In this document: one piece after another, positions 1-64,000 of the stretch
How positions within the stretch are numbered: position 1 is the first letter of the stretch
How the letters are laid out: every line of letters starts with the position of its first letter
Origin: Sphingomonas rubra
GTDB lineage: Bacteria; Pseudomonadota; Alphaproteobacteria; Sphingomonadales; Sphingomonadaceae
Assembly: GCF_900115745.1 (NCBI RefSeq)
Contig: NZ_FOXP01000004.1
Location: 238,674-302,673 of the forward strand
DNA: 64,000 bases
Direction: 5' to 3'
Notes under the pieces: model-generated
Database searches by the model: none
Told to the model about the DNA's origin: nothing
Seen by the model: only the letters and a program-made list of their open reading frames with translations
Program-made: the position numbers and the translations under genes

Positions 1-202
1 CGTCGCCGTGCGCCGAGCAGCCGAAACAGTGGTAGAAGCCCTTGTCGTCGTTGACGTAGAAGGACGGCGTCTTCTCGTTATGGAACGGGCAGCAGCCCCG
101 CATTTCGCGGCCGGCCTTCTGCAACTTGGTCGTCTTGCCGATCAACCCGGACAGCGACGTGCGCGCGCGCAGTTCGTCCAGAAAGGCGGGCGAGAGACTC
201 AT
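1..202 (-). CDS. dnaG: DNA primase DnaG, N-terminal part (runs off the left edge)
   Basis: Makes the RNA primers for chromosome replication. Only the first 67 codons are present, read leftward from an ATG at 202. They encode the CHC2 zinc-binding domain: a CCPFHNEKTPSF segment at about residues 37-48, followed by FYHCFGCSAHGD at about 56-67, which supplies the remaining zinc ligands. The catalytic TOPRIM and helicase-binding domains lie outside the window. The GatB/YqeY gene is the next leftward gene upstream, in the order often seen in alphaproteobacteria (yqeY-dnaG-rpoD). Confidence 0.95.
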   Translation of the reverse strand, partial: MSLSPAFLDELRARTSLSGLIGKTTKLQKAGREMRGCCPFHNEKTPSFYVNDDKGFYHCFGCSAHGD

Positions 203-274
203 GCGCGGGTTATACAACCTATGCCGCAACGCGCGGCGCGTGGCAATCCGCCGGGTGCTGGAAGAAGAAGGATC

Positions 275-450
275 GTTCGCGCGGAGACGCGGAGCCGCGG
301 AGAAGAAGAAATAGATGAGGCGCTGCGCGCGGCTCTCGTCGTGCCGCAGGCTATCGAGTCAAACGCATGGCCAGGTACCGGCGCGCGTGAAGCACGACGT
401 CATCGCCCGCCCCACTCTTCTTCTCCGCGGCTCCGCGCCTCCGCGCGAAC
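275..450. repeat. Long inverted repeat between dnaG and the YqeY gene
   Basis: The arms at 275-309 and 416-450 are reverse complements over 35 bp with one mismatch, separated by about 106 bp. The core is rich in CTCCGCGGCTCCGCG. No gene lies between the arms; the 203-460 stretch holds nothing else that I recognise. As RNA it would form a very stable stem between two co-directional genes, so it could act as a terminator or processing site. It has the look of a dispersed palindromic repeat. Confidence 0.8.
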
Positions 451-460
451 AAAAACCTTC

Positions 461-913
461 TTACGACAACGCCGCCTTCACCAGCCCGCTGGCCTTGCTC
501 ATGTCGAGCGTCGACGCATGCCGCGCCTTCAGTTCCGCCATCACGCGGCCCATGTCCTTCATGCCGCCTGCGCCCAGTTCCGCCTTGATCGCCTCGATCG
601 CGCTCCGCGTCTCGTCCTCGCTCATCTGGGTCGGCAGGAAGCGTTCGATCACCGCGACCTCCGCTTCCTCACCCTTCGCCAGCTCCTCGCGTCCGCCCTT
701 GCGGTACATCTCGATCGACTCGCGGCGCTGCTTCACCATCTTCTGCAGCACTTCGACGACCAGCGCGTCGTCGTCGTCCGGCGCCTTGCCGGTGCGCGCC
801 TCGATGTCGCGGTTCTTGATCGCCGCCTGGATCAGCGACACGGCGTTGCGGGTTTCCTTGTCGCCGGCCTTCATGGCGGCGACCTGGGCGGATTTGATGT
901 CGTCTCGGATCAT
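461..913 (-). CDS. GatB/YqeY domain-containing protein
   Basis: A 150-aa protein of the YqeY family, a helical protein related to the tail domain of the amidotransferase subunit GatB. It may influence tRNA-linked amidation, but its function is not established. The N-terminus (MIRDDIKSAQVAAMKAGD) and the FLPTQMSEDE segment in the middle are typical, and the length matches the family. The ATG at 913 was chosen because the protein begins at the usual family N-terminus; the frame stays open far upstream but only as a shadow of carA. It is divergent from carA across an 87-bp promoter region and upstream of dnaG. Confidence 0.93.
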   Translation of the reverse strand: MIRDDIKSAQVAAMKAGDKETRNAVSLIQAAIKNRDIEARTGKAPDDDDALVVEVLQKMVKQRRESIEMYRKGGREELAKGEEAEVAVIERFLPTQMSEDETRSAIEAIKAELGAGGMKDMGRVMAELKARHASTLDMSKASGLVKAALS

Positions 914-1000
914 GCCCGTCTTATTGACGAAGGGGAGGGCGGGGTCTAGCGGGCGGCGCTTAGCGACATCGCCGTTTTTTCCAGGAGTGCCCGCCCGACC

Positions 1001-2287
1001 ATGGCCGACGCAACGCCCCTTGCCGTGCCCGCCGCCCCGGAAGGCGCCACCGGCGTCCTCGTCCTGTCGACCGGCGACGTGATCTGGGGCCACGGCTTCG
1101 GCGCGGAAGGGCAGGCGGTCGGCGAGGTGTGCTTCCACACCGCGATGACCGGTTACCAGGAGATCATGACCGACCCGAGCTTCGCCGGGCAGATGGTTGC
1201 CTTCACCTTTCCCCATATCGGCAACGTCGGCGCCAACCCCGACGACGTCGAGGCGGACGCACCCCACGCCACCGGCATGATCGTGCGCGAGGTGCCGACC
1301 GAGCCGTCCTCCTTCCGCGCGATGGAGAATCTCGACGGCTGGATGCGCCGTCACGCGCGCATCGGCCTCGCCGGCATCGACACCCGCGCGCTCACCCGCC
1401 GCATCCGCGAGGGCGGCGCGCCCACGGGCGTCATCGCGCACGCCGCCGATGGCCGGTTCGACCTCGACGCGCTCCGCACCATGGCAGCCGACTGGCCCGG
1501 CCTCGAAGGCATGGACCTGGCGAAGAGCGTTTCCACCGAAACGCACTATGGCTGGGAAGGCGGCATCTGGCACCTCGGCTTCGGCTACGGAGAGGGTGCT
1601 TCGACTGCGGCGCGGGGCGCCGCAGTTCATCCTGAGCTTGTCGAAGGGCTCAGCACGAACGGGCAAGGGGAGGTAGGCGCACCTTCCCCGTTCGCCCTGA
1701 GCGAAGTCGAAGCGCAGGCCCCGCGCAAACCCCACGTCGTCGCGATCGATTACGGCAGCAAACGCAACATCTTCCGCAATCTTGCTCTCGCAGGAGCGAA
1801 AGTGTCGGTGGTGCCCGCCACCGCGACCGTTGACCAAATCATGGCGCTGAAGCCCGACGGTATCTTCCTCTCCAACGGCCCCGGCGACCCTGCCGCGACC
1901 GCGGAATACGCCGCCCCCGTCATCCGCGAGCTGCTCGACGCGAAGCTGCCGCTGTTCGGCATCTGCCTCGGCCACCAGCTCCTCGCCCTGACGCTCGGCG
2001 CCCGCACCACCAAGATGTTCCAGGGCCACCGCGGCGCCAACCACCCGGTCAAGCGCCTGTCCGACGGCGCGGTCGAGATCACCAGCATGAACCACGGCTT
2101 CGCGGTCGAACGCGACAGCCTGCCGGAGGGGGTGCGGGAGACGCATGTGTCGCTCTTCGACGGCTCCAACGCGGGGCTGGAGATTAATGGCGGTCGCGCG
2201 TTCAGCGTCCAGTACCATCCGGAAGCGAGTCCGGGACCGCAGGATAGCTTGTATTTGTTCGAGCGGTTTGTGGGGCTCATAGCATGA
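1001..2287 (+). CDS. carA: Carbamoyl-phosphate synthase small subunit
   Basis: The glutaminase subunit that hydrolyses glutamine and passes ammonia to CarB, for arginine and pyrimidine synthesis. The N-terminal CPSase small-chain domain (to about residue 197) is followed by a class I glutamine amidotransferase domain from about residue 240. The nucleophile is Cys322 in LFGICLGHQ, and His406/Glu408 lie in QYHPEAS. At 428 aa it is longer than the usual 380-395 because about 35 residues between the domains are encoded by a palindromic repeat (see 1606-1719). The stop overlaps the next start as ATGA, so translation is probably coupled. Confidence 0.97.
   Translation: MADATPLAVPAAPEGATGVLVLSTGDVIWGHGFGAEGQAVGEVCFHTAMTGYQEIMTDPSFAGQMVAFTFPHIGNVGANPDDVEADAPHATGMIVREVPTEPSSFRAMENLDGWMRRHARIGLAGIDTRALTRRIREGGAPTGVIAHAADGRFDLDALRTMAADWPGLEGMDLAKSVSTETHYGWEGGIWHLGFGYGEGASTAARGAAVHPELVEGLSTNGQGEVGAPSPFALSEVEAQAPRKPHVVAIDYGSKRNIFRNLALAGAKVSVVPATATVDQIMALKPDGIFLSNGPGDPAATAEYAAPVIRELLDAKLPLFGICLGHQLLALTLGARTTKMFQGHRGANHPVKRLSDGAVEITSMNHGFAVERDSLPEGVRETHVSLFDGSNAGLEINGGRAFSVQYHPEASPGPQDSLYLFERFVGLIA
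1606..1719. repeat. Palindromic repeat inserted in frame within carA
   Basis: A hairpin with arms at 1625-1637 and 1648-1660 (11 of 13 positions pair) is followed by a second imperfect stem and a related arm at 1690-1715. The core CCTGAGCTTGTCGAAGG is the short interspersed repeat common in sphingomonads and occurs again, inverted, at 37310-37330. Here it is translated, giving the VHPELVEGL segment, and sits in the linker between the two CarA domains without breaking the frame. Confidence 0.85.
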
Positions 2288-2771
2288 ACTTCACAAGAAT
2301 AGTCCTTGCTGTCTCGCTTGCGCTCCAACTCGCGTCTGGTGCTGCGGCGCAGAAGGCGGGCAAGCCACCGGTGCTGATGCAGTTTCAGTGGTCGCTGTCA
2401 TGCCGAGGCGAGCAGGTCGGCACGGATGGGCAACCGCTATGCTCGGCACAGTACATTGGCTCCCCGAACCTTCAGGTTTCCCGGACTGACACTGGTATGA
2501 GGCTCGTGACGACGGCGGACTGCGGTCGTGGTCCGAACCAATTCGGGCAAGACGTCCCCGCCTATCGCAAGATCGGGATTGACGTCGCACTTGAGTCAGG
2601 CGTGTCGGCGGAGAGGATCCAACGGCTCGTCATGCTGAACCTGAAAGATTTTCCAAAATTGATCCGCAAAGCCTGTCCATCGTCATACAACAGCGGTAAG
2701 TTTGACTTGGAGGAAGGGCATCTGCCGATAATGATAAACTCCGTCTTCGTAATTAAGCAGGTGCGCTACTA

Positions 2772-2772
<1 letters not shown>
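2284..2772 (+). CDS. Putative exported protein of unknown function lodged between carA and carB
   Basis: A 162-aa protein that I do not recognise. It starts with a signal peptide: a basic MNFTR, a hydrophobic stretch, and a likely cleavage site after the AAA of SGAAAQ near residue 22. The mature part has Cys residues near 41, 53, 81 and 131, which could form disulphides in the periplasm. It overlaps carA by ATGA and carB by TAATG, so it is coupled on both sides. Its 3' half is visibly richer in A and T than the flanking genes, which suggests later arrival. Nothing links it to carbamoyl phosphate; it may just share the transcript. Confidence 0.8.
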
Positions 2773-6113
<3,341 letters not shown>

Positions 6114-6186
6114 TTTTCGTTAAATTTCGAGATTGTGCGCGCGCGGGCGACCACCGCGCGGGGCGAATTGCAATGGGGACTAAGTG

Positions 6187-6663
6187 ATGGCCACCGTCGA
6201 GAAGATGCCGATGCTGCAGGAGGGACATGACACCCTCTCGGCGGACCTGAAGCGTCTGAAAGCGGAACGTCCCGAGATCGTCGACGCGATCGAGGAGGCG
6301 CGCGCCCACGGCGACCTGTCCGAGAATGCCGAATATCACGCCGCGAAGGAGCGCCAGGGGCAGATCGAGGCGTCGATCGCCGATATCGAGGACAAGCTGA
6401 GCCGCGCCCAGATCATCGATCCGCGGGACCTGTCGGGCGACAAGGTCGTGTTCGGGGCGACGGTGACGCTGCTCGACGACGACGATAAGCCGGTCAAGTA
6501 CCAGATCGTCGGCCAGACCGAGGCGAACGCCAAGACCGGGCGGATCAGCTACAATTCGCCGCTCGGCCGCGCGCTGATCGGCCGCCGCGTCGACGACGAG
6601 GTCGAGGTGTCGGTGCCCGCGGGTGATCGCTACTACGTCGTGGCGAAGGTGGAATTCATCTGA
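6187..6663 (+). CDS. greA: Transcription elongation factor GreA
   Basis: A 158-aa cleavage factor that rescues backtracked RNA polymerase. The N-terminal coiled coil carries the acidic tip ([18 protein letters not shown], about residues 38-55), whose Asp/Glu pair reaches the polymerase active site. The C-terminal FKBP-like domain ends with [18 protein letters not shown]. The ATG at 6187 is preferred over the GTG immediately before it (6184), because it follows GGGGAC at the right spacing and gives the standard family length. Confidence 0.96.
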
Positions 6664-6683
6664 GCGACTGGCGTCAATGGCGG

Positions 6684-7295
6684 GTGACCGCGGCCATTGC
6701 GGCCGTGACGGTCCTCGTCTCGCTCCTGATCCTGCTGACCGGTAATCTGCCGGCCGCCGCGATCGACGGCGGGTTCATTCCGGCGCGGGCCGGCGCCGGC
6801 AGTCTTGCCGATCACGGGTTCGCACTGCCGGCATGGCTGACGCCGGCCACCGCCACGCTGGTTCATGGCGGGGTGGCGCATCTGCTGCTCAACCTCGTCA
6901 TCATGATCTTCTGCGGCAAGCAGGTGGAACGCGCGCTCGGCGGCGCATCGATCGCGCTGCTCTACGGGATCGGCGCCTATGCCGGCGCGCTCGGCCACTG
7001 GGCGTTCTCGCCCGGGTCGATCCTCCCCATGATCGGCGCGAGCGGCGCAGTCTCCGCGATCGTCGCCGCCTACGCGCTGCTGTTCGGCGAGCGGCGGACC
7101 CGCGCGATCGGTCCGTTCTCCGCCGACGTCCTGCACGTCGCGTGGCTCGCCGCCGCTTGGATCGGCATCCAATTGCTGATGGGGGTGGCCGGCTTCGCCG
7201 GAGCCTCGGTGGCGATCGGCGCCCATATCGGTGGTTTCGCTGCCGGGCTGGTCCTTACCCGGCCGCTGCTACGCTGGCATTACCGCCACGCCTGA
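6684..7295 (+). CDS. Rhomboid family intramembrane serine protease
   Basis: A membrane protein of about 203 aa with six or so hydrophobic segments. The catalytic serine lies in GASGAVSAI, and the partner histidine in the last helix in AHIGGFAAG. The N-terminal half has the family GGVAHLLLNLVIM helix. Its substrates cannot be predicted. The start is uncertain. GTG 6684 gives a normal N-terminus but has a poor ribosome site. A CTG at 6660 overlaps the greA stop as CTGA and has AAGGTGG seven bases upstream. Confidence 0.9.
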   Translation: MTAAIAAVTVLVSLLILLTGNLPAAAIDGGFIPARAGAGSLADHGFALPAWLTPATATLVHGGVAHLLLNLVIMIFCGKQVERALGGASIALLYGIGAYAGALGHWAFSPGSILPMIGASGAVSAIVAAYALLFGERRTRAIGPFSADVLHVAWLAAAWIGIQLLMGVAGFAGASVAIGAHIGGFAAGLVLTRPLLRWHYRHA

Positions 7296-7374
7296 CTGGC
7301 AGATCGATGTCACGATGGCTCCACGCCGCGGTCTTCTCGCGAGACGCCGACGGTAGACCGACGGCGCTCGAACG

Positions 7375-7605
7375 TCACACCGCGGGGTGTGAAAGCAGGT
7401 CGGGTTCAAGCAACCGGTGCAGGTGCACCACCACGAACCGCATCTCCGCGTCGTCGACCGTGCGCTGCGCGGCGGCACGCCACGCCTTCTCGGCGCTGGC
7501 ATAGTCGGGGAAAATCCCCACGACGTCGAGGTTGGCGGGATCGGCGAAATCGAGCGTCTGGGGATCGCGCACGCGGCCGCCGAAGACGAGGTGGAGCTTG
7601 CTCAT
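7375..7605 (-). CDS. DUF4170-type small protein
   Basis: A 76-aa soluble protein of unknown function. It starts MSKLHLVFGG and contains VGIFPDYASAEKAWRAAAQ and EMRFVVVHLHRLL, the pattern I associate with the alphaproteobacterial DUF4170 family. It is the last gene of a leftward run of five and is convergent with the rhomboid gene. No catalytic motif is apparent. Confidence 0.75.
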   Translation of the reverse strand: MSKLHLVFGGRVRDPQTLDFADPANLDVVGIFPDYASAEKAWRAAAQRTVDDAEMRFVVVHLHRLLEPDLLSHPAV

Positions 7606-7659
7606 GCGCCGCTCCCTAACGACAAGCGGCGCGGGATTGAAGCCCCGCGCCGTGTCCGC

Positions 7660-8121
7660 TCACGCGTTCTCGCTACGTTTCGCGGACTGCGCCGCGGCGC
7701 TGCCCGCACTCGACAGGGCCTTGCCAACACCGTCGAGCAGTTCGCGCCCGCGATCCTTGGCCGCCGACGGCGTCAGGCCGGCGGAGTCGAGCTCCTGCCT
7801 TCCCGCCTCCTTGGCGGCGGCAAGCGCCTGACGAGCCGTCTCGCCGAGCCGCTTGCCGACGGGGGCGAGCAGTTCCTTCTCGCGCGCACTGCGCGGCAAC
7901 AGCGCGCCGACCAGCGCCCCGACGGCGAGGCCGCCGACGACGATGCCGAGCGGATTGCCGTCGATCTGCCGTCCGGCACGTTCCACCGCGTCCTTCGCGG
8001 TCGCCTTGGAGTTGCGCAGTGCGTCCTCCGCCTTCTCGCGCACGTCGTGCACGACCTTGGCGGCGGCATCGCGGCCGTGCAGGTCATTGTCGGTGGGCTT
8101 GTGTTGATCGTGGGTCGGCAT
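7660..8121 (-). CDS. DUF883/ElaB-YqjD-like membrane-anchored protein
   Basis: A 153-aa protein with a charged, Lys/Glu-rich amphipathic N-terminal half and a single short hydrophobic segment (NPLGIVVGGLAVGALVGALL) at about residues 56-75, followed by an Ala-rich helical C-terminus. The GxxxG-rich helix resembles the ElaB/YqjD family, which tether to the inner membrane and bind ribosomes in stationary phase in E. coli. That role is only an analogy here. It lies 3 bp downstream of the DUF3618 gene, so it is almost certainly co-transcribed. Confidence 0.7.
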   Translation of the reverse strand: MPTHDQHKPTDNDLHGRDAAAKVVHDVREKAEDALRNSKATAKDAVERAGRQIDGNPLGIVVGGLAVGALVGALLPRSAREKELLAPVGKRLGETARQALAAAKEAGRQELDSAGLTPSAAKDRGRELLDGVGKALSSAGSAAAQSAKRSENA

Positions 8122-8124
8122 GGA

Positions 8125-8427
8125 TCAGTCCTTCCTGGGCTGGGCGGGCACTGGCCTGGACGCCTTGCGATGGCGCCAGAACCCGATAATGCGATGGCGG
8201 GCGAGCAACAGGCCGATCGCGGCGATCGCCCCGGTGACGGCGCCCGGATTGCGCCGGGCACCCTCGACGGCGGCGCGCCCGGCGGCGGTGCCGACGGCCT
8301 GCGCCTCGCGAACGAGCAATTGGGGGTCGAGGCGTTCCTGCAACTGCGTCACCGTGCCCGACAACCGCTCGCGGGCGAGCGCGGCCTCCGCCTCGGCGGA
8401 CAACAGCGTGGCAGCGGGATCGGTCAT
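8125..8427 (-). CDS. DUF3618-type protein with one C-terminal membrane segment
   Basis: A 100-aa protein. The N-terminal helix contains ARERLSGTVTQLQERLDPQ, characteristic of DUF3618, and a hydrophobic stretch (NPGAVTGAIAAIGLLLARH) lies at about residues 61-79, followed by a basic tail. Its function is unknown; such genes often accompany holin-X-like and ElaB-like genes, as here. Its ATG overlaps the stop of the upstream gene by 4 bp. The frame stays open upstream but only as a shadow of that gene. Confidence 0.8.
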   Translation of the reverse strand: MTDPAATLLSAEAEAALARERLSGTVTQLQERLDPQLLVREAQAVGTAAGRAAVEGARRNPGAVTGAIAAIGLLLARHRIIGFWRHRKASRPVPAQPRKD

Positions 8428-8767
8428 GCGTGGCGCTCCGGGCTGGCGAGCTTGCCTCGGCCGACAACGGCCAGGATCGCGGCGGTCAGGAAGACGACGC
8501 CGGTGACGATCGCCGTCGCGCCGAGCGGCCCGATCAGCGTCGCCAGCGACAGGATCAACCCAACGAGCAGCGCGATAAACGCGCAGAGCGCAAGCACGCC
8601 TGCGCTCACGAAGAAGATCGCCGCGGCCTTGTATGCCGCCACCCGCTCGCCTGCCCGTGCCTTGTAGAGTGCGACCTCGGCCGACACGAGCGCGCGGCTG
8701 TCGTCGACCAACCGGCCGACCAGCGTCGCCACGCCGGGTGCGTGATCGAGAGAGGAGTCGATCGGTG

Positions 8768-8771
<4 letters not shown>
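8424..8771 (-). CDS. Phage holin family protein (holin-X-like)
   Basis: A 115-aa protein with two strongly hydrophobic helices (about residues 47-70 and 77-103) behind an amphipathic N-terminus (LVDDSRALVSAEVALYKAR). This is the usual look of the Actinobacterial holin-X/YqjE family of small envelope proteins. Despite the family name, no phage genes are nearby and a lytic function is not implied. It is coupled by 4-bp overlaps to the genes on both sides. Confidence 0.8.
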
Positions 8772-10670
<1,899 letters not shown>

Positions 10671-10673
10671 TCG

Positions 10674-10991
10674 ATGCGCCGGCCGTCCACCTTTCGCCGC
10701 ATGCTGCGCCGGGCGGCGGTGCCGGCGGCGGTGCTGACGGTGCTCGCCTTCTTCGGCGGCTACGCGGTGCTGGGGCCGAACGGCGTCCTCGCCTACGGCG
10801 ACTACAAGCGGCAGCTGGTGAAGCGCGAGCGTGACTACCAGGCGCTCGACCGCCGTCGCCAGGTGTGGAAGAACCGCGTCGCGCTGCTCAACCCCGATCA
10901 TGCCAATCCCGACATGGTCGACGAGATGGTGCGCAAGGAACTGAACGTCGCCCATCCTGACGAGGTCATCGTGCCGCTCGACGGCAAGTGA
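10674..10991 (+). CDS. ftsB: Cell-division protein FtsB/DivIC family
   Basis: A 105-aa bitopic protein. It has a basic N-terminus, one membrane helix (about residues 13-35) and then a coiled coil (YKRQLVKRERDYQALDRRRQ) leading to the conserved NPDMVDEMVRKELNVAHPDE. FtsB works with FtsL and FtsQ in the septal peptidoglycan complex. The position directly after eno supports the call. The ATG at 10674 follows the enolase stop by 3 bp. Confidence 0.9.
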   Translation: MRRPSTFRRMLRRAAVPAAVLTVLAFFGGYAVLGPNGVLAYGDYKRQLVKRERDYQALDRRRQVWKNRVALLNPDHANPDMVDEMVRKELNVAHPDEVIVPLDGK

Positions 10992-11035
10992 CCGGACTGG
11001 CAAGCTGGCGCAGGTGAGATGAGGGAGAGGTGCCG

Positions 11036-12760
11036 ATGACGCGACTGATGCTGGGGGCGGCGATGCTCGCGCTGGTCGGCGCCGCGCCGGTGCAGACAGT
11101 GCCGCTGGCGACCGGGGCGACGCAGGCGACGAGCCGCTGGGCGACGTTCCGCGACGCCTATATCGAGGAGCTGTTCCGGCTCGATCCGGGCTTCGCCATC
11201 TATCAGGGGCGGCACGATCTCGACGGCCGGGTGCAGGACTGGAGCCCGGCGGGGCTGCGGCGGATCGGCGACTTCTATCGCCGCTCGATCGCCGCCGCGC
11301 GCGCGATGCCGGATCGAAGCCTGACCGCCGACGAGCGGTTCGAGCGCGATTACCTGATCCAGGTGACCAAGGGCCGGCTGTTCTGGCTGGAGGATGCCGA
11401 TCAGCCGCACACCAACCCCAAATGGTACGTCGACGCAGGGCTCGACCCGAACGTCTACGTCGCACGCAACTACGCGGACGCCACCACGCGGGCGAAGGCG
11501 CTCACCGCCTTCTTTCGCCGCATCCCGCTCGCCGCCTCGCAGATCCGCGCCAATCTGAAGACGCCGATGCCCTTGTCGTTCGCGCGCTACGGCGCGGCGG
11601 CGTTCAACGGGTTCGCCGATTATTACGGCACGGACGCGGTCGCCGCCTTCGCCGAGGTGAAGGACGCGGGCGTCCAGCGCGACCTGAAGGAAGCGGCGAC
11701 CAGCGCCGCGGCCGCGATGCGCTCGCTGGGCGGCTATCTGGAAGGGCAGCAGCGCACCGCGAACGATGCCTACGCGCTCGGCCCCGCGCGTTTCTCGCGC
11801 ATGCTGTCGGCGACGGAGGGCGTGTCCGTCCCGCTGGCGCAGCTGGAGGCTGCCGGCCGCGCCGACCTTCAGCGCAACCGCACCGCGCTGGTCGCGGCGT
11901 GCGCACGATTCGCGCCCGGCGCCACCGTTCCCGCCTGCGTCGAACGGATGAACGCCGACAAGCCGGAGGGCGGCCCCGTCGCGGAGGCGCGGCGCCAGAT
12001 CCCCCGCCTGCGCGCCTTCGTCGAGGCCAAGGATCTCGTCACCATCCCCGGCACCGAGCAGGCGCTGGTCGAGGAGAGCCCGCCCTTCAACCGCCAGAAC
12101 AGCGCCTATATCGACCCGCCGGGGCCGTTCGAACACGGGTTGCCGTCGATCTATTATATCTCGCCGCCCGATCCCGCCTGGGACCAGAAGACGCGCGATG
12201 CCTTTGTGCCGGGCAAGGACGACCTGCTGTTCACCTCGGTGCACGAGGTAATGCCGGGCCATTTCCTCCAGTTCCTCCATGCCAACCGCTCGCCCTCGCT
12301 GTTCGGGCGCATCTTCGTCGGCTACGCCTTCGCCGAGGGCTGGGCGCATTACGCCGAGGAGATGATGTGGGAGGCCGGGCTGGGCGACGGCAGCCCGCAG
12401 GTCCATATCGGCCAGCTGTCGAACGCGCTGCTGCGCGACTGCCGCTTCCTGTCGGCGATCGGCCTCCATGCGCGGGGCATGACGCAGGAACAGTCGCGGC
12501 GGATGTTCGTGGAACAATGCTATCAGGACGAAGGCAATGCGCGGCAGCAATCGGCGCGCGGCACCTACGACCCGGCCTATCTCAACTACACCATGGGCAA
12601 GCTGCTGATCCGCCGCCTGCGCGCGGACTGGACGGCCGGGCGCGGCGGCCGGGCCGGGTGGAAGGCGTTCCACGATCGCCTGTTGAGCTTCGGCGGCCCC
12701 GCCATTCCGCTGGTCCGCCAGCGCATGATGAACGAGAAGACGGCGCGGGCGGTGTTCTGA
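11036..12760 (+). CDS. DUF885 family exported protein, probable metallopeptidase
   Basis: About 574 aa, with a signal peptide (MTRLMLGAAMLALVGAAP). The DUF885 signature HEVMPGHFLQF starts at residue 403 and supplies a putative zinc-binding HExxxGH motif. The following AEGWAHYAEEMMWEAG segment is also typical and probably gives the third ligand. The family is thought to consist of gluzincin-like peptidases, but the substrate is unknown. ATG 11036 sits 5 bp after GGGAGAGG; the in-frame GTG at 11030 overlaps that site and is less likely. Confidence 0.88.
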   Translation: MTRLMLGAAMLALVGAAPVQTVPLATGATQATSRWATFRDAYIEELFRLDPGFAIYQGRHDLDGRVQDWSPAGLRRIGDFYRRSIAAARAMPDRSLTADERFERDYLIQVTKGRLFWLEDADQPHTNPKWYVDAGLDPNVYVARNYADATTRAKALTAFFRRIPLAASQIRANLKTPMPLSFARYGAAAFNGFADYYGTDAVAAFAEVKDAGVQRDLKEAATSAAAAMRSLGGYLEGQQRTANDAYALGPARFSRMLSATEGVSVPLAQLEAAGRADLQRNRTALVAACARFAPGATVPACVERMNADKPEGGPVAEARRQIPRLRAFVEAKDLVTIPGTEQALVEESPPFNRQNSAYIDPPGPFEHGLPSIYYISPPDPAWDQKTRDAFVPGKDDLLFTSVHEVMPGHFLQFLHANRSPSLFGRIFVGYAFAEGWAHYAEEMMWEAGLGDGSPQVHIGQLSNALLRDCRFLSAIGLHARGMTQEQSRRMFVEQCYQDEGNARQQSARGTYDPAYLNYTMGKLLIRRLRADWTAGRGGRAGWKAFHDRLLSFGGPAIPLVRQRMMNEKTARAVF

Positions 12761-12855
12761 CGCGACGCGCCGCTTCGCCATAGGAAGAAAGCCACGGGCG
12801 GATTGCCCCGACGACGATCTCCCGTCACAATGTCACCCGACACGATCGGGAGAGA

Positions 12856-14985
12856 ATGATGCGCGGGTTCAAGCTATTGGTGGCGGCGACGATGCTTGGC
12901 GGCGTGCCCGTCTTCGCGCAGAGCGCGCCCATGAACCAGGCATCCACAAACGACCCGTATATCTGGCTCGAGGACAAGGACGGCGCCAAGGCGCTCGCCT
13001 GGGTTGAGGCGGAGAATGCGCGCACCCTGCCGCGGCTGCGGAACGACCCGCGCTACGCCGGCTTCTACCGCGACGCGCTCGCCATCGCCTCGGCCAAGGA
13101 TCGCATCCCGATGCCGAGCCAGCGCTACGGCCGCATCCTCAATTTCTGGCGCGACGCCGATCACCCGCAGGGCCTGTGGCGCTGGACCAGCGAGGCCGAC
13201 TACGCGAACGCCAATCCCTCTTGGAAGACGCTGATCGATCTCGACGCCCTGTCCAAGGCGGAGGGCAAGAAGTGGGTGTGGAAGGGCGCCACCTGCCTCA
13301 TGCCCGAGGAACGGCTGTGCCTCGTCGCGCTGTCGGAGGGTGGCGAGGACGCGATCACCTATCGCGAGTTCGATCTCCAGACGGGCCAGTTCGTCGCGAA
13401 CGGCTTCAACCTGCCCAAGTCGAAGCAGGGGGCGACCTGGGTCGATCGCGACACGCTGCTCGTCAGCCGCGACTGGGGGCAGGGGACGATGACCGCCTCG
13501 GGTTACCCCTTCGTGGTCAAGATGGTGAAGCGCGGGGCGCCGCTGTCGGCGGCGACGGAGGTTGCGCGCGGCGCCGCGGAGGACCAGCTCGGCACCTACG
13601 CGTCGACGCTGACCGACGGCGCCGGCCACCGGCTGGTGATGATCGAGCGGCGCCAGGATTTCTTCGGCGGCGACAAGCTGGTCTGGACGCCCGCGGGAAC
13701 CAAGAAACTCGCCATGCCGCCGCGCGCCTTCGCGCAAGGCATGGTCGACGGCCGCGTCGTCTTCACCACGCAGGACCCGTGGGGGTCGGTGCCGGCGGGT
13801 GCCGTCGCCGCGGTGCCGCTCGCCGAGCTGGAGCAGGGGCGTGCGACGCCCAGCCTCGTCGTCGCGCCGACCGATCGCCAGGCGCTCGACGGCGTCGTGG
13901 CGACCAGGAACAAGCTGATCGTCACCTATCTCGACAATGTCCGAGGCCGCATGGCGGTATACTCGCCGACCAAGACCGGGTGGACGCACCGCGACATCGC
14001 GCTGCCGGACAACGCCTCGGTCGACATGGCGAGCACGACCGAGCACGACGACCGCGTGTTCCTGACCGTCACCGGCTTCGTCCAGCCGACGTCGCTCTAC
14101 GCCTATGATGCCGCGTCGACGGCGGCGCCGCGCGTCGTGCGGACGACGCCCGCGCGCTTCGACGCGACGGGCTTGAAGGTCGAGCAGTTCGAGGCGGCGT
14201 CGTCCGACGGCACCAAGGTGCCCTATTTCGTCGTTCACCGTGCCGATGCGCCGCTCAACGGCACGACGCCGACGATCATGACCGCTTATGGCGGCTTCAA
14301 CATCCCGATGACGCCCAGCTACAATGGTGGTCTGGGCAAGCTGTGGCTGGAGCGCGGCGGCGCCTTCGTGCTCGCCAACATTCGCGGCGGCGGCGAGTTC
14401 GGACCGAAATGGCACGATGCCGGGCTGAAGACGCAGCGGCAGATCGTCTACGACGATTTCGCCGGCGTCGCGCGTGACCTGTTCGCGAGGCGGCTGACGA
14501 GTGCCGACAAGCTCGGCATCTACGGCGGCTCCAACGGCGGCTTGCTGATGGGCGTGCAGTTCACCCAGCATCCCGAACTATGGAAGGCGGTCACCATCCA
14601 GGTGCCGCTGCTCGACATGGTCCGCTACGAGCAGATCGCCGCCGGCGCGTCATGGGTTGGCGAGTACGGGTCGGTCGGCAATCCGCAGGAGGCCGCCTTC
14701 CTCAACCGCATCTCGCCCTACGCCAACATCCGCAAGGACGCGACCTATCCGGAGCCGTACATCTGGACGACGACCAAGGACGACCGCGTCGGCCCGCAGC
14801 ACGCGCGCAAGTTCGCCGCGCGCCTGAAGGAATATGGCAAGCCCTATTTGTTCTACGAGGACACGGCGGGTGGCCACTCGGGCGACGCGGACATTGAGCA
14901 GGGGGCGCGGCTCCAGGCGCAGCAGATGACCTATTTCGCGCAGAAGCTGATGGGACCGGCGGACGCTAAGACGGCCGCGAAATAA
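12856..14985 (+). CDS. Prolyl oligopeptidase family serine peptidase (S9), exported
   Basis: A 709-aa protein with a signal peptide (about 22 residues, cleaved near VFAQSA). The N-terminal region is a beta-propeller that gates the active site; the C-terminal alpha/beta hydrolase domain holds Ser559 in GGSNGG, Asp642 or Asp643 in KDDRVG, and His674 in GGHSGD. The DPYIWLEDKDG opening of the mature protein is typical of S9A enzymes. It probably cleaves proline-containing oligopeptides in the periplasm. It stands alone, 95 bp after the DUF885 gene. Confidence 0.93.
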   Translation: MMRGFKLLVAATMLGGVPVFAQSAPMNQASTNDPYIWLEDKDGAKALAWVEAENARTLPRLRNDPRYAGFYRDALAIASAKDRIPMPSQRYGRILNFWRDADHPQGLWRWTSEADYANANPSWKTLIDLDALSKAEGKKWVWKGATCLMPEERLCLVALSEGGEDAITYREFDLQTGQFVANGFNLPKSKQGATWVDRDTLLVSRDWGQGTMTASGYPFVVKMVKRGAPLSAATEVARGAAEDQLGTYASTLTDGAGHRLVMIERRQDFFGGDKLVWTPAGTKKLAMPPRAFAQGMVDGRVVFTTQDPWGSVPAGAVAAVPLAELEQGRATPSLVVAPTDRQALDGVVATRNKLIVTYLDNVRGRMAVYSPTKTGWTHRDIALPDNASVDMASTTEHDDRVFLTVTGFVQPTSLYAYDAASTAAPRVVRTTPARFDATGLKVEQFEAASSDGTKVPYFVVHRADAPLNGTTPTIMTAYGGFNIPMTPSYNGGLGKLWLERGGAFVLANIRGGGEFGPKWHDAGLKTQRQIVYDDFAGVARDLFARRLTSADKLGIYGGSNGGLLMGVQFTQHPELWKAVTIQVPLLDMVRYEQIAAGASWVGEYGSVGNPQEAAFLNRISPYANIRKDATYPEPYIWTTTKDDRVGPQHARKFAARLKEYGKPYLFYEDTAGGHSGDADIEQGARLQAQQMTYFAQKLMGPADAKTAAK

Positions 14986-15027
14986 TCTCCTATCCCCATC
15001 CGGATCGTCGCGAACCTCCTCCATCTT

Positions 15028-15115
15028 CCCCGGCGAACGCCGGGGCCCAGATGGGGCAGGCTGGTAAGTGACCCGGATCGTTTCCCGACTGGGCTCCAGC
15101 CTCCGTCGGGGGAGG
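15028..15115. repeat. Palindromic repeat pair downstream of the S9 peptidase gene
   Basis: The gap 14986-15317 contains no gene. It holds a perfect palindrome at 15028-15045 (8-bp arms CCCCGGCG and CGCCGGGG around AA), followed by CCCAG. About 50 bp on, an inverted partner reads CTGGGCTCCAG followed by CCTCCGTCGGGG. This matches the general form of the dispersed GC-rich palindromes of sphingomonads. Confidence 0.7.
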
Positions 15116-15217
15116 CGAAATAGAGTAAAGCTATCCCGGTAGTTCCCTGTAGGAAGTGGATCGGGTTCCATCGGAAGCGGAGTAATCCGGCTGTCCTACA
15201 ACCGGGTGATGTGAAAT

Positions 15218-15249
15218 AAGGAGCCGGGGTCGCGAGATCCCGGCTCCTT
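15218..15249. terminator. Strong hairpin between convergent genes, probable bidirectional terminator
   Basis: The arms AAGGAGCCGGG (15218-15228) and CCCGGCTCCTT (15239-15249) pair perfectly over 11 bp around a 10-base loop. The site lies between the rightward S9 peptidase gene and the leftward DUF5872-type gene. There is no long T-run on either side, so efficient termination is an inference. Confidence 0.7.
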
Positions 15250-15317
15250 GTCATGGCTGTTTTCGGAAACAATCGGTCCGCGATGTTTCGTTCTGGGGGT
15301 CAATCGAGTCAAGCTTG

Positions 15318-15821
15318 TTAAGAACTCTTCTCAGTTAGCGCCTTGACCAACTGCTCCTTGGTCATCTTCGACCGGCCGGGCACGTTCCGCTTCCTTGCTT
15401 CGGCATAGAGGTCCGCCTTGGTCCGGTGGTCGCGATACGGCTTTACCTTGTCGGCCACGTCCTTGGGCTGGGCGGAGAACTGCTTGCCCTTCTTCGTATC
15501 GGCACGCTTCTTCGCCGTGGTGCGCTTGTACTCGTCATCCGACAGCGCCTCGCGCGCCTTCTTGGGCAGGTAGCGTTCGTGCGTGTCGCCGCTCTTCTTG
15601 CCGGACTTGGTACCCCAATCCTCCTCGCTCCACTCGTGCAGCGAATTGTCGGGATCGCGCTCGCCGGTATAGCCGCCGCCCTGCTTCTTGTACTCGGCGA
15701 CCGCCATCTGCGCCTTGCGCGCCGACCATTGGCCCTTCTCGCCGCCCTTGGCCCCGGCGGTGATCTTCTTCTTGACCTTCTCCCACAGCGCGGGATCGGT
15801 CTTCTCGGCTGTCTCGCTCAT
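15318..15821 (-). CDS. DUF5872-type basic protein with C-terminal Rho-N/SAP-like segment
   Basis: A very polar 167-aa protein, rich in Lys and Glu. The segments GGEKGQWSARKAQMAVAEYK, SLHEWSEEDWGTKSGKK and RYLPKKAREALSDDE are those I associate with DUF5872. The last 40 residues (TKADLYAEARKRNVPGRSKM, then TKEQLVKAL) resemble the small helix-extended-loop-helix fold of Rho-N or SAP domains that binds nucleic acid. Nucleic-acid binding is therefore plausible but unproven. It starts at ATG 15821; no membrane segment. Confidence 0.75.
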   Translation of the reverse strand: MSETAEKTDPALWEKVKKKITAGAKGGEKGQWSARKAQMAVAEYKKQGGGYTGERDPDNSLHEWSEEDWGTKSGKKSGDTHERYLPKKAREALSDDEYKRTTAKKRADTKKGKQFSAQPKDVADKVKPYRDHRTKADLYAEARKRNVPGRSKMTKEQLVKALTEKSS

Positions 15822-15936
15822 GCGTGTGGAAACGGCCAGGATCGACGCGACGTTCCCGATCGGCGACGGCCGGGGAAACGAAGGGTTCGCGCGCGGGTTG
15901 TTGCTGCGCCGCAGCGCGAAACGCTAGGATAACGCG

Positions 15937-16284
15937 ATGACTGAGATGACTTCGACCATCGACCGCCCTACTGCGGCCCCGTCGCCCGCCACCATCTTCG
16001 AGGCGATCGTCAAGCAGGTCGCCGTCGTGGCCACCTACAATCGGGGTGAGGTGACGCTGGCGCCCCACGCCATCTACACGCGGGCCGACGAGGTATATGT
16101 CGACGCGCTGACCGTGGAGCGCGAGGGCAAGCCGCCCAAGGAGGAGAAGATCGGCACCTTCAAGCTCGCCGGGCTTGGCGGCTTGCGCGTCACGCCCCGC
16201 CGCTTCTCGGTCAGTCCGCTCTACCAAGGCGTCGACAAGCGCTACGAGTACACCATGCTGATGGAAGTCGACCGTACCGCCTGA
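15937..16284 (+). CDS. Conserved hypothetical protein
   Basis: A 115-aa soluble protein that I cannot assign. The first 20 residues are Thr/Pro-rich and probably disordered. The rest (ATIFEAIVKQVAVVATYNRG, then PHAIYTRADEVYVDALTVER) alternates beta-strand-like segments, as in small regulatory or WYL-like beta domains. It ends with RYEYTMLMEVDRTA. It is divergent from the DUF5872-type gene across 115 bp. Confidence 0.65.
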   Translation: MTEMTSTIDRPTAAPSPATIFEAIVKQVAVVATYNRGEVTLAPHAIYTRADEVYVDALTVEREGKPPKEEKIGTFKLAGLGGLRVTPRRFSVSPLYQGVDKRYEYTMLMEVDRTA

Positions 16285-16352
16285 CCACAATATTTCGTCG
16301 CCGCGGGCGCTAGGCCGTATCCGCCGCCGCCGGAAAGCGGCTATGCCTTGCG

Positions 16353-17570
16353 ATGATGGCCGACCGCATCGAACCCGCCGGCACGGAGCCGCCTCCCCCC
16401 GACAGCATGCTGGGCGTGCCCGCCGGTGTGGAACCGAGCGAGGCGGTGCGGATCGCCATGCGCCGCGACCGGCTGCTCGCCGCCTTGACGTTGACCGCCG
16501 GTGTCGGCCTGGCGCTGGCGATGCCGTTCGCGCTCAAGGAGGGAGCGGAGTTCTTCCTGCCGCTCACCACCGCGCTGGTGATCGCGGTGGCGCTGGTGCC
16601 GGTCCTCGAATGGCTGGAGCGGCGGCGCGTGCCGTCGGCACTCGCTTCGCTGATGTGCATCCTGTTCTTCCTGGTCGTCGCCAACGTCGCGCTCGCCGCG
16701 ATCGTGGTGCCCGCGACCGACTTCTTCCGCCTGCTGCCGAGCAGGATCGGGCGCATCCAGGAAAACCTCGCACCGCTGCTCGATCTCTACTCGAACCTGG
16801 AAAGCTACGCCAACCGCGCGCTGCGCCAGGTCGCGACGGCGCCGATTCGCCAGCCCTCGACGACCGCCGTCGCGCCGCCCTCGTCGATTCTGGAGCTCGC
16901 CGCCACCTCGGCGCCCGCGGTGATCGTGCAGTTCCTGTTCGGCGTGCTGATCGTGTTCTTCTTCCTGTCCGGCTGGACGCGGATGCGGCGCAGCACCATC
17001 ACCGGCCGAACCAGCTTCGACGGCGCCATGGCCACCGCGCGGGTGATCCAGGATGTGGTCGACGACGTGTCCGCCTATCTGGGCACGATCACGGTCATCA
17101 ACGTGTCGCTCGGTATCGTCACCGGCGTGGCGCTGTGGGCATTGGGGATGCCGTATCCGGCGATGTGGGGCGGCATCGTCGCGCTGTTCAACTACGTGCC
17201 CTATTTCGGGCCGGTCATCGCGGCGTTCCTGCTCGCGGTGGGCGGATTAATGACCTTTGCCGACATCTGGACCGCGCTGCTGCCGCCGGTCATCATGTAC
17301 GTGCTCCACCTGGTGGAGGCGAACGCGATCACGCCCTTCATCGTCGGCCACCGGCTGACGATCAGCCCGCTGCTGATCCTTATCTCGCTCAGCTTCTGGG
17401 GATGGGTGTGGGGCACGCTCGGCGCGCTGCTCGCGGTGCCGCTGCTCATCATCCTGCAGACGATCTTGGGGGCGGCGGGCAAGCCCGACATCGCCGGCTT
17501 CCTGTTCGAGCACGGCACGCTGATGGGCGGCCGCGGACGTGGCCCGCGCCCGTCGCCGCCGTCCGCGTAA
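16353..17570 (+). CDS. AI-2E family transporter (PerM/TqsA-like)
   Basis: A 405-aa inner-membrane protein. Two hydrophobic helices open the protein (about residues 45-95), followed by a cytoplasmic or periplasmic linker region and a C-terminal group of about five helices including NYVPYFGPVIAAFLL and LLILISLSFWGWVWGTLGA, the family signature region. Members export autoinducer-2 or act in ion transport; the substrate here cannot be told. The start is one of two adjacent ATGs (16353 or 16356). The C-terminus is basic and Gly/Pro-rich. Confidence 0.88.
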   Translation: MMADRIEPAGTEPPPPDSMLGVPAGVEPSEAVRIAMRRDRLLAALTLTAGVGLALAMPFALKEGAEFFLPLTTALVIAVALVPVLEWLERRRVPSALASLMCILFFLVVANVALAAIVVPATDFFRLLPSRIGRIQENLAPLLDLYSNLESYANRALRQVATAPIRQPSTTAVAPPSSILELAATSAPAVIVQFLFGVLIVFFFLSGWTRMRRSTITGRTSFDGAMATARVIQDVVDDVSAYLGTITVINVSLGIVTGVALWALGMPYPAMWGGIVALFNYVPYFGPVIAAFLLAVGGLMTFADIWTALLPPVIMYVLHLVEANAITPFIVGHRLTISPLLILISLSFWGWVWGTLGALLAVPLLIILQTILGAAGKPDIAGFLFEHGTLMGGRGRGPRPSPPSA

Positions 17571-17624
17571 AAGGGTCGTTGACAGGGTGGGGACCCTCGC
17601 CTAGTTGGCCGGCCTCGCTTCGAT

Positions 17625-17701
<77 letters not shown>

Positions 17702-17733
17702 CTTCACGTGGTTCGTCGACAGCGCTCCCGGAT

Positions 17734-17810
<77 letters not shown>

Positions 17811-17828
17811 CCGGCGCAGCATGCACGC

Positions 17829-17847
17829 CGATCAGCGAAGCTGATCG
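17829..17847 (+). terminator. Hairpin just after the tRNA-Asp pair
   Basis: CGATCAGC and GCTGATCG form a perfect 8-bp stem around GAA, inside a weaker GCATG/CATGC outer pairing. It begins 18 bp after the second tRNA and has no T-run. It may end or help process the tRNA transcript. The rest of 17848-17949 shows nothing else that I can name. Confidence 0.5.
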
Positions 17848-17949
17848 CGAGACATGCAAGCCCGGCCGGCGCGGCCCCGCCGCGACCGACGACGCGGGCT
17901 TCTCACATCCGGCAGATGCCCCGACGTTACTCTGCCGGAACGCCCCCAG

Positions 17950-18168
17950 CTACCGCCACCGTCCCGTCTCGCTCCACCGCAGCAGCGGCTTCAGCGGCAT
18001 GATCCACACGATCCCCGCGAAGAGATAGAACACCGTCTGCAACGCCCAATGCCACCCGCCCACGAGCGGCGACAGGCTGGCCACCAGCGCCGCCCACACC
18101 ACGATCAGCAGCAGGATGCCGAGCACGCCGACCGGCTTCCTCCAACTCGGTTGTTCGTCGGGGGTCAT
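17950..18168 (-). CDS. DUF2842 small membrane protein
   Basis: 72 aa with two membrane helices (about residues 13-32 and 40-60) separated by a short SPLVGGWHW turn, ending in the typical PLKPLLRWSETGRWR. That C-terminus and the WRKPVG start mark DUF2842, a family of unknown function in alphaproteobacteria. Its ATG overlaps the stop of the upstream cyclo-ligase gene by 4 bp, so it is probably translated with it. Confidence 0.85.
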   Translation of the reverse strand: MTPDEQPSWRKPVGVLGILLLIVVWAALVASLSPLVGGWHWALQTVFYLFAGIVWIMPLKPLLRWSETGRWR

Positions 18169-18719
18169 GAGCGGGCGTCCACGGGCACGATCCATTCCTT
18201 CTCGGTGGCGATGGCGTGAAGCGGCACGTCCCAGGGATCGACCGGCAGAGCGTCGATCTCCTGGACGGACCAGGCGATACCGATGCGGATCGCCGCGGGA
18301 TGCGTGGCGAAGGCGCGGTCATAGTGTCCTGCCCCCTGGCCGAGGCGATTGCCGGCGCGGTCAAAGCCGACCAGCGGGGTGAGGATGATGTCCGGCACGA
18401 CCTCCGCCGCATCGTGGTGCGGCTGCCACAGGCCGAACGGCCCGCGGACCAGCTCGGCATGGCGTGGCCAGTGCAGGAACCGGAGCGGCGTGGCGCGATC
18501 GACGACGTGCGGCAGGGCGAGCTCGCCCCCTGAAGCGAGCGCGGCCAGGTCGAAGCCGGACGGGTCCGCCTCGCCCCCGACCGGATGGTAGGTCGCGACG
18601 ATCGACTTCTCGGCAAGCTGCTCGCGAAAAGCCGGAGGCACGTCGAACGATCCTCCGGACGCCGCGAACGCGTCGCGGGCGGCGCGCAGGCGGGCGCGCA
18701 GGGCCGGCTTGTCGGTCAT
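18165..18719 (-). CDS. 5-formyltetrahydrofolate cyclo-ligase
   Basis: ATP-dependent conversion of 5-formyl-THF to 5,10-methenyl-THF in folate metabolism. It is 184 aa from ATG 18719, the start that gives the family N-terminus (KPALRARLRAARDAF). An in-frame ATG at 18752 would add 11 atypical residues. The C-terminal GQGAGHYDRAF loop and the later GIAWSVQEI are typical. Its position next to the probable 6S RNA and zapA is the same as in E. coli (ygfA-ssrS-zapA). Confidence 0.92.
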   Translation of the reverse strand: MTDKPALRARLRAARDAFAASGGSFDVPPAFREQLAEKSIVATYHPVGGEADPSGFDLAALASGGELALPHVVDRATPLRFLHWPRHAELVRGPFGLWQPHHDAAEVVPDIILTPLVGFDRAGNRLGQGAGHYDRAFATHPAAIRIGIAWSVQEIDALPVDPWDVPLHAIATEKEWIVPVDARS

Positions 18720-18807
18720 GTCAGGAGAGCCCTCGGGCAGAGGCCGCGCCATGACGTCGGACGGGTGGGCTGCGCCACCCGCCGGCGGCGCTCACGCAAG
18801 GTGCGAT

Positions 18808-18956
18808 CGCGCACCCTGGCTCTGCGGTGGCGGGACCGCCGTGGCCGTGTGCCGGGTTATCCACTGACGCACGGTACGTCAGGTGGGAACCATGTACGTC
18901 GGACCAGGGTCCGGGCAGGGACAGTCCCCATTGGATGATGAATAGCCTCAGGGATA
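18808..18956 (-). ncRNA. ssrS: Probable 6S RNA
   Basis: The 276-bp gap between zapA and the cyclo-ligase gene has no ORF, and this is where 6S RNA lies in most proteobacteria. On the minus strand the two ends can close as a stem (CCCT-GA-GGC near 18953 with GCCAGGG near 18814). The interior holds a strong terminal hairpin (CACCTGACG with CGTCAGTGG) and GGGGACTGTCCC, flanked by weakly pairing stretches as expected for the open central bubble. Both ends are approximate. 6S RNA sequesters the housekeeping RNA polymerase. Confidence 0.65.
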
Positions 18957-18995
18957 ATAAAGGCTCGATACCGGGCAGAACCCGCCGACACCTAT

Positions 18996-19301
18996 TTAGG
19001 CCGACGGACCGGCATTCTCAAGAGTGTCGGCGAGCTGTTCCAGCCGATCGGCGATTCGCGCCAGCGCCGCCTCGCTGACCGCGGCACCGGCGGGCGGCCG
19101 CTGCTCCGCCTCGTCCAGCGAATCGGCCAGCATCAGCGCCACCAGCAGCATCGCCCGCTCCGGACTGCCGCCCGCCGCGCGGTTCGCCGCGGGCCAGCGC
19201 GCCTCCAGCGCGCGGCCGAGCTGCTCCACGCGCGCCTCCTCGCCATCGCGACAGGCGATCGGATGGGCGCGACCGCCGATCTGGAGCACCACATTGGCCA
19301 T
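18996..19301 (-). CDS. zapA: Cell division protein ZapA
   Basis: A 101-aa protein that bundles FtsZ filaments at the division ring. The N-terminal half (VVLQIGGRAHPIACRDGEE) is the ZapA strand-helix head. The C-terminal helix includes MLLVALMLADSLDEAE and ends in LARIADRLEQLADTLE, the coiled-coil tetramerisation region. Its start overlaps the stop of the small upstream gene (TGATG). The downstream probable 6S RNA supports the assignment. Confidence 0.88.
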   Translation of the reverse strand: MANVVLQIGGRAHPIACRDGEEARVEQLGRALEARWPAANRAAGGSPERAMLLVALMLADSLDEAEQRPPAGAAVSEAALARIADRLEQLADTLENAGPSA

Positions 19302-19483
19302 CAGCGGGCGCTCCCGCGCGCGATCACCTCGTCGAGCGCCGACACCGCCTCCGCCATCCTCGCCTTCAACGCGTCGTGACGACGGGCGAGCGCGTCGCCC
19401 TGCTCGGCGCGACGCGCGATCGCCGCCTCGATCCGCGCGATCGCGGCGTCGACCCGGTCGACGGCGGTGGGAGTGTCGCTCAT
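19301..19483 (-). CDS. Small helical protein upstream of zapA
   Basis: A 60-aa protein, almost entirely charged helix (VDAAIARIEAAIARRAEQGD, then HDALKARMAEAVSALDEVI) with heptad-like spacing of Ala, Ile and Leu, so probably a short coiled coil. It is coupled to zapA by a 1-base TGATG overlap. Small genes in this position are common in alphaproteobacteria; a role alongside ZapA is only inferred from the operon. Confidence 0.75.
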   Translation of the reverse strand: MSDTPTAVDRVDAAIARIEAAIARRAEQGDALARRHDALKARMAEAVSALDEVIARGSAR

Positions 19484-19598
19484 CCCCGCCGGATAGGCAC
19501 CGGGAGGAGTCGGGGCAAGGGTGCGTGCGCGGTTGACAGCGGGGGAGGGTGCCCCGCAAAGGCGCGGGCACATCACCATTCTCGCAGCGGAGCACGAC

Positions 19599-20606
19599 AT
19601 GACGGTCAAGGTAGCGATCAACGGCTTCGGACGGATCGGACGCCTCGTCGCCCGTGCCATGATCGAGCGTGGCGGCGATCTCGAACTCGTCGCGATCAAC
19701 GATCTGGCCGATGCCAAGTCGAACGCCTGGCTGTTCAAGCGCGACAGCGTCCACGGCGCATGGCCGGGCGACGTCTCCGCCGACGGTAACGACCTCGTCA
19801 TCGACGGCAAGCGCATCCGCGTCACGGCCGAGCGCGACCCCGCCGACCTGCCGCACGCCGAGCTCGGCATCGACCTGGTGCTGGAGTGCACCGGCTTCTT
19901 CACCGATCGCGCGGCGTGCCAGAAGCATCTCGACGCGGGCGCCAAGAAGGTGCTGATCTCCGCGCCCGGCAAGAACGTCGACCTGACCGTCGTCTACGGT
20001 GTCAACCACGACAAGCTGGAGGCCGGACATACCATCGTCTCCAACGCCAGCTGCACCACCAACTGCCTGGCGCCGGTCGCCAAGGTGCTGAACGACGCGA
20101 TTGGCATCGAGCGCGGGCTGATGACGACGATCCACGCCTATACCAACGATCAGAAGATCCTGGACCAGATCCACCCCGACCTGCGCCGCGCCCGCGCCGC
20201 GGGCATGTCGATGATCCCCACCACCACCGGCGCCGCCCGCGCGGTCGGCGAGGTGCTGCCCGAGATGAAGGGCAAGCTCGACGGATCGGCCGTGCGCGTG
20301 CCCGTGCCCGACGGCAGCCTCATCGACCTGACCTTCCAGCCGGGCCGCGAGACGACCCGCGACGAGGTCAACGCGATCCTGAAGGCCGCGTCGGAGAGCG
20401 GGCCGATGAAGGGGGTGCTGGTCTACTCGGACGAGCCGCTGGTCTCGATCGACATCGTCCACACGCCCGCCTCGTCGACGGTCGACAGTCTGGAGACGGC
20501 GGTGCTCGACGGCAAGCTGGTGCGCGTCGTCAGCTGGTACGACAATGAATGGGGCTTCTCCAACCGCATGGTCGATACGGCCACGGCGATGGCCAAGTTC
20601 CTCTGA
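19599..20606 (+). CDS. gap: Glyceraldehyde-3-phosphate dehydrogenase, type I
   Basis: Oxidises glyceraldehyde 3-phosphate to 1,3-bisphosphoglycerate with NAD. It has 335 aa from ATG 19599. The N-terminal NAD-binding motif is INGFGRIGR; the catalytic Cys152 lies in SNASCTTNC, with the expected downstream His; the C-terminus has [13 protein letters not shown]. It heads a rightward glycolytic group (gap, a MOSC gene, pgk, fba). Confidence 0.97.
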
Positions 20607-20607
20607 G

Positions 20608-21123
20608 ATGACCGCGGTGACCCCGACGATCGTCCCTACGATCGAGACAGGAACGATCGCCCGCGTCGGGGTACTCGCGGGGATCGCGCGCAAGGCGCGG
20701 TCCAAGGCACCGACGGAGGTGATCGACCGCGCCGCCGTCACGCTGGACGGCGGCATCGACGGCGACCATCGCGGCCGGGTGAAGCCTGGCGGCAAGGGGC
20801 GGCGGCAGGTGACGCTGATGGAGCGGGGCGACTGGGAGGCGGCGATCGCCGAACTCGGTGCCGATGTCGCCTGGCAGGAGCGGCGCGTCAACCTGCTGGT
20901 CGACGGGTTCGACCTGCCGCAGGTCGCGGGTGCGCGGCTGCGCATCGGTGCCGATGTGGTGGTCGAGATCAGTTTCGAGTGTGACCCGTGCCACCGCATG
21001 GACGCGGTCGCACCGGGTCTGCGCGCGGCGCTGACACCCGACTGGCGCGGCGGCGTGTGCACCCGCGTCCTGGCCGGCGGCGACATCGCCGTGGGGGACG
21101 CCATCAGGATCGAGGAATCATGA
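20608..21123 (+). CDS. MOSC domain-containing protein
   Basis: A 171-aa MOSC-domain protein, related to the C-terminus of molybdenum-cofactor sulfurases. Typical segments are [30 protein letters not shown] and a conserved cysteine in [12 protein letters not shown]. The family binds molybdenum cofactor or carries sulfur, but the substrate is unknown. It begins 1 bp after the gap stop and overlaps pgk as ATGA, so it is a passenger inside the glycolytic operon. Confidence 0.88.
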
Positions 21124-22310
21124 CCAAGTCCTTCCGAACGCTCGACGATCTCGGCGACGTGCGCGGCAAGCGCGTGCTGGTCCGCGAGGATCTGAACGTG
21201 CCGATGGCCGACGGCGCCGTCACCGACGACACCCGGCTGCGCGCCACCATCTCCACCGTCACCGAACTGGCGGACGCCGGCGCGATCGTATTGGTGTTGG
21301 CCCATTTCGGCCGGCCCAAGGGCAAGGCTGATCCGACCATGTCGCTCGCGCCCGTGGTGCGCCCCTACGCGGAGGTGCTCGGTCGTCCGGTGCGGTTCGT
21401 CGATTGGGACGGCGCAACCGACGCCGTCGCGACGATGCAGGCCGGTGACATCGCCGTGCTGGAGAACACCCGCTTCCTGCCCGGCGAGGAGGGCAACGAC
21501 GCCGACACGGTGGCGCGCTTCGCTGCGCTCGGCGACGCGTACGTCAACGACGCTTTCTCCGCCGCGCACCGCGCTCACGCTTCGACCGAAGGGATCGCCC
21601 GCGCCTTGCCCGCCTATGCCGGCCGCGCGATGGAGGCGGAACTCGACGCGCTGCAGAAGGCGTTGGGCGCCCCCGAGCACCCCGTGGCCGCCGTCGTCGG
21701 TGGCGCCAAGGTGTCGTCGAAGCTCGACGTGCTGCGCCACCTGGTCGGGCGCGTCGATCACCTCATCATCGGTGGCGGCATGGCCAACACCTTCCTGGCC
21801 GCGCGCGGCGTGAACGTCGGCAAGTCGCTCTGCGAGCACGACCTGACCGGGACGGCGGAGGAGATCCTCGATGCCGCGGACCGGGCGAACTGCACCGTGC
21901 ACCTGCCCTACGACGTGGTGGTCGCGACCGAGTTCCGCGCGAACCCGGCAACGCGCACCGTCAACGTCCACGAGGTCGCCGCCGACGAGATGATCCTCGA
22001 CATCGGCCCCGCCGCGACCGAGGCACTGGGCGACGTGCTGAAGAACTGCCGCACGCTGGTGTGGAACGGTCCGCTGGGTGCGTTCGAGACGCCTCCCTTC
22101 GATATGGCGACGGTGGCGCTTGCCCGGACGGCGGCGGCGCTGACCGGCGACGGATCGCTGATCTCGGTCGCCGGTGGCGGCGACACGGTGGCGGCGCTCA
22201 ACCAGGCGGGGGTGGCGGAGGCGTTCACCTTCGTGTCGACCGCCGGCGGCGCGTTCCTGGAATGGATGGAAGGCCGCGAACTGCCGGGAGTCGCAGCGCT
22301 CTGTCACTGA
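21120..22310 (+). CDS. pgk: Phosphoglycerate kinase
   Basis: Transfers the acyl phosphate of 1,3-bisphosphoglycerate to ADP. It has 396 aa, starting at ATG 21120. The N-terminal domain has [22 protein letters not shown] and [14 protein letters not shown]. The nucleotide domain has [14 protein letters not shown] and a C-terminal [12 protein letters not shown]. It is translationally coupled to the MOSC gene before it. The frame is open further upstream but only as that gene's shadow. Confidence 0.97.
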
Positions 22311-22380
22311 GGCAGCGGTTGCGGCTGCGACGCCTGCACGCTAGCGGGCTTGCATACGTATGCCGATGAGAGGGGACGAC

Positions 22381-23283
22381 ATGGACACCGCCGAGATGAC
22401 CGCCAAGATGACGCAAGGGCAGGGCTTCATCGCCGCGCTGGACCAGTCCGGCGGATCGACGCCCAAGGCGCTGAAGGCTTATGGCATCGAGGAGGGCGCC
22501 TGGTCGGACGAGACCGGCATGTACGACCTGATCCATCAGATGCGCGTGCGGATCATCACCTCGCCCGCCTTCACCGGCGACAAGGTGATCGGTGCCATCC
22601 TGTTCGAGCGGACCATGGACGGTAAGGCGGACGGCGTCGCCGTGCCGCAGGCGCTGCATGCCCGCGGCGTGGTGCCGTTCCTGAAGATCGACAAGGGGCT
22701 GGAGGACGAGGCGAACGGCGTCCAGTTGATGAAGCCGATCCCCGATCTCGACACGTTGCTGGCGCGCGCGCGCGGGTTGGGCGTGTTCGGGACCAAGGAG
22801 CGGTCGGTCGTCAACCTCGCCAACCGTGAGGGGATCAAGGCGATCGTCACGCAGCAGTTCGAGGTCGCGCGTCAGGTCCTCGCCGCCGGGCTGGTCCCGA
22901 TCCTGGAGCCCGAGGTCAACATCAAGAGCGCCGAGCGCGCCGAGGCCGACGCGCTGCTCGTCGAGGCGCTGCTCGCCGGGCTCGACGCGCACGGGGGCGC
23001 CCCGGTGATGCTGAAGCTGTCGCTGCCGGCCCGCGCCGGCCTGTACGCGCCGCTGATCGATCATCCCAAGGTGATCCGCGTCGTCGCGCTGTCGGGCGGC
23101 TATGACCGGACGGACGCCTGTGCGGAGCTGGCGCGCAACCCCGGCGTGATCGCGAGCTTCAGCCGCGCGCTGCTGGAGGATCTGCGCGCCGACATGGACG
23201 ATGCGGGCTTCGACCGCGCGCTGGGCGCGGCGATCGACAAGATCTACGCGGCCTCGACGGAGAAGGCGACAGCTGCGGCGTGA
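22381..23283 (+). CDS. Fructose-bisphosphate aldolase, class I
   Basis: A metal-independent, Schiff-base aldolase of 300 aa that splits fructose 1,6-bisphosphate. Typical segments are GFIAALDQSGGSTPKAL near the N-terminus, VPFLKIDKGLEDE, ILEPEVNI and VMLKLSLP, the last carrying a candidate Schiff-base lysine. ATG 22381 follows GAGAGGGG at good spacing, so the in-frame ATG at 22360 is unlikely. It is co-directional with pgk after 70 bp and completes the lower-glycolysis group. Confidence 0.93.
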   Translation: MDTAEMTAKMTQGQGFIAALDQSGGSTPKALKAYGIEEGAWSDETGMYDLIHQMRVRIITSPAFTGDKVIGAILFERTMDGKADGVAVPQALHARGVVPFLKIDKGLEDEANGVQLMKPIPDLDTLLARARGLGVFGTKERSVVNLANREGIKAIVTQQFEVARQVLAAGLVPILEPEVNIKSAERAEADALLVEALLAGLDAHGGAPVMLKLSLPARAGLYAPLIDHPKVIRVVALSGGYDRTDACAELARNPGVIASFSRALLEDLRADMDDAGFDRALGAAIDKIYAASTEKATAAA

Positions 23284-23317
23284 TCGGTCGGTGGCGGTGG
23301 GTTCGCTGCCGGTCTTG

Positions 23318-23803
23318 ATGCAGATGGCGGACGGCACCTTCGGCTATCGTCGCGGGATTGCACCGATGCTATGGGTGCTCGTCGCCTTGTGCGTCGTCGA
23401 GCTGGTCGTCGTCCATCTGCTGCTGGCGATCTGGGTGCCACGGGCGGCGCTTCTCGTATCGATCCTGACGCTCGTCGGTATGGGCTGGTTGATCCGGATG
23501 ATCCTGTCGTTCGACGGGCGACCGGTGCGGATCGAGGGTGACTGCCTCGTGCTTCAGGTGGGGACGCTACGGCGCGTCACGGTGCCGCTAGCCGCCGTCG
23601 CGGGTGTTCGCCTTCGTGGCTGGTCGGGCGAGGAGGTCAAGCGAAGGTCGACGCTCAACCTGGCGCTGGTCGCGTGGCCCAACGTCGCGGTCGACCTGGC
23701 GGCGCCGTTGCCGGGTCGTCGCGGCATCGTCACGATTGTGCATCGGCTGGACGATCCGCATGGTTTCGCCGCGGCATTGAGGCGGCTAGGGCACGGCGCA
23801 TGA
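23318..23803 (+). CDS. Membrane protein with PH-like tail, unknown
   Basis: A protein of about 161 aa that I do not recognise by family. Two hydrophobic helices (about residues 17-38 and 42-62, joined by WVPRAA) are followed by a soluble part with beta-strand pattern (VRIEGDCLVLQVGTLRRVTV, then PLAAVAGVRLRGW), as in bacterial PH-like domains. The start is uncertain: ATG 23318, ATG 23324 and GTG 23291 are all in frame and none has a clear ribosome site. Its stop overlaps thiE by 4 bp. Confidence 0.7.
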   Translation: MQMADGTFGYRRGIAPMLWVLVALCVVELVVVHLLLAIWVPRAALLVSILTLVGMGWLIRMILSFDGRPVRIEGDCLVLQVGTLRRVTVPLAAVAGVRLRGWSGEEVKRRSTLNLALVAWPNVAVDLAAPLPGRRGIVTIVHRLDDPHGFAAALRRLGHGA

Positions 23804-24477
23804 CCGAAGACCCGCTTGGCCCGCTTGATCCCGATTTCGCCGTCAACTTCTGCCGCGACGTTCGCCGGCCGCCCTGCCAATTATACCTAGTGTCGCCGCG
23901 CGACGTGGGCGGCGGCTTCCCCGACCGGCTCGCGCGGGCGCTGGACGCCGCGCCGGTCGCGGCGTTCCAGTTCCGGGTAAAGGACGTCGACCAGCACGCG
24001 GCGGCGGCGTTGGCCGAGCCGTTGCAGCGCATCTGCGAGGCGCGCGAGGTCGCGTTCATCGTCAACGATTCGATCAGTCTCGCCAAGCGGCTGGGTGCCG
24101 ACGGCGTCCACCTGGGGCAGGAGGACGGCGACCCGCGCGAGGCGCGGGCGGCGCTCGGCCTCACCGCGCAGATCGGCGTCACCTGCCATGACAGCCGCCA
24201 CCTGGCGATGGAGGCGGGGGAGGCGGGGGCCGACTATGTGGCGTTCGGCAGTTTCTACCCGACGCGCACGAAGGAAGCCCGGCATCGGCCCGAGCCGGTG
24301 ATCCTGAGCTGGTGGGCGACCTTGTTCGAGCTTCCCTCCGTCGCGATCGGCGGCATCACGCCGGCCAACGCCGCGCCACTGGTCGCGGCCGGCGCCGACT
24401 TCATCGCCGCCTGCGATGCGGTATGGAGCGGCGACGAGGCGGAAGCGGTACGGGCGTTCGCAGAGGTGCTGCGCTAA
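23800..24477 (+). CDS. thiE: Thiamine phosphate synthase
   Basis: Joins the thiazole and pyrimidine moieties of thiamine. It is 225 aa, a TIM barrel. Visible features are QLYLVSPRD, AFQFRVKD, AFIVNDSISLAKRLGADGVH with LGQED following, GVTCHDSRH, YVAFGSFYPTRTK, and the phosphate-binding AIGGITPANAAPLVAAGAD. The N-terminal 30 residues before the barrel are longer than in E. coli. No other thiamine genes are nearby. Confidence 0.92.
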   Translation: MTEDPLGPLDPDFAVNFCRDVRRPPCQLYLVSPRDVGGGFPDRLARALDAAPVAAFQFRVKDVDQHAAAALAEPLQRICEAREVAFIVNDSISLAKRLGADGVHLGQEDGDPREARAALGLTAQIGVTCHDSRHLAMEAGEAGADYVAFGSFYPTRTKEARHRPEPVILSWWATLFELPSVAIGGITPANAAPLVAAGADFIAACDAVWSGDEAEAVRAFAEVLR

Positions 24478-24555
24478 TCCCGGCGGTATCGTTGCATGAA
24501 GGAAACAAGACCGGCGCAAACCGTTGATTGCACGCCGTATCCCAGAGGTTTCCTG

Positions 24556-25566
24556 ATGAAGCGCTTATCCACCATTCTTCTCCTCGCCGCGTCCGCGGTG
24601 GCGAGTGCGCAATCCGCCCCCGGGCCGGCACCGCGGCCGACGATCCCTCCGGTCGATCGCAACATCCTTCACGTCCAAGTGATCCTCGACAAATTGGGGT
24701 TCGGACCCGGCGTTCTCGATGGACGGGGCGGGCAGACGCTGACCAACGCGCTGCTCGGCTTTCAGGAGAGCCGCGGCCTGCCGCGAACCGGCGAGCCCGA
24801 CGCGGCCACGTTGCGGGCGCTGTACCCCTATCGTGCGGCGCGGCCGACGATCCAGGTGACCCTCGACGGCGCGGCCTTCCGCGGTCCCTTCATCAATCCG
24901 TTGCCCACCGAATACGTCGATCAGGCCAAGCTCGACACAATGGCCTATACGCGGCCGTTGGAAGGGCTGGCCGAACGGTTCCACACCACGCCGCAGGCGC
25001 TGATCGCCCTCAACCGCCCGGGCATGAGGATCGCGCCGGGGGTCAAGATCGTCGTTCCCAACGCCCTCCCGACCTCGCGCGCGTACCCGGCCGACGCCAC
25101 ACCCACCTGGCGAACAACCCTCGCCTCCCTCAACGTCGACGCAGCGGTGCCGCAGGCGGAGCGGATCGAGGTCCTGAAGTCGCGTGGCATCCTGCGCGTA
25201 TTAGGTTCGGACGGACGCCTGCTCAGTCAATATACCGCCACGATCGGCTCGGCACGCGATCCGTTGCCGTTGGGGAACTGGAAGGTGCTCCACGTCTCCC
25301 CCAATCCCGATTGGAAGATGAACCCAGCGATCCTGAAAGGCGTGAGCGACGACACCCCGTCGCAGATCATCCCGCCCGGCCCCAACAATCCGGTCGGTGT
25401 GGTCTGGATCGACCTGTCAAAGGAACATTACGGCATCCACGGCACACCCGATCCGGCCAAGATCGGCGTCGCTCAATCGAACGGCTGCGTGCGCCTGACC
25501 AACTGGGATGCGGCGCGGATCGCCCTGATGGTAAAGGGAGGAACTCCCGTCATCTTCCGCGCGTGA
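24556..25566 (+). CDS. L,D-transpeptidase (YkuD) with peptidoglycan-binding domain, exported
   Basis: A 336-aa periplasmic enzyme. It has a signal peptide (MKRLSTILLLAASAVASAQS), then a peptidoglycan-binding domain type 1 (about residues 37-85, VILDKLGFGPGVLDGRGGQT), a LysM-like middle segment (LEGLAERFHTTPQALIALNR) and the YkuD domain. The catalytic Cys311 sits in SNGCVRL, with the upstream HG of YGIHGT. It forms 3-3 cross-links or attaches proteins to peptidoglycan. ATG 24556 opens the signal peptide. Next to an M23 endopeptidase gene. Confidence 0.94.
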   Translation: MKRLSTILLLAASAVASAQSAPGPAPRPTIPPVDRNILHVQVILDKLGFGPGVLDGRGGQTLTNALLGFQESRGLPRTGEPDAATLRALYPYRAARPTIQVTLDGAAFRGPFINPLPTEYVDQAKLDTMAYTRPLEGLAERFHTTPQALIALNRPGMRIAPGVKIVVPNALPTSRAYPADATPTWRTTLASLNVDAAVPQAERIEVLKSRGILRVLGSDGRLLSQYTATIGSARDPLPLGNWKVLHVSPNPDWKMNPAILKGVSDDTPSQIIPPGPNNPVGVVWIDLSKEHYGIHGTPDPAKIGVAQSNGCVRLTNWDAARIALMVKGGTPVIFRA

Positions 25567-25592
25567 CGGCGTGACGGCGTGACGGCGTGACG
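25561..25592. repeat. Four perfect 8-bp tandem repeats at a gene junction
   Basis: GCGTGACG is repeated four times without error. The array contains the TGA stop of the L,D-transpeptidase gene (first copy) and the GTG start of the M23 gene (fourth copy). Gain or loss of a copy would change the spacing and the frame between the two genes. Confidence 0.9.
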
Positions 25593-26180
25593 CGGCTCGG
25601 CTGGATCATCTTCGGCATCATCTTGGTCGCGGCGGGATTGTTCGCCTCGATGCTGTCGTTCGGCCCGACCTCGCCGGTCGGCATATCGCCGCGGATGGCA
25701 GACGCGCTTCCGTTCGCGCGCGAAAGGCCGGGGCCGGGAATGCTCGTCATCCCCGTCGCCGGCTATCCCCAAGGGGCGCTGCGCAGCAGCTGGGGTGAGG
25801 CGCGGGACGGCGGCGAGCGGGGACATCACGGCATCGACCTGATGGCCGCGGCAGGAACCTCGGTCGTCGCCGCCGCGGGCGGAAGAGTCGAGAAGCTGTT
25901 CGAGAGCGGCGACGGCGGGACCACGCTCTACGTCCGCTCGCCGGATGCCGCTTGGAGCTATTATTACGCGCATCTCGCCGGCTACGCGCCCGGCGTGCGG
26001 GAGGGCGCGCGCGTCCGCGCCGGCGATCCGATCGGCTATGTCGGTGACAGCGGCAATGCGGGTCCCGGCAATACGCACCTACATTTCGGCGTGTCGCGGA
26101 TGCGCGCCGGCGAGCGCTGGTGGCAGGGAGAGGCGGTCGATCCGTACCCTCTGCTTGCCGGAACGGCCGCTGGGCGCTAG
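25587..26180 (+). CDS. M23 family peptidase (LytM-like), membrane-anchored
   Basis: A 197-aa protein with one N-terminal membrane helix ([19 protein letters not shown]) and a periplasmic M23 domain. The zinc ligands are in [13 protein letters not shown] (His and Asp) and NTHLHFGVS (HxH). It probably cuts peptidoglycan cross-bridges, although some family members are inactive regulators; here the ligands are intact. The only credible start is GTG 25587, which lies inside an 8-bp tandem array and lacks an obvious ribosome site. Confidence 0.88.
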
Positions 26181-26236
26181 ATCGCGGGGCATCGGGGCTC
26201 CCGGCCCCGCGGCTCTTTCCAACAGGTTCGACACCC

Positions 26237-26800
26237 ATGAAGATCAGCGGCGTGGACATCCGTCCCGGCAACATCATCGAGTATGAGGGCGGCATCTGGC
26301 GCGCCGTTAAGATTCAGCACACGCAGCCCGGCAAGGGCGGCGCGTACATGCAGGTCGAGATGAAGAACCTGATCGACGGGCGCAAGAACAACGTCCGCTT
26401 CCGCTCGGCCGAGACGGTGGAGCGGGTGCGGCTCGACACCAAGGACTTCCAGTTTCTGTTCCGTGACGGCGAGCAGCTGACGTTCATGGACAAGGAGAAT
26501 TATGAGCAGATCACGCTCGACGCCGATATCCTGGGCGACGCCGCGGCCTTCCTGCAGGACGGCATGGACGTGGTGATGGAGCTGTACGACGAGCGGCCAA
26601 TCTCCGTGCAGCTGCCGTCGACCATCGAGGCGACGATCGTCGAGGCGGACGCGGTGGTGAAGGGGCAGACCGCGTCGTCCTCGTACAAGCCGGCGATGCT
26701 CGACAACGGCGTGCGCGTGATGGTGCCGCCGCATATCGGGTCCGGCACGCGGATCGTGGTCGACGTGTACGAGCAGACGTACGTTCGGCGCGCGGACTGA
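26237..26800 (+). CDS. efp: Elongation factor P
   Basis: Relieves ribosome stalling at polyproline. It has 187 aa with three beta-barrel domains. Lys33 in [10 protein letters not shown] is the position modified by EpmA in other bacteria. The C-terminal [18 protein letters not shown] is typical. The family [11 protein letters not shown] region is intact. It ends 147 bp before the inositol-monophosphatase gene, and that gap is filled by an inverted repeat. Confidence 0.96.
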
Positions 26801-26805
26801 CTTTC

Positions 26806-26944
26806 CTACTCCCCTCCCTGCAAGGGAGGGGCCGGGGGTGGGTGCGAGCGGAGCGAGCCGCGGCACTCGTTGCCGGCATTGTGGCCGATGCTGTCGCATC
26901 GGCACCCACCCCCAGCCCCTCCCTGGAAGGGAGGGGAGGAGTAT
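26806..26944. repeat. Inverted repeat filling the efp-IMPase gap
   Basis: The left arm (26806-26845) and right arm (26902-26944) are imperfect reverse complements over about 40 bp, with cores CCCCTCCCTGCAAGGGAGGG and CCCTCCCTGGAAGGGAGGG that are each palindromic, plus GGGGGTGGGTG against CACCCACCCCC. The right arm ends in GGGAGGGGAGGA, which serves as the ribosome site of the next gene. Confidence 0.85.
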
Positions 26945-26947
26945 AGA

Positions 26948-27760
26948 ATGCCCTCCCATTCCGGCCTCTTCACCGTCATCGAGCGTGCGGCACGCAAGGC
27001 GGCACCGCGGTTGCGGCGCGACTTCAACGAGGTCCAGCAGCTTCAGGTCAGCCGCAAGGGGCCGGCAGATTTCGTCAGCCAGGCCGATCAGCGCGCCGAG
27101 CAGACGTTGTACGAGGAACTCAGCAAGGCGCGGCCCGATTGGGGCTTTCTGATGGAGGAGCGCGGCGAGATCGCCGGCGATCCGGACAAGCCGCGCTTCA
27201 TCGTCGACCCGCTCGACGGCACCAGCAACTTCCTGCACGGCATCCCGCATTTCGCGATGTCGATCGCGGTGGAGGAGCCAATGCCGAACGGCAAGCGCGA
27301 GATCACCACCGCGCTCGTCTACCAGCCGCTGACCGATGAGAGCTTCTGGGCCGAGAAGGGGCGGGGCGCGTGGCTGACCGACCAGCGGCTGCGGGTCTCG
27401 TCACGGCGCGACCTGTCGGAAGCGCTGGTCGCCACCGGTATTCCGTTCCTGGGTCACGGCGACTTCGCGCAGTGGAGCCGCATCTTCGGCGCGGTCGCGC
27501 CGCAAGTCGCGGGCATCCGGCGCTTCGGCTCGGCGGCCCTCGATCTCGCCTGGGTCGCGGCGGGGCGGTACGACGGATATTGGGAATCCGGGTTGAAGCC
27601 GTGGGATGTTGCGGCAGGCGTGCTGCTGGTGAAGGAAGCGGGCGGCTTCGTCACCGATTTCCGTGGCGGCGAGCGGGCGATGGAGCGCAACGAGTTCCTT
27701 GCCGCCAATGACGGGCTTCATTCGAAGCTGCACAAGCTGGTCGCGGGATCGTTGCGCTAG
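26948..27760 (+). CDS. Inositol monophosphatase family protein
   Basis: 270 aa of the IMPase/SuhB superfamily, Mg-dependent phosphatases. The metal-binding motifs are present: EERGEI (about residue 75), DPLDGTSNFLHG (about 91-102) and the C-terminal WDVAAGVLLVKEAGG. Its substrate could be inositol phosphate or another sugar phosphate; SuhB homologues also act in rRNA transcription complexes. The ATG at 26948 is preceded by GGAGG, contributed by the repeat arm. Confidence 0.92.
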   Translation: MPSHSGLFTVIERAARKAAPRLRRDFNEVQQLQVSRKGPADFVSQADQRAEQTLYEELSKARPDWGFLMEERGEIAGDPDKPRFIVDPLDGTSNFLHGIPHFAMSIAVEEPMPNGKREITTALVYQPLTDESFWAEKGRGAWLTDQRLRVSSRRDLSEALVATGIPFLGHGDFAQWSRIFGAVAPQVAGIRRFGSAALDLAWVAAGRYDGYWESGLKPWDVAAGVLLVKEAGGFVTDFRGGERAMERNEFLAANDGLHSKLHKLVAGSLR

Positions 27761-27939
27761 GTTATCGGAACCGCGCAGGAACCTCGGTGTAAGCCGTTGA
27801 ACGGCTTGGCGGAAAGACCATCTACCGGCTGAGCCGGAGGACGGTGCTGCGAGTGATTCTCACCCGTGCCGAACCTTGCCCGTGATCCGTTGGGCGCCTA
27901 AAGCGCCCCCTATCCGTTCGCCATTTCGCGAGAAACCTT

Positions 27940-28314
27940 TTGGTCGATCTGTCGCAATATCTGCCGATCCTGCTGTTCCTCGGCGTCGCGCTCGTGCTGT
28001 CCAGCGCTTTTGTGTTTCTGCCGATGGTGGTGGGGCGGCTTACCGGCTCGCACCAGCCCAACGAGCAGAAGCTCGCCGAGTACGAGTGTGGCTTCCCGGC
28101 CTTCGAGGATCCGCGCAGCCAGTACGACGTGCGCTTCTACTTGGTGGCGATTCTGTTCATCGTCTTCGATCTGGAGGCGGCGTTCATCTATCCGTGGGCG
28201 GTGTCGGTGTTCGACATCGGCTGGTCGGCCTGGGCCGGCATGATGATCTTCATCGGCGAATTGGCACTCGGCCTCGCCTATGCGTGGAAGAAGGGAGCGT
28301 TGGATTGGGAGTAG
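27940..28314 (+). CDS. nuoA: NADH-quinone oxidoreductase subunit A
   Basis: Membrane subunit at the junction of the complex I arms. It has 124 aa and three helices. The conserved loop [20 protein letters not shown] and [12 protein letters not shown] are clear. The frame has no ATG or GTG at the N-terminus, so it begins with TTG 27940, after GAGAAACC. The 179-bp gap before it (27761-27939) is the likely promoter region of the operon; I see only a small hairpin (GGGCGC/GCGCCC, 27892-27908) in it. Confidence 0.95.
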
Positions 28315-28316
28315 AG

Positions 28317-28871
28317 ATGCACTCCGGTCCGGTGGAGCTGAAGGCGGATGCCGGCCCCAACTCGCTGGTGCCGCCCGACCAGGGCTTCTTCGACAGTTTG
28401 AACGGCGAGCTGACCGACAAGGGTTATCTGGTTACGACGACCGAAGATCTGTTCCAGTGGGCGCGTACGGGCTCGCTGTGGTGGATGTCGTTCGGCCTTG
28501 CCTGCTGCGCGGTAGAGATGATCCACGTCAACATGCCGCGCTACGATCTGGAGCGGTTCGGCGCGGCGCCGCGCGCCAGCCCACGCCAGTCGGACGTGAT
28601 GATCGTCGCGGGGACGTTGTGCAACAAGATGGCGCCCGCCCTGCGCCGCGTGTACGATCAGATGTCCGAGCCGAAATACGTGATCTCGATGGGCAGCTGC
28701 GCCAATGGTGGCGGCTACTATCACTACAGCTACTCCGTGGTGCGCGGCTGTGACCGGGTGGTGCCGGTCGACATCTACGTCCCCGGCTGTCCGCCGACCG
28801 CCGAGGCGCTGTTGTACGGGATCATGCAGTTGCAGCGGAAGATCCGTCGCAGCGGGAGCATCGAGCGATGA
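28317..28871 (+). CDS. nuoB: NADH-quinone oxidoreductase subunit B
   Basis: 184-aa peripheral subunit that carries iron-sulfur cluster N2, the last electron donor to quinone. The cluster ligands are the adjacent cysteines in LACCAVEM and those in MGSCANGGG and [12 protein letters not shown] 28317 is 2 bp after the nuoA stop; longer upstream readings in the same frame are nuoA shadow. Confidence 0.97.
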
Positions 28872-29725
28872 TCGCGCCGGCGCCCGCCTGGGCCACGGAC
28901 CTGAACGACGAGACGGTGGAGGCTGCGCGTGCGGCGATCGGTTCCGCGCTGCTCGACGCGCGCGTGCGGGTTGGCGAGGTCCAGTTGTTCGTGCATCGCG
29001 ACGGCATCGTCGCGGCGCTGACGGCGCTGCGCGACACGCCGGGGCTCGCCTACCAGCAACTGATGGAGATCGCGGGCGTCGACTATCCCGATCGACCCGA
29101 ACGGTTCGACGTCGTCTATAATTTGCTGTCGGTGACGCGGAATCATCGCGTGCAGGTGCATGTCGCCACCGACGAGGATCATCCGATCCCGTCGGTCACC
29201 GGTGTCTGGCCGGCGGCCGGCTGGCTGGAGCGCGAGGTGTACGACCTGTTCGGCGTGCTGTTCGAGGGCAATCCGGATCTCCGCCGTATCCTGACCGACT
29301 ACGGCTTCCGCGGCCATCCGCTGCGCAAGGATTTCCCGATGACGGGCTATGTCGAGCTGCGCTACTCCGAGGAGGAGAAACGCGTGGTGTACGAGCCGGT
29401 CAAACTGGCGCAGGATTTCCGTACCTTCGACTTTCTCAGCCCTTGGGAAGGGGCCGAATACGGCCTGCCCGGCGACGAGAAGGCGGCGCCCGGCGCCGCC
29501 CTGCCGCAGGCCAAGGGCGCGCAGACGCCGCTCGCTGCGGACGCGGTGGTGAAGGCGGGGCAGGCGCAGAGCGATACCAAGGCGCCCGCCGCCTCCAGCG
29601 AACCCTATGCCAAGACGACGGCGGAGAGTAGGGCGGATACCGGCAAGGGCGCGAACAGCCCCGATGCCGAGCCGAAGCCGGCGAACCCCGACGTGAACCC
29701 CGGAAAGGGAGGGCAGAACCAGTGA
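28868..29725 (+). CDS. nuoC: NADH-quinone oxidoreductase subunit C with a long disordered tail
   Basis: Peripheral-arm subunit. The 30-kDa domain spans about residues 25-195, with [20 protein letters not shown] and the [14 protein letters not shown] signature. Beyond DFLSPWEG (about residue 190) comes a tail of about 85 residues rich in Ala, Lys, Pro and Asp, probably disordered; ordinary NuoC ends near residue 200-220. It overlaps nuoB and nuoD by 4 bp each. Confidence 0.95.
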
Positions 29726-30996
29726 GCGACGCCCCGACCATGGCGCCCGCGACGACGACGGTTGATCCGTACGTCGACGACGTGCTGCACCTGGAGACGC
29801 CGGCGAACCCGACCGAGGGTGACGTCACCATCCAGAACTACACGATCAACTTCGGTCCCCAGCATCCGGCCGCGCACGGCGTCCTGCGGCTGGTGATGGA
29901 GCTGGACGGCGAGATCGTCGAGCGGATCGACCCGCACGTCGGCTTGCTCCATCGCGGCACCGAGAAGCTGATCGAGTACAAGACCTATCAGCAGGCGCTG
30001 CCCTATTTCGACCGGCTCGATTACTGCTCGCCGCTGTGCATGGAGCACAGCTACGTGCTGGCGGTCGAGAAGCTGCTCGACCTGGAGGTGCCGCTGCGCG
30101 CGCAATATCTGCGCGTGTTCTTCGCCGAGCTGACGCGCATTTCCAATCACATGCTCAATCTCGGCTCGCACATCATGGACGTCGGCGCGATGACGCCGAA
30201 CCTGTGGCTGTTCGAGATTCGCGAGGATTGCTACACTTTCTTCGAGCGGATGTCGGGTGCGCGCATGCACCACAATTATTTCCGCCCCGGTGGCGTCCAT
30301 CAGGATGTGCCGCTGAAGCTGTTAACCGACATCGCCGACTGGCTCGACACGCGTCTGCCGCGCATCTTCGAGGACGCGATCTCGATGGTCGCCGACAACC
30401 GCATCTTCAAGCAGCGCAACGTCGACATCGCCACGGTGAGCCGCGAGGACGCGCTGGCCTGGGGCTTCTCCGGCCCGATGATCCGCGCGGCGGGCGTGCC
30501 CTGGGACTTGCGCAAGTCGCAGCCCTACGATGTTTATGCCAAGATGGATTTCGACATTCCCGTCGGCACGCGCGGCGATTGCTACGATCGGTTCATGGTG
30601 CGCGTGGAGGAGGTTCGCCAGTCGGCGCGGATCATGCGGCAGTGCCTGGCGGAAATGCCGGACGGGCCGATCGCCAGCGACGATCGCAAGGTGGTGCCGC
30701 CCAAGCGGAGCGAGATGAAGCGCTCGATGGAAGCGCTGATCCACCACTTCAAGCTGTACACCGAAGGATTCCACGTACCCGCGGGCGAGGTCTACGTCGC
30801 GACGGAGAGCCCCAAGGGCGAGTTCGGCGTGTACCTGGTCGCGGACGGCACCAACAAGCCGTATCGCTGCAAGATCCGGCCGACCGCGTTCAGCCATCTG
30901 CAAGCGATGGACTTCATGAGCCGCGGCCACATGCTGGCGGACACTACCGCGATCCTGGGCGCGATGGACATCGTGTTCGGGGAGTGCGACCGGTGA
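29722..30996 (+). CDS. nuoD: NADH-quinone oxidoreductase subunit D
   Basis: The 49-kDa subunit that forms the quinone pocket with NuoB. It has 424 aa, beginning at GTG 29722 overlapping nuoC as GTGA. It has [40 protein letters not shown] and the C-terminal DIVFGECDR. The first 30 residues are a Thr/Pro-rich extension. A 39-codon ORF follows immediately, overlapping its stop. Confidence 0.97.
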
Positions 30997-31112
30997 GGGG
31001 TGGCTTTCGTGAAACGTTGCTGATCGTCGGTCTGCTGGCGCTGACCGCGGGCGGCGGATATTTGGCGAACCGGGTGAGCTACGCATTCGGTTTCTACATG
31101 GGTACGAACTGA
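30993..31112 (+). CDS. 39-aa single-helix membrane protein between nuoD and nuoE
   Basis: Starts at GTG 30993, overlapping the nuoD stop as GTGA, and ends in TGATG, shared with the nuoE start. The product has a short basic N-terminus, one hydrophobic helix ([18 protein letters not shown], about residues 8-25) and a C-terminus with three aromatic residues ([10 protein letters not shown]). Perfect coupling on both sides suggests a real gene. No similarity to a named complex I subunit is apparent; an accessory or assembly role is inferred only from its place. Confidence 0.7.
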
Positions 31113-31795
31113 TGGCCGATGCCGTCCATATTCCCGACGAGGCGGAAACGCGCGCACGCTGGGGTGCGTTCGCCTGGAGCGAGGAAAATCAACGCAAGGC
31201 GAACGAGATTCTCGCCCGCTATCCCAAGGGTCGTGAGCAGTCGGCGTCGATCCCGTTCCTCGATCTGGCGCAGCGCCAGGTCGGGGCGGAGACGCATACC
31301 CAGGGCTGGCTGCCGGTGCCGGTGATCGAGTTCGTCGCGCGTGCGATCGGCGTGCCGTACATGCGCGTCTACGAGGTCGCGACCTTCTACACGATGTTCA
31401 ACCTGGCGCCGGTCGGCCGCTATCACGTGCAGGTATGCGGCACGACACCGTGCATGTTGCAGGGTAGCGACGACGTGCTGGCCGCGTGCCGCAATCGCGG
31501 CCTGGTGAAGGGCGGCACCACGCCGGATGGGCTGTTCACGCTTACGGAGGTCGAGTGTCTCGGCACCTGCGCCAACGCGCCGATGGTGCAGATCAACGAC
31601 GATAATTACGAGGACCTCGATTACGACCGCACCATCGCGGTACTGGAGGCGCTGGCCAAGGGCGCGCATCCGGAGGCCGGTTCGACGATTGGCCGCCGCG
31701 CGAGCTGCCCGGAAGGTGGGCCGACGTCGCTGAAGGCGATGGTCGACGCGAACCACGATTACCGGCCCGAGTGGGAGAATGCCCATGCCGGCTGA
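31112..31795 (+). CDS. nuoE: NADH-quinone oxidoreductase subunit E
   Basis: 227-aa subunit of the NADH-oxidising module, thioredoxin-like, with the [2Fe-2S] cluster N1a bound by cysteines in QVCGTTPCML and VECLGTCANAPM. The segment VYEVATFYTMFNLAPVGRYH is typical. The C-terminal 40 residues are a less conserved extension ending HDYRPEWENAHAG. It overlaps the small ORF upstream by one base. Confidence 0.96.
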   Translation: MADAVHIPDEAETRARWGAFAWSEENQRKANEILARYPKGREQSASIPFLDLAQRQVGAETHTQGWLPVPVIEFVARAIGVPYMRVYEVATFYTMFNLAPVGRYHVQVCGTTPCMLQGSDDVLAACRNRGLVKGGTTPDGLFTLTEVECLGTCANAPMVQINDDNYEDLDYDRTIAVLEALAKGAHPEAGSTIGRRASCPEGGPTSLKAMVDANHDYRPEWENAHAG

Positions 31796-31819
31796 CGCTT
31801 ATATGCCGGAGGCTCGCTG

Positions 31820-33120
<1,301 letters not shown>

Positions 33121-33121
<1 letters not shown>

Positions 33122-35115
33122 TGCCCAAGCTGAAGGTAGACGGGATCGAGGTCGAGGTGCCGCAGGGTGCCACGGTGCTCCAGGCATGCGAGGCGGCGGG
33201 CAAGGAGATTCCCCGTTTCTGCTATCATGAGCGGCTGTCGATCGCCGGCAATTGCCGGATGTGCCTGGTCGAGGTGAAGCCCGGGCCGCCGAAGCCTCAG
33301 GCGTCGTGCGCCCTGCCGGCGGCCGACAACCAGGAGGTCTTCACCACCACGCCGATGGTGAAGAATGCCCGCGAGGGCATCATGGAATTCCTGCTCATCA
33401 ACCACCCGCTCGACTGCCCGATCTGCGATCAGGGCGGCGAGTGCGACCTTCAGGATCAGTCCGTCGCCTATGGCCGCGGGCAGAGTCGCTACGCCGAGAA
33501 CAAGCGTGCGGTCACCGAGAAGTATATGGGGCCGATCGTCAAGACGATCATGACCCGCTGCATCCAGTGCACGCGCTGCATCCGCTTCGCCGAGGAGGTC
33601 GCGGGTGTGGAGGAGATCGGCGCGATCTACCGCGGCGAGAACATGCAGATCACCTCCTATCTCGAAGAGGCGGTGACCAGCGAGCTGTCGGGCAACGTCG
33701 TTGACCTCTGCCCGGTCGGTGCGCTGACGTCGAAGCCGTATCAGTACGAAGCGCGGCCGTGGGAACTGCGGCGTACGCTGACGATCGACGTGATGGACGC
33801 GGTCGGCACCAATATCCGGCTCGACAGTCGCGGCCGGCAGGTGCTGCGCTGCGTGCCACGGATCAACGAGGACGTGAACGAGGAGTGGGCGTCGGACAAG
33901 ACGCGCCACGCGATCGACGGCCTCGTCCGACGCCGGCTCGACAAGCCGTACGTGCGGGTGAACGGCAAGCTGCTGCCCGCGACGTGGGACGAGGCGTTCG
34001 CCGCGATTGCCGCGGTGGATCACGGCGGGTCGGTGGCGGCGGTGGCAGGCGACCTCGTCGATTGCGAGACGATGTACGCGGCCAAGGCCCTGGTCCGCTC
34101 GCTCGGTAGCTCGCTGCTCGAGGGGCGGCAGACGGGGATGGCGTACGACACGTCGAGCCTCGCCGCGGTCAACTTCAACACCACCATCGCGGGCACCGAG
34201 GAAGCGGACGCGATCCTGCTGGTCGGCACCAACCTGCGCTGGGAGGCACCGCTGGTGAACACCCGCGTGCGCAAGGCGATCAAGCGTGGCGCCAAGGTGT
34301 TCGCGGTAGGGCCGGAGACGGAGCTGACCTACAAGGTCGAATGGCTCGGGCACGACCTGTCGGTGCTGGGCGACCTGCCGGATACGGTGGCGAAGATATT
34401 TGCGGATGCCGGCAAGCCGATGGTGATCGTCGGCGGCGCGGCGCTGAAGGACGGGCACGGTGCGGCGCTGAAGCTGGTCGAGACGTTGAACCTCGTTCGT
34501 AACGGCTGGAACGGCTTCAACGTCGTCCATATGGCGGCGGCTCGGATGGGCGGGCTGATGCTCGGCTACGCGGCGAAGGGCGGTATCGCCGACCTGACGC
34601 ACGCGAAGCTGACCTTCTTCCTGGGCGCGGACGAGGTGGACTATTCGCGCTTCGGCGGGTTCAAGGTGTATGTCGGCCATCACGGCGACGCGGGCGCGGC
34701 GCACGCCGACGTGGTGCTGCCGGGCGCGAGTTATGCCGAGAAGTCGGGCACCTGGGTCAATCTCGAAGGCCGGGTCCAGCGCGGCGAGCGTGCGGTGTTC
34801 CCACCGGGCGACGCGCGCGAGGACTGGTCCATCTTCCGGGCACTGTCCGACGTGATGGGCGCGCGGCTACCGTTCGACAGCCTCGCGGGCTTGCGCGAGG
34901 AGATGTACGGCGAGGTGCCGGCGCTCCGCCACGAAGGGCTGGTCTCGTTCGGTTGGTCGGTACCGGCCATCGACGGGAGCGCCAGCGGCACGATCGGGGG
35001 TTATCCCATCAAGGACTTCTACTTGACCAACGCGATCTGTCGGGCGTCGCCCACCATGCAGCGCTGCTCGGCCGAGCTCGTCCACGGCGAGACCTTCGCG
35101 GAGGCGGCGGAATGA
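33121..35115 (+). CDS. nuoG: NADH-quinone oxidoreductase subunit G
   Basis: 664-aa electron-wire subunit. The N-terminal ferredoxin-like part has [20 protein letters not shown] for the [2Fe-2S] cluster. Then come the His/Cys cluster site around [15 protein letters not shown] and the four-Cys [15 protein letters not shown] site. The C-terminal half is a molybdopterin-oxidoreductase-like fold without a cofactor role ([18 protein letters not shown]). It is at the short end for the family, as is usual in alphaproteobacteria. Overlaps nuoF and nuoH. Confidence 0.97.
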
Positions 35116-36167
35116 CCGAGTTCTTCAACACCACCGTCGGTCTCGGCTACGAATGGTCGTGGTTCCTGGCGACGATCGTCGGCATCCTCGTCATTGCGCT
35201 GCCGCTGATGCTGGCGGTGGCCATGATCATCTACGCCGATCGCAAGATCTGGGCGGCGATGGCGATGCGGCGCGGTCCCAACGTGGTCGGCCCGTTCGGG
35301 CTGCTCCAGTCGTTCGCCGACGGGTTGAAGGTGTTCCTCCAGGAAACCATCATCCCAACGGCGGCGAACAAGGGGCTGTTCCTCTTGGCGCCGATCATCA
35401 CCTTCACGGTGGCGCTGATCGTCTGGGCGGTGGTGCCGTTCCAGGCGGGGGTGGTGCTCGCCGACATCAATGTCGGACTGCTCTACATCCTCGCGGCGTC
35501 GTCGCTGGGCGTGTACGGCGTGATCCTCGCCGGCTGGGCCTCCAACTCCAAATATCCCTTCTACTCGGCACTGCGCGCGGCGGCGCAGATGGTCAGCTAC
35601 GAAGTCGCGATCGGCTTCACCCTGATCTCGGTCGTCTTGTGGGCCGGCACGTTCAACCTGTCGGGCATCGTGCTCGGACAGCAGAACGTGATGGGCATCC
35701 ACCTCAACGGCTTCGGCTTCAACCCGCTGCTGTTCCCGATGGCGGTGCTGTTCCTAATCTCGTCGCTGGCGGAGACGCAGCGGCCGCCCTTCGACCTGAC
35801 CGAGGCGGAGTCGGAGCTCGTCGCAGGATACCAGACCGAGTACAGCTCGATGAGCTTCGCGCTCTTCTGGCTGGGTGAGTACGCCAACGTCATCCTGATG
35901 TGCGTGCTCAACGCGACTCTGTTTTGGGGCGGGTGGCTGCCGCCGGTCGATTGGGCGCCGCTCTACGCGGTACCGGGCATCCTATGGCTGTTCGCCAAGA
36001 TGCTGTTGTTCTTCTTCGTGTTCGGCTGGATCAAGGCGACGGTGCCGCGGTACCGGTACGACCAGCTGATGCGGCTGGGCTGGAAGGTGTTCCTGCCGCT
36101 TTCGCTATTCTGGGTTTTCCTCGTGTCGGGCGTCCTGATGTGGATGCGCGTAGGATTCGGGTCATGA
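35112..36167 (+). CDS. nuoH: NADH-quinone oxidoreductase subunit H
   Basis: 351-aa membrane subunit with about eight helices, linking the quinone site to the proton channels. It has [20 protein letters not shown], the charged loop [20 protein letters not shown] and a C-terminal [19 protein letters not shown]. It begins at ATG 35112 overlapping the nuoG stop by 4 bp and overlaps nuoI in the same way. Confidence 0.97.
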
Positions 36168-36649
36168 GTGTTGCGCAATACGTCAAGGCGTTCACGCTGT
36201 GGGAGTTCGTGAAGGCGCATGCCAAGACGCTGCGCTACTTCTTCCGTGCCAAGGCGACGATCAACTATCCGTACGAGCGGATGCCGCAGAGCCCGCGCTT
36301 CCGCGGCGAACATGCGCTGCGGCGCTATCCGAACGGCGAGGAGCGGTGCATCGCGTGCAAGCTGTGCGAGGCGGTGTGCCCGGCGCAGGCGATCACGATC
36401 GAGGCCGAGCCCCGTGACGATGGGAGCCGCCGCACCACGCGCTACGACATCGACATGACAAAGTGCATCTACTGCGGCCTGTGCCAGGAGGCCTGCCCGG
36501 TGGACGCGATCGTCGAGGGGCCGAACATGGATTTCTCGACCGAGACGCGCGAGGAGCTGATCTACGACAAGGCAAAGCTGCTCGACAATGGCGACCGCTG
36601 GGAGCGCGTGCTCGCGGCGAACCTTGCCGCCGACGCGCCGTACCGTTAA
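36164..36649 (+). CDS. nuoI: NADH-quinone oxidoreductase subunit I
   Basis: 161-aa ferredoxin-like subunit with two 4Fe-4S clusters (N6a and N6b). The ligand motifs [16 protein letters not shown] and [16 protein letters not shown] are perfect. The N-terminal amphipathic helix ([16 protein letters not shown]) contacts the membrane arm. A 46-bp gap follows before nuoJ. Confidence 0.98.
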
Positions 36650-36695
36650 TGCGCGCGCTCTTCGTACCAGCGATAGGCAAGGGGGCCTGTTTCGC

Positions 36696-37307
36696 GTGAT
36701 CCAGGCCATCGCCTTCTACCTGTTCGCCGCCGTCGTGATCGTATCGGGCGCGCTGACGATCTCGTCGCGCAATCCGGTCCACTCCGTCATGTGGCTGATC
36801 CTGGCGTTCTTCAACGCGGCCGGCCTGATGGTGCTGGTCGGTGCCGAATTTATCGCGATGCTGCTCGTCATCGTCTATGTCGGCGCCGTCGCGGTGCTGT
36901 TCCTGTTCGTCGTCATGATGATGGACATCGATTTCGCGCAGCTGCGCACCGATGTGGCACGCTACGCGACGATCGGGCTGGCACTCGGCACGGCACTCGC
37001 GGTGGAAGTGATGATCGCGGCCTTCGCGTGGAGCGAGGGGCGGATCGATCTTGCCCGCCGTGCCGCGCCGATCGATCCGGCGATGCCGAACATCGCGGCG
37101 CTGGGTCAGTTGCTCTACACGCGCTACCTTTTCCTGTTCGAGGCGGCGGGCTTCGTGCTGCTGGTCGCGATGATCGGCGCCATCGTGCTCACCCACCGGG
37201 AGCGGGCAGGCACGCGGTCGCAGCACGTGGGACGTCAGGTCGCCCGTCGTCCGCAGGACGCGACCCGCAACGTCAAGCCGACCGTCGGCCAGGGGGTGGA
37301 GCTGTGA
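36696..37307 (+). CDS. nuoJ: NADH-quinone oxidoreductase subunit J
   Basis: 203-aa membrane subunit with about five helices. [20 protein letters not shown] and [20 protein letters not shown] are the family signature. The start is GTG 36696, after AAGGGGGC; the frame is open further upstream but is not nuoJ-like. The C-terminal 35 residues are basic and probably cytoplasmic. A short palindrome-type repeat separates it from nuoK. Confidence 0.95.
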
Positions 37308-37340
37308 CCCTTCGACAAGCTCAGGACCGACGGATCGACG
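37308..37340. repeat. Partial palindromic repeat between nuoJ and nuoK
   Basis: CCCTTCGACAAGCTCAGGAC begins right after the nuoJ stop. It is the reverse complement of the core found inside carA (1631-1647), so the same dispersed repeat family. Only one arm is visible; GACGGATCGACGG follows. It occupies most of the only sizeable gap in the membrane-arm half of the operon. Confidence 0.8.
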
Positions 37341-37353
37341 GAGTGCCGCGCAC

Positions 37354-37659
37354 GTGATTGGATTGATCCATTACCTGGTCGTGTCGGCGATCCTGTTCAC
37401 CATGGGCTGCGTCGGCATCTTCCTGAACCGCAAGAATTTGATCGTCATCCTGATGGCGATCGAGTTGATCCTGCTCAGCGTGAACCTGAACCTCGTCGCC
37501 TTCTCGGCGGCGCTCGGCGACTTGGTCGGGCAGGTGTTCGCCATGTTCGTGCTGACCGTCGCTGCGGGCGAGGCGGCGATCGGGCTCGCGATCCTCGTGA
37601 TCTATTATCGTGGTCGCGGCACCATCGCGACTGACGACGTCAACCGGATGAAGGGGTAA
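37354..37659 (+). CDS. nuoK: NADH-quinone oxidoreductase subunit K
   Basis: 101-aa membrane subunit with three helices, homologous to MrpC. It has [20 protein letters not shown] and [14 protein letters not shown], with the membrane glutamates needed for proton transfer (LMAIELIL and [11 protein letters not shown]). It starts at GTG 37354. Confidence 0.96.
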
Positions 37660-37663
37660 ACGG

Positions 37664-39748
37664 TTGATCCTCGCTATCGTCTTCCTGCCGCTGCTCGCGG
37701 CGATCGTCGCCGGGCTCGGCAACAAGCAGCTCGGCGCCTTTCCGGCGAAGCTGCTGACCACGGGCTTGCTGTTCGTGTCGTGCGCGCTGTCGTGGCCGAT
37801 CTTCATCGGGTTCATGACCGGCAGTCTGAGCGCGTCGGTGACGCCGGTGCTCCACTGGATTGCGTCCGGCGACATGGACGTGTCGTGGGCGCTGCGCGTG
37901 GACGCGCTGACCGCCGTGATGCTGGTGGTCATCACCACCGTGTCCGCGCTCGTCCATCTCTACAGCTGGGGTTACATGAGCGAGGAGCCGGATCAGCCGC
38001 GCTTCTTCGCCTATCTCTCGCTGTTCACCTTCGCCATGCTGATGCTGGTCACGGCCGACAGCCTGGTGCAGATGTTCTTCGGGTGGGAAGGTGTCGGCCT
38101 CGCCTCGTACCTGCTGATCGGTTTCTGGTTCCGGAAGCCGTCGGCCAACGCTGCGGCGATCAAGGCGTTCGTGGTCAACCGGGTCGGCGATCTCGGCTTC
38201 ATGCTCGGCATTTTCGGGACGTTCCTGGTGTTCGGCACCGTGTCGATCCCCGCGATCCTCGCGGCGGTTCCCGGCGAGGCGGGATCGACGATCGGCTTCC
38301 TGGGGTTCCGCGCCGATACGATGACGGTGCTGTGCCTGCTGCTGTTCGTCGGGGCGATGGGCAAGTCGGCGCAGCTGGGGCTCCACACCTGGCTGCCCGA
38401 CGCGATGGAGGGGCCGACGCCGGTTTCGGCGCTGATCCACGCGGCGACCATGGTCACCGCGGGGGTATTCATGGTGTGCCGCCTGTCGCCGATGTTCGAG
38501 GCGTCGCCCGATGCCATGGCGGTGGTCCGCTTCGTCGGGGCCGCGACTTGCCTGTTCGCCGCGACCTGCGGGCTGGTTCAGACCGACATCAAGCGCGTCA
38601 TCGCCTATTCGACCTGCTCGCAGCTCGGTTACATGTTCTTCGCGGCGGGGATCGGCGCGTATGGCGCGGCGATGTTCCACCTGTTCACCCACGCCTTCTT
38701 CAAGGCGCTGCTGTTCCTGGGCGCCGGATCGGTCATCCACGCGATGCACCACGAGCAGGACATGCGCTACTATGGGGCATTGCGTAAGGAGATCCCGCTC
38801 ACTTTCTGGGCGATGATGATGGGTACGCTCGCCATCACCGGCGTAGGATTGCCGTTCCTCGACATCGGTTTCGCGGGCTTCCATTCGAAGGACGCGATCA
38901 TCGAGGCAGGCTGGGCGGCCGGCTATCCCGGTGTGTGGTTCGTCGGCGTCCTGGTCGCGGCGATCACGAGCTTCTACTCGTGGCGGCTGATGTTCCTCAC
39001 CTTCTGGGGCAAGCCGCGCTGGATCAACTCGGAGCATATCCAGCACGCGGTCCATGACGCGCACGATCATGGGCACGGGTCGCATCATGCTGACGAGACG
39101 CACGCCAACCCGGCCAAGGCGGAGGATGCCGGTGATGCGCCATCGCAGCACGGGCCGAGCCAGCAGGAGCTGAAGGTCGGTACCGGCGGCTACCATCCGC
39201 ACGAGAGCCCGCTCAACATGCTAGTGCCGCTCGGCATATTGTCGCTCGGCGCGATCGCCGCGGGCTTCGTGTTCGCGCCGTTCTTCATCGAAGCGGAGCA
39301 TGCCGGCGGCTTCTGGCGCGGCGCGCTGTTCTTCAACGAGCACCTGATGCACGCGATGCACGAGGTGCCGGTGATGATTAAGCTGTCCGCGGCGATCGCG
39401 ATGCTGCTCGGCCTCGGCTCGGCCTGGTACGCTTATATTCGCAACACCGCCTTCCCGAGCGTGGTGTCGGATCAGTTCGCCGTCCTGTACCGCCTGTTCC
39501 TCAACAAGTGGTATTTCGACGAGCTGTATCATCTGATCTTCGTCCGTCCCGCGTTCGCGATCGGCCGGCTGCTGTGGCACCGCGGCGACGAGAAGACGAT
39601 CGACCGGCTCGGGCCCAACGGCGTCGCTTGGGCGGTGCAGCTTAGTTCGCGCGGGGCGGCCAGGTTCCAATCGGGGTATCTCTATTCCTATGCCTTCGTC
39701 ATGCTGATCGGGCTCACCGCTGCGGTGACCTGGGCCATCGCGGGTTGA
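37664..39748 (+). CDS. nuoL: NADH-quinone oxidoreductase subunit L
   Basis: 694-aa antiporter-like subunit with about 16 helices and the long lateral helix near the C-terminus. It has [40 protein letters not shown] and [20 protein letters not shown]. The start is TTG 37664, eight bases after AAGGGG, with no ATG or GTG at the expected N-terminus. Residues about 461-516 form a loop unusually rich in His, Asp and Glu between two helices. Confidence 0.96.
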
Positions 39749-39755
39749 TCGGGTG

Positions 39756-41306
39756 ATGGACGGCTTTCCCATCCTGTCGCTGATGCTCGCGGTCCCGGCG
39801 CTCGCCGCGATCGCCTGCCTGTTCCTCCCGGCCGACACCGCGCGCTGGACGGCGCTGGCCGCGACGCTGGTCGACTTCGTGCTCGGCATCCTGCTCTGGG
39901 CGAATTACGACGTCGGCGGTGCGCAGTGGCAGTTCGTCGAGCAGGGCGCGCGCTTCGGCTTCTTCGCCTGGGACCTGGGCATCGACGGCTTCGCGCTAAT
40001 GCTCATTATGCTCAGCGTGTTCCTGATGCCGATCTGCATCGGCGCCAGCTGGCGCTCGGTCACCAACCGTGTGCCCGAGTATATGGCGGCGTTCCTGCTG
40101 ACCGAGGTGCTGATGATCGGCACCTTCGCCGCGCAGGACCTGTTCCTGTTCTACCTGTTTTTCGAGGCAGGGCTGATCCCGATGTATCTTATCATCGGCA
40201 TCTGGGGCGGTGCCAACCGCATCTACGCCAGCTACAAGTTCTTCCTGTACACGCTGCTCGGCTCCCTCCTCATGCTGGTCGCGATGCTCTACATGGCGCG
40301 TACCGCAGGGACGTCGAGCATTCCGGCGCTCCAGGCATACGACTTCCCGGCCGATGTTCAGACGTGGCTATGGCTCGCCTTCTTCGCCTCGTTCGCGGTG
40401 AAGATGCCGATGTGGCCCGTTCACACCTGGCTGCCGGACGCGCACGTGCAGGCGCCGACCGCGGGGTCGGTGATCCTGGCGGGCGTGCTCCTCAAGCTCG
40501 GCGGCTACGGCTTCCTGCGCTTCTCGCTGCCGATGTTCCCGGAGGCGTCTGGGCAGCTCACCTGGCTGATCTTCGCACTGTCGGCGGTGGCGGTGATCTA
40601 CACCTCGCTCGTCGCGCTGGTGCAGGCCGACATGAAGAAGCTCATCGCCTATTCGTCGGTCGCGCACATGGCGATCGTCACCATCGGTCTGTTCGCCTTC
40701 AACCGGCAGGGTATCGAGGGTGCGTTGGTGATGATGCTGAGCCACGGGCTGGTATCGGGCGCCTTGTTCCTGTGCGTCGGCGTGATCTACGATCGTCTCC
40801 ACACGCGCGAGATCGCGCGTTACGGCGGGCTGTCGATCAACATGCCGCGCTACGCGCTGTTCTTCCTATTCTTCACCATGGCGTCGATCGGTCTGCCGGG
40901 GACCAGCGGCTTCGTCGCCGAGTTCCTCAGCCTGATGGGCACCTATCAGGTGTCGACCTGGATCGCGCTGCTCTGCACGACGAGCATCATCCTGGGCGCT
41001 GCGTACATGCTCTACCTCTATCGGCGGATCGCCTATGGCGAGATCACGTCGGAAGAAGTTCGGGGTATGTCCGACCTGTCGAGCCGCGAACTCTGGCTGC
41101 TGGCGCCGATCGCCGCGGCCGTGCTGTGGATGGGCGTCTATCCGGAGAGCTTCCTCGCGCCGATGCGCAAGGACGTCGCCGTGCTCCTCCAGCGGATCGA
41201 TCGCGCCGCGCCGCCGAGCGACAGCAATCCAACTCCCGGCAACCCCGCCGCCGCCCGCGCGATGCAAGCGCACCACGAGACGACGCCCGGGGAGGCGCAT
41301 CACTGA
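39756..41306 (+). CDS. nuoM: NADH-quinone oxidoreductase subunit M
   Basis: 516-aa antiporter-like subunit with about 14 helices. Typical segments are FFEAGLIPMYLIIGIWGG, KMPMWPVHTWLPDAHVQAPT and KKLIAYSSVAHMAIVTIGLF. ATG 39756 is preferred over the GTG directly before it. The C-terminal 30 residues form a Pro/Ala/His-rich tail (HHETTPGEAHH). It overlaps nuoN by one base (TGATG). Confidence 0.96.
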   Translation: MDGFPILSLMLAVPALAAIACLFLPADTARWTALAATLVDFVLGILLWANYDVGGAQWQFVEQGARFGFFAWDLGIDGFALMLIMLSVFLMPICIGASWRSVTNRVPEYMAAFLLTEVLMIGTFAAQDLFLFYLFFEAGLIPMYLIIGIWGGANRIYASYKFFLYTLLGSLLMLVAMLYMARTAGTSSIPALQAYDFPADVQTWLWLAFFASFAVKMPMWPVHTWLPDAHVQAPTAGSVILAGVLLKLGGYGFLRFSLPMFPEASGQLTWLIFALSAVAVIYTSLVALVQADMKKLIAYSSVAHMAIVTIGLFAFNRQGIEGALVMMLSHGLVSGALFLCVGVIYDRLHTREIARYGGLSINMPRYALFFLFFTMASIGLPGTSGFVAEFLSLMGTYQVSTWIALLCTTSIILGAAYMLYLYRRIAYGEITSEEVRGMSDLSSRELWLLAPIAAAVLWMGVYPESFLAPMRKDVAVLLQRIDRAAPPSDSNPTPGNPAAARAMQAHHETTPGEAHH

Positions 41307-42769
41307 TGGACTACGCCACCAATCTCGCGCTGACGCTGCCCGAGGTCGTACTGGGCATCGGCGGCGTGTTGCTGATGATGGTTTCCGCCTGGGGTGGTCC
41401 CGGGTCGACGCGCGCGGTGTCCTGGACCGCGGTCGCGGTGCTCGGTGGCGCGGTGATCGCGCTGCTCGGCCCGGCGGGCGGGGGCGGGGAGGCATTCGAT
41501 GGCCTCTACCGCGCCGACGCCTTCTCGACCTTCGCCAAGGTGCTGATCTACGTCGCGACCGCGGTGTCGATCCTGATCGCACCCGACTTCTTTCGCCGCA
41601 CGGCGGGCGATGATCTGCGGCCGGAATATCCGGTGCTGATGCTGTTCTCGGCCCTGGGCATGGGCATGATGGTGTCGGCGGTGGACCTGCTGACGCTCTA
41701 TGTCGGTCTGGAGATGCAGAGCCTCGCCGCCTACGTGCTGGCGAGTTTCGTGCGCCGGGATCTGCGGTCGGCAGAGGCTGGGCTGAAATATTTCGTGCTC
41801 GGCTCGCTGGCGAGCGGCATCCTGCTGTACGGCGTCAGCCTGGTCTACGGCTTCACCGGCACGACGATGTTCGACGGTATCGCTGCGGCCTATGCGGCCG
41901 ACGCCGCGGAACCGGCGCGCTCGCTCGGCCTCGTCTTCGGGCTGGTGTTCGTCTTCGCCGGGCTGGCCTTCAAGATCGCGGCGGTGCCGTTCCACATGTG
42001 GACGCCCGACGTGTACCAGGGCGCGCCGACGCCGGTCACCGCCTTCTTCGCCTCTGCCCCCAAGGTCGCCGCCATGGCGCTGGCCGTCCGCGTCGCGGTG
42101 GAGGCGATGGGGCCGGTGACCGATCAGTGGCGCCAGATCGTGATCTTCGCGGCGCTCGCCTCGATCATCCTCGGCGCGGTCGGCGCGATCGGCCAGTCGA
42201 ACGTCAAGCGGCTGCTTGCCTACTCGTCGATCAACAATGTTGGCTTCGCGTTGATCGGCCTTGCCGCGGGAACGGCCGAGGGCGTGGCGGGCGTGCTGAC
42301 GTACATGGCGATCTACATCGCGATGACGCTCGGCAGCTTTCTGGTCGTCCTGCAGATGCGTGACGTGAACGGCATCCAGGTCGAGAGCATCGCCAGCTTG
42401 TCGGGCATGTCTCGGACGCGGCCGGCGCTGGCGGCGGCGATGGCGATGTTCATGTTCTCGCTGGCCGGCATTCCGCCGCTGTTCGGCTTCTACGCCAAGT
42501 TCGCCGTGTTCGACGCGGCGGTGGCGGCAGGACTGTTCCCGCTGGCAGCGATCGGCGTCGCGGCGTCGGTAATCGGCGCCTATTATTACCTGCGCATCGT
42601 CAAGACGATGTACTTCGACGAGCCCGCACCCGCCTTTCACAAGGGTGACGAGGGAGCCCTCCAGGGTGGGCTGATAGCGGTCGCCGCGGTCGTCATCTCG
42701 CCGCTCGGCTATCTTGCGATCCCGTTCCTGGGCGCGTGGAGCATGGCCGCGGCGCGGGCGCTGTTCTGA
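41306..42769 (+). CDS. nuoN: NADH-quinone oxidoreductase subunit N
   Basis: 487-aa third antiporter-like subunit. It has LYVGLEMQSLAAYVLASF, KIAAVPFHMWTPDVYQGAPT and VKRLLAYSSINNVGFALIGL. It closes the complex I set: A, B, C, D, E, F, G, H, I, J, K, L, M, N all present in order. Its 3' end overlaps birA, a gene order conserved in alphaproteobacteria. Confidence 0.97.
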   Translation: MDYATNLALTLPEVVLGIGGVLLMMVSAWGGPGSTRAVSWTAVAVLGGAVIALLGPAGGGGEAFDGLYRADAFSTFAKVLIYVATAVSILIAPDFFRRTAGDDLRPEYPVLMLFSALGMGMMVSAVDLLTLYVGLEMQSLAAYVLASFVRRDLRSAEAGLKYFVLGSLASGILLYGVSLVYGFTGTTMFDGIAAAYAADAAEPARSLGLVFGLVFVFAGLAFKIAAVPFHMWTPDVYQGAPTPVTAFFASAPKVAAMALAVRVAVEAMGPVTDQWRQIVIFAALASIILGAVGAIGQSNVKRLLAYSSINNVGFALIGLAAGTAEGVAGVLTYMAIYIAMTLGSFLVVLQMRDVNGIQVESIASLSGMSRTRPALAAAMAMFMFSLAGIPPLFGFYAKFAVFDAAVAAGLFPLAAIGVAASVIGAYYYLRIVKTMYFDEPAPAFHKGDEGALQGGLIAVAAVVISPLGYLAIPFLGAWSMAAARALF

Positions 42770-43503
42770 TCCAGGTCGTCGCGGAGACGGGGTCGACCAA
42801 CGCCGACCTCGCCGCATCGTCCGGAGGGGAGGGCGACTGGCTCCGGGCGGAGCGGCAACTGGCAGGCAGGGGGCGGCAGGGACGCGCGTGGGCGTCACCC
42901 GTCGGCAATCTCTACGCCAGTACGATCGTCCGCCCGCGGGTGAGCGACCCTGCGGCGCCGACCCTGACGTTGGTAGCGGCGGTCGCGTTGCACGACGCGG
43001 TCAGCGTCATGTTCGATCCGGCTTCGCCTTTCTTGCGGGCAGGGGAACAACCAGAAGAGCGGCAGGGTGGGCTGGCGATCAAGTGGCCGAACGACCTGCT
43101 GCTGAACGGGGCCAAACTATCGGGCATCCTGTTGGAACGCGCGGGTGACGTTGTGATCGCCGGCTTCGGCGTCAATGTCGCGCACCATCCTGACTTGCCC
43201 GACCGCCCGACCACCAGCCTGGCCGCGCACGGCGTCGCCGTCGCTCCCGCAACGCTCCTCGACATCCTCGCGGAGTCGTTCGCGCGGTGGCTCGCCACGT
43301 GGCGTGGGCACGGATTGGAGCCGGTCCGTGCCGCGTGGCTCGACCGCGCGCACCCGGTCGGCACGGCGCTGTGCGTCCACCAGCCCGACGGCTCGCGCGT
43401 CGACGGCCTGTTCGACGGTCTCGACGATGCCGGTGCACTGCTGCTTCGCCTGGCAGGCGGCGAGCGGCAGGTGATCCACGCCGCCGACGTGTTCCTTCTC
43501 TGA
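42736..43503 (+). CDS. birA: Biotin--[acetyl-CoA carboxylase] ligase
   Basis: Activates biotin and attaches it to the carrier protein of acetyl-CoA carboxylase. It has the biotinyl-AMP loop GRGRQGRAWASP, KWPNDLLLNGAKLSGILLE and IAGFGVNVAHHP. It lacks the N-terminal helix-turn-helix of E. coli BirA, so it cannot be the repressor form. The start is uncertain: GTG 42736 gives 255 aa and overlaps nuoN by 34 bp, while a CTG at 42766 overlaps only as CTGA and sits at the expected N-terminus (IQVVAETGSTNAD). Confidence 0.92.
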   Translation: MEHGRGAGAVLIQVVAETGSTNADLAASSGGEGDWLRAERQLAGRGRQGRAWASPVGNLYASTIVRPRVSDPAAPTLTLVAAVALHDAVSVMFDPASPFLRAGEQPEERQGGLAIKWPNDLLLNGAKLSGILLERAGDVVIAGFGVNVAHHPDLPDRPTTSLAAHGVAVAPATLLDILAESFARWLATWRGHGLEPVRAAWLDRAHPVGTALCVHQPDGSRVDGLFDGLDDAGALLLRLAGGERQVIHAADVFLL

Positions 43504-43512
43504 GAGGCTGCC

Positions 43513-44295
43513 ATGCTGCTCGCCATCGATGCCGGCAACACCAACGTCGTCTTCGCGCTGGTCGACGAGGCCCGCACCATTCGCGCTCGCTGGCGGATCG
43601 CCACCGATCCGCGCCGCACCGCCGACGAATATGCGGTGTGGCTCAGTCAGTTGCTCGCGCTCGAAGGATTCGCTCGCGACGACGTGAGCGGCTTCATCGT
43701 CGCGACCGTGGTGCCTCGCGCGCTCCACAACCTCCAGGTGCTGAGCTCCAAATATTTCCGCACTGAGGCGCTGGTCGCCGGCCGCCCACCCGTGGAGTGG
43801 GGAATCGCGATCGACGTCGACGAGCCCGCCTCGCTCGGCGCCGACCGGGCGGTCAACACGATCGCGGCGCACGCGCTGTACGCGGGCGACCTCATCACCA
43901 TCGATTTCGGCACGGCGACCACCTTCGACGTCAGCGACTATACCGGCGCGTACAAGGGCGGTATCATCGCCCCCGGCATCAACCTGTCGCTTGACGCGCT
44001 GGTCACCGCCGCCGCCAAGCTGCCGCGCATCGCCATCGAGGCGCCCGCGACGCCGAGCGTCGTCGGTCGCAACACCGTCGACCAGATGCACATCGGCATC
44101 TTCTGGGGCTATGTGGCGATGATCGAGGGGCTGGTCGCGCGCCTCAAGGCGCAGGTCGGCCGGCCGGTGAAGGTGATCGCCACCGGCGGCCTCGCCGCGC
44201 TGTTCGAGCAACACACGACCGTCTTCGACCATGTCGAGCCGGACCTGACGATCCAGGGACTGGCGATGATGTGGCAAAATGCCCATATCCGATAA
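43513..44295 (+). CDS. coaX: Type III pantothenate kinase
   Basis: First step of coenzyme A synthesis, phosphorylating pantothenate. It has 260 aa with an actin-like fold. It has the phosphate-binding N-terminal [28 protein letters not shown], and [13 protein letters not shown]. The type III enzyme is not feedback-inhibited by CoA. It lies 9 bp after birA, in the alphaproteobacterial nuoN-birA-coaX-rnj order. Confidence 0.96.
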
Positions 44296-44347
44296 ACCAC
44301 GCCTGCGCCGGGCGGCCATCCGGTGCCTCCTTTATCGAAAGCTTTGA

Positions 44348-45985
44348 ATGACTCCCAAGAACGAACTCCTCTTCTGCGCCCTAGGCGGCTCGGGAGAGAT
44401 CGGCATGAACGTCAACCTCTACGGCACGCGCGGCAAGTGGCTGATGGTCGATTGCGGCATCACCTTCGCCGATCCCGCCTATCCCGGCATCGATGTGATC
44501 CTGCCCGACCTGCAATTCATCGAGGACCGGATCGATGACCTCGTCGGCATCGTCCTGACGCACGGGCACGAGGACCATATCGGCGCGCTGCCGTATCTCG
44601 CCGAGGATCTCGGCGTGCCGCTCTACGCGACGCCGTTCACCGCCGGACTGATCCGCGGCAAGCTGGAGGAGGAGGGCTCGGTCAACCGCGTCAAGCTCAA
44701 GGTCATGAAGATGAACGAGCGGTTCGAGTTGAAGCCGTTCGGCGTCACCTTCGTGCCGCTGTCGCACTCCATTCCGGAGAGCTGCGCGCTGCTGATCGAC
44801 ACGCCCGAGGGCAAGGTGTTCCACACCGGCGATTGGAAGCTCGATCCCACGCCGGTGATCGGCAAGCCCGCCTCGCCGGAGGAGCTGAAGGCGATCGGCG
44901 ACGCTGGCGTCGACGTCCTGGTCTGCGATTCGACCAACGTGTTCAACAAGGAAGCCTCGGGTTCCGAGGCGAGCGTCCGTAAGGGACTGGCCGAGACGGT
45001 CGCCAAGGCCAAGGGCCGGGTGATGGTGACGAGCTTCGCCTCCAACGCGGCGCGGCTCCAGACGCTGGGACAGCTCGCGCGCGAGACGGGGCGCAAGCTG
45101 TGCGTCACCGGCCGGTCGCTGGATCGCATCCTGAAGGTTTCGCGGCAGACGGGTTATCTTTCCGACTTTCCCGAGACGGTGGACCCCGACACGGCGATGC
45201 GCCTGCCGCGCAACAAGGTGCTGATCGTCGCCACCGGCGGTCAGGGCGAGCCGCGCGCTGCCCTGTCGCGCGTGGCGGAAGGATCGCACACGATCAGCGT
45301 CGAGCCCGGCGACACCGTGATCTTCTCCGCCAAGCAGATCCCCGGCAACGAGGTGGCGGTCGGTCGCATCCAAAATCTGCTCGCCGCCAAGGGCGTCGAG
45401 ATGGTGACCGAGCGCCAGGCGCACGTCCATGTCTCGGGTCACCCTGGCCGTCCGGAGTTGGCGCAGATGTACGAGTGGATCAGGCCAGAGCTGCTTGTCC
45501 CCGTGCACGGCGAGATGCGCCACATGATGGAACATGCGCGCTTCGGGCTGGATCAGGGCGTGCCGAACACCATCGTCCAGGCAGACGGCGACATCGTGCG
45601 GCTGCTGCCCGGAAAGGCCAAGAAGATCGGCACCGCGGGCGTCGGCCGGCTGGTGCTCGACGGCGACGTGATCCTGCCGTCGGACGGGTCGACGATCAAC
45701 GAGCGGCGCAAGCTGGCCCTGAACGGCCAGATCTCGGTTGCCGCCGCGATCGGCAAGGATGGTCGCGCGATCGGCCGGCCGCAGGTCAAGTTGCAGGGCG
45801 TGCCGGTGGAGGACGAGCGCGAGGCGTTCGTTGCTGATGCGGTGGATGCGGCCGCGCAGGCGCTGCGCTCCACCAAGCGCGGGATCGATCGCGCGCGCGA
45901 GGATGTGCGGCTGGCGGTGCGCAAGGTGGCGACGCAGTGGACCGGCAAGAAGCCGATCGTCGACGTGCTGCTGATCGAGGCGTAA
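44348..45985 (+). CDS. rnj: Ribonuclease J
   Basis: 545-aa exo/endoribonuclease with a metallo-beta-lactamase domain, beta-CASP insert and C-terminal domain. The zinc motif is LTHGHEDHIGALPY; further ligands are in PLSHSIPESCAL and HTGDWKLDP. The beta-CASP part has CDSTNVFNKEASGSE and VTSFASNAARLQTL, and HVSGHPGRPELAQMYEWI precedes the C-terminal domain. RNase J matures rRNA and degrades mRNA from the 5' end in alphaproteobacteria. Confidence 0.96.
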   Translation: MTPKNELLFCALGGSGEIGMNVNLYGTRGKWLMVDCGITFADPAYPGIDVILPDLQFIEDRIDDLVGIVLTHGHEDHIGALPYLAEDLGVPLYATPFTAGLIRGKLEEEGSVNRVKLKVMKMNERFELKPFGVTFVPLSHSIPESCALLIDTPEGKVFHTGDWKLDPTPVIGKPASPEELKAIGDAGVDVLVCDSTNVFNKEASGSEASVRKGLAETVAKAKGRVMVTSFASNAARLQTLGQLARETGRKLCVTGRSLDRILKVSRQTGYLSDFPETVDPDTAMRLPRNKVLIVATGGQGEPRAALSRVAEGSHTISVEPGDTVIFSAKQIPGNEVAVGRIQNLLAAKGVEMVTERQAHVHVSGHPGRPELAQMYEWIRPELLVPVHGEMRHMMEHARFGLDQGVPNTIVQADGDIVRLLPGKAKKIGTAGVGRLVLDGDVILPSDGSTINERRKLALNGQISVAAAIGKDGRAIGRPQVKLQGVPVEDEREAFVADAVDAAAQALRSTKRGIDRAREDVRLAVRKVATQWTGKKPIVDVLLIEA

Positions 45986-45989
45986 GGCC

Positions 45990-46271
45990 GTGCGCTGGAC
46001 ATCGGCACTGGCGATCTACGTCCTGTTCTGGTCGTTCAGCGTCTTCCTCGTCCTCCCCTTCGGCGTGCGCACCACGCACGAGGCGGGGGGCGAGCACGTG
46101 CCGGGGCAGGCGGAGAGCGCGCCGCACGAGTTCGACATATGGAAACTGGTGTGGCGCGTGACGATCGTCGCGACGATCCTGTTCGTGCTGTTCCAGCTGA
46201 ACTACCGCTATGGCTGGATCACGGCGCGCGACGTGGACCTGTTCCACCGGATGGATATGGAAATGCGGTAG
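45990..46271 (+). CDS. DUF1467 family membrane protein
   Basis: 93 aa with two helices (about residues 6-25 and 55-72). The start WTSALAIYVLFWSFSVFLVL with PFGVRTTHEAG is the DUF1467 pattern. Its function is unknown; the family often follows rnj in sphingomonads. GTG 45990 lies 4 bp after the rnj stop. It is convergent with the next gene with only 3 bp between the stops. Confidence 0.85.
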   Translation: MRWTSALAIYVLFWSFSVFLVLPFGVRTTHEAGGEHVPGQAESAPHEFDIWKLVWRVTIVATILFVLFQLNYRYGWITARDVDLFHRMDMEMR

Positions 46272-46274
46272 ACA

Positions 46275-46781
46275 TCAGACGATGGCGGGAACGGCGTTGC
46301 GGAAATTGGCCAGCCGGTCGATTACGCAACGCGACGACGCGTTGAGGCGGCGGACGAGCTGCTCGCTGGCGGACTTGCTGATCGTCCAGGCCACTTCCTG
46401 ATCGGTGTCGTCGGGCGCTAGGATCGTCATGTACAGGTGCCATTGCCGTTGCTGGTCGACAAGCAGCCGCCCGACGCCGTGGCAGACGAATGCGCGATGA
46501 TCCGCCTCTCGCTGGAACTGGACGAGGGCATCCAGTGCCGGTTTGCCGAGGCTTCCGCCTCCGGATGCCAGCGCCAACCGCAATGCCTCCCGGCGCTGTC
46601 CCGCCAAATGCGGAAGCTTCTTGCCGGCTGACCCCGCCCCTAAATGGATGAGCGTCTCGGTGACGGCATGCTCCACCGCGGCGAAATGCTCCAGCATACG
46701 ACCGCGCCAAAGGTTCGCTTCGGTCTTGAAGACGTTCCACTCGATCGTGTCGACCGGCTCAATGGTGGAATGGGCGTTCAT
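46275..46781 (-). CDS. Hypothetical protein
   Basis: A 168-aa soluble protein that I do not recognise. It is predicted mostly helical, with MLEHFAAVEHAVTETLIHLG near the N-terminus, a basic stretch (AGKKLPHLAGQRREALRLAL) and FQREADHRAFVCHGVGRLLV in the middle; the last third (WTISKSASEQLVRRLNASSR) is again helical. No signal peptide or membrane segment. ATG 46781 is the first start. The codon pattern fits the neighbours. Confidence 0.65.
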   Translation of the reverse strand: MNAHSTIEPVDTIEWNVFKTEANLWRGRMLEHFAAVEHAVTETLIHLGAGSAGKKLPHLAGQRREALRLALASGGGSLGKPALDALVQFQREADHRAFVCHGVGRLLVDQQRQWHLYMTILAPDDTDQEVAWTISKSASEQLVRRLNASSRCVIDRLANFRNAVPAIV

Positions 46782-46816
46782 CCGAATGTGCTTATCGGCG
46801 CGACGTTCAAAAAAGC

Positions 46817-49042
46817 TTAGCGCAGCCGCTCGATCGCTTGGGCCAGCGCCACGTAGAGCTTGCCCATATCGGACGACAGCAGCGTCACGCCCAGCGGTGA
46901 ACCGTCGCGCTGGGCGAGAACCTGGCGGAGCATGCCCTCGAAATCGTGGATGTAGCGGTTGACCTGCTCGCGGAAGCGGCCGTCGTCGTCGTAGAGTCGG
47001 GCGATCTCGCGTGCGTCGCCGCCGTCGAGGAGGCGCACCGCGCGACGGGTGAAGACGCCGCGATCGCCCTTCAGATAGGCGGCCCAGGCGCTGTCCGATA
47101 CGTCGGGTGCGAACGCCTTGGTAATGTCGATCGCCGCCGAATTGAGCGACTCGATCAGCAGCGATACGCGGCGCGCCAGCGAGTCGCTGTCGGCCGCCTC
47201 GCGTTCCTCGCGCGCCGTTTCCATATGGCTATCGAGCAGGCTCCGCTGCTCCAGCAGGGATTGCACCTGCGTCGCGACCCGCTCGGTCGCACGGGACGAG
47301 GCGGCGGCGGCCGCGTCGGTCGCGTCGACCAGCGCCGTGACCTGCCGCGTCACCGTATCGGACGCTGCGCGCCGCAGGGCGGCGGTGGCGGCCTCGCCGA
47401 GCGCGTCGGCCGCCTCGGGCACCACCGTGGCCAGCGTCTCGCGCGCCTGCGCAGCCGCGATCTGGGCCGTCTCGTGTACATGGGCGAGCGCGTTGAGGAG
47501 GCGCGGTGCGGCCTCGTCGGCGAAACGCTGTGCCCGGTCGATGGCGCCCTCCATCGTGATGCCCAGCGCGTCCGCCTTGTCGCGGCCGTCGGCGAGCGCG
47601 GCTTCCAGGCCGCTGGTCAGCTGGTCGAGCGTGCGGCGCTGCCCGGCGAGCACGTCGGCGATCGCCTCGATGGCGTCGTGCGTCGACTCGGCGGCCGTGA
47701 CCAGCGCCAGCAGCTCCGGCTTGGCATGGGCAATGGTGCGGCGCGAGGTCGTGACGCGATCGTCGAGGCGGGTGAGCGCGTCCGGCAGCGTCTCGTCGAT
47801 CTCGCGCGCGGCGGCATCCAGGGCGACGAGCAGCGTCTCGGTGGTGCCGATCGTGCGGCCGGCCATCGCTTCGCCGGCACGCAAAGCCTCCGTCATCGCG
47901 TCGGCCGAGCCGCCCAGCGCGCTGATCGACGCGGCGAGCAGCTGCGTGCGATCCACACCCTGTGCGTGAAGGGTGTCGAGCCGTGCCTCCACGTCGGCGA
48001 AGCCGCCGTGAAGGCCCGCGACCAGGTCTTCTCCCCGCAGCCGCTGCTCAGCCAGCGCGTCGGCGAGGCGGCCGGCGGCGAGGTCGAGGTCGGCGAGGCG
48101 CGTGGCGAGCGCGTCGGCATGATCGTGCGCGGCGACTTCAAGGGCGACCTGGTGACCGCGAAGGCCGAGCAGGGTCTGGTCGCCCTGCGCGGCCAGCGTA
48201 TCGCAGGCGCGGTTCACCGCCTGCTCGGTACGGTCGACCAACGTGTCCAGCGCGGTCGCGGCCGCGCCGGTCGCGCGTTCCAGGCGGGCACCGGCGGCCT
48301 CGCCGGTCGCGTTCATCCGGTCGATCTGCGCCGCGAGGTGATCGGCGGCGGTCGCCGCGAGCGAATCGGCGTCGCGGGCGCGCGCGGCAAGCTGGACGAT
48401 CTGCGCCTCCAGCGCGGCGGCCTGGGCAGCGGCGGTCAGGCCCGCCTGATCGATCCGCCGGCCGATCTCCTCGCTCTCGACCTTGGCGTGCGGGATCGAT
48501 GCGACCAGATCACCGACGGTCGAGCGTGCCAGCGTCGCCGCCTCCGCCAGGCTGCGGGCGTGGGTATTCGCCTCCTCGATCTCAGCCGCCATCGCCTGGC
48601 CGATCGCCTCCAGCCGTCCGGCCGCCGCAGTGCCGGCGTCGAGTTGCAGGACGAGCTGTTCGCGGTGGTGGGTGAGCGTGCGGGCGAGGCTGGCAACGCG
48701 CGCCTCCAGCGCGGCGGCCTCGGCGCGCATGGCCTGGGCGGTGACGCCGAAGCGGCGCGCCTCGGCGCGGCTGCTGCGCCGCGCCAGCAGCCAGACGATG
48801 CCGACCAGCGCGGGGGGAACGCAGAGCGCCGCGACGAACTGCGTGCCCGCGACCGCATCCATTACGGGCAATCGCGCGCGCGCCAGCCAGAGCGCACCGG
48901 CGATCCAGCCGATGACCAGCAGGGCAGCGATCGTTGGTGCGACCCAGCCGGACCGGCCGCCGTCGATCGGTTCCACCAGTTCCAGCGGTTCTATCCAGCC
49001 CTCGGGCGGCCGCGGCCACAGGTCGTCGCTCGCCCCCATCAT
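46817..49042 (-). CDS. Large membrane protein with two N-terminal helices and a long coiled-coil domain
   Basis: 741 aa of no family I can name with certainty. After a Pro-rich N-terminus come two membrane helices (about residues 36-56 and 64-88 from ATG 49042), then about 550 residues of Ala-rich, almost unbroken helical sequence with charged heptads. A compact C-terminal domain follows (WAAYLKGDRGVFTRRAVRLL, then FREQVNRYIHDFEGMLRQVL). The topology recalls polar scaffold proteins such as Caulobacter TipN. ATG 49042 and 49039 are adjacent; 49084 is an alternative without a ribosome site. Divergent from the Hpt-like gene. Confidence 0.75.
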   Translation of the reverse strand: MMGASDDLWPRPPEGWIEPLELVEPIDGGRSGWVAPTIAALLVIGWIAGALWLARARLPVMDAVAGTQFVAALCVPPALVGIVWLLARRSSRAEARRFGVTAQAMRAEAAALEARVASLARTLTHHREQLVLQLDAGTAAAGRLEAIGQAMAAEIEEANTHARSLAEAATLARSTVGDLVASIPHAKVESEEIGRRIDQAGLTAAAQAAALEAQIVQLAARARDADSLAATAADHLAAQIDRMNATGEAAGARLERATGAAATALDTLVDRTEQAVNRACDTLAAQGDQTLLGLRGHQVALEVAAHDHADALATRLADLDLAAGRLADALAEQRLRGEDLVAGLHGGFADVEARLDTLHAQGVDRTQLLAASISALGGSADAMTEALRAGEAMAGRTIGTTETLLVALDAAAREIDETLPDALTRLDDRVTTSRRTIAHAKPELLALVTAAESTHDAIEAIADVLAGQRRTLDQLTSGLEAALADGRDKADALGITMEGAIDRAQRFADEAAPRLLNALAHVHETAQIAAAQARETLATVVPEAADALGEAATAALRRAASDTVTRQVTALVDATDAAAAASSRATERVATQVQSLLEQRSLLDSHMETAREEREAADSDSLARRVSLLIESLNSAAIDITKAFAPDVSDSAWAAYLKGDRGVFTRRAVRLLDGGDAREIARLYDDDGRFREQVNRYIHDFEGMLRQVLAQRDGSPLGVTLLSSDMGKLYVALAQAIERLR

Positions 49043-49149
49043 CGTTTCCCGTCCGCCACCCCGATCATGGCCGGTGTTTATCATTTTTGCAGGTTCCGAC
49101 CAGCCCGGGTCTCAACCTCCTCTTAACCGCGGGGTCGCTAGGCCGGGAC

Positions 49150-49446
49150 ATGGCTTATGATCCCGGCGCGATCGATGCGACCCTGGCGGCAGCGGTGGGC
49201 GACGATCCCGCCCTGATCGCGGAGCTGCGGCTCGCCTTTCATGACGGTGCGGAGCGGGCGATGACGGCACTGCGGGATGCCGGCGACGATGGGTCGGCGT
49301 GGATCGCCGCAGCGTCGCGGCTGCGTGGGCTGGCCGCCAGTTTCGGCGCGGTTCGCCTGATGGCACAGGCCGCCGCCGCGAGCAGCGTGACGCCGGGCGA
49401 CGAGAAGGTGATCGCCAAGCTGACGCGGGCGATCGCGCGGCTCTAA
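49150..49446 (+). CDS. Hpt-like protein lacking the phosphoryl-accepting histidine
   Basis: A 98-aa helical protein. Residues 51-67 (WIAAASRLRGLAASFGA) align with the Hpt helix whose consensus is AHxLKGxAxxxGA. The histidine position holds Ser56, while the following basic-Gly pair (Arg59-Gly60) and Ser64/Gly66 are kept. DPALIAELRLAFHDGAERAM is the usual preceding helix. It therefore cannot act as a classical phosphotransfer protein. ATG 49150 is divergent from the coiled-coil gene by about 110 bp. Confidence 0.75.
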   Translation: MAYDPGAIDATLAAAVGDDPALIAELRLAFHDGAERAMTALRDAGDDGSAWIAAASRLRGLAASFGAVRLMAQAAAASSVTPGDEKVIAKLTRAIARL

Positions 49447-49500
49447 CCCCGGCGATCAGCGGCCTTGCAACCGCAGCGATGCCGCCTATCAAGCCGTCGC

Positions 49501-50700
49501 ATGCTTGCCGGTCTGCTGTTCGCCCATCACGACGCCGATGATCGTCCCGGCCAACTGACGGCGACGCTGCCATTCGGCGGCTCCTCGGTGATCGAGTATC
49601 AGGCGCGGCTGCTCGCCGCCGTTGGCGCGTCGCAGCTGGTGGTGATGGTCGGTCGGCTGACCCCCGAGCTGCTGGGGGCGATTGGGCGGATCGGCAAGCG
49701 TGGCATCGCCGTCGACGCGGTCCGCACCGCCGAGGAGGTGGCGGCCAAGCTCCACCCGCTCGCGCGCGTGCTGATGCTGGCGGACGGGTTGGTGACCACG
49801 CAGGAGATCGTCGACGGGATGGCACGGGGGGAGGGCGACGCGCTGCTCGTGGTGGACGCGGCGGACGCCCCCGCACGGTACGAGCGGCTGGGCGGCGGTG
49901 CGGCTTGGGCCGGGATCGCCCGGCTGGAGGCGCGGCGCATCGTCGACGTGGCGGCGTTGCCGCGCGATTACGACTTTCAGTCCACTGCGCTCCGGCTCGC
50001 CGACCAGGCCCGGGCGGTGCACCTGATGCTGCCGCCCGGCGCGATCGCCGATGGTCACGGGATCGAGCATGCCGGTGGCGGTCTGACCGAGCGCGGACGC
50101 GCGGTACTGGCGGCGACCGTGGCCGATCGGCGTAACTGGTTCAATGCGGCGCTGGTCGCTCCGCTGGCGCGTGCGACCGTGCCGCGATTGGTCGCGCGTG
50201 GAGTCGGCACGATCGCGACCGGCGTCGGTGGAGCATTGCTGTCGCTCGCCGGTGCCGTCGGCATCGTCGCGGGCGTGCCGGGTACCGGCCTTACGGCGAT
50301 GCTGGCCGGAGCGATGGGGCTCGGCGTCGCACGCGTGCTGGCGCTGCTGCGCGACGAGGAGCCGCTCGGCGAGGCGTGCGTGATCGCGCAAGGGATCGCG
50401 GCGGCGGCGGGAGTTATGGCGCTAGGCTGGTCGCTGACCGCGACGACCGGCGCGGTCATGCTGGTAGTGGCGCTCGTCGCCGTCGTGGCGGGGCTGCTCG
50501 GCGAGCGGGCGACGCCGCGACGCTCGCGACGGCGCTGGTGGGGCGGCGGGCCGGCCTATCTCGCGTTGGCCACCCCGTTCGCCGTGGTCGGCTGGCCGAC
50601 GATCGGGCTGGTCGCCGTGTTGCTCTACGCCACGGCGACGCTGGTCGCGGCGATCGAGGCGTTGCGTACGCTGGTGAACGACGGCTTAGTGTCATCTTAA
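49501..50700 (+). CDS. Membrane protein with nucleotidyltransferase-like N-terminal domain
   Basis: 399 aa. The first 190 residues look like a divergent MobA-type NTP-transferase fold: PFGGSSVIEYQARLLAAVGA and, later, LLVVDAADAP. The usual GGxGTR loop is not visible. The second half has about six hydrophobic helices in two groups (GVGTIATGVGGALLSLAGAV onward) with a basic RRSRRRWW stretch before the last two. This layout, a transferase domain joined to a membrane domain, recalls bifunctional cytidylyltransferase/CDP-alcohol phosphotransferases, but I see no CDP-alcohol motif. Function unknown. Confidence 0.7.
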   Translation: MLAGLLFAHHDADDRPGQLTATLPFGGSSVIEYQARLLAAVGASQLVVMVGRLTPELLGAIGRIGKRGIAVDAVRTAEEVAAKLHPLARVLMLADGLVTTQEIVDGMARGEGDALLVVDAADAPARYERLGGGAAWAGIARLEARRIVDVAALPRDYDFQSTALRLADQARAVHLMLPPGAIADGHGIEHAGGGLTERGRAVLAATVADRRNWFNAALVAPLARATVPRLVARGVGTIATGVGGALLSLAGAVGIVAGVPGTGLTAMLAGAMGLGVARVLALLRDEEPLGEACVIAQGIAAAAGVMALGWSLTATTGAVMLVVALVAVVAGLLGERATPRRSRRRWWGGGPAYLALATPFAVVGWPTIGLVAVLLYATATLVAAIEALRTLVNDGLVSS

Positions 50701-50724
50701 GACGACCGCGCTAAGGTGCGTCGG

Positions 50725-51807
50725 ATGGTCGCGGACGAGCACGAGCGGGATAGGTGGGCGCCCGAGCGGTTGAGTGACCGTGCGGCACGCGCCGACGCGC
50801 GGGCGGACCGCGATCTAGCCGCCGCAGCGACCGACTTCCTGCTGCCCGACGAGGCGCGGCTCAACGATCGAACTCGGCACGGCATGGCGGCGCTGGTCCG
50901 CGGGACGATCGACGCGGTCGAGACGGCCGTCCGCCACCATGCCGCCCGGCTGTTGGCCGAGCGCGGCGCGACCGAGCGTGCAGAGGCGTTGCTGCGCGGC
51001 CGGACCGACGTGACGGCACGACTGTTGCGAGGGGGACTGCTGCGCGATCCTGACATGATGGCGGAACTGCTCGCGCGCGTGCGGCAGGACGGGCTTGCCG
51101 CGGCGCTGCCGCCGGCGCCCGCCGTCGCCGACCAGCCGAGCCTCGTCGTCCGACTCGCCGCGGCGCCCGATGCGGTGGTCGCGCGTGCCGCCGCGGCGCT
51201 GCTCGTCGCCGACAATCGCCGGCGCGACGCGGCCGAGCGGGCTGCGGAGAGTGGTGGCGAGCTGCCGGCCGAACTGCACCACCGGCTCGTCTGGTGGGTG
51301 GCGGCGGCGATCCGCGACCCGCACGACCATGGCACCGACCTCGCCATCGCCGAGGCGGCGTTGCGCGCGGTCGCCGCGCATGACGAGGACGAACGGGCCG
51401 ATGCGGTGGCAATGCGGCTCGCCGCGGCGATCGCGCCCAATCCGCGCGAGCTGCCCGACCTGCTGGTCGAGGCGCTGGCCGACCGGCGCGTCGGTCTGTT
51501 CACCGCGCTGGTCGCGCACGCAGCGGGGCTGCCGCACGAGGCGGTGCGCGCGGTGACGCTGGAACCCGGGGGCGATCGGCTGTGGCTGGCGTTGCGCGCG
51601 ATCGCGCTCGACCGGGCGACCATCGCGCGGATCGCGCTGGCGCTCGCCGAGGCGGACCCGACACGCGACATCGACGCTTTCGCCGACCAGCTCGACGCCA
51701 TCATGGCGGTCGATCCGGTCGCGGCGCGCGCGGCGCTGCTGCCGCTGACGCTCCACGCCGATTATCGCGCCGCGATCCGCGCGCTGGCGCGTTCGGAGGC
51801 GGGATGA
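50725..51807 (+). CDS. DUF2336 domain-containing protein
   Basis: 360 aa, nearly all helical and Ala/Arg-rich, with repeated helix pairs like HEAT repeats. The segments LNDRTRHGMAALVRGTIDAV, LVVRLAAAPDAVVARAAAAL, and LVEALADRRVGLFTALVAHA suggest the DUF2336 family of alphaproteobacteria, whose function is not known. ATG 50725 is 8 bp after AAGG; the in-frame GTG at 50716 overlaps that site. It overlaps the kinase-like gene by 4 bp, so the two are probably made together. Confidence 0.75.
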   Translation: MVADEHERDRWAPERLSDRAARADARADRDLAAAATDFLLPDEARLNDRTRHGMAALVRGTIDAVETAVRHHAARLLAERGATERAEALLRGRTDVTARLLRGGLLRDPDMMAELLARVRQDGLAAALPPAPAVADQPSLVVRLAAAPDAVVARAAAALLVADNRRRDAAERAAESGGELPAELHHRLVWWVAAAIRDPHDHGTDLAIAEAALRAVAAHDEDERADAVAMRLAAAIAPNPRELPDLLVEALADRRVGLFTALVAHAAGLPHEAVRAVTLEPGGDRLWLALRAIALDRATIARIALALAEADPTRDIDAFADQLDAIMAVDPVAARAALLPLTLHADYRAAIRALARSEAG

Positions 51808-53156
51808 ACGCGGTCGATCCGAACGGCACCGTCGCGGTGGCGCACGCAGTGCTCGACGCCGATGGCGCGCTGCTGTCGGCCGATCCGGCGCTGGAGGCGC
51901 TGCACGCCCGTGCCGGCGGCGTCGCGGGTGGATCGATGGCGGTGCCGCAGCTCGCCTCGATCGCGCGGCTGGCGCGAAGACTGGGTATCGTCGTGTCGCG
52001 GCGGATCACGGTGGCGGACGAGGATGCGGACCTCGACCTGTGGGTCCGCGCACAGCCGGAGGGCGATCGCATCCGCCTGGCCGCGAGCGGGTGGAGCGAG
52101 CAGCCGGCGTGGCGCCCATCCGCCGAAATGCCCGCCGTCCCGGCGGGCGACTGGCAGTGGGAGAGCGATGCCAGCCTGCGGCTGACCTTCCTGTCGCTGG
52201 ACGGAGCCGGTGGGTTCGATCCCTTCACGCTGCTCGGCCGGCCGCTCACGGCGTTGTTCGTCTTCGACGAGGGCGCAGGCGGCGGCCTGCCGATCCTGGA
52301 CGCGTTGGCGCGGCGACGACCGTTTCGCGATCAGCCCGCGACAGTGCGATTGACGGGGGCTCCGGTGGTGCTCGACGCGGTGATCCGTCACGACGCGGAA
52401 GGCGGCTTCGCCGGGTTGGCGGGGAGTGCGCGCGAGGCGGTGACCGACGAAGGGGAAGGCGACGCTACGACGCCGGGTGCCTTCGCCGCCGGGCTGGACC
52501 GGGCGTTGCGTGCGCCGCTCGGCCGCATCGTCGCCAACGCCGACAGCATCAGCGCGCGGGCCGACGGACCGATCGCGGACGATTATGCCGCCTATGCGAC
52601 CGACATCGCCGGGGCGGGGCGCCACCTGCTCGGGTTGGTCGACGGGCTGGTCGACCTGCAGGCGATCGAGCGATCCGACTTCCGGCCTCTCGCGGAGCCA
52701 ATCGATCTGGATGACGTGGTGCGCCGTGCGGCGGGGCTGCTGGCAGTCAAGGCGGAGCGTGCCGGCGTGGCGATCGTGCGGGTGCCGAGCGATGCACGGG
52801 CGTCGGCGATCGCCGATTTCGGACGGACGCTGCAGATCATGGTCAATCTGGTCGGCAATGCGGTGCGCTACGCGCCGCCGGGCTCGCAGGTCGAGATCGC
52901 CGTGGAGAGGGCAGGCGCCGCCGTACGCGTCACCGTCTCGGATCGCGGCAAGGGGATCGACCGCGAGGATCAGGCGCGCGTGTTCGAGAAGTTCGAACGC
53001 GTCGACCCGAGCGAGCCCGGCGGCAGCGGCCTGGGGCTGTTCATCGCGCGGCGGCTGGCGCGCGCGATGCGGGGCGACCTGACGTTGCGGAGCGAGGCAG
53101 GGGCCGGCGCCGCCTTCACTCTGTCGCTACCGGCGGGGCAGCCGGCGGGCGAGTAG
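51804..53156 (+). CDS. Histidine-kinase-like protein without the H-box histidine
   Basis: 450 aa, no membrane helix. The N-terminal 200 residues resemble PAS-type sensor regions. The dimerisation helices (about 225-290) are of the DivJ/PleC type, with YATDIAGAGRHLLGLVDGLV. In the H-box, D-R-A-L-R-A-P-L replaces S-H-E-L-R-T-P-L, so Arg233 stands where the phosphorylated His should be. The ATPase part looks intact: IMVNLVGNAVRYAPPG (N box), SDRGKGI (G1) and GGSGLGLFIARRLA (G2). Probably a pseudokinase or regulator rather than a normal sensor kinase. Confidence 0.85.
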   Translation: MNAVDPNGTVAVAHAVLDADGALLSADPALEALHARAGGVAGGSMAVPQLASIARLARRLGIVVSRRITVADEDADLDLWVRAQPEGDRIRLAASGWSEQPAWRPSAEMPAVPAGDWQWESDASLRLTFLSLDGAGGFDPFTLLGRPLTALFVFDEGAGGGLPILDALARRRPFRDQPATVRLTGAPVVLDAVIRHDAEGGFAGLAGSAREAVTDEGEGDATTPGAFAAGLDRALRAPLGRIVANADSISARADGPIADDYAAYATDIAGAGRHLLGLVDGLVDLQAIERSDFRPLAEPIDLDDVVRRAAGLLAVKAERAGVAIVRVPSDARASAIADFGRTLQIMVNLVGNAVRYAPPGSQVEIAVERAGAAVRVTVSDRGKGIDREDQARVFEKFERVDPSEPGGSGLGLFIARRLARAMRGDLTLRSEAGAGAAFTLSLPAGQPAGE

Positions 53157-53333
53157 CAGCAGCAACAGTCCGGCCACGGCGAGCGCCGAGCCGTAATTCA
53201 CCCATTGTTGCTGCCCGATCATGAAGCTGGACGCCGGCCAGGTGACGATGCCCCGGCCCTGGCCGATCCACAGCAATCCCATCAACGCCATCAAGGCGCC
53301 GAGTATCGCCATGATGCGACGCAGGGCCGGCAT
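53127..53333 (-). CDS. Small membrane protein
   Basis: 68 aa with two hydrophobic helices (about residues 5-23 and 45-63) and a basic RRLPRR end. The family is unknown to me. Its 3' end overlaps the 3' end of the kinase-like gene by 30 bp on the opposite strand. It lies 3 bp downstream of gltA on the same strand, so it may be co-transcribed with it. Confidence 0.65.
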   Translation of the reverse strand: MPALRRIMAILGALMALMGLLWIGQGRGIVTWPASSFMIGQQQWVNYGSALAVAGLLLLLLARRLPRR

Positions 53334-53336
53334 GCC

Positions 53337-54617
53337 TCAGCGCTCTCCGACGGGCACGTAGGAACGCTGCGTCGGCCCGGTGTAGAGCTGGCGCGGACGG
53401 CCGATCTTTTGGTCGGGATCGGTAATCATCTCGTTCCACTGCGCGACCCAGCCGACGGTACGGGCGAGCGCGAAGAGGACGGTGAACATCGACGTCGGGA
53501 AACCGATCGCGGACAGGATCACGCCCGAGTAGAAGTCGACGTTCGGGAACAGCTTCTTCTCGACAAAGTAATCGTCGTTGAGCGCGATCTCCTCCAGCCG
53601 CAGCGCCGTCTCGAACAGCGGGTCGTTGACCTTGAGCGCGTCGAACACCTCGCGCACTGTCTTCTGCATCACGGTCGCGCGCGGGTCGTAGTTCTTGTAG
53701 ACCCTGTGGCCGAAGCCCATCAGGCGGAACGGATCGTTCTTGTCCTTGGCACGGGCGATGTACTCGGGAATCTTGTCGGGTGTCCCGATCTCGCGCAGCA
53801 TGTTGAGGGCGGCCTCGTTGGCGCCGCCGTGCGCGGGGCCCCAGAGGCAGGCGATGCCCGCCGCGATGCACGCGAACGGGTTGGCGCCCGACGAACCCGC
53901 GAGACGAACGGTCGAGGTCGATGCGTTCTGCTCGTGATCGGCGTGGAGGATGAAGATCCGGTCCATCGCCTTCTCGACCGCCGGGTTGACCTCGTACGGC
54001 TCGGCGGGAACGCCGAAGGTCATGCGCAGGAAGTTGCCGGTGTAGCTCAGCGAATTGTCGGGGTAGAGGAAGGGCTGCCCGACGCTGTACTTGTACGCCA
54101 TCGCCGCGATCGTCGGCATCTTGGCGATCAGGCGGTGCGACGCGATCACGCGCTGCGCCGGATCGTGGATGTCGGTCGAATCGTGGTAGAAGGCCGACAG
54201 CGCGCCGACGACGCCGCACATGATCGCCATCGGATGCGCGTCGCGACGGAAGCCGCGGAAGAAGGTCGCCAGCTGCTCGTGCACCATGGTGTGGCGCGTG
54301 ATGGTGGTGTCGAACGTGGTCAGCTCGTCGGCGGACGGCAGCTCTCCGTTCAGGAGGAGATAGGCAACCTCCATGAAGCTGGAACTCTCGGCGAGTTCGC
54401 CGATGGGATAGCCGCGGTGAAGGAGCACGCCCTCGTCACCGTCGATGAAGGTCAGCTCCGACCGGCACGAGGCGGTCGAGGTGAAGCCCGGATCGTAGGT
54501 GAAGTCGCCGGTCTGGCCGTAGAGCTTGCGGATGTCGACGACATCGGGGCCGATCGTACCGGACAATACCGGATAATCGAAATCCTTACCGCCGAGGGAG
54601 AATGTGGCGTTTGTCAT
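53337..54617 (-). CDS. gltA: Citrate synthase
   Basis: Condenses oxaloacetate and acetyl-CoA, the entry to the TCA cycle. It has 426 aa, the hexameric proteobacterial type. It has [36 protein letters not shown] (catalytic His region) and [17 protein letters not shown] 54617 follows AAGGA; the in-frame upstream ATG at 54632 is less likely. It lies 11 bp downstream of gltX, in the same direction. Confidence 0.97.
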
Positions 54618-54628
54618 GGCTGGTCCTT

Positions 54629-56038
54629 TCAAGCGGCTGCCCGGTCCGCGATGCGGGCCAGGCTTTCCTCGCGCCCTAGAAGGGCGAGCACGTCGAAGAT
54701 ACCGGGCGAGGTCTTGCGCCCGGTAAGCGCGGCGCGGAGCGGCTGCGCGACCTGGCCGAGCTTCACGCCCGCCTCCTCGGCCACGCGGCGTACCGCGGCT
54801 TCCAGCTGCTCCGTATCCCAGCCATCCAGCGCGTCAAGCGCGGCATGGGCGTGAGCAAGCAGGGTAGCGCCGTCAGCGGCGACGAGCGCGGCGGCGGCGT
54901 CCTCCATCGGCAGCGGGCGCGCGGCGAACAGGAAGCCGGCGCCATCGGCGAGTTCGTTGAGGTTGGCGGCGCGCGCCTTCAGCGCCGGCATCGCCTTCGT
55001 CAGCAACGCCACGTCCGAACCGGGTACGCGCGGCGCGACCAGTTCGGCGAGGCGCGCGTCGTCGGCGTCGCGGATGTACTTGCCGTTGAGATTCTCGAGC
55101 TTTTTCAGGTCGAAGCGCGACGGGCTCTTGCCGACCGCGGCGAGGTCGAACCACTCGACCGCCTGCGCGCGGGAGATCTTCTCCTCGTCCCCGTGGCCCC
55201 AACCGAGGCGAAGGAGGTAATTGTCGAGTGCCTCAGGCAAGATCCCGAGTTCGTCGCGATACGCCTCAATCCCGACGGCGCCGTGGCGCTTCGACAGCTT
55301 GGCGCCGTCCGAGCCGTGGATCAGCGGGATGTGGGCGTAGACCGGCTCGGGCCAGCCCATCGCGCGGTAGATCGGCAGCTGCCGGAAGGCGTTGTTGAGA
55401 TGGTCGTCGCCGCGGATGACGTGAGTGACGCCCATGTCGTGATCGTCGACGACGACCGCCAGCATGTAGGTCGGCGTGCCGTCCGAGCGGAGCAGGACGA
55501 GGTCGTCCAACTCGGCGTTCTGGACGGTGACCGAGCCCTGGACACGGTCGTCGATCGTCGTCGCGCCTTCGCGCGGCGCGCGGAGACGAACGACGTAGGG
55601 CGTGCCTGGGGCGGCCTCGCCGCAGTCGCCGTCGCGCCAGGGCGAGCGGATGCGCAAGGGCTGCTTGGCCGCCTGCGCCGCCTCGCGCTGGGCAGCGATC
55701 TCCTCCTGCGTCATGTAGCAGCGATAGGCGTGGCCGCGCGCGATCAGTTCGTGGGCAATGGCGGCGTGGCGATCGGCACGGGCGAATTGGAACACCTCGT
55801 CGCCGTCCCAGTCGAGGCCGAGCCAGCGCAGGCCGGCCAGGATCGCGTCGATCGCCGCTTCCGTCGAACGGGCGCGGTCCGTATCTTCGATCCGCAGCAG
55901 GAACGTGCCGCCTTGCGCCTTTGCGTAGAGCCAGTTGAACAACGCGGTGCGCGCGCCGCCGATATGGAGAAAGCCGGTCGGCGACGGCGCGAAGCGCGTG
56001 ACGACCGGGGTGGTGGGCGTGTCAGATGTTGCGCTCAA
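54629..56038 (-). CDS. gltX: Glutamyl-tRNA synthetase
   Basis: Charges tRNA-Glu (and perhaps tRNA-Gln). It has 469 aa with the class I motifs [19 protein letters not shown] (HIGH equivalent) and [12 protein letters not shown] (KMSKS equivalent). The frame has no ATG or GTG near the N-terminus; TTG 56038 gives the expected start just before [11 protein letters not shown] and has GGGAG about nine bases upstream. Further open frame is a comEC shadow. Divergent from comEC. Confidence 0.95.
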
Positions 56039-56066
56039 CCGCGCATGCTCCCAAGCTTCGTGTGTG

Positions 56067-58277
56067 ATGGCCAGCTCAGCCGCCGCCGCCCCTAGCACGC
56101 ACCCCCGAGGGCGACAAATCCCCGCGTGGCGGAGCGTGGTCGAGCGACGGCTAGAGAAGGAGCGCGACCGGCTCGCCTTGTGGACGCCGGTGATGCTCGG
56201 CGTCGGCATCGCGCTGTGGTTCGTGCTTCCGCGTCCGGCGGAGTGGTGGGCGGCGGGGCTGGGTCTGATCGCGGTGGCCCTGGCGGGAGCGGCGCTCGGC
56301 CGGGGCGGCCGGGCATCGCGCGCGGTGCTGATCGGCGGGCTGGCGGCGGCGACGGGTCTCGCGTTGATGGCCTGGCGGGCGGATCGCGTCGCCGCGCCCG
56401 TGCTGGCGCGACCGCTGGTGGCCCGTTTCACGGCGGAGGTGGAACGGGTGCAGCCGTTGGCGGCGCGGGACTTGGTGCGATTGACATTGCGGCCGGTCGG
56501 GATGGGACAGGATGGCCGTGGGCGGGCGACGCCGTTGCCGCCGCGCGTTCGGGTCAACCTGGCCGAGGGCGACGTGGTGCCGGGTATCGGCACGGGCGCT
56601 ATCGTGCGGCTGCGCGCGCGGCTGATGCCGCCGCAGGGCGCGGCCGTGTCCGGCGCGTATGATTTCGCGCGCGTGGCGTGGTTCCAGGGGATCGGCGCCA
56701 CCGGTCGCGGCTTCGCGCCGGTGCAGCTGCTCCGCCCGGCGGCCGCGGAGCCGGGGATGCGGGCGGCGTTGAGCGCGCATGTCACGGCGCGGCTGGACGG
56801 CAGCGTCGGCGGCATCGCCGCGGCGCTGGCGACGGGCGACGTGGGCGCCATCGCCGAGGCGGACGCGGAGGCGATGCGGACGGCCGGGCTCGCGCACCTG
56901 CTGTCGGTCAGCGGGCTGCACATCACCGCGGTGGTCGGGGCGACGATGCTGATCGCGATGCGGCTGCTGGCGCTGATCCCCGCGCTGGCACTGCGCGTGC
57001 GTCTGCCGATCGTCGCCGGCGCGGCGGGGGCGGCGGCGGCGATCGGCTATACATTGCTGACCGGCGCGGAGGTTCCGACGATCCGCAGCTGCGTGGCGGC
57101 CTTGCTGGTCTTGGTCGCGCTGGCGCTGGGGCGCGAGGCGATGACGCTGCGGCTGGTGGCGACGGGCGCGTTGGCGGTGCTGTTGTGCTGGCCCGAGTCG
57201 CTGACGGGAGCAAGTTTCCAATTATCCTTCGCCGCGATCACCGCGATCGTGGCGCTGCACGAGCACCCCCGGGTACGGCGTTTCGGCCAGGTGCGGGACG
57301 AGAACGCACTACGCCGCCTGGCGCGGAATGCCGTGCTGCTGCTCCTCACCGGCATCGTCGTCGAGGCGGCGCTGATGCCGATCGCGGTGTACCATTTCCA
57401 CAAGGCGGGCATGTACGGGGCGGTCGCCAACATCGTGGCGATCCCCCTGACGACCTTCGTCATCATGCCGCTGGAGGTGGTCGCGCTGCTGCTCGATCTG
57501 GTCGGCCTGGGGGCGCCCGCCTGGTGGCTGACCGGTCTCGCGATACGTCTGCTGCTCGGTCTGGCGCACTGGGTCGCGGCGGCACCGGGCGCGGTATCGG
57601 CCTGGCCGTTGATGCCGACCGGCGCGTTCGCGGCGATCGTGCTGGGTGGGGCGTGGATTGCATTGTGGCGAAGCGATTGGCGGCGATGGGGCGTGTTGCC
57701 GATCGCGGCCGGCATCGCCTGGGCCGCCACGACGCCGCCGCCCGACCTGCTGGTGAGCGGCGACGGCCGCCACGTGGCGCTGCGTACCGCGGATGGCGAG
57801 CTGGCGCTGCTGCGCGACCGCACGGGCGATTACATGCGCGACGTGATGGCCGCGAACGGCGGAGTCGCCGAGCCCGGCCTGATGTCGGAAGGCGGGGGAC
57901 GCTGCTCGCCCGACCTGTGCGTGGCCGAGGTGCGGCGGGGTGCCCGGATGTGGCGCGTGCTGATGACGCGCAGCGCCTATCCGGTGCCGTGGCGGGAACT
58001 GGTCGCCGCCTGCCGGGCGGCCGACATCGTCGTCAGCGACCGACGCCTGCCGCGCAGGTGCACGCCGCGCTGGCTGCGGCTCGACCGCGTGGAACTGGCG
58101 CGGCGCGGCGGGGTGGCGGTGACGTTCGCCGGCGGCTGGGTGACGACGGTGCGCGATCCCGCCGATCGTCACCCCTGGCTGGTGCCGCCCCCGGTCGATC
58201 AGCCCGGCACCATGGCCGCGAGCAGCCGGTCGATGTCGACGGTGGCAAAGGCGGTATATTCGTCGGCGACGCCGTAG
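56067..58277 (+). CDS. comEC: ComEC/Rec2 family DNA-uptake channel protein
   Basis: 736-aa inner-membrane protein for single-stranded DNA uptake in competence. An N-terminal DUF4131 region with two or three helices precedes the competence domain, with [38 protein letters not shown] and [20 protein letters not shown]. The C-terminal 150 residues are a remnant of the lactamase-like domain without zinc ligands, as is common in alphaproteobacteria. Its last 79 bp overlap the GH130 gene on the other strand. Confidence 0.9.
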
Positions 58278-59512
58278 GGCAGTAGCAGCGTGCGGCCCCG
58301 CACCAGCCCGCCGCAGCTATAGACGACGTTGGGCACGTAGCCGTCGCGGTCGGCCGGCCCCGGCTCCAGCAGCGGCACCGCCATGCGCGCGATCACGCGC
58401 GACGGATCGTCGCGGTCGAGCAGCGCTGCGCCCATGCAGTAATTGCGCACCACACCGACGCCGTGGGTCAGCACCAGCCAGCCCTCGTCGATCTCCAGCG
58501 GCGAGCCGCAATTGCCGATCTGCACGAACTCCCAGGGGTAGCGAGGACCCATCAGCTTGCCGACCTCCTCCCAGGCGAGGAGATCGTCGGACGAGAACAG
58601 CCACAGATTCTCGTTATCCTGCCTGCCCAGTGCCAGATAGCGGCCATTGATGGGGCGGGGGAACAGCGCCATGCCCTTGGCCTTGCCCAGCTTGCCGGTA
58701 ACGGGCCGCATCTTGAAAGTGCGGAAATCGTCCGTCTGGAGCAGCTCCTGCCGAACGCCGGCGGCGCCCAGCGCGGTGAAGGTGCCTGCGTAGCTGCGCG
58801 GATTGTCCGGAAACGCGAAGGGGGTGAGCCGTAGGTCCTCGATGCCGCGGCTCTGGCTCTCGATGATCGGAAACAGCACCGTTTCCGAAGGATCGCGGCT
58901 GCCGTGACAGTTGAGCTGGATCGTCTCCGCGTCCGCCCAGCCGACCGGGGTCTCCTGCACGGGTGGGACGGAGGTGGGGCTCGGCTCGTCCACGGTGACG
59001 CTGCCGTCGGCGGCCCAGGTGCCCGTCCGGAACGTCACGGACGAGAGATGGCCCTCACCGATGCCGCGCAGCGAGAACAGGAAGCGGGTGGCTCCATCGC
59101 TCGTGTCCTGCACCGGGTGGGGTACCACGCTGGGGTTGAACAGCGCGGCCGACTCAAAGGAATATTCGGCGGAGAAATAGGCGCCGATCAATACCCGCTG
59201 CTCGGGCGTGACCCCGGCACCCTCCGGCACCAGTCCGGCGACCTCCTTGAAGCGGCGCTCCAGCATCGGCAGCACGTCGCGGTGGCGCTCGTCCAGCGAC
59301 AGGCGGACGCGCTCCAGTTCCAGATGCACCTCCTTCTCGCCGAGCGCGAGCAGCCGCGCGATGATCCGTTCGCCGCGCGGATGACCGGGGGTGGCGTAAT
59401 CGGCCGGGTCGGAGGGTACGAACGGCCGCACCACCGTGCGCGTCGGATCGGGGCGCAGCACGATCGGCAGCGGGGTGACGAGCGACGGATCGGGCGAAAT
59501 GGTGGCGGGCAT
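58199..59512 (-). CDS. Glycoside hydrolase family 130-like protein (mannoside phosphorylase type)
   Basis: 437 aa, five-bladed beta-propeller pattern. Segments such as AALFNPSVVPHP, FLFSLRGIGEGHLSSVTFRT, WEFVQIGNCGSPLEIDEGWL and THGVGVVRNYCMGAALLD fit the GH130/DUF377 family, which phosphorolyses beta-mannosides or related linkages. Members of this long form have an N-terminal helical extension, as here (about residues 1-90). No sugar genes adjoin it, so the substrate is open. Confidence 0.85.
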   Translation of the reverse strand: MPATISPDPSLVTPLPIVLRPDPTRTVVRPFVPSDPADYATPGHPRGERIIARLLALGEKEVHLELERVRLSLDERHRDVLPMLERRFKEVAGLVPEGAGVTPEQRVLIGAYFSAEYSFESAALFNPSVVPHPVQDTSDGATRFLFSLRGIGEGHLSSVTFRTGTWAADGSVTVDEPSPTSVPPVQETPVGWADAETIQLNCHGSRDPSETVLFPIIESQSRGIEDLRLTPFAFPDNPRSYAGTFTALGAAGVRQELLQTDDFRTFKMRPVTGKLGKAKGMALFPRPINGRYLALGRQDNENLWLFSSDDLLAWEEVGKLMGPRYPWEFVQIGNCGSPLEIDEGWLVLTHGVGVVRNYCMGAALLDRDDPSRVIARMAVPLLEPGPADRDGYVPNVVYSCGGLVRGRTLLLPYGVADEYTAFATVDIDRLLAAMVPG

Positions 59513-59617
59513 CGGGTCTCCTTGGTCGTCGTTGCGCCGACGATCCTATTTGAACGCACGTGGAAGGGGGTGGTGCCGACCGCGGTTCGCGGGCAGGGAA
59601 GCAAGAATGGAGAACCG

Positions 59618-60157
59618 ATGACCCTCCCCGACCGCGCGCCTGCGCCCGCCATCGACGGTGCGACCTTTCGCAAGGTTCTCGGCCATTATCCGACGGGCGT
59701 GTGCGTGGTGACGGCGATCGACGGGGGCGGGCAGCCCTGCGGCCTGACGGTGGGATCGTTCACCAGCGTCTCGCTCGATCCGCCGTTGGTCGCCTTCTTT
59801 CCGGACAAGGGATCGAGCAGTTGGCCACGTATCGCCGCGGCCGGGCGGTTCTGCGTCAACGTGCTGGGCAGCGGGCAGGAGGCGGTGTGCCGCCGCTTCG
59901 CCGCGCGCGGCGCGGACAAATTCGCCGGCGTGTCGCACCGGTTGTCGGCGGGGGGGTCGCCGATCCTGGACGGTGTGATCGCCTGGATCGATTGTGCACT
60001 CCACGCCGTGCACGAAGCGGGCGACCATTACATCGTGCTGGGGCGGGTGATCGAACTGGACATCGAGCGCGCGGGCCGGCCGCTGCTCTTCTTCCGCGGC
60101 CGCTACGGCGCCTTCGTACCGCTGGACGACGGCGAGCGGGTGGCCGATCGGGCCTGA
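59618..60157 (+). CDS. Flavin reductase family protein
   Basis: 179 aa, the FMN-binding split-barrel type that supplies reduced flavin to monooxygenases. It has FRKVLGHYPTGVCVVTAIDG, LTVGSFTSVSLDPPLVAFFP and FCVNVLGSGQEAVCRRFA. ATG 59618 lies just after GGAGAACC; the open frame upstream is a shadow. It is divergent from the GH130 gene. No monooxygenase gene adjoins it. Confidence 0.93.
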   Translation: MTLPDRAPAPAIDGATFRKVLGHYPTGVCVVTAIDGGGQPCGLTVGSFTSVSLDPPLVAFFPDKGSSSWPRIAAAGRFCVNVLGSGQEAVCRRFAARGADKFAGVSHRLSAGGSPILDGVIAWIDCALHAVHEAGDHYIVLGRVIELDIERAGRPLLFFRGRYGAFVPLDDGERVADRA

Positions 60158-60338
60158 ACTGCCTAGATCAACGGGTATGACCAACACTCTGGTCAACCGG
60201 CCGGGCTCCCGCCGTTCCTCGCGATCATCCCCGACGGCGTCCTCCCCGCGCTGAAGCAGCCGGTCGCCGGGCACACTGACAGCTTCGCCGAGGCGTCGAT
60301 GCCGTTGGAGTGCGCCGACGCGCAGATCGACGCCCTAT

Positions 60339-60470
60339 GATCCGCGGGGACGGTTTGGCGAAGAAATCCTGTCGCACGGAGCAATACGTCGGGCGGCGAA
60401 CAGCTTTCGCGCGTTCCGGGGTCGCGATCCCGATCCCACCGCGATGCTGATCCGCCACGGCCTGCTCTGA
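60339..60470 (+). pseudogene. Remnant of an M3 family peptidase (Dcp-like), C-terminal end only
   Basis: The frame ending in TGA at 60468-60470 reads YDPRGRFGEEILSHG, then NSFRAFRGRDPDPTAMLIRH with GLL at the end. This is the last 45 residues of the M3 peptidyl-dipeptidase family (typical FRxFRGRxPxxxALLxxxGL). No start and no catalytic HExxH domain lie upstream, only a short unrelated-looking open stretch after the flavin reductase. The rest of the 60158-60571 gap holds nothing I recognise. Confidence 0.75.
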
Positions 60471-60571
60471 TGGGCGATGATTTGGCCAGCGGATCGGCGC
60501 GGGATGTAGCCTGATCCGCCGCTGGGCGTGATCGGGAGGCGGACGACGGCGGTGCGCCTTACGCCGTTGAC

Positions 60572-60931
60572 TTACTTCTGGCGGGCCTTCCGCGCCGCGT
60601 AGCGCGCGTCGCGGGCTGCCTTCAGCTCGGCAGCGGTCGGCAGGTTGGGCGGACGCTTGGCAGCGGCGGCTGCCTCGGCGGCGGCTTCCGCCTCGGCGCG
60701 TGCGCGCTCGCGCGCTGCCTCGCGATCCGCCTTCTCCTGCTCGATCGCGGCGCGGCGCGCGGCCTGACGCTCGGCCTCGACCGCCTCCTTCGCCTCGCGC
60801 GCAGCCTGCCGGGCGGCGGCGACGGCGGGATCTGGCGCGGGCTTGTTGCGCAGCAGCTCGAGCGCGCGCGCCTTGGCGTCGCGGGCCGCGGCGGCACGCT
60901 GGTTGAAATCGGGGGCCTTGAACGCTGCCAT
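60572..60931 (-). CDS. DUF6481-like charged helical protein
   Basis: 119 aa, dominated by Ala, Arg, Glu and Lys (EAKEAVEAERQAARRAAIEQ, then EKADREAARERARAEA), so a single long helix or coiled coil, with LPTAAELKAARDARYAARK at the end. The FKAPDFNQRAAAARDAKARA start suggests DUF6481, seen in sphingomonads. Function unknown. ATG 60931 is the natural start; the frame upstream enters the tRNA fragment region. Confidence 0.7.
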   Translation of the reverse strand: MAAFKAPDFNQRAAAARDAKARALELLRNKPAPDPAVAAARQAAREAKEAVEAERQAARRAAIEQEKADREAARERARAEAEAAAEAAAAAKRPPNLPTAAELKAARDARYAARKARQK

Positions 60932-61032
60932 GCTGTTATCCGTTGCGCGACGCCGAGGGCCGCAGGGAAATGTTGCCGGCCGAAGCCATAGCACAACGGC
61001 TTCGCGATTGCTCGCGAAGCCGTTGAAAAAAC

Positions 61033-61077
61033 TGGTGGACGCACTTGGGCTCGAACCAAGGACCCGCTGATTAAGAG
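61033..61077 (-). tRNA. 3' half of a tRNA-Lys(CTT) gene; probable attachment site, not functional
   Basis: Read on the minus strand, the 45 bases run from the anticodon loop CTCTTAA (anticodon CTT), through the 3' anticodon stem TCAGC, variable loop, T arm CTTGG-TTCGAGC-CCAAG and acceptor strand, to an encoded CCA at 61035-61033. To the right, the required GCTGA stem and the D arm and 5' acceptor strand are absent. This is what is left at the far end when an element integrates at the anticodon loop of a tRNA gene. Confidence 0.85.
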
Positions 61078-61218
61078 GTCCCGTCCGGCGCGTCACCTGC
61101 GGCCCGCATCGCGCCGTTTTCGACCGTTGTCAACCGTTTGCTGAAGTCCGTCGGGCCAGAGGCCAGTACGTCGCTCGTCGAGCGAGCCGCAGCAGCCTGA
61201 ACCGGGCCAAGGGGCCGG

Positions 61219-61264
61219 TTAGGGGAAAAAACGGGGGTGGGCTGGGGAGGGAGGAAGGGGAGGA
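61219..61264 (+). other. Purine-rich tract with a G-quadruplex motif
   Basis: The plus strand is almost all purine from AGGGGAAAAAAC at 61221 to AGGGGAGGAT at 61264. Within it, 61233-61251 has four runs of three or more G separated by one or two bases. It lies in the 321-bp gene-free stretch between the tRNA fragment and the first island gene (61078-61398), which otherwise contains only the terminator. Confidence 0.6.
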
Positions 61265-61331
61265 TACGCCAACGTGTACGCTCGCGGTCCTCGTAGCCAC
61301 CATCACGGCGCCGCAGGTCAGCCAGATACAG

Positions 61332-61361
61332 AAAAAACCCGATCGGTACAAACCGATCGGG
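61332..61361 (-). terminator. Rho-independent terminator of the first island gene
   Basis: On the minus strand a perfect 10-bp stem (CCCGATCGGT with ACCGATCGGG) around a four-base TTGT loop is followed directly by TTTTTT. It lies 38 bp beyond the stop of the leftward gene at 61399, so it ends that transcript before the tRNA fragment. Confidence 0.92.
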
Positions 61362-61398
61362 CCTCCTACAGGGTGTCCAGCGTCGTACGGTGCGTTCT

Positions 61399-62586
61399 TC
61401 AGCACTGATCCTGGAACTGGATCGCAGCGCAGGCTCGCGCAAATTGCGGCTTGAGGTAGTAGACCGCCCTTCGCACGTGCTTGTTTAACGGGCCGTCTGG
61501 ACCCGTCAGCCCATTGAGGTCGCGCCGGATGGCGTGTCGGGCATGCAGGCCGCCGGCATCAAAGAAGCCCACTGAAAGGAATGCGTTAATCGCGGACTGG
61601 GCCGTCTCGGCAGCCACTTGCGAGAAGGGGCCGTGCCCCTTGCCGCCGCCCCATGCGCGTTCGATCAGCGGTCGCAGCGCGATGATGAGGGTAATCGTAG
61701 AGGCCTCACCGCCGAGAGCGATTGAGACGTGCCGCTCCAGCTGGTCCAGCCTGGCGGAAGCCGCGATGAGGAAGTGGAGGGTCAACTGCCGCACACCGTC
61801 GGCGCTGAACTTCTCGCGCCTCACGCCGGTCAGCTTGTTCATTTTGACTCGGCTGGGGCAGCACGCCTTCAGCCGCAGGGTTGCTGCGTCCTTGGGATAG
61901 GCCTTGTCCTCTGGCCCGTTCGCGTGAGTGATGAAGCGTAGCGTGGGGATGCCGTCGCGCTCTTCGCAACTCAGGCGCTCGTACTCGTCCCAGCGCCGCT
62001 CGACCGTGCCGCACATGGTGGCGTGCTGAACGATCCGGATGTCGGACACCGAGTCGGCGGTGCTGTAATCCCGGCAGGCTTCGCCCGCCTTGAGCCACAG
62101 CTCGCCCGGCAGCCAGCTCTCGCCGAAGGCCGCTTGTAGCGCGTCGAGTACGTAGTGAGCGGCCTCTTCCAGCGTGCCGAGCTGAAGCTGAAGCGCCTCG
62201 GCCGTGTGATGCTGGCTGCCGATCAGATTGACTGTGCCGTCGAAGCTTGCCGTGTCGGGCGAGAGACCGAGCACCCCGCGCATCATCTTGAGGCCGTTGC
62301 ATTGGATCGAACAGCGGTTGCCGAATACGAGATTGTCGCCGTCGAGGTGCAGATGCAGATCGATCCGCAGCTCTCCGGCGGGCTGGTCGTCGTCGGTGAC
62401 GAGGTGGAGGGTGACCTGGGCGTAACCCTCCGCACTTCTCTTGCTCGGCGTCGTAACCTCGCCGATCTTGAACAAGCACGAGATAAGGCGGCGTAACGTC
62501 CGCCGCCCTGACCCAACCAGGACGGCCGTGAACCCGAACACCAGCCGATCGGCCAGCGCTTCGGGGGAGCTAATTACATTGGTCAT
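61399..62586 (-). CDS. Island protein of unknown function, possible replication or regulatory protein
   Basis: 395 aa that I cannot assign. No membrane helix or signal peptide. The N-terminal half has beta-rich segments (YAQVTLHLVTDDDQPAGELR, then IDLHLHLDGDNLVFGNRC); the C-terminal half is helical and basic. A Cys/His cluster (ATMCGTVERR, LKACCPSRVK) could bind metal. Codon use is less GC-biased at third positions than in the core genes. Palindromic operator-like repeats sit just upstream and a clean terminator downstream, so it is a single-gene unit. Confidence 0.7.
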   Translation of the reverse strand: MTNVISSPEALADRLVFGFTAVLVGSGRRTLRRLISCLFKIGEVTTPSKRSAEGYAQVTLHLVTDDDQPAGELRIDLHLHLDGDNLVFGNRCSIQCNGLKMMRGVLGLSPDTASFDGTVNLIGSQHHTAEALQLQLGTLEEAAHYVLDALQAAFGESWLPGELWLKAGEACRDYSTADSVSDIRIVQHATMCGTVERRWDEYERLSCEERDGIPTLRFITHANGPEDKAYPKDAATLRLKACCPSRVKMNKLTGVRREKFSADGVRQLTLHFLIAASARLDQLERHVSIALGGEASTITLIIALRPLIERAWGGGKGHGPFSQVAAETAQSAINAFLSVGFFDAGGLHARHAIRRDLNGLTGPDGPLNKHVRRAVYYLKPQFARACAAIQFQDQC

Positions 62587-62602
62587 GTGAAAACCCTGTC
62601 GG

Positions 62603-62649
62603 CGATCGGCGAGGCCGATCGATTAGAACTCGGCATCGGCGCTGCCGAT
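62603..62649. promoter_or_regulatory. Two operator-like palindromes upstream of the island gene
   Basis: Both sites have the form ATCGGC-N3-GCCGAT, with centres at 62612 and 62642, 30 bp or about three helical turns apart. The first extends to 8-bp arms (62603-62621). Each is followed by C-N-ATTA-N(0-1)-AAC, so the sites are also direct repeats of about 25 bp. They begin 17 bp before the ATG of the leftward gene, the place for an autoregulatory operator or iteron-like origin. Confidence 0.7.
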
Positions 62650-62783
62650 CTATTAAACGATGCTGTTCATTGCGGCGCTGCTCCTACGCGCATGCGCCAT
62701 GTCGTTGTGCTCGCAGAGACTGATCATCCCAGATTGCGAGGCGAGATGAGGCGGGGTGGCCCGAAGCCACCCCGCGCGGTCGA

Positions 62784-63693
62784 TCAGAGCTCGTCCAGAT
62801 CGACCTCCGTCGGACCACTTGGGTCCGCCTGAGGCGGTGAGATCAACGACACGCCATAGTAGAAGGACTGGCCGTTCGATTTACGACGCGTAGCGCCGTA
62901 GCGGGTCTGCATGACTCCGGCGACCCGGCGGATGACCGAGTCCAAGTTGGCGGGCGGCTCCACGTCGCAGTCGCGCGCGAAGGCCGTCAGAGCGTTACGC
63001 AGATCGGTCGTGGTGATCCGATCGCCTGGTGCTTGCCGCACCTGCGTGTGAGCGAAAATCATTGGCCAGTCGTCGCCGAACTGGATTTTCGTTGCTGCGA
63101 GGTGATGGCCGGGCGGGATGGTGAACCTATTGTTTTCAAGCAGGCGCTTCGCACCCGCCAGTGCCCATGCCAGGACGGCGTTCGGGTTCGCCTGTAGACG
63201 GCTGCTGAAGCCACCATCTATCTGTGCATCTTCCAGCGAGTGCGGGAAGGTCAATACTAGGATGCGACGCTCGGAAGCGTCGGTCTTGTCGATGATCCGT
63301 GGGACCTCGTTACCGGCGCAAAGGTGCCAGGTTCGCGGTATAATCGACACTGGATCTCTATACAGTCGCCGCATCATGATCCGCTCCCAAGATACGATCT
63401 TCTTGAGATTCTCGCCGCTGATGCGAACATGGCTGCCTAGTTCTGAGACGGTGTTAAGCAGCGCGTTTTCGAACGCTGTCAGGTAGTTGGGATTGCTCCA
63501 ATGCTCAGGCGGCACGGAGCAGACGGCACTGGCCGGCAGCAGTTGCTCTAGCATGTTGATGAGCGTGGACTTGCCCGACCTGCGGGCGCCCTGAAGGATA
63601 AACATGCGCCTGACCCCGTCCTTGGACGGTGTAATGTTGAAGAGGATCGCTCCTGCAATTTGAACCGCGCCGGGTTTGCCGGAGGCCGTTAGA
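62784..63693 (-). pseudogene. P4/D5-type helicase-primase, C-terminal part, 5' end cut by an IS
   Basis: About 300 codons of a superfamily 3 helicase. The Walker A motif is LQGARRSGKSTLINMLEQLL (around 63560-63600). Downstream are FENALLNTVSEL and the typical sensor region HLCAGNEVPRIIDKTDASER with RRILVLTFP. Such proteins drive replication of P4-like satellites and integrative elements. The primase part is missing: the frame runs into the IS end at about 63694, and the open frame to 63734 is IS sequence. It could still make a shortened helicase, but no ribosome site is visible. Confidence 0.85.
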
Positions 63694-64000
63694 TGTGAGT
63701 CACGCTGCCATATCGATGACGTCGTCGGAAGCATAGTATTGGTCTTCGGCTTCGGCAGGTGGGATGTTGCCGATGGGTTCGAGCAACCGGCGATGGTTGA
63801 ACCAGTCCACCCATTCGAGCGTAGCGTACTCGACCGCTTCGAAGCTGCGCCACGGCCCGCGCCGGTGGATCACCTCGGCCTTGTAGAGGCCGTTGATCGT
63901 CTCGGCCAAGGCGTTGTCGTAGCTGTCGCCGACGCTGCCGACTGATGGCTCGATGCCGGCTTCGGCGAGGCGCTCGGTGTACTTGATCGACACGTACTGG
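63694..64000 (-). mobile_element. IS3-family insertion sequence, right-hand part (continues beyond the window)
   Basis: The IS is called from the transposase gene inside it. Its inner end is placed at TGTGAGTCACGCTGCC (63694), where helicase similarity stops and a TG...-type end would begin, six bases before the transposase stop. The other end and any target duplication are outside the window, so the exact boundary is provisional. Confidence 0.8.
63700..64000 (-). CDS. IS3-family transposase (OrfB), C-terminal part
   Basis: The last 100 residues of an rve-type (DDE) integrase-core transposase, cut by the window edge. SVGDSYDNALAETINGLYKA carries the terminal catalytic Glu; WRSFEAVEYATLEWVDWFNH, then RRLLEPIGNIPPAEAEDQYY is the usual C-terminus of this IS3 subgroup. 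The reading frame is intact up to the edge. The stop lies a few bases inside the IS end. Confidence 0.93.
   Translation of the reverse strand, partial: QYVSIKYTERLAEAGIEPSVGSVGDSYDNALAETINGLYKAEVIHRRGPWRSFEAVEYATLEWVDWFNHRRLLEPIGNIPPAEAEDQYYASDDVIDMAA

Follow-up and report, generated by a model that had tools for sequence, protein, structure and literature searches.

Phosphorelay-like proteins without their phosphoacceptor histidines in a recurring gene block of Sphingomonadaceae

The window analysed here, a stretch of 64,000 nucleotides from Sphingomonas rubra, carries at positions 46817-53156 a block of five genes, all of which are present as listed in the preliminary description. The gene coding for a TipN-like protein diverges from an operon coding for a pseudo-Hpt, a degenerate IPCT-DIPPS-like membrane protein, a DUF2336 protein and a pseudo-histidine kinase (Table 1). 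The DUF2336 stop is overlapped by the pseudokinase start by four bases, and a GTG at 50716 is an alternative possible start of the DUF2336 gene.

Table 1. Positions of the genes, domain and phosphoacceptor sites of the block and of its neighbour in the window.
Feature	Positions	Strand	Basis and remarks
TipN-like gene	46817..49084	-	ORF; 755 aa; divergent from operon
Pseudo-Hpt gene	49150..49446	+	98 aa; Pfam Hpt E=0.0022
Codon of Ser56, site of phosphoacceptor His	49315..49317	+	Alignment
Degenerate IPCT-DIPPS-like membrane protein gene	49501..50700	+	399 aa; AF2 model
DUF2336 gene	50725..51807	+	360 aa; Pfam PF10098 E=1.2e-11
Pseudo-histidine kinase gene	51804..53156	+	450 aa; HATPase_c E=1.8e-26
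Codon of Arg233, site of H-box His	52500..52502	+	PDB alignments
HATPase_c domain with conserved N, G1, F and G2 boxes	52827..53135	+	Pfam and alignment
Citrate synthase gene	53337..54632	-	ORF; convergent neighbour, outside proposed complex

The gene order was followed in two sets of loci, a Sphingomonadaceae set of 60 of the 84 non-self matches, taken with their flanks, and a set of 80 of 323 confirmed loci, all found via the Hpt gene and thus no measure of how often this gene is absent. The complete order, TipN-like (-) followed by Hpt, membrane protein, DUF2336 and kinase (+), was present in 31 of the 60 and 64 of the 80 loci, which shows that the five-gene neighbourhood is kept beyond chance, and TipN-like relatives were found at 55/60 and 79/80 loci. 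At nine of the 60 loci, the TipN-like and IPCT-DIPPS-like genes were present with the other three missing, and some genomes have neither the Hpt nor the kinase gene. The block is often flanked by conserved RNase J and citrate synthase genes, the latter convergent within 600 bases in 37/48 (60-locus set) and 59/71 (80-locus set) of the loci with a kinase match. These conserved flanks, and the genes that can drop out, would fit a separate role for each gene, with an order that persists just through RNase J and citrate synthase; however, the spacing between the DUF2336 and kinase genes is tight (-13 to 41 bases, 41 loci) and DUF2336 adjoins the kinase in 6/6 genomes with a close kinase relative, and we consider such separate roles improbable.

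The kinase-like protein matched HATPase_c (PF02518) in Pfam, with an E-value of just 0.074 for HisKA. In PDB alignments, Arg233 aligned with the tyrosine of DivL and with the usual histidine. Across the family this residue is mostly K, R, P, A or Q; no Tyr was found in 158 aligned rows, and the H-box His was present in two of them and in none of the 71 loci of the 80-locus set. The database tallies were drawn from the best 120 of 3415 hits for the kinase and the best 120 of 6152 hits for the Hpt. In HisKA kinases, the Glu that follows the H-box His aids catalysis. The corresponding residue, Glu234, is gone in 51/51 members of the His-less clade described below, and the phosphatase Thr is likewise lost from the kinase-like proteins. 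The DivJ/PleC-type label given in the preliminary description holds as the description of a likeness but not as a class assignment, the DivJ NCBIfam model giving E=2.5e-29 and 101.9 bits against an equivalog cut-off of 1000; two sister-family kinases also remained far under the DivJ and PdhS cut-offs.

DivL, a pseudo-histidine kinase of Caulobacter, is proposed in PMC4211667 to sense a phosphorylated receiver rather than to phosphorylate it. It shares with the block kinase a kinase fold in which the phosphoacceptor is replaced, but DivL has a Tyr at this position and keeps the later Glu and Thr, whereas the block kinase has a variable site and has lost both. The block kinase is not the DivL of this genome, which encodes a separate DivL-like protein (FVANMSYELRTPL, at G000:C24:187844), and orthology with DivL was not found; in the kinase tree, three DivL-like rows formed their own branch with a support of 100 within the chosen outgroup. 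The ATP-box residues (N, G1, F, G2) of the block kinase are near-invariant in the 158 rows and the 51 clade members, against the weak binding of an ATP analogue by DivL stated in PMC4211667, and His274 of helix 2 is invariant in 158/158 rows. Both observations would agree with a pseudokinase that still uses ATP and phosphorylates the DHp helix of a partner kinase in trans, or another residue, the module being catalytic in another way. However, the loss of Glu234 argues against this explanation, and His274 is also present in 24/26 His-bearing relatives, which suggests an ancient residue with a structural role and disfavours it as an alternative acceptor; we hold continued phosphorylation by the block kinase to be unlikely.

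The match of the pseudo-Hpt to the Pfam Hpt domain lay under the curated cut-off, and its AF2 model (pLDDT 89.3) matched Hpt structures and exhibited the helical fold of this domain. Site 56 is mostly M, W or L across the family and is His in 2/157 rows, one carrier being L061; in the 80-locus set His was present at one locus, apparently on the same contig, of 44,784 bases, as one of these two rows. The replacements reported earlier, of His by Arg233 in the kinase and by Ser56 in the Hpt, are correct for the window, and the absence of His is conserved, with rare exceptions, in both families, but neither Arg nor Ser is itself conserved. Arg233 and Ser56 as selected residues were ruled out, since both sites are variable. 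Hpt matches in the sister families (10/23 genomes, 11 loci) all carried the His; they are weak (E 2.5e-9 to 2.1e-4), and orthology with the pseudo-Hpt is therefore not claimed. AHP6, a pseudo-HPt from Arabidopsis described in PMC7402358 as a rival of functional HPts for kinases, is likewise an Hpt protein without His, but with Asn at the site, whereas the block Hpt has mostly M, W or L and shares its operon, in bacteria, with a pseudokinase gene.

The AF2 model of the 399-aa membrane protein (pLDDT 94.7) showed a nucleotidyltransferase-like half and a CDP-alcohol phosphotransferase-like membrane half, the same two-domain fold as in IPCT-DIPPS from Archaeoglobus (Foldseek E 2e-10 to 1e-7; best PDB match 4mnd, E=2.1e-10, and AF2299, E=3e-8). 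Unlike in IPCT-DIPPS, the CDP-alcohol motif DxxDGxxAR is missing in the window protein, which has LARAL at the five motif columns, and in 62/65 family rows, being kept in L063, L087 and L092; a Pfam search of the window protein gave no domain match. The motif is kept in 5/9 sister-family rows. By its model, the protein is a third disarmed enzyme, IPCT-DIPPS-like, and its earlier label of transferase-like is corrected accordingly. The DUF2336 protein matched PF10098 with 45 bits, over the curated cut-off of 34.6. Caulobacter TipN combines a pair of membrane helices at its N terminus with a long region beyond them, and the TipN-like protein, with two predicted membrane segments (47-65 and 83-101) followed by a long stretch, resembles it in architecture. 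TipN is presented as a coiled-coil polar scaffold in PMC7083601, and according to PMC8116508 the majority of the genes in the polarity module of Caulobacter, divL excepted, are restricted to Caulobacterales and Rhizobiales, which counts against a polar reading of the block.

The dN/dS ratios ranged from 0.02 to 0.41 for all five genes, the Hpt being covered by three pairs alone and the ratios being rough in the 17/42 comparisons with dS >1. Dead genes drifting after loss of the phosphorelay might account for the two variable sites and for the genomes from which the Hpt and kinase genes are missing; however, these ratios, the open frames that are long throughout the family and the near-invariant ATP boxes make such decay very improbable, and local decay is ruled out by dN/dS and the conserved gene order.

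The His-less kinases, 51 proteins, formed one clade in a tree that omits five of 48 references (L042, L048, L055, L063 and L068, which are short or paralogous, or whose gene is represented from another locus) and 5/27 sister-family loci. A search of 28 genomes, in which the best match of G137 was weak (2.3e-35) and gave no locus, led to 27 loci from seven sister families; the kinase has the H-box His in all of them, and DUF2336 adjoins it in 25, the remaining two stopping at contig ends. Most of these kinases are about 560-650 aa in length, compared to 450 aa in the window, and no TipN-like or Hpt match was found in the short stretches read around the pairs. Outside the order, a class-level search of 58 genomes gave kinase matches with E<1e-60 in G318, G279 and G333 only, with a DUF2336 neighbour at 4/23 loci examined. 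A His-bearing kinase is also present in four Sphingomonadaceae genomes. The preliminary description had taken orthologues with histidine as a sign of local decay; they exist, but outside the His-less clade, and the neighbourhood is conserved. Judged from these sequences, the loss of His in the kinase looks like an old event on one branch. A strict co-loss of all three activities is unsupported, given G017 and G052.

Since kinase-, Hpt- and lipid-enzyme-like proteins have lost their catalytic residues and are yet under selection, the conserved operon probably codes, in our moderately confident view, for a docking complex attached to the membrane, to which phosphorelay partners would bind without any passage of phosphate. 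The non-phosphotransfer scaffold or regulatory module proposed earlier is consistent with the recurring module, the lost catalytic residues, the purifying selection and the kept ATP boxes. In such a complex, the pseudokinase would bind ATP, and its kept second helix would hold either a receiver or another kinase; the former receiver-meeting face of the pseudo-Hpt, where His has mostly become Met, Trp or Leu, would act as a hydrophobic docking patch, and the two membrane proteins would anchor the whole. By analogy with DivL and DivK~P, or with AHP6 and plant kinases, the complex might sense an active component of a phosphorelay or sequester it; the genome gave 49 receiver-domain matches, none singled out as partner. 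More tentatively, an entire phosphorelay may have been disarmed together. A kinase, an Hpt protein and a membrane-bound nucleotidyl/CDP-alcohol transferase would have gathered beside a TipN-like scaffold while the kinase, at least, was still active, and catalysis would then have been lost. What remained would be an ATP-gated, phosphate-free 'pseudo-phosphorelay' complex through which members of the Sphingomonadaceae control signalling in the cell cycle or in polarity.

What is new about the block is the combination and not the principle: pseudokinases and pseudo-Hpts are each known on their own, and this recurring operon brings the two together with another disarmed enzyme. Among bacterial pseudo-histidine kinases, a ChrS version and RocA are alike in being reported as pseudokinases. 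In the open-access literature searched, we found no paper on DUF2336, on TipN in Sphingomonadales or on pseudokinase histidine kinases in Sphingomonadaceae, and papers on pseudo-HPt with bacteria were, by title, plant work throughout. Living relatives suggest an outline of how the active state passed, step by step, into the disarmed one, which makes the passage from a phosphorelay to a non-catalytic regulator a directly testable question. The steps are the DUF2336-kinase pair with His in the sister families, a His-bearing kinase at the block's own locus (G012) or 4-6 kb from the block (G007, G052), and the His-less clade.

The gene calls in the window placed five genes where the preliminary description had located them, and the two substitutions it had reported, Ser56 in the Hpt-like protein and Arg233 in the kinase-like protein, were both confirmed from the window proteins. 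The start of the kinase-like gene lies over the DUF2336 stop in a four-base overlap. In PDB alignments, R233 aligns with the position occupied by histidine in ordinary kinases and by tyrosine in DivL.

Features of the locus and its immediate neighbours in the window
Feature	Position	Strand	Length	Remarks
ORF	46275-46781	-	168 aa	adjoins the TipN-like gene; matches neither Pfam nor NCBIfam
TipN-like protein		-	755 aa	two predicted membrane segments; leftmost of the five genes
Hpt-like protein	49150-49446	+	98 aa	Pfam Hpt E=0.0022, below cut-off
Membrane protein	49501-50700	+	399 aa	no Pfam match
DUF2336 protein	50725-51807	+		Pfam DUF2336 E=1.2e-11
Kinase-like protein	51804-53156	+	450 aa	HATPase_c 1.8e-26; HisKA only 0.074
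Citrate synthase	53337-54632			convergent neighbour of the pseudokinase

Histidine was found at kinase position 233 in none of the 48 rows from Sphingomonadaceae loci and in none of the 71 named-genus loci with a kinase, 41 of which have Pro. A wider set of 158 rows, including the 120 best database relatives, gave K52 R38 A18 P15 Q14 E7 S4 N2 T2 D2 H2 V1 G1, and both His-bearing rows carry Ala in place of the following acidic residue. At Hpt position 56, the distribution was M71 W47 L25 Q3 H2 A2 C2 S1 Y1 E1 F1 R1 over 157 rows and W37 M17 L16 Q3 Y2 F2 H1 A1 R1 over the 80 named loci; the Hpt rows with His come from locus L061, whose contig appears to be identical with that of L160, and from a single database entry. 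These tallies show that the lack of histidine at both sites is a general trait, whereas conservation of Arg233 and Ser56 themselves, which had also been considered, does not hold: both sites vary, and Arg and Ser are local.

The membrane protein was present in 85 of 119 genomes of the window's family, the window's own counted; this family is Sphingomonadaceae (broad sense), as judged from named relatives. Sixty of the 84 non-self matches were taken with their flanks, in which iterated profiles detected the TipN-like gene 55 times, Hpt 36, DUF2336 42 and the kinase 48, one of the kinase matches (L048) being on the opposite strand and probably a paralogue. Whether the five genes stay together, as the preliminary description had asked, can be judged from the full order TipN-like (-), then Hpt, membrane protein, DUF2336 and kinase (+), which was found in 31 of these 60 loci and in 64 of 80 named loci, all found via the Hpt gene and several of them ending at contig ends (Sphingomonas, Sphingobium, Novosphingobium, Sphingopyxis, Erythrobacter, Altererythrobacter and others). 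The TipN-like and membrane protein genes stood alone in 9 of the 60. The gap between DUF2336 and kinase ranged from -13 to 41 bases with a median of -4 (41 loci, starts chosen by script), and a convergent citrate synthase gene lay within 600 bases past the kinase in 37/48 family loci and 59/71 named loci with a kinase match.

In seven other families of the order, the best match to the kinase profile had an E value of 1.9e-59 to 8.4e-83 in 27 of 28 genomes, usually clearly above the other kinases of the same genome; the 28th, G137, reached 2.3e-35 only. DUF2336 adjoins the kinase in 25 of these 27 sister-family loci, the remaining two stopping at contig ends, and all 27 retain the H-box histidine, as SHEL(R/K)TPL in 26 and QHELRTPL in one (L270). 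SHELRTPL is also kept in four Sphingomonadaceae genomes. In G012 (L328:1643-5151), the TipN-like gene stands beside consecutive membrane protein, DUF2336 and kinase genes, and this kinase, with its full SHELRTPL, is a His-bearing relative in place at the locus. In G007 and G052, some 4 and 6 kb, respectively, separate the SHELRTPL DUF2336-kinase pair from the membrane protein gene, and in G040 the pair lies away from that gene. In G007 (86% complete, 7% contaminated), an Hpt-like ORF with its histidine present (DAHRLK) adjoins the TipN-like gene, the frame breaking just after. This ORF and the canonical-H-box pair occupy one stretch (L326:6084-6350 and 13394-16102), possibly the ancestral state, with a broken Hpt frame and a genome of modest quality. 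Seventeen family genomes were chosen for lacking the kinase at the locus or for having a weak membrane-protein match or none; six of them have a close kinase relative (four without His, two with His) and 11 have none.

A maximum-likelihood tree of 83 kinases was computed with the trait columns excluded (quick search, no bootstrap, some long rows). All 51 His-less family kinases fell on one side of one branch (SH-aLRT 95), with the G012 kinase next to this group (support 87). Over the whole tree the His state changed twice, the second change being that of the outgroup DivL-like rows. The other three His-bearing family kinases clustered with the sister-family kinases (support 87, branching order within not settled) and, for this reason, may be older or separate copies. 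The tree and the His-bearing loci, mainly G012, indicate that the locus was likely assembled before the histidine was lost.

The AlphaFold2 model of the membrane protein (mean pLDDT 94.7) had as top PDB matches the archaeal bifunctional IPCT-DIPPS 4mnd (E=2.1e-10) and AF2299 (E=3e-8); as modelled, one half of the protein resembles a nucleotidyltransferase and the other, in the membrane, a CDP-alcohol phosphotransferase. An alignment of 74 rows showed DxxDGxxAR complete in 3 of 65 family rows (L063, L087, L092) and in 5 of 9 from sister families (L231, L233-L236); LARAL stands at the motif columns in the window protein. Besides the kinase-like and Hpt-like proteins, the locus would thus encode a third disarmed enzyme. 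L087 and L092 keep the motif beside a TipN-like gene, and no Hpt, DUF2336 or kinase match was obtained at either locus. Pfam CDP-OH_P was detected in 1/36 members and NTP_transf_3 in 5/36.

The open-access literature searched gave no description of the five-gene locus, and nothing on DUF2336, on TipN in Sphingomonadales or on a Sphingomonadaceae pseudokinase. Pseudo-HPt with bacteria returned, among the matches listed, only plant papers by title; the match for pseudo-histidine kinase with alphaproteobacteria concerns, by its listing, CckA control, and degenerate Hpt gave nothing beyond a mycology congress volume, also by its listing.

The pseudokinase has lost the kinase and phosphatase residues and retains the ATP-box residues and the second helix, and the Hpt-like protein still resembles its family and carries a residue that is mostly hydrophobic at the former phosphoacceptor site, so that docking without phosphate transfer is the simplest reading. 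A receiver or kinase would dock on the pseudo-Hpt and on the pseudokinase, the latter probably with ATP bound, and would thereby be sensed or sequestered, and the two membrane proteins would anchor the complex. Such sensing would be alike in manner to that of DivL, proposed in PMC4211667 to sense DivK~P, and AHP6, a plant pseudo-HPt, competes for kinases according to PMC7402358; both are likenesses of mode and not of membership. A separate DivL-like protein with FVANMSYELRTPL is encoded on the window's own contig (G000:C24:187844-188041, locus L004). A point against the polar role suggested earlier is that most Caulobacter polarity-module genes are, according to the review PMC8116508, confined to Caulobacterales and Rhizobiales. 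In Caulobacter, citrate synthase is reported to control CtrA and the cell cycle by a route that does not depend on its catalytic activity (PMC7083601), and the citrate synthase neighbour may serve as a lead, no more.
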